The position numbers and the translations under genes are program-made. The notes beneath the pieces were generated by a model that saw nothing but the letters and a program-made list of their open reading frames with translations, had not been told where the DNA came from and did no database searches. From Burkholderiaceae bacterium (GTDB lineage Bacteria; Pseudomonadota; Gammaproteobacteria; Burkholderiales; Burkholderiaceae_C): DNA of 34,521 bases. The DNA lies in assembly GCA_016936875.1 (NCBI GenBank), contig JAFGXB010000222.1, positions 1 to 34,521 on the forward strand, given 5' to 3'. Positions 1 to 34,521 of this stretch are shown here, piece by piece (the stretch's first letter is position 1; each line of letters starts with the position of its first letter).

Positions 1-719
1 CAGTCTGCGTAGGTGAGGCAGCACTGCGCCTTGTCGGCGAACGCCGAGTTGGCGAGGATGGTGTGGAAGCAGTGCTCGTCCGGGCAAAAGGTGTGGCGGC
101 AAAAATCGACATAGGCCGCGTTCCCGTCCATGAAGTCGAGAACATGCTTCACGGCCGCGCGGGTCAGCGCCCACCAGGTATGCCCGCCGTGCGGCTGCAT
201 GGTGCCGAGGGCGGGGTCGAAGTCCCGCTCCTTGGGCAGCAGGCCGATGATCTGGGCGCCACGCTTGAGGCGGTTGAGCACGCGGGAGGAGGTCTTCAGC
301 GGCTGATAGTGCGTCAGCCGGGTCAGGGTCTTGCAGCCGTCGGCGGTTGGCATGCGCTCCAGGTTGATGAATTCCAGATCGGCATGGGCCTCAAAGAACT
401 GGTGGATGAAGGCGTTGCTGCGCACCGGATAGTCCGCGCCGCTGAGCAGCACGAAACGTGGATGCGCCTGACCGGGCTGCGCCAGCGCGGCGCGCATCAG
501 CAGCACGATGGCCTCGACCTGGGAGTAGTCGCCCCAGAACACCCGCGCGCGGTCTTGCAGGATGTGGACGCGCGGGTCGTCTGGCAGGCTGAAATCCGTC
601 AGCCGCGACTTTCTGTCGATGTGGACGTAGAAGTGGCTGTCGGGCGTGGACAGGCGCTCGATCAGCGCGCGCAGATGCGCGGGCTGGTCGTGGGCGAGGA
701 GGAGGTAGGCGATGTCCAT
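1..719 (-). CDS. Beta-1,6-N-acetylglucosaminyltransferase-like (core-2/I-branching family) glycosyltransferase, 3' end truncated by window
   Basis: Minus-strand translation from ATG at 719 reads MDIAYLLLAHDQPAHLRALIERLSTPDSHFYVHIDRKSRL...FVLLSGADYPVRSN, typical of the core-2/I-branching family; open to the window edge. It is missing from the ORF list because it has no stop inside the window. Confidence 0.8.
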   Translation of the reverse strand, partial: MDIAYLLLAHDQPAHLRALIERLSTPDSHFYVHIDRKSRLTDFSLPDDPRVHILQDRARVFWGDYSQVEAIVLLMRAALAQPGQAHPRFVLLSGADYPVRSNAFIHQFFEAHADLEFINLERMPTADGCKTLTRLTHYQPLKTSSRVLNRLKRGAQIIGLLPKERDFDPALGTMQPHGGHTWWALTRAAVKHVLDFMDGNAAYVDFCRHTFCPDEHCFHTILANSAFADKAQCCLTYAD

Positions 720-749
720 ATGCGCTTCTGGTTGGGGATCGGGTCGGGA

Positions 750-1823
750 TCAGACCGCGGCCAGCGACGGCATCAGTTGCGCCCGCGGGCCCTTGCGGCC
801 GAGCAGGTGGAGCTTGATGGTGGTTTGCTCGTTCATCACTGGGCGGTGACGGCTGCGAAACAGGGCATAGCGGGCCAGCATGGCCGGGCGGCTGCGGTTG
901 GCCAGGGTGTGGCGGTAACGCAGTTCTCGCCGGATGTGCGCCGGGGCCGCGTCCATCCGTTGCAGCGCGTTGCGCAAGCTGTCGAATTCAGCGGAGAAGT
1001 CGGTGCGCCCGCCCAGATCGAACAGGATGCCGCCGTGATTGCAGAACGGCGTCGGGTCGAAAGGGGCGGCGCCGACCATGTCGCGCAGGCGCTCGGCCAG
1101 GCGCAGCGAAACGCTCTGCGACGCCGCCATCTGGGCCGCAAATTTCTGCCGCCCCACGCCGCCGGGATGCATGCGGTAGCGGATGAGCTGCTGCGGCACA
1201 TTGGCCACCATGCCGAGCAGCGCGAGCTGGCCGAACAGGAAATAGTCTTCCACCAGATTTTCGAACTCCGGCGCGGGACGGGCCGGGTGACCGGTGCCGA
1301 ATTCCACGCCATAACGCGCACCCAGCGCCTGCAACCGGTCCAGCCGCATGGCCACGGTGGGATGCGCCACCGGGTTGCAGAACAGCATGGCGGCGGCGAT
1401 GCGGCCGGGCGCGGTGGGCAGGGGATGCTGCGGCAGCGTCCGGCCCCGGTCGTCGAAATTGGTGAGTTGCCCGCCAAGCGCCACCACGTCGGGATGGGCG
1501 GCGAACCCCGCCTGGGTATGGCGCAGGCGCTCGGGCAGGGCGATGTCGTCGGCGTCGTGGCGCACCACATACTTGGCGTCACACAACGCAAGCCCGGCGT
1601 TGAGCAGGCCGGACAGGCCGCGGGCGTCTGGCAGGCTGTGGATGCGGATGCGGGGATCGACCAGCGCGCGGGACTGGGCGATCTCCAGGGTGTGGTCGGT
1701 GGAGCCGTGATCCAGCACGAACAGACGCCAGTCGGTCACGGTCTGGGCGCGGATGCTGTCCAGCGCCTCGGTCAGATAGGCCGCGCCATTTTTCACCGGC
1801 AGCAGGATGTCGAAATAGGCCAT
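750..1823 (-). CDS. Family 2 glycosyltransferase
   Basis: MAYFDILLPVKNGAAYLTEALDSIRAQTVTDWRLFVLDHGSTDHT...YVVRHDADDIALPERL: GT2 N-terminal fold and DxD-like motif. Start trimmed to MAYFD. Confidence 0.88.
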   Translation of the reverse strand: MAYFDILLPVKNGAAYLTEALDSIRAQTVTDWRLFVLDHGSTDHTLEIAQSRALVDPRIRIHSLPDARGLSGLLNAGLALCDAKYVVRHDADDIALPERLRHTQAGFAAHPDVVALGGQLTNFDDRGRTLPQHPLPTAPGRIAAAMLFCNPVAHPTVAMRLDRLQALGARYGVEFGTGHPARPAPEFENLVEDYFLFGQLALLGMVANVPQQLIRYRMHPGGVGRQKFAAQMAASQSVSLRLAERLRDMVGAAPFDPTPFCNHGGILFDLGGRTDFSAEFDSLRNALQRMDAAPAHIRRELRYRHTLANRSRPAMLARYALFRSRHRPVMNEQTTIKLHLLGRKGPRAQLMPSLAAV

Positions 1824-1836
1824 GGGGCGTTCCGGC

Positions 1837-3231
1837 TCAGTAGGCGTTCGCGCTGCGAAAGCCCTTGAAAATGGTGGCGGCAATGATGCGCAGGTCCATG
1901 AACAGCGACCAGTTGCGGATGTACTGCATGTCGTACTCCACCCGCTTTTCCATCTTGTCCAGACTGTCGGTTTCCCCGCGCCAGCCGTTGATCTGCGCCC
2001 AGCCGGTGATGCCCGGCTTGACCTTGTGGCGCAGCATGTAGCCGTGAATGAGCGCGCGGTACTGCTCGTTGTGCGACACGGCGTGGGGCCGCGGCCCGAC
2101 GATGGACATGCGCCCTTGCAGCACGTTGAAAAACTGCGGCAGTTCGTCCAGCGAGGTGCTGCGCAGAAACGCGCCCACCGGGGTGATGCGGGAGTCTCCG
2201 CGCCTGGCCTGCACCACGGTGTCGCCGTTTTCGGTGACCGTCATGCTGCGGAACTTCCAGACCTCGACGATCTGTCCGTTGAGGCCGTAACGGCGCTGCC
2301 TGAAGATCACCGGCCCGGGCGAAGTGAAGCGCACCGCGGCGGCAATGGCCAGCAGCAGCGGGCTGATGAGCAAGAGGATGAGGCTGGACACCACCACGTC
2401 CTCGATGCGCTTGAGCAGTCCGCTAACACCGAAAAACGGCGTGTCATACACACTGATGATGGGATGCCCCGCGATTTCGCGCCAGTTGGCATGGCCGCGC
2501 TCGAAAATTCGGGAGTCGGGCACGATGAACACGGAGGCCGTGGTATCGGCCAGTTCCCGCACGATGTGGTCAATGCGCTCCTCCGCGCAGGCGGGCAAGG
2601 TGATGAACACGAAGTCCACGCGACCGGCCTTGGCGTCGCGCATCAGCGTGTCAACCCTGCCAATCAGCGACAGGTTTTGCAGGTTCAGACGTTTGACGGC
2701 GCGGTCGTCGTACACCCCGGCGACGCGCAAGCCCGACCACATCCGGCTGCCGAAATGGCTGGCAATGCGCTCCGCCGAGCGGTTGGCGCCAACGAACGCC
2801 AGAATGCGAATGTCCACACCACAACGCGCTTTGCGCTCGATGTGGTGGCGCAGGACCGCGCGCTGGCCAATCATCAGCACCGGCACGGCCAGCGCCCACA
2901 CGCCAAGCGAAACCCGCGAGTACTGTGCCGTGACATGCAAGGCAAAGCCGATGGCCAGCAAGGCGGCAAGCACGGTGCACCAGACCACGACGATCTGCCG
3001 CGCCTCTTCGCGCAGTGGCAGCAGTTGCCAGGAGCCATACAAGCCCCAGAACCGGGCGCCGAGCTGAAAGACCAGTAGCGCGGTGGTGAACAGCATGTAA
3101 ATGTTGTCCCCCGGCACGCCTTCATTCAGCAGCACGCTGGCCAGCAGCGCGCCGATCAGGAACACCACATCCATCAAGCGGAGAAACAACTCCGCGCTGT
3201 CATAGGGCGACTGCACAGCACCTCGCAACAT
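1837..3231 (-). CDS. Undecaprenyl-phosphate sugar phosphotransferase (WcaJ/exopolysaccharide polyprenyl glycosylphosphotransferase family)
   Basis: N-terminal TM segments; C-terminal bacterial sugar transferase motifs FRQRRYGLNGQIVEVWKFRSM, STSLDELPQFFNVLQGRMSIVGPRPH, KPGITGWAQINGWRG. Confidence 0.9.
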   Translation of the reverse strand: MLRGAVQSPYDSAELFLRLMDVVFLIGALLASVLLNEGVPGDNIYMLFTTALLVFQLGARFWGLYGSWQLLPLREEARQIVVVWCTVLAALLAIGFALHVTAQYSRVSLGVWALAVPVLMIGQRAVLRHHIERKARCGVDIRILAFVGANRSAERIASHFGSRMWSGLRVAGVYDDRAVKRLNLQNLSLIGRVDTLMRDAKAGRVDFVFITLPACAEERIDHIVRELADTTASVFIVPDSRIFERGHANWREIAGHPIISVYDTPFFGVSGLLKRIEDVVVSSLILLLISPLLLAIAAAVRFTSPGPVIFRQRRYGLNGQIVEVWKFRSMTVTENGDTVVQARRGDSRITPVGAFLRSTSLDELPQFFNVLQGRMSIVGPRPHAVSHNEQYRALIHGYMLRHKVKPGITGWAQINGWRGETDSLDKMEKRVEYDMQYIRNWSLFMDLRIIAATIFKGFRSANAY

Positions 3232-3511
3232 GGCACGGCCCTCTCTGGCATTCGGCGTCCTGGCACCGGCTGCGCGCAAAGCACGCTGTCACGGCCCTTG
3301 TTGGCCCCGCGACCTCTGCGGGCCCTGCGCAACTGGGCGGACGCCCTGGTTCCGTTGCGCAATGCAGGCCGCGTGTTCAGCACTCGGCTTGCCTGGAGTG
3401 CTCATAAGCAAGTCATGGGCCAGCGCGAACAGGGCCACACCATGCCCCGATTGATCCGGCACGTTGAAGGATGAAACGGCTCCTCTCCCCATGAGCGGGC
3501 GCCATGCAGCG

Positions 3512-3533
3512 CCTCCCCCGTCAGCGGGGGAGG
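3512..3533. repeat. Intergenic hairpin CCTCCCCC-gtcagc-GGGGGAGG
   Basis: Perfect 8-bp inverted repeat read directly; no T tract. Confidence 0.7.
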
Positions 3534-3744
3534 TTTCCAGATCAATCAGTCCCTCGTAAACCCATGTGCATGGCGGCGGCGCACTGCAGCACGGCCCGAG
3601 GTTGATCGCCAAGCAAAGCGCCTCCGGGGAGTGCCACGCCCTCGCAATGGGCTTGGCCGGTGGCGTGCATGCGCACCGATGCTGCGCCGCACAAAATTTG
3701 TGCGCCTGCACCAAGATCAGGCGGAAACGCATCCCGACCCTCCG

Positions 3745-3789
3745 CATGCGCGCTGTTTCTGCTACGCGGTTGCATAAACAGCGCGCATG
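3745..3789. repeat. Perfect 14-bp inverted repeat (CATGCGCGCTGTTT / AAACAGCGCGCATG), 17-nt loop
   Basis: Read directly: arms 3745-3758 and 3776-3789, upstream of the PhyH gene. Confidence 0.85.
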
Positions 3790-3921
3790 GAGCACTTCCC
3801 CGCCGTCATGGCCATCCGCCCTGCTGCGGCAGGGCGCACGGCCCAGCAGGCCCGGTTTTTGCGTGATCTTGGCGCAATCACGTCCTTTGGGGCGCTCATG
3901 ACGCTCCGAAACGGAGGAAAT

Positions 3922-4722
3922 ATGGATATGACCTTGCCTTCTTCGCGCCGCCCGTCGCCCGACGACCTGGCAACCTGGGCGCAACTGGGCTACCTGCCCG
4001 CGCCGGGGCTGTTTCGCCCCGAGGATCTTGCAGAGGCGGAGCAGCTGCTTGACGGCTTGCTCGCCGCCAAGGCGGCATCTGGCACCGACGACTGGACCAT
4101 GCTGCAGAACGGCAAGACGGTGTCCGAAGAAATCATTTTCACGGCGCAGCACGAACCCCGCCTGAAAGACACCGAGATTTTCCGGCAGTGCGAGGCTTAT
4201 GCGGCTGCGCTACTGGGCATGCCGGTGGAGTATGCGTTCGATCACGTCATTCGCAAGACGGCGGGCATAGGCAAGGGCACGCGCTGGCATCAGGACGTGT
4301 ATTACGAAAAAGATGAGCTCTACCGTTATAAAGACCGGGTGCACTTCTGGATTCCCATGGCCGATGTGCCGCTGATGGGCGGCGCGATGCGCTACATCCC
4401 GGCCTCGCACGACGGAACGATGTATGAGCACAAGACCATCCCCGGTGCCGACGACACGCACTATGTGATGGCCACCGGCTTTGACGAATCCGCCGCGGTG
4501 GATGTGCCCATCGGGGCGGGCGGCGCCATCCTGCACCACCCCTATCTGCTGCATGCCAGCGGCCCGAACACGTCGCAGCAGGTGCGCACCGCGTGGATTC
4601 TGCACTTCGCCAAGCCGCGCACCGCCAGCCAGAACATGCGCTATCAAGCCCTCCAGCTGCGCCACGGCTGGAGGCGCGCGAAAAGCGGGCTGAAGGACAG
4701 GCTCAAGTCACTTATTCCCTGA
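3922..4722 (+). CDS. Phytanoyl-CoA dioxygenase (PhyH) family protein
   Basis: ATG at 3922 preceded by GGAGG. HxD motif in TRWHQDVYYEKDELYRYKDRVHFWIPMADVPLMGGAMRYIPASH and distal His in LHHPYLLHASGPN. Confidence 0.85.
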   Translation: MDMTLPSSRRPSPDDLATWAQLGYLPAPGLFRPEDLAEAEQLLDGLLAAKAASGTDDWTMLQNGKTVSEEIIFTAQHEPRLKDTEIFRQCEAYAAALLGMPVEYAFDHVIRKTAGIGKGTRWHQDVYYEKDELYRYKDRVHFWIPMADVPLMGGAMRYIPASHDGTMYEHKTIPGADDTHYVMATGFDESAAVDVPIGAGGAILHHPYLLHASGPNTSQQVRTAWILHFAKPRTASQNMRYQALQLRHGWRRAKSGLKDRLKSLIP

Positions 4723-5293
4723 CCCGATTGAGCGACTGCAGTTCGTAAATCAGCCGGGTGCGCTCGCCGTTGATCGACAGCGTGTCTTCAATGCCCTTGA
4801 CCGCACGGCCCGCTGCGGGCGCGTACCAGTAGTGGGTCATCACGGTGGCTTGCGCCGCGGTGTAGTGGCCTTGCAGGCGATAGGTCTGAAACGTTCCAGC
4901 AGGGACGGTGACGGTTTGTTCCGCCTCCACGCTCACACTCACACCGAGCGTGTTGTGCAGCTCCCATTCCGGCTGGCTTTGGGTGATGGTGGTTTTCCAG
5001 TTCTTGCCCACGCTCAGCGGAAAGACGAACTGCGGGAACGCCGGGCTGTATTCAATGGCCTCGCCCGGCACGATCTCGCGCGAGAGCAGGTCGAACTGGT
5101 TTGAATACAGGTTCTTCAGCACGGGCGCGTCGGCCTTGTTGGTGCGCTGCACCTCCACATGCACCTCGCCGTTCGGCCCGATCTGCGTGACGTGGTTGGC
5201 CAGAACCAGGCCGGGGTCGCCGCGCTCGGCTTCTTCCTGCGTGCGGGTGACAAACACCCAGCGGTCTCCAACGCGGATATCGGGCAATTGCAT
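4712..5293 (-). CDS. Conserved hypothetical protein (DUF3108-like beta-rich fold)
   Basis: 193-aa ORF MQLPDIRVGDRWVFVTRTQEEAERGDPG...TVPAGTFQTYRLQGHYTAAQATVMTHYWYAPAAGRAVKGIED; pattern resembles DUF3108-type proteins. Confidence 0.6.
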   Translation of the reverse strand: MQLPDIRVGDRWVFVTRTQEEAERGDPGLVLANHVTQIGPNGEVHVEVQRTNKADAPVLKNLYSNQFDLLSREIVPGEAIEYSPAFPQFVFPLSVGKNWKTTITQSQPEWELHNTLGVSVSVEAEQTVTVPAGTFQTYRLQGHYTAAQATVMTHYWYAPAAGRAVKGIEDTLSINGERTRLIYELQSLNRVRE

Positions 5294-5391
5294 CTTGGGT
5301 CTCCTGCAAAGATGGGGCGAGTGGGCGATTTTGCCCCGGACGCGGACGCGACCGCGCCACGCCGGGCAAAGCCCGCCTCGGTGAAGGTGAA

Positions 5392-6447
5392 TCAGGCCGC
5401 GTCGGCGTAAAACCCGGCGCGGTGACGCGCTCGCGGCGCTTCGCTCTTCACGGCAGCCTGAATGGCGGCAATGTGCTCCGGCGTGGTGCCGCAGCAGCCG
5501 CCGACAATGTTCACCAGCCCCTCGGCGGCAAACTCGTGCAGCAGGCGCGAGGTGACTTCGGGCGTTTCGTCAAAGCCGGTGTCACTCATCGGGTTGGGCA
5601 GCCCGGCATTGGGGTAGCAACTGATGAACGTATCGGGTGCGGCCTTGGCCAGCTCTTGCAGATAGGGGCGCATGAGGGCTGCGCCCAGCGCGCAGTTCAG
5701 GCCGACGGCCAGCGGCTGTGCATGACGCACGCTGGACCAGAACGCGGTGACGGTCTGGCCGGAGAGAATGCGACCGGAGGCGTCGGTGACGGTGCCGCTG
5801 ATGAGGATGGGCAGCCGCTCGCCGGTCTCCTCGAACACTTCGTCCACAGCGAATAGCGCCGCCTTGGCGTTGAGGGTGTCGAAAATGGTTTCCACCAAAA
5901 TGATGTCGGCACCGCCGCGCATCAGCGCGCGGGTTTGTTGCGCGTAAGCGGCGCGCAGGGTCTCGAAATCGACATTGCGCGCACCGGGATCATTCACGTC
6001 CGGGCTGATGCTCGCCGTCTTGGGCGTGGGGCCCAGCGCGCCGGCGACGAAACGCGGCTTGTCCGGGGTGCTGAATTTGTCGCAGGCCGCGCGCGCCAGT
6101 CGGGCCGAGGCCTCGTTCATCTCATCCACCAGTTCGGCCATGCCGTAATCGTCCTGTGCCACCGTGGTCGCGCCGAAGGTGTTGGTCTCGACCAGATCGG
6201 CCCCGGCGGCCAGATAGCCCTCGTGAATGTCGCGGATGATCTGCGGCTGCGTCAGGCTGAGCAGCTCGTTATTGCCTTTGACGTCGCGCGGCCAGTCCTT
6301 GAAGCGCTCGCCACGGTATTGCGCCTCGTTCAGCTTGAAGCGCTGGATCATGGTGCCCATCGCACCATCGAGGATGACGATGCGGTTTTTCAACAGCGCG
6401 GGCAACTGCGCCGCGCGGGTGTAGGGCGATTGGGCGGGTGTGTTCAT
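5392..6447 (-). CDS. metH: Methionine synthase homocysteine-binding (N-terminal) module / homocysteine S-methyltransferase, split MetH
   Basis: [58 protein letters not shown] (zinc-binding Cys pair); ends after this domain. Confidence 0.88.
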
Positions 6448-6546
6448 GGCTGAATGGTAGAGCTTGACGCCCTTTGCCCAGTTGAAAACACGCGCTTCAC
6501 CCTACCGGCACAGCCTCCGCGCAACCCTCGCGCGGTTTCCGGTTTC

Positions 6547-6571
6547 GCAGGCACCCCATTGGTGTGCCTGC
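6547..6571 (-). terminator. Candidate hairpin downstream of the 6618-7421 gene (GCAGGCAC...GTGCCTGC)
   Basis: 8-bp perfect stem in the intergenic gap; no clear T tract, so terminator function is tentative. Confidence 0.35.
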
Positions 6572-6617
6572 AGCCTCCCGCCAAGCCGCCGTTGCTCAGC
6601 AAAGCCCTCACTGCACT

Positions 6618-7421
6618 TCACGCGTCTCGCAAAGCATTAACCGGCGGACTGTAGGGAGAAAATAAGCGCCGAATCCTTGCCAGACGTCCGCGGTCAGACC
6701 AGAAAACCTCCTGTTTGAGCGTTCCATCAAAGCGCATTCGGCTGGCCTTGATTGTCATCATGCTTGTTGGAATCTGCTTTTCTGTTAATGCGTATTTTAA
6801 TAATTTTTCGGCATGCAAGGGCGCATCATATTTTTTGCAATACCCCATCACGTCATCCATGCGACTGCCATAGGCCTGAATGGCCTCTACACCTTTGCAA
6901 ATTGCAAAACGATCATTCAGTCCGCCCTCCCAATGCTGCCAATCCGGCAGGCAAACCTCATTTTTGTGTTTTGAATGCATGACCCGCAGCAAGGGCCGCC
7001 GAATGGAGCCATGATATAAAAGATCGGGGCGCGCAAAAACCACAATATCAAAATTCCTTGAAAGCACGGCTTGCGTGACCATTTTGAGCGAATACAACTG
7101 ATGCAAGAGGTTTTTGAGGGATTTGAAATGATCGTCCCACGAATCTCCGTAATACATGACTTCATTGAAGTCATAATCTGAAAGAAACTCGTCTGGCGCA
7201 TCAAGCTGCAACCATGACGGCGTCAGGAGGGTATATTCATTCAGATCAAGAGCGCCTCGTTCTCCAGATCTTGGATTATCAATCTCTTCAAGCTGAAAGA
7301 AATGGCAAAAGTTTTCTGTGTTCCCGATGTCACCGCAGGGTTTCAGCACATTCGACTCAATTGACCCGACCGTGCGCGACAAGGATCGGGTGATTCCAAA
7401 GAAGCAAATTGCGATGTTCAT
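6618..7421 (-). CDS. Hypothetical glycosyltransferase-like protein, AT-rich accessory gene
   Basis: MNIAICFFGITRSLSRTVGSIESNVLKPC...FDIVVFARPDLLYHGSIRRPLL; base composition visibly lower in GC than neighbours. Confidence 0.6.
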   Translation of the reverse strand: MNIAICFFGITRSLSRTVGSIESNVLKPCGDIGNTENFCHFFQLEEIDNPRSGERGALDLNEYTLLTPSWLQLDAPDEFLSDYDFNEVMYYGDSWDDHFKSLKNLLHQLYSLKMVTQAVLSRNFDIVVFARPDLLYHGSIRRPLLRVMHSKHKNEVCLPDWQHWEGGLNDRFAICKGVEAIQAYGSRMDDVMGYCKKYDAPLHAEKLLKYALTEKQIPTSMMTIKASRMRFDGTLKQEVFWSDRGRLARIRRLFSPYSPPVNALRDA

Positions 7422-7590
7422 GGCCGATGGATTCTTGTTGGTCTTGCCCGGGGCGCCGGAACAAAGACATGACAGACGCCACAATGTCGCCCTGTTGACG
7501 CAAAAAACAGGCCAATACGTTCAGTTTCGGCGGTTTTGTCACATTTTGTTGCTTCGCAAATGGGACGGCGCTGCGTAAGATGCTGATTCC

Positions 7591-8019
7591 ATGCGTGCCG
7601 CCCAGAGTTTTTTCGCATCGCTGCTGAAACCCGCCCGCCTCATCTGGCTGGTGGCGCTCGCACTGGCGCTGCAACCGCTGGCGTGGGCACGGCAGCCCGC
7701 TGCGCAGTGGGTCTCTTTGCCGTACTGCGTCAGCCAGGCGCCGGGGCCGGGTGCCGCCGCCATGCCCGTGCGCCCGGCCCCGCCGCGTGCGGCGCAGACA
7801 TCCAGTCCGCACCCCGCGCAGGGTCTGCTCGTTCTGCTGAACCCGGCTGCCGCCTTGAGTGCCGCAGGCGCGCAGGCGGCGTTGCCTGCGGCAAGCCGCA
7901 TTGCCATGGCCGTTGTCGCGCCGTCGGGCCAGCCACGTCTGCCAGATTGGGTTGCGCCGCACAGGTCCGGCGCGCCACAAACCCCGCAGCAGCCGCGGGC
8001 GCCACCACAACACTCCTGA
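7591..8019 (+). CDS. DUF2946-like small hypothetical protein
   Basis: N-terminal hydrophobic segment and C-terminal LPDWVAPHRSGAPQTPQQPRAPPQ, similar to the R-x-P-P tail of DUF2946; adjacent to PCu(A)C. Confidence 0.5.
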   Translation: MRAAQSFFASLLKPARLIWLVALALALQPLAWARQPAAQWVSLPYCVSQAPGPGAAAMPVRPAPPRAAQTSSPHPAQGLLVLLNPAAALSAAGAQAALPAASRIAMAVVAPSGQPRLPDWVAPHRSGAPQTPQQPRAPPQHS

Positions 8020-8108
8020 TCCTGCTTCGCTCTGCGGCGCCTCGCCTTGTCGTGGCGCCGCCCTTGCTGCCCGCCGTCGCGGGCAAGCCGAACTGACTGG
8101 AGTTTGTT

Positions 8109-9215
8109 GTGATGCCTTCTTCTTTGACACGCGCTGTCTCGTGCGCGCCGCGCGCCCGGACGCCGCGCATTCCCTCCCCAGCCCTCACGCTGGCCTCCCT
8201 GGCCTGCGGGGCCGCCGCCCTCGCATTCCCCATGAGCGCCCTGGCCTGCGCCACCTGCGGCTGCAGCCTGAGCACGGACGCCGCCATGGGTTATTCCGCC
8301 ACCTCGGGCTGGCGAATCAATCTGCAGACCGACTACATCAACCAGAGCCAGCTGCGCAGCGGCACGGGCAGCGTGACGGCGGCGCAAGTGGCCGGGCTCA
8401 ACCCCGCGGCCGGCCAGGAGGTGGAGCATGACACCATCAACCGCTACACCACCCTGGGCCTGACCTACAGCCCGAACGCCGACTGGTCGGTCAATCTGCA
8501 AATTCCCTACATCGACCGCAGCCACAGCACATATGGCGCGGCCACGCCGGACCAGCTCGACAGCGCCAACCTCAGCGGCGCCAGTCTGCGTGGCCTGGGC
8601 GACATCAAGCTCATCGGCAGCTTTCAGGGCCTGCTGCCAACGCACAACTTTGGCGTGCAGCTTGGCCTGAAATTGCCCACCGGACGTTACGGCGGCCCCA
8701 ATGCCGACGGCACGGGAACGGTGGGCCGCAACCCGATCGCGTTTTCCAGCGGCCCGAGTGCGGGGCAACTGGTCGATACCAGCCTGCAGCCGGGCACCGG
8801 CAGTACGGACGTGATCGCAGGCGCGTATTACTACCAGGCGGTGAGCCAGAATTTTGATGCCTTTATCAACGGTCAATTCCAGGCGGCCGTGGCGCACAAA
8901 CTCAACACGCCCGGTGCCGATTACCGCCCAGGCAACCTGGCCAGCCTGAGCTTTGGCGCGCGCTACATGGCGCATCCTGACTGGGTGCCGCAACTGCAGG
9001 TGAACATCACGCGCAAGAGCCACGATCAGGGCGCTCTGGCCGACACCACGGACACCGCGGGCACCGTGGCCTATCTCAGCCCCGGTCTGTCGGTCACGGT
9101 GGCCAAGGGGTGGCAAGCCTATGGCTTTGTACAGTTGCCGGTGTATAGCCAACTCGACGGCTATCAACTTTTCCCGCACTGGACCGCCAGCCTGGGAATC
9201 AGTACGGCGTTTTAA
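8109..9215 (+). CDS. Putative outer-membrane beta-barrel/transporter-like protein with CATCGC motif
   Basis: Signal-like N-terminus followed by ACATCGCSLSTDAAMGYS, then alternating beta-strand-like repeats ending in ASLGISTAF (terminal Phe). GTG 8109 or ATG 8112 start. Confidence 0.6.
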   Translation: MMPSSLTRAVSCAPRARTPRIPSPALTLASLACGAAALAFPMSALACATCGCSLSTDAAMGYSATSGWRINLQTDYINQSQLRSGTGSVTAAQVAGLNPAAGQEVEHDTINRYTTLGLTYSPNADWSVNLQIPYIDRSHSTYGAATPDQLDSANLSGASLRGLGDIKLIGSFQGLLPTHNFGVQLGLKLPTGRYGGPNADGTGTVGRNPIAFSSGPSAGQLVDTSLQPGTGSTDVIAGAYYYQAVSQNFDAFINGQFQAAVAHKLNTPGADYRPGNLASLSFGARYMAHPDWVPQLQVNITRKSHDQGALADTTDTAGTVAYLSPGLSVTVAKGWQAYGFVQLPVYSQLDGYQLFPHWTASLGISTAF

Positions 9216-9250
9216 AGTCCCATTTCTTTTGCGTTCAACAGGAGTTCAAT

Positions 9251-9763
9251 ATGGCCTCACCTTCTTCTTTTTCCCGCGCCGCCCTGCGCGGCTTGGCCGC
9301 TGGTGCGCTCAGCCTGGGTCTGCTCGGCTCCGCGTATGCCGCTGGCATCCAGGTGACCGATGCGTGGATACGCTGGCTGCCGGCCAATCTGCCCGCAGGC
9401 GGCTATGCCAAAGTGACCAACGACACCGACAAAACGGTCAAGCTCGTCGGTGCGTCCAGCCCGAAATACGGCATGGTCATGCTGCACCAGACGGTGAACA
9501 AGAACGGCATGTCGAACATGGTGCATGTGGACGCCATTCCCATTGCCCCGCACAAGAGCATGGCGTTCTCGCCCGGCGACTATCACATCATGCTGATGCA
9601 GCCCAAGCCGGGCATCGAGCCGGGGCAGAAGGTGCCGGTCACCCTCAAATTCTCGGACGGCCAATCGGTCACCACTGAGTTCGAAGTACGCAAACCCACC
9701 GCCTCCGGCCCGGGCGACATGAAGGGGATGGACATGGAGCACATGCACGGCGCACAGCACTGA
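9251..9763 (+). CDS. Periplasmic copper chaperone PCu(A)C family
   Basis: Signal peptide then IQVTDAWIRWLPANLPAGGYAKVTNDTDKTVKLVGASSPKYGMVMLHQT...MAFSPGDYHIMLMQPK; M/H-rich tail. Confidence 0.92.
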   Translation: MASPSSFSRAALRGLAAGALSLGLLGSAYAAGIQVTDAWIRWLPANLPAGGYAKVTNDTDKTVKLVGASSPKYGMVMLHQTVNKNGMSNMVHVDAIPIAPHKSMAFSPGDYHIMLMQPKPGIEPGQKVPVTLKFSDGQSVTTEFEVRKPTASGPGDMKGMDMEHMHGAQH

Positions 9764-9769
9764 GAGCGC

Positions 9770-9828
9770 ACCAGCCCCCCGAGGGGGTGAGAAACACTTG
9801 GGGCGGCCCGGCGTGTTTCTCATGCGCG
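9770..9828 (-). repeat. REP-like dispersed repeat, copy 1 (core GGGCCGCCCCAAGT on minus strand)
   Basis: Reverse complement gagaaacacgccGGGCCGCCCCAAGTgtttctcACCCCCtCGGGGGGCtGGT aligns with 16816-16870. Confidence 0.7.
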
Positions 9829-9864
9829 TTTGAACATACCCTCTGACATCGCCGTTTGCTTTCC

Positions 9865-10395
9865 ATGCTGTCCAGACGCTCCCTTTTGCAGCGCAGCGCA
9901 AGCTTCGGCCTGACGGCGCTGGGCGTGGGTGCGCAACGCGCCTGGGCGGATACGCTGCAGATCGGTGAGGCCGCACCAGTCGCTGTGCTGCACACGCTGG
10001 ACGGCTTGACACTCTCCACGGCGGAGATGCGCGGCGAGGTCGTCATCCTCGCCTTTTGGGCGACATGGTGCGATCCCTGTCGGCAGGAGCTTCCCCTGCT
10101 CTCGCGCTATGCCGCAGCCCATGCGGCGCAAGGTCTGCGGGTGCTGGGGTTTTGTCTGGATGGGCCCGACCGGCTCGACCAGGTGCGCGCCGTGGCAGAC
10201 ACTCTGGCCTTTCCAGTTGGGTTATTGCCCAGCGCGTGGTTCGGCGCTTATGGGCGGATCTGGCGCATTCCGGTGAGCTTTGTCATCGACCGCGCCGGGA
10301 GACTTTCCGATAACGGATGGAAGGACGCGCACCCCGCCTGGACCGAACAGCGCCTGGAGCGCGTTGTCGGGCCGCTGCTGAAGGCAAGCCCCTGA
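9865..10395 (+). CDS. TlpA/ResA-like thioredoxin-fold protein
   Basis: Arg-rich signal segment (MLSRRSLLQRSASFGLTALG); VVILAFWATWCDPCRQELPLLSRYAA (WCxxC). Confidence 0.88.
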   Translation: MLSRRSLLQRSASFGLTALGVGAQRAWADTLQIGEAAPVAVLHTLDGLTLSTAEMRGEVVILAFWATWCDPCRQELPLLSRYAAAHAAQGLRVLGFCLDGPDRLDQVRAVADTLAFPVGLLPSAWFGAYGRIWRIPVSFVIDRAGRLSDNGWKDAHPAWTEQRLERVVGPLLKASP

Positions 10396-10437
10396 CGGGT
10401 GACTGGCTGCAAAACAACCAGCCAACTCTCGGAGCGT

Positions 10438-12333
10438 TCAGATCTCGACCTGCGTACCCAGTTCCACCACGCGGTTGGGCGGGATGCGGAAGTAATCCGA
10501 GGCCTCCTGCGCGTTGCGGCTCATCCAGGAAAACAGCACTTCGCGCCACAGCGCCATGCCCGGCAGCTTGGATGGGATGATGGTTTGCCGCGCGAGGAAA
10601 AAGGAGGTTTCCATCAACTGGAACTCCAGTCCGTACAACCGCTCGCATTCCTTGAGTAGCCGCTGGATGTCGGGCTCGTCCTGAAAGCCAAGCTCGACGT
10701 GCAGCAGGTAGATGCCTTCTTCCATCGGCGTGAGCTTGATGCCCTGATCGGCGCTCACATGCGGCACGTCCATGGTTTGGGCCGAGAGGAAAATCACCCG
10801 CTCATGCAGCACCTTGTTGTGTTTGAGGTTGTGCAGCAGCGCGTGCGGCACGGTGGTGGCGCTGGGGGTGAGGTAGATGGCCGTGCCCTCTACCCGCGTG
10901 GGCGGATAGGTGGACAGGCTGGAAACGAAATCCTGCAGATTGAGCGCGTGCTCTTCGAGCTGGCGGCGCAGCAGGGTGCGCCCGCGCTTCCAGGTGGCCA
11001 GCAGGGTGTAGATCACCGCGCCGAACAGCAGCGGAAACCAGCCGCCGTGATCGACCTTGAGCGAGTTGGAGGCCAGAAAGGCCAGATCGATCAGGGCGAA
11101 TAGCCCGAACACCACATTGGCCCGCGCCGCGCTCCAGCCCCAGCGATGCTGGGCGATCATCCAGCAGAAGGCGGTGGTGACGATCATGGTGATGTTCACC
11201 GCAATGCCGTAGGCCGCCGCAAGATTTTCCGCGGTCTTGAAACTCAGCACCAGCAGAATGACGAAGATGAGCAGCAGCCAGTTGATGAAGGGCACATAAA
11301 TCTGCCCCTGATTGCTCTCATTGGTAAACAGCACCCGCATGCGCGGCAAATAGCCCAGCTTGATCGCCTGGGTGGTAATGGAATAGGCCCCCGTGATCAC
11401 CGCCTGCGAAGCAATGATGGTGGCAGCTGTGGCCAGCAGCAGCAGCGGCCACAGCGCCCATTGCGGCGCCATATAGAAGAACGGGTTTTTCGTTGCCTCG
11501 GGGTGGGCGAGCACAAGGGCCCCCTGGCCGAAGTAATTGAGCACCAGCCCGGGCATGACCAGGCCAATCCAGGCGTATTGAATCGGTTTGCGGCCGAAAT
11601 GCCCCATATCGGCGTAGAGCGCCTCGCCGCCGGTCAGCACCAGAAAGACCGCTCCAAGCAGAATGAGCGCCACGCCGGGCTCGCGCACGAACAGTTCCGC
11701 GCCGTAATACGGGTTGATCGCCAGCAGCACGGTGGGGGTTTGCACGATCTGCGTGAGCCCGAGCAGGCCGATGGCGGTAAACCACAGCAGCATGATGGGG
11801 CCAAAAAACCGTCCCACCAGCGCCGTGCCGTGCTTTTGCACCACGAACAGGCCCACCAGAATGCCCGCGGTGATGGGCACGATCCAGTCATTGAAGATCG
11901 GCGTGGCCACGCTGATGCCCTCGATGGCCGACAGGACCGAAATGGCCGGGGTGATGACGCTGTCGCCATAAAACATCGACGCGCCGATCAAGCCCAGGGC
12001 AATGGCCACGCTGCGCCCGCGCGTGCCTTTGGCGTAGCGGCGCATCACCAGCGCCATCAGCGCCAGAATGCCGCCCTCGCCGTCGTTGTCGGCGCGCAGC
12101 ACCAGCAGCACATACTTCACCAGCACGATCAGGGTCAGCGCCCAGAAAATCAGCGACAGCACGCCCAGAATGTTGTCGGGGCTGTATGGCACGCCGTGGT
12201 CGGGGCTGAACGCGGTCTGGAAAGCGTAAAGCGGACTGGTGCCAATATCGCCGTACACCACGCCCAGGGCGCCAAGGCTCAGTGCGGCCATGGTGGCCTT
12301 GTGTTCAGCCGAAGGGGAAGAATCAGTCTGCAT
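10438..12333 (-). CDS. kup: KUP family potassium transporter
   Basis: LGALGVVYGDIGTSPLYAFQTAFS, GGEALYADMGHFGRKPIQYAW, multiple TMs; start trimmed to MQTDSSPSAEHKA. Confidence 0.94.
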   Translation of the reverse strand: MQTDSSPSAEHKATMAALSLGALGVVYGDIGTSPLYAFQTAFSPDHGVPYSPDNILGVLSLIFWALTLIVLVKYVLLVLRADNDGEGGILALMALVMRRYAKGTRGRSVAIALGLIGASMFYGDSVITPAISVLSAIEGISVATPIFNDWIVPITAGILVGLFVVQKHGTALVGRFFGPIMLLWFTAIGLLGLTQIVQTPTVLLAINPYYGAELFVREPGVALILLGAVFLVLTGGEALYADMGHFGRKPIQYAWIGLVMPGLVLNYFGQGALVLAHPEATKNPFFYMAPQWALWPLLLLATAATIIASQAVITGAYSITTQAIKLGYLPRMRVLFTNESNQGQIYVPFINWLLLIFVILLVLSFKTAENLAAAYGIAVNITMIVTTAFCWMIAQHRWGWSAARANVVFGLFALIDLAFLASNSLKVDHGGWFPLLFGAVIYTLLATWKRGRTLLRRQLEEHALNLQDFVSSLSTYPPTRVEGTAIYLTPSATTVPHALLHNLKHNKVLHERVIFLSAQTMDVPHVSADQGIKLTPMEEGIYLLHVELGFQDEPDIQRLLKECERLYGLEFQLMETSFFLARQTIIPSKLPGMALWREVLFSWMSRNAQEASDYFRIPPNRVVELGTQVEI

Positions 12334-12468
12334 GTGGGGTATGCGGCGCCGTGCCCGCGCTGAGGAATGCGCGTCGCAGAATAGTCCATTCCGTCTGCAG
12401 GACGCAGTCTTGGTGGTTGTGCTGTTGGTTTTGCGCTGCAGCAATTGTGCCGCGCCCCTTGCCAACCC

Positions 12469-12482
12469 TTGCGTCAGATCAA
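12469..12482 (+). promoter_or_regulatory. Possible FNR-type box TTGCG-TCAG-ATCAA upstream of hemN
   Basis: 8/10 match to TTGAT-N4-ATCAA, about 38 nt before the hemN ATG. Confidence 0.35.
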
Positions 12483-12519
12483 AACCCTGGCGGCGGGTTT
12501 GAACAAACATTCACTCATT

Positions 12520-13923
12520 ATGATGAATCAATCTCTCGACTTCCAGCCCGCGCTGCTGCAGCGTTTCGACATCTCCGGCCCGCGCTACACCTCCTACCCC
12601 ACGGCAGACCGCATGCACGCGGGATTCAGCTCCCGCGATTACGCCGAAGAACTCCGCCGCCGCGCGCAGCGCCCGAACGAGCCGGTATCGCTGTATTTCC
12701 ACATTCCGTTCTGCGAGACGCTGTGCTACTACTGCGGCTGCAACAAAATTCCCACCAAGAACCACGGCCGCTCCGCGCCCTATCTCGACAGTCTGGAGCA
12801 GGAATTGCGGCTGATCGCGGGCATTGTGCAAACCCGTCTGCCCGTCACACAACTGCACTGGGGCGGCGGCACACCCACTTTCCTGAATGACGAGGAAGCC
12901 GCGCGCCTGATGGCCATGACGCGCGAGCACTTCGATCTGCAGCCTGGCGGCGAATTCTCCATTGAAATCGACCCGCGCAAAGTGGACGAAAAGCGGGTGG
13001 CGCATCTCGTCCACCTCGGCTTCAACCGCATGAGTGTGGGCGTGCAAGACTTCGCCCCGGAAGTGCAGCAGGCGGTCAACCGCATCCAGAGCGTGGAAGA
13101 AACCCGCCTGGTGATCGACGCCGCGCGGGCCAACGGCTTCTCATCCATCAGCCTCGATCTGATCTACGGCCTGCCGTTCCAGAACCTCGACTCGTTTGAC
13201 CGCACACTCGATCAGGTCATGGCCTTGTCGCCCGACCGGCTCTCGCTCTACAGCTACGCCCACCTGCCGCATCTGTTCAAACCGCAGCGCCGCATCAACC
13301 CCGAAGACCTACCCAGCGCCGAAGTGAAACTTGGGCTGCTCGGCCTGGCCATCCGGCGGCTGGAAGAGGCGGGCTATGTCTATATCGGCATGGATCATTT
13401 CGCCAAGCCCGACGACGAACTCGCCCGCGCCCAGCGCGAGGGCAAGCTGCACCGCAACTTCCAGGGCTACTCCACGCAGGCCGAACTCGATCTGCTGGCC
13501 TTCGGCGTGTCCAGCATTTCGAATGTCGGCAATTGCTACGCGCAGAACGCCAAAACAATCGACGAATACACCGAGATGCTGGCGTTCAACAAGCTGCCCA
13601 CGGCGCGCGGCGTGCATCTCACGCCCGAAGACCATCTGCGCCGCACCGCCATCCAGCGCCTGATGTGCGATTTCCATCTCGATCTGCACGCCCTGGCGGC
13701 GCAATACGGTGTGGACGCACAGGCAACCTTCGGCCCCGATCTGCTGCGCCTCAAGCCGCTGGAAGACGCCGGCCTCGTGAGGCGCGATGGCGTGGATGGC
13801 CTGCAGGTGCACGTCACCCCGCAAGGCCGCCTGCTGGTGCGCGTCGTCGCCATGCAGTTTGACAGCTACCTGCATCAACCGCGTGAGCAGTTGCTGCAAC
13901 CGCGTTATTCGCGGGTGATCTGA
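12520..13923 (+). CDS. hemN: Oxygen-independent coproporphyrinogen III dehydrogenase
   Basis: RYTSYPTADRMH, SLYFHIPFCETLCYYCGCNK (radical SAM CxxxCxxC), LHWGGGTPTFL. Confidence 0.95.
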   Translation: MMNQSLDFQPALLQRFDISGPRYTSYPTADRMHAGFSSRDYAEELRRRAQRPNEPVSLYFHIPFCETLCYYCGCNKIPTKNHGRSAPYLDSLEQELRLIAGIVQTRLPVTQLHWGGGTPTFLNDEEAARLMAMTREHFDLQPGGEFSIEIDPRKVDEKRVAHLVHLGFNRMSVGVQDFAPEVQQAVNRIQSVEETRLVIDAARANGFSSISLDLIYGLPFQNLDSFDRTLDQVMALSPDRLSLYSYAHLPHLFKPQRRINPEDLPSAEVKLGLLGLAIRRLEEAGYVYIGMDHFAKPDDELARAQREGKLHRNFQGYSTQAELDLLAFGVSSISNVGNCYAQNAKTIDEYTEMLAFNKLPTARGVHLTPEDHLRRTAIQRLMCDFHLDLHALAAQYGVDAQATFGPDLLRLKPLEDAGLVRRDGVDGLQVHVTPQGRLLVRVVAMQFDSYLHQPREQLLQPRYSRVI

Positions 13924-14000
13924 CAACGCCCCCGCACCGCGTCCCCCAGAGAAGCACAAGCCGCCGATAATGGCGCTTGCGCTTCCTTCTTCCGCCGCCG

Positions 14001-14624
14001 ATGAATCTGGTCAAACCGCTGATTGCCCTGCTGGCAATTGTCAACCCCCTGGGAATCATCCCGTTTTTCATTCTGTTCACCGAGAGTTTCACAAAGGAAC
14101 AGAAAAAGAAAACCATTCTCGTCAGCTCGATCTCGGCATTTCTCGTCATTGCCATCAGCACCTTGGTGGGCGCCGACCTGCTGCATTTCTTCGGCATCTC
14201 CATCGCCTCCTTCCAGGTGGGCGGCGGGATGCTGCTGCTCATCAGCGCCATCAGCATGCTCAACGCCAAGACTGGCGCGACCAAATCCACCAGTGACGAA
14301 GTGGAAGAGGCGGCCGAGCGCGCCAGCGTGGCCGTGGTGCCGCTCACCATTCCCCTGCTCACCGGCCCGGCCACTATCAGCACGGTCATCATTTATGCGA
14401 GCAAGACCCAGCACTGGTGGCAACATGCCGCGCTCATCGGCTATGGCGTCATCATTGCCGGAGCAGCTGCGCTGTGTTTCCTGGCGGCAGAACCAATCGC
14501 ACAGTTTCTGGGCAAGACCGGCATCAACGTGATGACCCGCTTGATGGGGCTGATTCTCTCCGCCCTCTCCGTGGAGATGATGAGCGACGGCCTGCTCAAA
14601 CTGTTTCCGGGGCTGGGCCGTTGA
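14001..14624 (+). CDS. MarC family (NAAT) membrane protein
   Basis: LLAIVNPLGIIPFFILFTESFTKEQKKK, VPLTIPLLTGPATISTVII, GINVMTRLMGLILSALSVEMMSDGL. Confidence 0.9.
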   Translation: MNLVKPLIALLAIVNPLGIIPFFILFTESFTKEQKKKTILVSSISAFLVIAISTLVGADLLHFFGISIASFQVGGGMLLLISAISMLNAKTGATKSTSDEVEEAAERASVAVVPLTIPLLTGPATISTVIIYASKTQHWWQHAALIGYGVIIAGAAALCFLAAEPIAQFLGKTGINVMTRLMGLILSALSVEMMSDGLLKLFPGLGR

Positions 14625-14640
14625 GGCTGGATTGGCCCCG

Positions 14641-14676
14641 CGCACCAAGTCGGTGCGACTAGGGTTCGTCCCTAGT
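14641..14676 (+). other. Tandem hairpins after marC (CGCACC-aagtc-GGTGCG; ACTAGGG-ttcgt-CCCTAGT)
   Basis: Perfect 6-bp and 7-bp inverted repeats read directly. Confidence 0.6.
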
Positions 14677-14827
14677 GCAGATCCCGCCCAAAATCTGAAC
14701 AATCTTTGCATTGCCGGGCGATGACCCTGCAACCCCAACTAGAGGGACTGAGGAGACGAACAGCCGGTTTGTCCGGTTGTGATACTACAGACTTGCTGCC
14801 CAGGCTTGTCAAACGGGCAGCGCCCCG

Positions 14828-14861
14828 AGGCGCCGTGAACTTGTGTTCCGGCGCCTTTTTA
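14828..14861 (+). terminator. Strong intrinsic terminator 42 nt upstream of the TSUP gene
   Basis: AGGCGCCG-t-GAAC-ttgt-GTTC-CGGCGCC followed by TTTTT: 12-bp stem with one bulged T. Confidence 0.8.
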
Positions 14862-14902
14862 CTTTGTCTCTTGGCTTTGCCCCATCACACCGCAGCTTTC
14901 CC

Positions 14903-15658
14903 ATGGAACTGATTCTGCTCGGCTTGGCCGCGCTGTTTGCTGGTTTTGTCGACGCCATTGTGGGCGGCGGCGGACTCGTGCTCGTTCCCGCACTGTTTTC
15001 CGCCTTCCCCGACACCACACCGGCCACCCTGTTTGGCACCAATAAGGCCGGCGCCATCTGGGGCACCTCGGCGTCGATGTGGTCGTATGTACGGCGCGTC
15101 CGCCCACCGTGGTCCACCGTGCTCCCCGCCACCCTGGCGGCATTTGTTGGCGCGCTCGGCGGCGCCTGGTTGATCACACAGGTGAAATCCAGCGACTTTC
15201 GCCAGGCCCTGCCCTTCATTTTGCTGGCCGTGCTGCTCTACACACTCAAGCGGAAAGACCTTGGGCATCATCACACGCCGCACCTCAGCGGATTTGCCGA
15301 ACGCGCGCTGGCGATTGGCGGGGGCTTGCTCATCGGGTTTTACGACGGTTTTTTCGGCCCCGGAACGGGTAATTTTCTGATCTTTCTATTTGTCCGCGGC
15401 TTTGGCTTTGACTTCCTGCACGCCTCGGCCAGCGCCAAGGTGGTCAATGTCGCCTGCAATCTGGCCGCTCTGCTGGTCTTCGCCAGCAAGGGTCATGTGA
15501 TGTGGCAGTACGCGGCGCTGATCGCCGTGTGCAATATCGCGGGCAGTCTGCTGGGCACACGACTTGCCCTGCGCCGGGGCACCCATTTCGTGCGCGGCGT
15601 GTTTCTGCTGGTCGTCGCCGCCCTGATTCTGAAGACCGCACACGACGCGTTTTTCTGA
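14903..15658 (+). CDS. TSUP family (TauE/SafE-like) sulfite/anion exporter
   Basis: LLGLAALFAGFVDAIVGGGGLVLVPALFSAFPDTTPATLFGTNKAGAIWGTSAS; GFYDGFFGPGTGNFLIFLFVRGFGFDFLHASASAKVVNVACNL. Confidence 0.93.
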   Translation: MELILLGLAALFAGFVDAIVGGGGLVLVPALFSAFPDTTPATLFGTNKAGAIWGTSASMWSYVRRVRPPWSTVLPATLAAFVGALGGAWLITQVKSSDFRQALPFILLAVLLYTLKRKDLGHHHTPHLSGFAERALAIGGGLLIGFYDGFFGPGTGNFLIFLFVRGFGFDFLHASASAKVVNVACNLAALLVFASKGHVMWQYAALIAVCNIAGSLLGTRLALRRGTHFVRGVFLLVVAALILKTAHDAFF

Positions 15659-15667
15659 GCGCCAATA

Positions 15668-15701
15668 AAAAGGCGCTGCTTGTCGCCAGGCAGCGCCTTT
15701 T
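15668..15701. terminator. Bidirectional intrinsic terminator between convergent TSUP and DUF2892 genes
   Basis: AAAAGGCGCTGC-ttgtcgccag-GCAGCGCCTTTT: 12-bp perfect stem with A/T tracts on both sides. Confidence 0.9.
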
Positions 15702-15724
15702 CAACCTGGCAATCAAGTGTCAGA

Positions 15725-15916
15725 TTATTTTTTCATTGGGCAGGTGTTCATGCCAATGATGGAATACAGCGGGCAGAACTTGAACAGGCCCGTGAACAAC
15801 GGCACAACGCCAATCCAACCCCAGACGCCGATGGTGCCCATCAGGGTCAAGGCGATCAGAACGATACCAACAATGATGCGCAGGATGCGATCAATACCAC
15901 CGACATTCAATTTCAT
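15725..15916 (-). CDS. DUF2892 (YgaP-like) inner-membrane protein
   Basis: MKLNVGGIDRILRIIVGIVLIALTLMGTIGVWGWIGVVPLFTGLFKFCPLYSIIGMNTCPMKK, characteristic DUF2892 sequence. Confidence 0.92.
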   Translation of the reverse strand: MKLNVGGIDRILRIIVGIVLIALTLMGTIGVWGWIGVVPLFTGLFKFCPLYSIIGMNTCPMKK

Positions 15917-15974
15917 GGCCTACTCCCGGAAAGAAAGAATGATGTGATTGGACACCGATTTCCGCAGCGGCACA

Positions 15975-15988
15975 GTGACTGCGGTCAC
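15975..15988. promoter_or_regulatory. Candidate Crp/Fnr-family operator GTGAC-TGCG-GTCAC
   Basis: Perfect 5-bp dyad with N4 spacer, 59 nt upstream of the DUF2892 ATG and downstream of a Crp/Fnr gene. Confidence 0.5.
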
Positions 15989-16035
15989 ACGCCCGCAGAT
16001 GCACCGCGCGATTTCGCACTGAGCATGTTGCGCCA

Positions 16036-16707
16036 TCAGCCAACCACCTCTCCGGCTGCCACCTGGCGCAGTACCGCGGGCTGCAGAATGTCGATCTTTT
16101 CGCGTGACAGCCCCACCCAGCCGGCCGACTCAAAGCGTTTGAGCAGACGGGTCACGATTTCACGCGCCGTGCCCAGCCGGTCTGCCAGTTGCTGATGTGT
16201 GCTGAAAATGCGCGGGCCCTGCCCCAGGAGTGCCTGCGCCAGCCGTTGATCCAGGCGGTGAAATGCCAGAGCATCGATCAGCGCAGTAAGGTCGGCCATG
16301 CGCGCGGCAAACTGTCCCAGCACAAACTGCCGAAACGCCGGAACCCGCTGCAACCAGTTTTCGAACAAATCGGGACGAATCATCCACAACGCACCGTCCG
16401 CCTGCATTTCGGCGTGCGCGGACAGCACCTCGCCAGAAAACAGGCTTGCCGACGACACCAGGCAAATCTCTCCCGCCGTGAGGCGATACATTTCCAGTTG
16501 CCGCCCGGTGTGCGCCATGCGAAACACCCGCGCCTCTCCAGCCAAGACCAGAGGAAAGCCGCCGCAACTCGCACCGGGCGAAAAAAGTTGTGCGCCACGC
16601 GGCACCGGCATGGCTGCGGCACCTCCCGCCCACTCGGCTTCCAGCTCCAGTGAGGGAACAGCGCAGAGCGCAGGGTAAAGAGCCTGGATTTCGGTGAGTG
16701 TTTGCAT
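16036..16707 (-). CDS. Crp/Fnr family transcriptional regulator
   Basis: cNMP-like domain ([45 protein letters not shown]) plus [33 protein letters not shown]; start trimmed to MQTLTEI. Confidence 0.9.
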
Positions 16708-16750
16708 GGAAAATGGGGACGATTCAGTCGGCGCGCACGGATCGGGAGGA

Positions 16751-16766
16751 TGTTTCACGTGAAACA
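16751..16766. promoter_or_regulatory. parS: parS centromere site 1 (TGTTTCACGTGAAACA)
   Basis: Exact 16/16 match to the established chromosomal parS consensus. Confidence 0.95.
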
Positions 16767-16815
16767 AAGCCCCCCAAACCCGCCGCGCAGGGTTAACCCG
16801 CATAAAATAAATGCC

Positions 16816-16870
16816 TCTCAAGGAAACGCAGGGCCGCCCCAAGTCTCCTTGACCCCCGCGGGGGGCGGGT
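16816..16870 (+). repeat. REP-like dispersed repeat, copy 2, in mnmG upstream region
   Basis: GGAAACGCAGGGCCGCCCCAAGTCTCCTTGACCCCCGCGGGGGGCGGGT; shares core and flanks with the reverse complement of 9770-9828. Confidence 0.7.
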
Positions 16871-16908
16871 CGGCGAGCCGACCCCGGGGGCACTCAGGAG
16901 GCACACAA

Positions 16909-18843
16909 GTGGATTATCCGCGTAACTTTGATGTCGTAGTCATCGGCGGAGGGCACGCCGGCACCGAGGCTGCGCTCGCTGCCGCCCGCATGGGATGTGC
17001 CACCCTGCTGCTGACCCACAATATTGAAACCCTGGGCCAGATGTCTTGCAATCCGTCGATCGGCGGAATTGGCAAGGGGCATCTGGTCAAGGAAATCGAC
17101 GCGCTCGGCGGCGCCATGGCCGAGGCCACGGACGAAGCCGGCATTCAGTTCCGCATTCTCAATGGCAGCAAAGGACCGGCGGTACGCGCTACGCGCGCGC
17201 AGGCAGACCGCCAGCTCTACAAGCGCGCCATTCGCGGGCGGCTGGAAAATCAGCCCAATCTCTGGCTGTTCCAGCAGGCGGCGGACGACTTGCTGGTCGA
17301 GCCCAGCGGCGGTGCAGAGCGCGTCACTGCCGTCGTGACGCAGACCGGCATCCGTTTCCGTACCCGCTGCGTCGTGCTCACTGCGGGCACTTTCCTCGAC
17401 GGGAAAATCCATATCGGCCTCGATCAATATGCCGCAGGCCGCGCGGGCGATCCGCCGTCGCTGCGCCTGTCTGCGCGACTGAAGGCCTTGCAGCTACCGC
17501 AAGGGCGGCTGAAAACCGGCACGCCTGCGCGCATCGATGGCCGCACCATCGATTTTTCCAAGCTGCTAGAGCAACCGGGCGATCTCAATCCCATGCCGGT
17601 GTTCAGCTTTCTTGGCACGCCCGAGCAGCACCCCGCACAAGTGGCGTGCTGGATCACCCACACCACGCAGCGCACGCACGACATCATTCGCGCCGGGCTC
17701 GATCGCAGCCCGATGTTTACGGGCGTGATCGAAGGCGTTGGACCGCGCTATTGCCCGAGTATCGAAGACAAGATTCACCGTTTTGCAGATAAATCGTCGC
17801 ATCAGATTTTTCTTGAACCCGAGGGCCTGCAAACCAACGAGTTTTATCCCAACGGCATTTCCACCAGCCTGCCGTTCGATGTCCAGATCGAGATGGTGCG
17901 CTCCATTCCCGGACTGGAAAACGCGCATTTGCTGCGTCCGGGTTATGCCATCGAATACGATTATTTCGACCCCACCGCACTCAAGGCGACGCTGGAAACC
18001 AAGGCGATTGATGGCCTGTTTTTCGCTGGGCAGATCAACGGCACGACGGGCTATGAGGAAGCCGCTGCGCAAGGTCTGCTCGCAGGAATCAACGCGGCCT
18101 TGCAAGTGCAGGGGCGCGAACCCTGGTTTCCACGTCGCGACCAGGCCTACCTGGGCGTCCTGGTGGACGACCTGGTGACCAAGGGAGTCAGCGAGCCCTA
18201 CCGCATGTTCACCAGCCGGGCCGAGTTCCGCCTCAGTCTGCGTGAAGACAATGCCGACCTGCGCCTGACCGAAATCGGCCGCGCACTTGGCGTGGTGAGC
18301 GACGCCCGCTGGGACGCGTTTTGCCGCAAGCGCGACGCCATTGAGCGCGAAATCCAGCGCCTGCGCGCCACCTGGGTCACGCCGCAGAGCCTGCCGCCGG
18401 AACAGGCGCAAGCGCTGCTGGGCAAGTCCATCGAACGGGAATACTGCCTGGCGGATTTGCTACGGCGCCCGGAATTGCGCTACGACGCGCTGACGCAGTT
18501 TCCCCACCCCGCCTTTGCACCGGAGGCGCCTTTGGCCGATGCGGAACGCGAGCAGGTCGAGATCCACATCAAATACGCCGGTTACATTGACCGGCAGCAG
18601 GAAGAGGTGGCGCGCGCGGCGCAGTATGAATCGCTGCGCCTGCCGGTCGACCTGAATTACCGCGAAGTCTCCGGGCTGTCGATCGAAGTGCAGCAAAAGC
18701 TCAACCAGGCTCGACCGGAAACGCTGGGCCTGGCTTCTCGCCTCTCGGGAATGACCCCGGCCGCCGTGTCCCTGCTGCTGATTCATCTACGCAAAGGCGT
18801 ACTCAAGCAGGCACTGCAGCTCGAAAAGGACGCCGCCGCGTGA
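16909..18843 (+). CDS. mnmG: tRNA uridine-5-carboxymethylaminomethyl(34) synthesis enzyme MnmG (GidA)
   Basis: GTG start after [73 protein letters not shown]. Confidence 0.96.
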
Positions 18844-19538
18844 GCGCGCCCCAAACGCAGTCTGCGAGCACTTTTTCCATCGCGGATTTTTTGCACCACA
18901 CGCTGCACGCACTCGACCTGAATTTCAACGCCCGGCAAACGCAGCAATTGCTCGACTACACCGCGTTGCTGCAGCGCTGGAACCGGGTGTTCAATCTCAC
19001 CGCGGTGCGCGATCTTGAGGGCATCGCCCGCTTGCACTTGGCGGACTGTCTCGCTGCCCTGCCTGCATTTCAGCGCGCTGCGCCTCGACGCCTGCTCGAT
19101 GTCGGCTCGGGCGGCGGCCTTCCCGGCATCGTGCTGGCCATCGGCCTGCCCGAGACGGAGGTTCACCTGATCGACACCGTGCAGAAAAAATGCGCCTTCC
19201 TGCAGCAGACCTGTGGCAGCTTGGCGCTTCGGCAGGTCAGTGTGCATCACGCCCGCGTGGAATCGCTACAGGATGCCGCAGGGTTTGATTGCATCACCAG
19301 CCGCGCCTTCAGCGATTTGCCCTTGCTGGTGCAAAGCACGCGCCACCTGCTCGCGGCAGATGGGCAATGGTGCGCGATGAAGGGGCAGCACCCAGCCGAT
19401 GAAATTGCCGCGCTACCGCCTGACCTCGCAGCGCGCATCGAGGCCTTACAGGTTCCAGGGCTGGATGCGCAGCGCTGCTTGGTTTGGTTGCAGGCGCAAA
19501 CTTCTGATCGCCCCGAGAGCCGCGCAGCGTTTCCTTGA
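18840..19538 (+). CDS. rsmG: 16S rRNA (guanine(527)-N7)-methyltransferase RsmG (GidB)
   Basis: [47 protein letters not shown]; 4-nt overlap with mnmG. Confidence 0.95.
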
Positions 19539-19605
19539 GAACAAACTGCGGCGGCATCGCGCCCGCCTCCGGCACAATACGTTCTGGCTGAGCGTGGCTC
19601 GGCAC

Positions 19606-19621
19606 TGTTTCACGTGAAACA
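19606..19621. promoter_or_regulatory. parS: parS centromere site 2 (TGTTTCACGTGAAACA), just upstream of parA
   Basis: Exact 16/16 match to parS consensus; 21 nt before the parA start. Confidence 0.95.
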
Positions 19622-19642
19622 TCCGTTTTCTGGAGATCCGGC

Positions 19643-20416
19643 TTGGCGCAGATTTTTTGCATTGCAAACCAAAAAGGTGGCGTCGGCAAAACCACCACCA
19701 GCGTCAACCTGGCCGCGGCGCTGTCGCGCATTGGTCAGCGCGTCCTGTTGGTCGATATGGACCCGCAAGGCAACGCCACCATGGGGTCGGGCGTCAACAA
19801 ACACACCCTTGGCGCATCGGTGTATGAAGTGCTCATCGGGCAAGCCACACTTGAAGTCGCACGGCAGCGCAGCGAAAAATCGGGCTATGACGTGGTCGGT
19901 GCCAACCGCGAGCTTGCCGGGGCCGAGGTGGAGTTGGTCGACCAATCGCAACGCGAGCGCCGCCTCAAATCCGCGCTCGCCACGGTGGGCGCAGACTACG
20001 ACTTCATCCTGATCGACAGTCCACCCGCGCTCGGCCTGCTCACCCTCAACGGCCTGTGCGCCGCGCATGGCGTCATCGTGCCGATGCAGTGCGAATACTT
20101 CGCGCTCGAAGGCCTGTCTGACCTGGTGAACACCATCAAGCAGGTGCACGCCAACCTCAACCGCGATCTGCGCATCATCGGGCTGCTGCGGGTGATGTTC
20201 GACCCGCGCATCACCTTGCAACAGCAGGTGAGCGACCAGATCAAATCGCATTTTGGCGACAAGGTGTTCAACACCGTCATTCCGCGTAACGTCCGCCTGG
20301 CGGAAGCGCCCAGCTACGGCCTGCCCGGCGTGGTCTTCGACCCCAGCAGCCGCGGCGCCAAGGCCTTCACCGAATTCGCGCAGGAAATGGTGGATCGGCT
20401 GGCTGTACCCGCATGA
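19643..20416 (+). CDS. parA: Chromosome-partitioning ATPase ParA
   Basis: TTG start; IFCIANQKGGVGKTTTSVNLAAALS deviant Walker A, VDMDPQGNATMGSG, LIDSPPALGLLTLNGL. Confidence 0.96.
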   Translation: MAQIFCIANQKGGVGKTTTSVNLAAALSRIGQRVLLVDMDPQGNATMGSGVNKHTLGASVYEVLIGQATLEVARQRSEKSGYDVVGANRELAGAEVELVDQSQRERRLKSALATVGADYDFILIDSPPALGLLTLNGLCAAHGVIVPMQCEYFALEGLSDLVNTIKQVHANLNRDLRIIGLLRVMFDPRITLQQQVSDQIKSHFGDKVFNTVIPRNVRLAEAPSYGLPGVVFDPSSRGAKAFTEFAQEMVDRLAVPA

Positions 20417-21003
20417 CGCAGCCGCACCCTCTCGCGCCAGTGCGCATCCTGCTGCTGCCGGGCTGGCTGGGCTCCAGCCCCGGGCACTGGCAGCGGCGCT
20501 GGGAACACCTTTATGGCGACGAACCGGTGGAGCAGGCCGATTGGCACACCCCGCGCCGGGACGACTGGATCGCACGGCTGGAAGACGTCATCCTCTCCCG
20601 TCCCGGCCCGGTCGCGCTCGTCGGCCACAGCCTGGGTTGCCACCTCGCAGCCGCCTGGGCTGCGAGCAGCATGCAGACGCCGCGCGTCACCTGCGCCCTG
20701 CTGGTCGCCCCGCCTGATTTGAGCCAAGCCAATCTGCCGCCCGCGCTTTTGCCCTGGCAACGGCCGCTTCCCATCCGCGCCCTGCCATTCACAACAACCG
20801 TGGTGGCAAGCGCAGACGATCCGTATTGCAGCCCGCTTGCCGCGCAACACCTCGCCGAACGCTGGGGCGCCAGCTGCGTCAACCTGGGCGCACACGGCCA
20901 TCTCAACACCGACTCCGGCCTGGGCGACTGGCCGCAAGGCCGCGCCCTGCTGCAGACCACCTTGCAACGTGGCAGACGCAATACAGACCCTTCTTCCGTT
21001 TGA
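20413..21003 (+). CDS. RBBP9/YdeN-type serine hydrolase (alpha/beta hydrolase)
   Basis: LLPGWLGSSPGHWQRRWEHLYG; VALVGHSLGCHLAAAWA nucleophile elbow; GAHGHLNTDSGLGDWPQG; ATGA overlap with parA. Confidence 0.9.
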   Translation: MTQPHPLAPVRILLLPGWLGSSPGHWQRRWEHLYGDEPVEQADWHTPRRDDWIARLEDVILSRPGPVALVGHSLGCHLAAAWAASSMQTPRVTCALLVAPPDLSQANLPPALLPWQRPLPIRALPFTTTVVASADDPYCSPLAAQHLAERWGASCVNLGAHGHLNTDSGLGDWPQGRALLQTTLQRGRRNTDPSSV

Positions 21004-21023
21004 CCCGACTCAACCCACACCTC

Positions 21024-21932
21024 ATGGCGACAAAAAAACCCAAAGGACTCGGCCGCGGACTGGATTCCCTGCTCGGCCCCTCCGTTGAACTGGCAGAACT
21101 GGACGCCGCCGCGCTGCGCGAGCTACGCCTCGATGACCTCGTGCCCGGCCGCTACCAGCCCCGCACCCAGATGGACGAAGGCGCGCTGTACGAGCTGGCG
21201 CAAAGCATCAAGGCACAGGGCGTCATGCAGCCCGTGCTGGTCCGCGCCCTGGCGGACGGCCGCTATGAAATCATCGCCGGTGAACGCCGCACCCGCGCCG
21301 CACGGCTGGCGGGGCTAGACACCGTACCAGCCCTGGTGAAAGACGCCGACGACCGTGCCACCCTGGCGATGGCGCTGATCGAAAACCTGCAGCGCGAAGA
21401 CCTCAACCCGCTGGAGGAAGCCCGCGGCATCGCCCGGCTGATTGAGGAATTCGGCCACACCCACGAGCAGGCAGGGCAGGCCGTAGGCCGCTCGCGCACC
21501 GCCACCAGCAATTTGCTGCGCTTGCTCAATCTGGCCGACACGGTGCAGACCATGTTGCTGGCCGGCGATCTCGACATGGGCCATGCGCGTGCCCTGCTGG
21601 CGCTGGAAAAAGCACAGCAAGTCCAGGCTGCGCAACATATTCTGGCCAAGCGCCTGAGCGTGCGCGAGGCCGAGCGACTGGTCAGCAGAACGCAGCAGGA
21701 GCAGGGCACAGCCGCCTCGTCGAAAAAATCCAGTACGGCCAAACCAGCCAAAGATCGTGACTGGCAACGCCTGGAAGAAGAACTGTCCGAGCGCTACACC
21801 GCGCCCGTCGAAATTCGCAGCAAGGCGGTGCGCAAAGGACATCAGCGCGGCGAGATCGCCATTCGCTTTTCGTCGCTGGACGAACTCGACGGCCTGCTCG
21901 CCCTGCTTCGGGCCAACACTGCGGGGCAATGA
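21024..21932 (+). CDS. parB: Chromosome-partitioning protein ParB
   Basis: KKPKGLGRGLDSLLG; YQPRTQMDEGALYELAQSIKAQGVMQPVLVR; ALIENLQREDLNPLEEARG; GRSRTATSNLLRLLNL. Confidence 0.96.
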   Translation: MATKKPKGLGRGLDSLLGPSVELAELDAAALRELRLDDLVPGRYQPRTQMDEGALYELAQSIKAQGVMQPVLVRALADGRYEIIAGERRTRAARLAGLDTVPALVKDADDRATLAMALIENLQREDLNPLEEARGIARLIEEFGHTHEQAGQAVGRSRTATSNLLRLLNLADTVQTMLLAGDLDMGHARALLALEKAQQVQAAQHILAKRLSVREAERLVSRTQQEQGTAASSKKSSTAKPAKDRDWQRLEEELSERYTAPVEIRSKAVRKGHQRGEIAIRFSSLDELDGLLALLRANTAGQ

Positions 21933-21935
21933 GTC

Positions 21936-22214
21936 TTACTGCAACGCGGCCGACGCAGCGGCAAACGTGCAGGCGCAATGCCCGTCCGCCCGCGGCACCT
22001 CGCAACCCAGCGTCAACCAATAGGCGGCCAGGCGGCGGCAGACGATGCTCATTTCCGCACTGATTTGCGGATGCTGCTGCAAGGTTTGCAGATTGCGGCC
22101 AATTTTCTGGATGGCCGCCACGCTGGGCTTGTCGGCGTAAAACGTCATCAGCGCCAATGTTCCCGCCAGGAATGGCTCGGCGGAATCCGTCCTGTTTTCT
22201 GGTGTATTCGGCAT
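21936..22214 (-). CDS. Hypothetical small protein downstream of hemP
   Basis: MPNTPENRTDSAEPFLAGTLALMTFYADKPSVAAIQKIGRNLQTLQQHPQISAEMSIVCRRLAAYWLTL; same strand as and close to hemP. Confidence 0.55.
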   Translation of the reverse strand: MPNTPENRTDSAEPFLAGTLALMTFYADKPSVAAIQKIGRNLQTLQQHPQISAEMSIVCRRLAAYWLTLGCEVPRADGHCACTFAAASAALQ

Positions 22215-22313
22215 AAAAAACGCATGGCTGGCATCTGTGCCGGAGGACAAGTCCACACAAGGGCTGGCGAGCAAAGCAGCGAGAAAGTAGAGCCAGGGCG
22301 AACGCGCCGTGGC

Positions 22314-22508
22314 TTATTTGGTCAAAATCAGCTTGTCCTGCCGAGTCAGGCGCAGTTGATAAGTCTGCCCCTGGTGGCTGATCTGCACCACCGCACCCTG
22401 CCGAAACAGCTCGCGCGAATGCAGCGTCAGCCCAGCGGCGGAGGCGTTTTTCGCTGGCGCGCCGCCCGGCACAGACCCCGGCAACTCCTTGCACAGCATG
22501 GTATTCAT
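22314..22508 (-). CDS. hemP: Hemin uptake protein HemP
   Basis: C-terminus QISHQGQTYQLRLTRQDKLILTK matches the HemP signature; start set at MNTMLCKEL. Confidence 0.85.
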   Translation of the reverse strand: MNTMLCKELPGSVPGGAPAKNASAAGLTLHSRELFRQGAVVQISHQGQTYQLRLTRQDKLILTK

Positions 22509-22582
22509 CGTGACCACTCCATCACGGCCCAGGTCAGCACGAGCACGGCCAACAAACTGAGCCCAAGTTCTGCATATCCCAT
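22505..22582 (-). CDS. Candidate 25-aa single-TM microprotein overlapping hemP (MGYAELGLSLLAVLVLTWAVMEWSR)
   Basis: ATG preceded by GGAGGGTGAGATCG; stop TGA overlaps hemP ATG (ATGA); below the ORF-track length cutoff. Confidence 0.6.
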   Translation of the reverse strand: MGYAELGLSLLAVLVLTWAVMEWSR

Positions 22583-22675
22583 CGATCTCACCCTCCAAGA
22601 AGCCATGACACCCTGGCACCATCGGCTGGGGACACATCACGCGCCCACAGGGCAGCGCGATGGAGACATCTTATT

Positions 22676-22694
22676 GCGAATAATTCTTATTTGT
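22676..22694 (-). promoter_or_regulatory. Candidate Fur box (ACAAATAAGAATTATTCGC on minus strand)
   Basis: 11/19 match by eye to GATAATGATAATCATTATC; AT-rich patch upstream of hemP in a GC-rich genome. Confidence 0.6.
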
Positions 22695-22755
22695 GGAATG
22701 GCCGCACGTCCTGTGGGGATTGCGCACCAGGCTCAAGGAACCGCAGGGGCGCTCT

Positions 22756-24315
22756 TCAGGCGCAATACATCTCGCTACGGTTGCGTCCGCACTGCTTGGC
22801 GCGATACATCGCCTGATCGGCCATGGACAAGACGGAATCAATGCTCTGGATCGGCGCGTCACACCCTGCAATGCCCAGACTCAGGCTGAGCCGCACCACA
22901 CCGGCGGACGTCTGAAAGGGATGCGCCGCAACAAATTCGCGCATCCGTTCGGCGATCTCCAGCGCCTGCGCCGACCGAGCGTGCGGCAGCAGGATGCAGA
23001 ACTCCTCGCCGCCCAGGCGCGCAAACACATCGCCGTCGCGCAGCAGCGCAAGCACCACCTGCGCAAACTCCACCAGCACTTCATCACCCACCGGATGACC
23101 ATACCGATCATTGATCTGCTTGAAGTGATCCAGGTCGATCAGCATGACGCACGGCCCCAGCCCGCCCGCAGGCGCCTCCCGCATGGCGTGCTCCACCGCC
23201 GCAAAAAAGCCGCGCCGATTTTGCAGGCCAGTGAGCGGGTCGGTATAGGCCAGGGCGCGCAGTTGATGCTCCAGATTCTTCTGTGCGGAAATTTCCACCA
23301 TCCCGGTGATCACGCAGTCTTCCCCGGCAAAACGCACCTGCTGCATGGAAACCAGCACCTCGACCGGCTGACCCTCGACCGTTTTCAGCCGCACCTCCAC
23401 CTGACGCAACGCACCTTGCGTCTGCAGCCGTGCCAGCAGCAGTGCGCGCTGCGCTGGATCGGCGTAAAAGTCTGTGGTGAAAATGGCGTCGGACAGTCGA
23501 TTGCCGGGGTCAATCAGCGTTTTGACGGCGGCGTTGAACCGCAGTACGCGGCCGTCGGCCAGACGCGCCAGCACCAAAGGCATCGGCGTGGCGTCGAACA
23601 GACGTTCCAGATTGTTTTCGCTCTGCTCGGCTTGCCGCCGCGCCTCCTTGGCAGCAAGTGCCTCGTGCTGCAACCGCCGCCGGTCGAGCCAGGCCAACCG
23701 CATGCTGCGGCTCAGCGACACCGCAATCTGCCACCCCGCCACATTGGCGAAGCCAAACAACACCACGGCAATGCTGACATATTTGGCGTCGAAATGCAGT
23801 GTGGTCCAGACCACGACCGCGAACAAGGCGGTGAACAGCCCCCCCAACCAAAGCGCCTCGCGCCGCAGAATGGGCACATAGGCGTAGCCCGCGAAAATCA
23901 GCGCCAGCGCCGTAATCGAGTGGTAGTCCGCGCTACCGCCATAAGACAGCACAACCAGCAGAAACAGCACCAGGATGCTCAACTCGAAGCCAAGCAACAA
24001 CGCGGCGACCCGGCGCACATTGTCCACGCGCCTGGCCTTGCCCAGGCGGGCGAGCGTGAGGCCCCAGCCCAGAACGCCAAACCGCGCGAGCAGCAGGCTC
24101 CAGTACACCCAGGTTGCGCCCAGAACGGCCAGATCGGTGAAGGTGGCCGTGAGGAAGGCCAGTGCGCCGTAAAGCCCAATTTGCCGCACGCGCGGCCCCA
24201 GGCTCTCCCATTCCGCGCGAATGAACATCTCTTCCTGCGCCGCGTCCACGAACAAGCCGTCCGCGCCGATGCGCCATTCTGAGCCGTGCTCCAGAGGAGA
24301 GGAAGGAGATGCCAT
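22756..24315 (-). CDS. Membrane-anchored PAS-GGDEF diguanylate cyclase
   Basis: N-terminal TMs, PAS-like region, then DPLTGLQNRRGFFAAVEHA, LIDLDHFKQINDRYGHPVGDEVL, FARLGGEEFCILLP. Confidence 0.93.
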   Translation of the reverse strand: MASPSSPLEHGSEWRIGADGLFVDAAQEEMFIRAEWESLGPRVRQIGLYGALAFLTATFTDLAVLGATWVYWSLLLARFGVLGWGLTLARLGKARRVDNVRRVAALLLGFELSILVLFLLVVLSYGGSADYHSITALALIFAGYAYVPILRREALWLGGLFTALFAVVVWTTLHFDAKYVSIAVVLFGFANVAGWQIAVSLSRSMRLAWLDRRRLQHEALAAKEARRQAEQSENNLERLFDATPMPLVLARLADGRVLRFNAAVKTLIDPGNRLSDAIFTTDFYADPAQRALLLARLQTQGALRQVEVRLKTVEGQPVEVLVSMQQVRFAGEDCVITGMVEISAQKNLEHQLRALAYTDPLTGLQNRRGFFAAVEHAMREAPAGGLGPCVMLIDLDHFKQINDRYGHPVGDEVLVEFAQVVLALLRDGDVFARLGGEEFCILLPHARSAQALEIAERMREFVAAHPFQTSAGVVRLSLSLGIAGCDAPIQSIDSVLSMADQAMYRAKQCGRNRSEMYCA

Positions 24316-24545
24316 GAGGTTCGTCACACGAGGGGCGCAGACTGCATCCGTCAACGCCTCTGCGCAAATACAAGCCACCATCGTATTCGGATGGCAACAC
24401 AACACCCACCCCTCCCAGCAGCGCGATGGTGGAATAGTTCACACAAGCGACATGTGTTCGGACCACTCCGCCAAAAACACCAACATTCGTCGTCTTCCGC
24501 AGTGAAAATCGAACTTCGCAATTCCGCCACAAGGCCTGCAGCTTC

Positions 24546-27500
24546 ATGTCCGCCAGTCTGACAAGTCTTTCCCCAGAAAACGCCCCACCGCAGAATGCGC
24601 CGACGGCGCTGTTCGCGTTGAGCCAGACGCAGCAAGACATTTTGTTGCGCCAGGAATTGCTCGGCAGCGCCATTTACACCATCGGCCTGACCATCTCCAT
24701 CGACGGCGCTCTGGACGTTGCCCTGCTGGAGCGCGCCATACAGGATGTCGCCGCCGCAGAACCCATGCTGCGCGCCCGGGTGAGCGCAGCGCCAAACGAT
24801 GCGGGCCCGCACTGGCAAGTCTCCAGCGCACTGCCTTGGCGCCTGCACTACACCGACAGCTTCGCCCAGACCGGCTCCCCGCCGCTCGCGGCCCAGCACG
24901 CTGCGCGCCATATCGCCACGCTCAAGGCCGACGGCATCGACCCCGCTGGCCCAGCGCTCTGGCATATGGCCCTGTTCCGCACCGGCCCGGCGCGCTATGA
25001 ATGGCTGCTGCGCTTCAACCACGTTCTCCTCGACGGCTACGGCGTCATGCTCGTTGGTCAGGGCATCGCGCGCCGCTACAACGCCCTCTTGCGCGGCGAA
25101 ACCGCCGCCCTGGAGCCCGGCCCCGATTACGCCCGCTTTGTGGAACGCGAGCGCAACTACCTGCAGTCCCCCCGCTTTACGCGCGACCAGGCGTTCTGGC
25201 AAGCCAGCATGCCCCAGACTGACGCCTGCGCCAGCGCGTCTGCCGCGCCCGATCTGCAGGCACCGCCCACTCCGGTGCAACACCGCTGGTTGGTTCGCAC
25301 ATCGCCATGGCAGCGTTACCTGCAGTGGGCCGCGGCACAGGGCCTGTCCCCCGCGCAGGGGATGATTTTTTTCCTCGCCACCTATCTGGCCAAAGTGTCG
25401 GGGCAGACCGACATCCTGATCGGCATGCCGCTGCACAACCGCAAGGACGCCATCGACAAGCACACCGTCGGTCTGTTCACCAACACCCTGCCCCTGCTCC
25501 TGCACGCCAGCGCCTGCGCCACACTGCCGGATTTGATGCGCGCCCTGGCCGAAAACACCCGGCAGGTTCTGCGCCATCAACAGTATCCGCTCGACCGCAC
25601 ACTCACGCGCCAGCCACCCCGGCAAGGGGTTGCCGGCATGCATTTCGACCTGATGGTGTCGTTCGAGGATTTCGACCCGCGCACCACGCTCGGCACGGCG
25701 CGGCTCACCTTCGCCCCGTTCAGCGGCCATCCGGGGTTTGCCCCCGTCGCCGCCTACATCCGGCAATACGGAGACGCCGAACAACTCCCCATCGACCTCG
25801 TCCTCGACCCCAGGGCGCCCGCCGCCTTGCGGCACACCGCCTTCCTCTCCGAGCGGCTCGACCAGCATCTGGCCGAACTGCTCGCGCACCCGGACCGCAC
25901 CCTGGGCGAGCACACGGTGCTCTCGCCGAAAGAACGCGCCGCGCTGCACGCCCTCCAGCCCACCGCCCGGCCGCGCCCGCAGCCGCAATGCCTGCATGCG
26001 CTGGTCAGCGAGCAGGCGCGCCGTACTCCGGCGGCTTGCGCCGTCCAGTTCGGCACGGTCAGGCTGCGCTATGCCGAGCTGGAGCAGGCGGCAAACCATC
26101 TGGCGCACACTCTGCGCGGCCTTGGCGTCGGCCGCGACGTGCTCGTTCCCGTGATGATGGAACGCCGCCCGGAACTCGTTGTGGCGCTGCTCGCCGTGCT
26201 CAAGGCCGGTGGCGCCTATGTGCCTCTCGATGCCGACGTGCCCACCGAGCGCCTGCGCCGCATCCTGCAAGACACCCAGGCGCAGATCGTGCTCACCCAG
26301 CCTGCGTTGCACCCGGCCATTCACGCCGCCAGCGCGCCGCAACGCCTGCACCTGCTCGACGCCGACATCCGGCCCACCGCCCCGGCCGATCCGCCGCCGG
26401 ACACCAGCACCGCCGACGATCTGGGCCTGGTCATCTTCACCTCCGGCTCCACCGGACAACCCAAGGGCGTGATGATTGCGCACCGCGCCCTGTGCAACCA
26501 CGCACTGTGGAATGTGGAGGCCGTGACGTTCGGGCCGCACGACCGGCTGCTGCAAAAGTCTGCATTGAGTTTCGACGCCGCCGTCTCCGAATTTTTCGTT
26601 CCCCTGCTTTGCGGCGCTGCCGTCCATCTCGCCCCACCCGGCCTGCAACGCGATCTGCCCGCGTTGCTGCAAGCCGTCATCCAGCACGGCATCACCCACC
26701 TCACCCTGGCACCATCCACCGCAAAGGCCCTGGTCGATGACCCCGCGCTGCCCGCCTGCACCAGCCTGCGCTATGTGCAATTCGGCGGCGAGCCACTGGA
26801 GGCCACCCTGGCCGCGCGGTTCCAGCGCCTGCTTCCCCACGCCCAGTTGCTGAACTTCTACGGCCCGAGCGAAACCACGGAAGACAGCGCCCTGTATGTG
26901 GTGCCCGGCCCCATCACCCAGACCCACGGCACTCTGCCGGTGGGCCGCCCCATCGACAACACCCGCATCGATGTGCTCGACGCACAACTGCGGCAAGTCC
27001 CGTTTGATGTGACGGGCGAAGTCTGCATTGCGGGCGACGGCGTGGCGCGCGGCTATCTCGGCCAAGACGCGCTCACCGCCGAGCGCTTTCTGCCAGACCC
27101 TTTCGTGACCGGCGCGCGGCTGTATAAAACAGGCGATCTGGGGTATTGGTCAGCGGAGGGACAACTCCACATCACGGGGCGCAACGACGATCAAATCAAA
27201 ATCCGCGGCTTTCGCATCGAAATCGGCGAAATCGAGCGGCAACTCGCCAGCCATCCCGCCGTCGCGCAGGCAGCCGTCGTCCCCTGGATGGCCAGCGCGG
27301 ACGACCCGCAACTGGCCGCCTATGTCGTGCTGCGCGACGGGCAGGAGCACACCCCGCTCAGCGCCCTGCGGCAAACCCTGCAAGCCAGACTGCCCCACTA
27401 CATGATTCCCGGCGCCTGGCAAACCCTGCCCGCCATGCCGCTGACCGCCAGCGGAAAAATCGACAAACGCAGGTTGCCCGCCGCACAGCTTCACGCCGCG

Positions 27501-30500
27501 CCACAAGCGCAGCCGCGCCGCATGCCGCGCAGCCCGGTGGAACACACCCTGTGGGCCATCTGGAGCGAGGTGCTGCAGACCAACGACTTCGGCGTGGACG
27601 ATCACTTTTTCGACCTGGGCGGCCACTCGCTCACCCTCACCCAGGTACGCTCGCGCATCCAGGCGCGCTTCGGCCTTGAGCTGCCGCTGGCCGATCTGTT
27701 CACCCACCTGCGCATCACCGAGCTGGCGCAGCACATCGCGCAGCAGCAGCGCGGCAGCGGCCTCGCCGCCGCCATCTCCCCCGTGCGGCGCGACGCACCT
27801 TTGCCCGCCTCGCTGTCGCAACGCCGCATGTGGGTCACCCAGCATTTCCACCCGGAATCGGTCGCCTACAACGTCACCGCGTCCGTCCAGCTTCAAGGGC
27901 CGTTTGACGCCGCCTTGTTCCGCCAGGCCCTTGGCCTGCTCATCGCAAGGCACGAAGCCCTGCGCACCCGGTTTACCCTGGACGATCAGGAGCCGATGCA
28001 GATCATCCTGCCAAGCCTGCCCCCCGCGCTGGAGCACATCGATCTGCGGGCGCTGGAGCCCCATGCGCGCGAACCCGCCGCAAGGCAGGCGGCATCGACC
28101 CTCATGGCACAGCCGTTCGACCTGACCGTCGCTCCCCTCTACCGCGTCTGCATCATGCAGTTGAGCGAAGACGCCCATGTGCTGTTCTGGGTACTGCACC
28201 ACGCCATCGCCGACAACTGGGCGCTGGCCGTGCTCTCGCGCGACGCCATGCAGCTCTACGCCGGCCTATTGCAAGGCCAGACCGACCCGGCCGATATGGG
28301 GCTGCCCCCTCTGCAGATCCAGTACGCCGACTACGCCGCCTGGCAGCGCAGCGCCCCCGTCACCGCGGCGCGCGCAAGCCACCTTGCCTACTGGATGCAA
28401 CGCCTGCAAGGCATGCGCGATCTCCCCCTGCCCACCGATCACCCCCGCCCGGCGCAGCCCAGCTTCGCAGGCAAAACCCTGCACATCGCCCTGCCCGAGC
28501 CCCTCCAGCAAGCCCTGCGCCGCCACTGCGCCCGCCACGGCGTCACGCCCTTCATGCTGCTGCTGGCCAGCTTCAACGTGCTGCTCGCACGCATGACCCG
28601 CAGCACAGACATCGCCGTCGGCGCGCCCATCGCCAACCGTCACCATGCCGCCACCGAACAACTTGTGGGCACGCTGGTCAACACCCTGGTGATGCGCAAC
28701 ACGGTCGAGGCGAGCGCCAGCTTCGACCAGCTCATGCAGCAGGTGCGCCAGACCGCGCTGGACGCCTATGCGCACCAGGACGCGCCGTTCGACGAACTGG
28801 TCGAGCACCTTGCGGCCCAGCGGGCCGACCATCCGCAAGGCCTGGTGCGCGTGCTGTTCAATGTGCTCAACGCCCCCATCGGCAAACTGGCCGACGTGCC
28901 CTTCACCTACACCGCGTTCCACTTCGACCGCGTGGCGGCGCAGTTCGACCTGTCCATCCACATCGACACCGAGTTCACCCAGCGCATTTACCTCGAATAC
29001 GCCACCGAGCTGTTCAGCGCAGAAACCGCCCAGCGCCTGCTCGACAGCTATGTGTTCCTCACCGAACAGTTGCTCGCCCAGCCCGACCGGCCGCTGTCCG
29101 CCCACGCCCTGCTCACCCCGCCGCAGCGCGCCCTGCTTGCCCAGTGGAACGCCACCCAGGCCGACGACCCCGCTCACCGCACCCTGCCCCAATACCTGCA
29201 GCTCGACGCCGCAGACAAGCGCGACCGGCTCGCCCTCACCGACGCCCACGGACGCCATCTGCGCTACGGCGAACTGCACGCCCGCGCCCTCGGCATCGCC
29301 CATCTGCTGCGGCAGCAGGGCATCGGCCGCGGCGACCGCGTGGGGCTCTGCCTGGACCGCCAGGCCGACATGCTCGCCGCCCTGCTGGGCGTCCTGCACG
29401 CCGGCGCGGCCTATGTACCCTTAGACCCCGGATTTCCCATCGAACGGCTGCGTTACATGGCAGGCGACGCGCAGTTGCGCTGCATCCTCACCCAGACCGC
29501 GCTGCTGCCGCTGTTGGCCGACAGCAGCGCGCCACAACGCGCGCTCGACAGTCCCGATCTGGCCGCGCTGCGTGCCAACCTCGCCCCGCCTGCCGATCCC
29601 CTCCGCGACGCCCGGCCGGACGACCCGGCCTACATGATCTACACCTCCGGCTCCACCGGACAGCCCAAGGGCGTGCTCGTCCCGCACCGCGCTGTCGTCA
29701 ACTTTCTGCACAGCATGGCGCGCACGCCCGGCCTGCAGGCGGGTGACGCGCTGCTCGCCGTCACCACCCTGTCCTTCGACATCGCCGTACTCGAACTGCT
29801 GCTGCCCCTGGCCACCGGGGCGCGCGTCGTCCTGGCCGACCACGCACAGGCCCGCGACCCCTACGCCCTGCGCAACCTGCTGCAGAGCAGCGGCGCCACC
29901 GCGCTACAGGCCACGCCGTCCACCTGGCGCATGCTGCTCGAATCCGGCTGGCCCGGCAACCGGCAATTGCGCGCCTTCATCGGCGGCGAAGCCCTGCCCG
30001 CCGATCTCGCCCCACGCCTGCTGTCCACCTGCGCCGAAGTCTGGAATCTGTATGGCCCGACCGAAACCACCGTCTGGTCCACCTGCTGGCGCGTGCAGCC
30101 GCGGCAGCCCATCGTCATCGGGCGGCCCATCGCCAACACCCAGGTCTGGGTACTCGATCCGCAAGGCCAGCCCTGCCCCATCGGCACACCGGGCGAGATC
30201 CACATCGGTGGCGCCGGCGTGGCGCTCGGCTACTTCCAGCGCCCGGAACTCAGCGCCGAGCGCTTCATCCCCGATCCCTTCCGCACCGATGCCGCCGAGC
30301 CGACTCTGCAGACGCTCTACAAAACCGGCGACCTGGGTCGATGGCGGCATGACGGCCAGCTCGAACACCTCGGCCGCCTCGACCATCAAGTCAAGGTGCG
30401 CGGCTTTCGGATCGAGCTGGGCGAAATCGAAACCGCCCTGCGCGCGCAAGCCGGTGTCGCCACCTGCGTGCTCGCCACTTACGCCCCGGCAGCCGACGAC

Positions 30501-30965
30501 GTGCGGCTGGTCGCCTACGTCGTGGCCACGCCCGGCGTTGCCGCCCCGAAGCCTGCCGCATTGCGCCAGGCGCTGCGCGCTCGCCTGCCCGACTACATGG
30601 TGCCGCAACACATCGTGCTGCTCGACGCCCTGCCGCTGCTGCCCAACGGCAAGCTCGACCGCGCCGCGCTGCCTCCGCCCCAACACAGCACGGCCGCGCC
30701 CGAAACGCTCCGCACCGCCAGGCTGCCAGGCACTGCCGAGGAACTCCGCATCGCCGCCATCTGGCGCGATCTGCTGGGCGTGGAGCGCGTACTGCTCACC
30801 GACAATTTTTTCGACCTCGGCGGCCATTCCCTGCTGGCCATGCGCGCGGTCATCGCCATTGAGCAGCAGCTCGGCTGGCACGTTGCCCCGCGCCGCCTGA
30901 TTTTTGAAAGCCTGGGACAACTCGCCCGCCCCAGCGCAACCGCCGCCCAGCGCCAAACGGCCTGA
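24546..30965 (+). CDS. Dimodular nonribosomal peptide synthetase, C-A-T-C-A-T, no thioesterase
   Basis: Two A domains (IFTSGSTGQPKGVMIAH, IYTSGSTGQPKGVLVPH; YKTGDLG; ASGKIDKR, PNGKLDR), two T domains (DDHFFDLGGHSLTL, TDNFFDLGGHSLLAM), two C domains (RFNHVLLDGYG, LHHAIADNWA). Ends about 25 aa after the last T helices. Confidence 0.95.
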   Translation: MSASLTSLSPENAPPQNAPTALFALSQTQQDILLRQELLGSAIYTIGLTISIDGALDVALLERAIQDVAAAEPMLRARVSAAPNDAGPHWQVSSALPWRLHYTDSFAQTGSPPLAAQHAARHIATLKADGIDPAGPALWHMALFRTGPARYEWLLRFNHVLLDGYGVMLVGQGIARRYNALLRGETAALEPGPDYARFVERERNYLQSPRFTRDQAFWQASMPQTDACASASAAPDLQAPPTPVQHRWLVRTSPWQRYLQWAAAQGLSPAQGMIFFLATYLAKVSGQTDILIGMPLHNRKDAIDKHTVGLFTNTLPLLLHASACATLPDLMRALAENTRQVLRHQQYPLDRTLTRQPPRQGVAGMHFDLMVSFEDFDPRTTLGTARLTFAPFSGHPGFAPVAAYIRQYGDAEQLPIDLVLDPRAPAALRHTAFLSERLDQHLAELLAHPDRTLGEHTVLSPKERAALHALQPTARPRPQPQCLHALVSEQARRTPAACAVQFGTVRLRYAELEQAANHLAHTLRGLGVGRDVLVPVMMERRPELVVALLAVLKAGGAYVPLDADVPTERLRRILQDTQAQIVLTQPALHPAIHAASAPQRLHLLDADIRPTAPADPPPDTSTADDLGLVIFTSGSTGQPKGVMIAHRALCNHALWNVEAVTFGPHDRLLQKSALSFDAAVSEFFVPLLCGAAVHLAPPGLQRDLPALLQAVIQHGITHLTLAPSTAKALVDDPALPACTSLRYVQFGGEPLEATLAARFQRLLPHAQLLNFYGPSETTEDSALYVVPGPITQTHGTLPVGRPIDNTRIDVLDAQLRQVPFDVTGEVCIAGDGVARGYLGQDALTAERFLPDPFVTGARLYKTGDLGYWSAEGQLHITGRNDDQIKIRGFRIEIGEIERQLASHPAVAQAAVVPWMASADDPQLAAYVVLRDGQEHTPLSALRQTLQARLPHYMIPGAWQTLPAMPLTASGKIDKRRLPAAQLHAAPQAQPRRMPRSPVEHTLWAIWSEVLQTNDFGVDDHFFDLGGHSLTLTQVRSRIQARFGLELPLADLFTHLRITELAQHIAQQQRGSGLAAAISPVRRDAPLPASLSQRRMWVTQHFHPESVAYNVTASVQLQGPFDAALFRQALGLLIARHEALRTRFTLDDQEPMQIILPSLPPALEHIDLRALEPHAREPAARQAASTLMAQPFDLTVAPLYRVCIMQLSEDAHVLFWVLHHAIADNWALAVLSRDAMQLYAGLLQGQTDPADMGLPPLQIQYADYAAWQRSAPVTAARASHLAYWMQRLQGMRDLPLPTDHPRPAQPSFAGKTLHIALPEPLQQALRRHCARHGVTPFMLLLASFNVLLARMTRSTDIAVGAPIANRHHAATEQLVGTLVNTLVMRNTVEASASFDQLMQQVRQTALDAYAHQDAPFDELVEHLAAQRADHPQGLVRVLFNVLNAPIGKLADVPFTYTAFHFDRVAAQFDLSIHIDTEFTQRIYLEYATELFSAETAQRLLDSYVFLTEQLLAQPDRPLSAHALLTPPQRALLAQWNATQADDPAHRTLPQYLQLDAADKRDRLALTDAHGRHLRYGELHARALGIAHLLRQQGIGRGDRVGLCLDRQADMLAALLGVLHAGAAYVPLDPGFPIERLRYMAGDAQLRCILTQTALLPLLADSSAPQRALDSPDLAALRANLAPPADPLRDARPDDPAYMIYTSGSTGQPKGVLVPHRAVVNFLHSMARTPGLQAGDALLAVTTLSFDIAVLELLLPLATGARVVLADHAQARDPYALRNLLQSSGATALQATPSTWRMLLESGWPGNRQLRAFIGGEALPADLAPRLLSTCAEVWNLYGPTETTVWSTCWRVQPRQPIVIGRPIANTQVWVLDPQGQPCPIGTPGEIHIGGAGVALGYFQRPELSAERFIPDPFRTDAAEPTLQTLYKTGDLGRWRHDGQLEHLGRLDHQVKVRGFRIELGEIETALRAQAGVATCVLATYAPAADDVRLVAYVVATPGVAAPKPAALRQALRARLPDYMVPQHIVLLDALPLLPNGKLDRAALPPPQHSTAAPETLRTARLPGTAEELRIAAIWRDLLGVERVLLTDNFFDLGGHSLLAMRAVIAIEQQLGWHVAPRRLIFESLGQLARPSATAAQRQTA

Positions 30966-31014
30966 GCGCGCTGAACAACGCCGCGATGCCCGCGCCGTGC
31001 AGAGAGCCGCCAAT

Positions 31015-31875
31015 ATGAGCCCGCCCGGCATACCCGCCACCGACGCCCTTGGGCAGACCTTTGCCGCAGTCGGGGCGCAGGCGCGCATCGCCAGCCTGGT
31101 GCCCAGCCTCACCGAAACGCTGATTGCCCTCGGGCTGCAACAACAGCTCGTCGCCCGCACCGGGTTCTGCGTGCATCCACGCGCCGATGTCCGCGCCATT
31201 CCCAAAGTGGGCGGCACCAAAGACGTTCACCTGGACGCCCTGCGCGCACTCCAGCCCACGCATGTGCTGGTCAACATCGACGAAAACACCCGCGACACCG
31301 TGCAAGCGCTGCGGGCGTTCGTGCCTCAGGTCATCGTCACCCACCCGCAAAGCCCGCAAGACAACCTCGACCTGTTCGCGCTGCTCGGCACCACGTTCAG
31401 CGGCGTCCACGGTGTCGCATCACGCGCCGAGGCCTTCCGCCGCAACCTGCTTGCCGTATTGGACGATCTTCACACCAGCCGCTTTGCCGCGCGCAAGGTG
31501 CTTTACCTGATCTGGCGCGCCCCCTGGATGACTGTCGCCCGCGACACCTACATCAGCCGCAGCCTCGCCACCGTCGGCTGGCACACCCTTCCCGACGTGC
31601 TCGGCGGCGACGGCCTGCACCAGCCCGGCAGCACCCGCTACCCAAGCTTCGACTGGTCTGCAGACTGGCTGAACGCGGTGGACTGCGTGCTGCTCTCCAG
31701 CGAACCCTACCGTTTCGGCGCCGCACACGCCAGCGAGGTGCGCACTCTGCTCGCCGCCCGCGACCTGCACCCCGAGGTGCATTGCATCCCCGGAGAGTGG
31801 GCCAGCTGGTATGGCGTGCGCGCCATCGACGGCCTGCGGCAACTCGCCGCCACCGCACGCGCCAAGCATCCCTGA
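31015..31875 (+). CDS. BtuF/helical-backbone metal-receptor-like substrate-binding protein
   Basis: ARIASLVPSLTETLIALGLQQQLVARTGFCVHP...VPKVGGTKDVHLDALRALQPTHVLVNIDEN; no signal peptide visible from either start. Confidence 0.82.
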   Translation: MSPPGIPATDALGQTFAAVGAQARIASLVPSLTETLIALGLQQQLVARTGFCVHPRADVRAIPKVGGTKDVHLDALRALQPTHVLVNIDENTRDTVQALRAFVPQVIVTHPQSPQDNLDLFALLGTTFSGVHGVASRAEAFRRNLLAVLDDLHTSRFAARKVLYLIWRAPWMTVARDTYISRSLATVGWHTLPDVLGGDGLHQPGSTRYPSFDWSADWLNAVDCVLLSSEPYRFGAAHASEVRTLLAARDLHPEVHCIPGEWASWYGVRAIDGLRQLAATARAKHP

Positions 31876-31891
31876 TCCGCGCGAGGAGCGT

Positions 31892-32371
31892 TCACAAACG
31901 CGAGCGCGCAAACACGCTGCGGTGGCGCTGCGCCCCAAACTGCCAGGCCAGCAAGGCAAACCCCACCAGCGGCACCAGCGCATCACTCAGGCCGAACGGA
32001 CTGTCCAAACCCGCCGACTTGCCCAGCAGACCGCCGATGATCCACACCGACGGCCCGATGAGCGCCGCAAGCCGCATGCCCAGCCCGCCCCAGGCGCTGG
32101 CGAAGCCGACCACGGCAAACCCCAGCGCGGCCAGTCCCAGCTGAAACCGCAGCGGGCTGGCCGCCGCCTGCGGCACCCACAGTTGCGCACCCACCCACAG
32201 AAACCCCACGCCAATGGAGCACAACAAAAACCAGCGCAGCACCACTTGCGCCTGGCGCAATTCGTGTGGCGTGCGCGCGCTCATCAGCAGCGACAGGCCG
32301 GCCAGCACCAGCCCGATCAACACCAGGGACAGCGCGCGGTACTCCAGCGCCCAGTGCAAAACCTGCGTCAT
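31892..32371 (-). CDS. Hypothetical multi-TM membrane protein
   Basis: 159 aa, several hydrophobic segments (LVLIGLVLAGLSLLM, WFLLCSIGVGFLWVGA, LGLAALGFAVVGF); convergent with the BtuF-like gene. Confidence 0.65.
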   Translation of the reverse strand: MTQVLHWALEYRALSLVLIGLVLAGLSLLMSARTPHELRQAQVVLRWFLLCSIGVGFLWVGAQLWVPQAAASPLRFQLGLAALGFAVVGFASAWGGLGMRLAALIGPSVWIIGGLLGKSAGLDSPFGLSDALVPLVGFALLAWQFGAQRHRSVFARSRL

Positions 32372-32389
32372 GCCCTCTCCATTGCGTCG

Positions 32390-32947
32390 TCAAAGTTGCG
32401 CATCGCAGCCGGTGCGGTCTTCTATGCCCACATCGAGCGCCACCAGAAAACGCGACACCATGTTGTACGCGGCAATCACCCCCACCAACTCCACCACCTG
32501 CTGTTGCGGCAGCAAGGCGCGGATGGCCGCGAAATGCGCCTCGCTCACCCGCACCCGCCGCGTCATGTCATAGGTGACGGCCATCACCGCGCGCTCCTGC
32601 GGGGAAAACGCCAGGCGATTTTCCACCGCCGCTGGAATGTCATGCAGCAGCGCGAGTTGCTCCGCGCTGCCACCGGCGTCCAGAAAAGGCTGCGTGTGAT
32701 GGATGAATTCGTAGTCCGCCCCGTTGAGCCTTGCCACCACGCAGATGGCGAGTTCACGCAACACAGCGTCGAGCGCGAACTCGCCGCGCACCGCGCCCAG
32801 CAGACCATTCCAGCCCCGCGCAAACGCCGGGCTGTGCAGCAACATGCGATCGAGATTGAGCAACTCGCCGCCGCGCCGCTGCCGAATGGCAGCAACCAGA
32901 TCTTCGGGCTCGGCGTGGTGTGGCGGCAGATAGGCGATACGCGGCAT
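32390..32947 (-). CDS. Carboxymuconolactone decarboxylase family protein
   Basis: MPRIAYLPPHHAEPEDLVAAIRQRRGGELLNLDRMLLHSPAFARGWNGLLGAVRGEFALDAVLRELAICVVARLNGADYEFIHH. Confidence 0.85.
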   Translation of the reverse strand: MPRIAYLPPHHAEPEDLVAAIRQRRGGELLNLDRMLLHSPAFARGWNGLLGAVRGEFALDAVLRELAICVVARLNGADYEFIHHTQPFLDAGGSAEQLALLHDIPAAVENRLAFSPQERAVMAVTYDMTRRVRVSEAHFAAIRALLPQQQVVELVGVIAAYNMVSRFLVALDVGIEDRTGCDAQL

Positions 32948-33104
32948 GATTGATGGAACGCAAAAAATGACACTGGGCTGCAATGTAGCCTCAAACCCGC
33001 CCGCAAGGAAACCTCCAGGCACTCAACACCGGTGCCGTGGAGCCACTTGAAAAGCCTTGCGCGCCGCCGCATGTTGTTTACAGTTCTTTCCGCGAGAAAC
33101 CGCC

Positions 33105-33521
33105 ATGCTCGTCGTCTGCCCCCACTGCGCCACCCTCAACCGCGTTCCCGATGACCGCCTGCAAGACGCCCCCGTCTGCGGGCAGTGCGGCCAGCAAATC
33201 CTGCCGTCTGCGCCCATCCCCCTGACCGACGCCAGCTTTGAACGCTTCATCGCCAAGAGCGAACTGCCGGTGGTGGTGGATTTCTGGGCCGAATGGTGCG
33301 GACCCTGCAAGATGATGGCGCCGCAGTTCGACCAGGCCGCCAAACTGCTGCAGGGCCGCGCCGTGCTGGCCAAAGTCGAAACCGACGCCAATCCGCAAGT
33401 CTCGGTGCGCAACCGCATCCGCAGCATCCCCACCCTGGCGCTGTACCGGGGCGGGCAGGAAGTCAAACGCCAGTCCGGCGCCATGCCGGCGCAGGAACTC
33501 GTGCGCTGGGTCGGGGTGTAA
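33105..33521 (+). CDS. trxC: Thioredoxin TrxC (thioredoxin 2 with N-terminal zinc-ribbon)
   Basis: CPHCATLNRVPDDRLQDAPVCGQCG zinc-binding CxxC pairs; VVVDFWAEWCGPCKMMAPQF. Confidence 0.95.
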   Translation: MLVVCPHCATLNRVPDDRLQDAPVCGQCGQQILPSAPIPLTDASFERFIAKSELPVVVDFWAEWCGPCKMMAPQFDQAAKLLQGRAVLAKVETDANPQVSVRNRIRSIPTLALYRGGQEVKRQSGAMPAQELVRWVGV

Positions 33522-33548
33522 GGACGGCGGCAGAACGCCGCCGCACGT

Positions 33549-34187
33549 TCAGCGCGGCGACTTGGCGGCAGTCCCGGCTCGCTTCGTCGCAGAACGCGCC
33601 GTCTTTTTTACAGCCGGTTTGACAGTCGGCTTCGCGGCCGACTTTGCTGCTGATGTCGATGTCGTTGCCGATGCCGATTTCCCGGCCTCGTCGGCCGCTT
33701 TCGCCGCAGCGTTTGGCGCCGCCGTCCCCTCCTGCATCGCCTTGGTTGCCAGTTCGGTGAACTGCTGCGTCATGGTGTTCCACCACTGCACCGGGTCGAA
33801 CAGTGGCGTCGTTGCAGACTCCGCCTGCCGCTGCGCCTCGGCGGTCGATGTCGCTTCCGCGCCCTGCGCTGCCACCGTTTCCTTCGGCGACGGTTCGGCC
33901 ACCATGCCTTTGGCGAAAGACTGCAAGTCCACATTCATCGACTTGAGTGCGTGCAGGGTCATGCGCTGCACCTCCAGCGCCTGAATCATGTTCTGAGTCA
34001 TGCGCGCGTTGGTTTCCAGCCAGCTCAGCACGGCCTTGAGATCGGTGATCTTCTGCTCAATTTCCTCCACGTCCAGGGTGGGTGCCACCCAGTTGGCGAA
34101 CTGCGACGGCATGCCCGTGCCTTTGAGCATGGTCTGAAAAAATTCCATTCCGGGAATGAAGTCCTTGAACTCCGGGGTCTGTGCCAT
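33549..34187 (-). CDS. PhaM-like polyhydroxyalkanoate granule-associated protein
   Basis: PEFKDFIPGMEFFQTMLKGTG...NWVAPTLDVEEIEQKITDLKAVLSWLETNARMTQNMIQALEVQRMTL; Lys/Ala/Pro-rich C-tail KSAAKPTVKPAVKKTARSATKRAG. Confidence 0.85.
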   Translation of the reverse strand: MAQTPEFKDFIPGMEFFQTMLKGTGMPSQFANWVAPTLDVEEIEQKITDLKAVLSWLETNARMTQNMIQALEVQRMTLHALKSMNVDLQSFAKGMVAEPSPKETVAAQGAEATSTAEAQRQAESATTPLFDPVQWWNTMTQQFTELATKAMQEGTAAPNAAAKAADEAGKSASATTSTSAAKSAAKPTVKPAVKKTARSATKRAGTAAKSPR

Positions 34188-34369
34188 GGCGGTCTCCGCG
34201 CGCGGTGTGCGCTGCGTCTGCAGCATACGCGTGCAGTGCCCGCACGAAAAGCCGTTCCGGCCCGCGGCAGGCCGCATTCCCCCGGCAAAATAGCGCCCAT
34301 GCCGCCGCTCCCAGCCGCCCTCGCCACGCAGCGTCCGCTCGCGCACGGCCGCGTTCCGGGTTGGCACGC

Positions 34370-34521
34370 ATGACGCCGCCTCGGGGTTTGCGTGCGCGCC
34401 CGGGCTGGCTGGCCATCCTGCTGCTCGCCTTGCTCGTGCTCACCCTGCATGGGGCCGCGCTCGACTGGCTCGGCGCCGCCTTTCAGCCCCTCGCCGCAGG
34501 CCGCCTGCCCGAGCCGGTCTA
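34370..34521 (+). CDS. N-terminus of a membrane/secreted protein (possibly DUF3108), truncated by window
   Basis: MTPPRGLRARPGWLAILLLALLVLTLHGAALDWLGAAFQPLAAGRLPEPV: signal/TM segment, open at window edge. Confidence 0.5.
   Translation, partial: MTPPRGLRARPGWLAILLLALLVLTLHGAALDWLGAAFQPLAAGRLPEPV

Follow-up and report, generated by a model that had tools for sequence, protein, structure and literature searches.

A candidate membrane microprotein frame overlapping the start of hemP and confined to the genus Thiomonas

Proteins of the HemP family are small, are controlled by Fur and regulate the genes of haem and siderophore receptors; their mode of action is disputed, with the protein viewed either as a direct transcription activator or as a post-transcriptional regulator (PMC9131926). 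The hemP gene of B. cenocepacia carries a Fur box (PMC7377471). Small membrane proteins with protein partners are described from other systems, a close parallel to the present case being Salmonella UgtS (34 aa), which is encoded upstream of ugtL, is experimentally proven and binds both UgtL and PhoQ (PMC8896665). CydX (PMC4325964), AcrZ (PMC7267776) and KdpF are, similarly, very small hydrophobic proteins that cross the membrane once and serve a larger membrane protein. Set beside these systems, the locus that we describe here, from a Thiomonas window of 34,521 nucleotides (the whole stretch of DNA that was analysed; source assembly of 2.84 Mb in 317 contigs), has a 25-codon frame, hereafter the microORF, that ends on the start codon of hemP and is predicted to encode a membrane peptide.

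Layout of the hemP locus

The features of the locus are collected in Table 1. The original prediction had proposed a 25-residue minus-strand translation, a GGAGG Shine-Dalgarno ahead of it and a stop codon overlapping the start of hemP; the translation matched exactly, the Shine-Dalgarno was found in place, and the TGA stop of the microORF does share bases with the hemP ATG, in an ATGA at 22508-22505. The downstream gene had likewise been named correctly, as it is a true hemP by its match to PF10636, which scores 63.8 bits where 25 are required. Among Markov-random sequences, 3 of 3000 combined a start, a Shine-Dalgarno and a hydrophobic segment ending in ATGA, and the layout of the microORF exceeds chance.

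Table 1. Features of the microORF-hemP locus, with positions in the window
Feature	Positions	Strand	Remarks
92-aa protein gene	21936..22214	-	probable third gene of the hemP operon; kept 3' of hemP in most Thiomonas
hemP, 64 aa	22314..22508	-	HemP/HmuP family; PF10636, E 1.2e-17
microORF, 25 codons, MGYAELGLSLLAVLVLTWAVMEWSR	22505..22582	-	predicted single-pass membrane peptide
Shine-Dalgarno GGAG of hemP	22517..22520	-	within microORF codons 21-22, 8 nt before hemP ATG
Shine-Dalgarno GGAGG of microORF	22592..22596	-	9 nt ahead of microORF ATG
Possible -10 element TAAGAT, weak	22668..22673	-	read from sequence; similar in relatives
Fur-box-like palindrome AATAAGAATTATTCGCAAT	22673..22691	-	overlaps presumed promoter
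NRPS gene	24546..31875	+	two modules, 2139 aa; interval also takes in the periplasmic-binding-protein gene that follows

The palindrome upstream of the microORF has 3 mismatches to AATGAGAATNATTCTCATT, with 0.01 matches expected by chance in the window, and the block ATTCGCAATA is invariant across 8 of 8 aligned Thiomonas genomes. By sequence, the microORF-hemP unit thereby carries, conserved in the genus, the promoter box by which a Fur regulon is recognised. A strict sigma-70 pattern scan found no promoter upstream of the microORF, and the leader between the Fur-like box and the microORF differs in length among Thiomonas genomes. Both the upstream Fur-like box and the first-cistron position that had been assigned to the microORF are conserved within Thiomonas.

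Gene order in Thiomonas runs from a divergent NRPS gene through a diguanylate cyclase gene, the microORF, hemP and, in most genomes, the 92-aa gene to parB. The 92-aa protein is 74-84% identical across the Thiomonas genomes having the gene and is without a Pfam or NCBIfam match; in G003 and G006 the gene was not found at the place downstream of hemP. The NRPS has a condensation-adenylation-carrier set in each of its two modules and siderophore-synthetase-like matches, and a periplasmic-binding-protein gene comes next. The conserved position of the NRPS next to hemP in Thiomonas suggests a linked siderophore locus.

On the Kyte-Doolittle scale the peptide of the window reaches a best 15-residue mean of 2.4, and the corresponding values run from 2.25 to 2.63 in all 11 genomes that carry the frame, one hydrophobic stretch long enough to span a membrane being kept throughout; a single transmembrane helix is predicted from this one measure. 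The N-terminal side is acidic and the last residue basic, so the peptide would most likely lie N-out/C-in. Searches of Pfam, NCBIfam and the PDB, including the CydX, KdpF and AcrZ families, gave no sequence match to the peptide.

Conservation within Thiomonas and distribution beyond

Thiomonas genomes carry hemP in 11 of 13 cases, and in all 11 the microORF stands at the same place with 25 codons, no indels and the same ATGA overlap, preceded at near the same distance by a GGAG-like element (11/11). Residues M1, G2, E5, L6, S9, L10, L16, T17, W18, M21 and E22 are invariant in these genomes and W23 is nearly so; at G2, L6, S9, L10, L16 and T17 the residue is fixed while its synonymous codons differ, and the core positions that vary remain hydrophobic. 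The ATGGAG of codons 21-22 is also invariant (11/11), and because the hemP Shine-Dalgarno sits there, the invariant Met-Glu cannot be counted as protein-level evidence.

A deletion scar at the microORF is seen in G007 (L261, G007:C33:57000-61500, near contig position 59145), which still has the Fur box, the leader and the Shine-Dalgarno together with the opening codons (MGYAEMGL). The rest of the microORF, hemP and the 92-aa gene are deleted as far as parB, and the junction leaves MGYAEMGLRTYPSLDKMAL, a short fused frame. In G009 the cyclase gene and parB adjoin directly, with the microORF, hemP and the 92-aa gene all absent. Since the microORF and hemP are adjacent, their co-loss in G007 counts as a single event and gives no independent proof of joint function.

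A profile run against 300 genomes from the family and 249 from the order returned, outside Thiomonas, only background matches that were partial or lay within long frames. A one-pattern scan of all GTDB species gave 7 loci, all of them on contigs titled Thiomonas or in unclassified MAGs matching genomes of the genus, and a plasmid search for the microORF gave no matches. The check suggested by the original prediction was for a short frame that is kept, with synonymous bias, ahead of hemP across Burkholderiales; this held within Thiomonas, in all 11 genomes and with the low substitution ratio given below, but the frame was not found across the order. Judged by these searches, the microORF appears to be Thiomonas-specific and not general in Burkholderiales, and with no homologue found beyond the genus, no function is transferable to its peptide.

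We examined 193 hemP loci, 11 of them from Thiomonas, and outside that genus the only convincing hydrophobic micro-frame ending beside a hemP start was that of g61 (three genomes), other scan matches near hemP starts being mostly Fur boxes read as protein, or frames that lack a credible start codon. The g61 peptide, from the same family (MWWLASLSVVVLGAWWALRSPR, 21-22 residues where it lies between bfd and hemP, 19-22 over all genomes carrying it, pattern MWWLASL.VV..GA.W.L), lies directly after bfd. Its frame is conserved in 5 genomes (G072, G182, G552, G551 and G259; L253-L258), with hemP next in three, while in G551 and G259 it follows bfd without adjoining hemP, and it is a possible second, bfd-linked membrane microprotein. 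Like the Thiomonas frame it is a hydrophobic micro-frame just ahead of hemP in a Fur-box-led operon, but it follows bfd and also exists apart from hemP, and homology between the two peptides is unsupported (3% probability in a profile comparison). That tiny membrane helices were added ahead of hemP at least twice, in Thiomonas and in g61, as regulators of the HemP type can cooperate with a peptide in the membrane that ties iron or haem uptake there to HemP activity, is a speculation that we consider improbable.

Two further observations concern the region upstream of hemP. At one locus (L023, G130:C108) a Fur box and hemP are separated by MIVCVNHRVFDRDIAHAMRGGCGRARQPAEAV, a truncated bfd-like frame that seems to be what is left of a bfd gene after shrinking to the size of a leader. 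An exbD-like sequence, recognised by a simple motif, stands upstream of hemP at 39 of 86 family loci; the microORF as an exbD remnant was rejected, with no link found between the peptide and ExbD and with exbD of Thiomonas sitting elsewhere.

Selection on the frame and rival explanations

Pairwise pN/pS among the 11 genomes averages 0.38 in frame (0.31 with Jukes-Cantor correction), against about 1 in either of the other frames, and the silent sites of the microORF do differ (pS 0.33). Neutral simulations on the sequence tree (n=4000) kept the frame open with start and stop everywhere in 11 cases and gave a ratio as low in 8, with none achieving both. When the test was confined to codons 2-20, leaving out the end of the frame that doubles as the hemP Shine-Dalgarno, the ratio was 0.45; 90 of 4000 simulations fell as low, and 10 of the 4000 were also stop-free. 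We take the comparison as good evidence that the peptide is under selection, and we regard the coding status of the microORF as well supported; minus the hemP Shine-Dalgarno codons the coding signal, which comes from 11 related 75-nt sequences, is moderate. RNA folding at the microORF showed no excess stability (z -0.4 to +1.6), covariation there was not supported (term about 0), and no Rfam family reached cut-off for the region. With folding, covariation and Rfam all null, RNA structure was rejected as the cause of the conservation.

The main rival to a trans-acting peptide is a role solely in cis, whereby the frame brings ribosomes to hemP, through coupling or as a signal-sensing nascent-peptide or attenuation switch, and the released peptide is jobless. 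Such a leader would account for the overlap of the microORF stop with the hemP start and for the hemP Shine-Dalgarno inside the frame; a product of 25 codons is short enough to stay within the ribosome tunnel, and the tryptophans at positions 18 and 23 are conserved as noted above. Plain coupling, however, needs no amino-acid conservation in codons 2-20, the substitutions follow the pattern of a hydrophobic helix, no conserved RNA structure was found to serve as a switch, and HemP of related genera does without the microORF, and on balance we think a purely cis-acting leader unlikely.

A chance or passively open frame, in which only the hemP ribosome-binding site is constrained and close relatives have lacked the time to lose the frame, would fit the position of the hemP Shine-Dalgarno in codons 21-22 and the restriction to one genus. 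Yet at the silent divergence seen here the frame is open and indel-free in 11 genomes, an outcome that the neutral simulations never matched, and this reading is disfavoured and, in our estimate, very improbable. A membrane-active peptide resembling the type I toxins, such as the size and hydrophobicity would fit in general terms, is scarcely credible given a good Shine-Dalgarno and a place as first gene of a hemP operon, an unusual setting for such toxins, and no Rfam match at cut-off.

Proposed role and comparison with described systems

Our preferred reading, which we consider probable, is that the microORF is a genuine gene for a genus-specific 25-residue single-pass inner-membrane microprotein, first in a Fur-controlled operon with hemP second, made together with HemP by translational coupling and acting in trans. 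When iron is short, Fur would leave its box and the message would be made, after which ribosomes would load at the GGAGG and produce the peptide. On terminating at the ATGA they would restart at once on hemP, as the overlap and the hemP Shine-Dalgarno inside the microORF imply, such that the membrane peptide and HemP would be made together. By analogy with UgtS, which binds membrane proteins, and with other single-helix modulators, the peptide probably acts in trans, its target being, at a guess, a membrane protein that serves the uptake of iron or siderophores. The Fur-like promoter, the adjacency to hemP and the near-genus-wide retention make it a good candidate for a small helper of iron uptake, and the siderophore-type NRPS and the periplasmic-binding-protein gene nearby were counted in favour of the preferred reading.

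Read in this way, the microORF extends the HemP system by a membrane microprotein that has evolutionary support and is apparently under iron control, and it lends itself to straightforward genetic testing in Thiomonas strains that can be cultured. Very short coupled frames before known genes are, moreover, recognisable from a dozen relatives.

Among described systems, the HemP/HmuP/ChuP operons of beta-proteobacteria have a Fur-controlled hemP, as in Thiomonas (PMC9131926; PMC7377471). Across the order, by contrast, the homologous frame is absent from the other hemP loci that were examined, about 180 in number, and at many of these hemP is immediately preceded by exbD or by a Fur box. The additional element known from Burkholderia is an sRNA, BrrF, which derives from the 3' end of hemP, rather than a frame ahead of the gene. 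The microORF peptide also differs from CydX, KdpF and AcrZ, with which it has no sequence match, in being confined to one genus. Similar in arrangement is UgtS, which is likewise a lineage-restricted, predicted inner-membrane small protein; its gene shares an operon with the regulator gene that it immediately precedes, and it answers to the regulator of that operon (PMC8896665). The start of UgtS, unlike that of the microORF, lies 164 nt before the ugtL start, the two genes have no ATGA overlap, and control is by PhoP and not by Fur; no sequence relation between the two peptides is claimed. With these likenesses and differences, the microORF fits a known kind, the lineage-specific, operon-encoded small membrane proteins.
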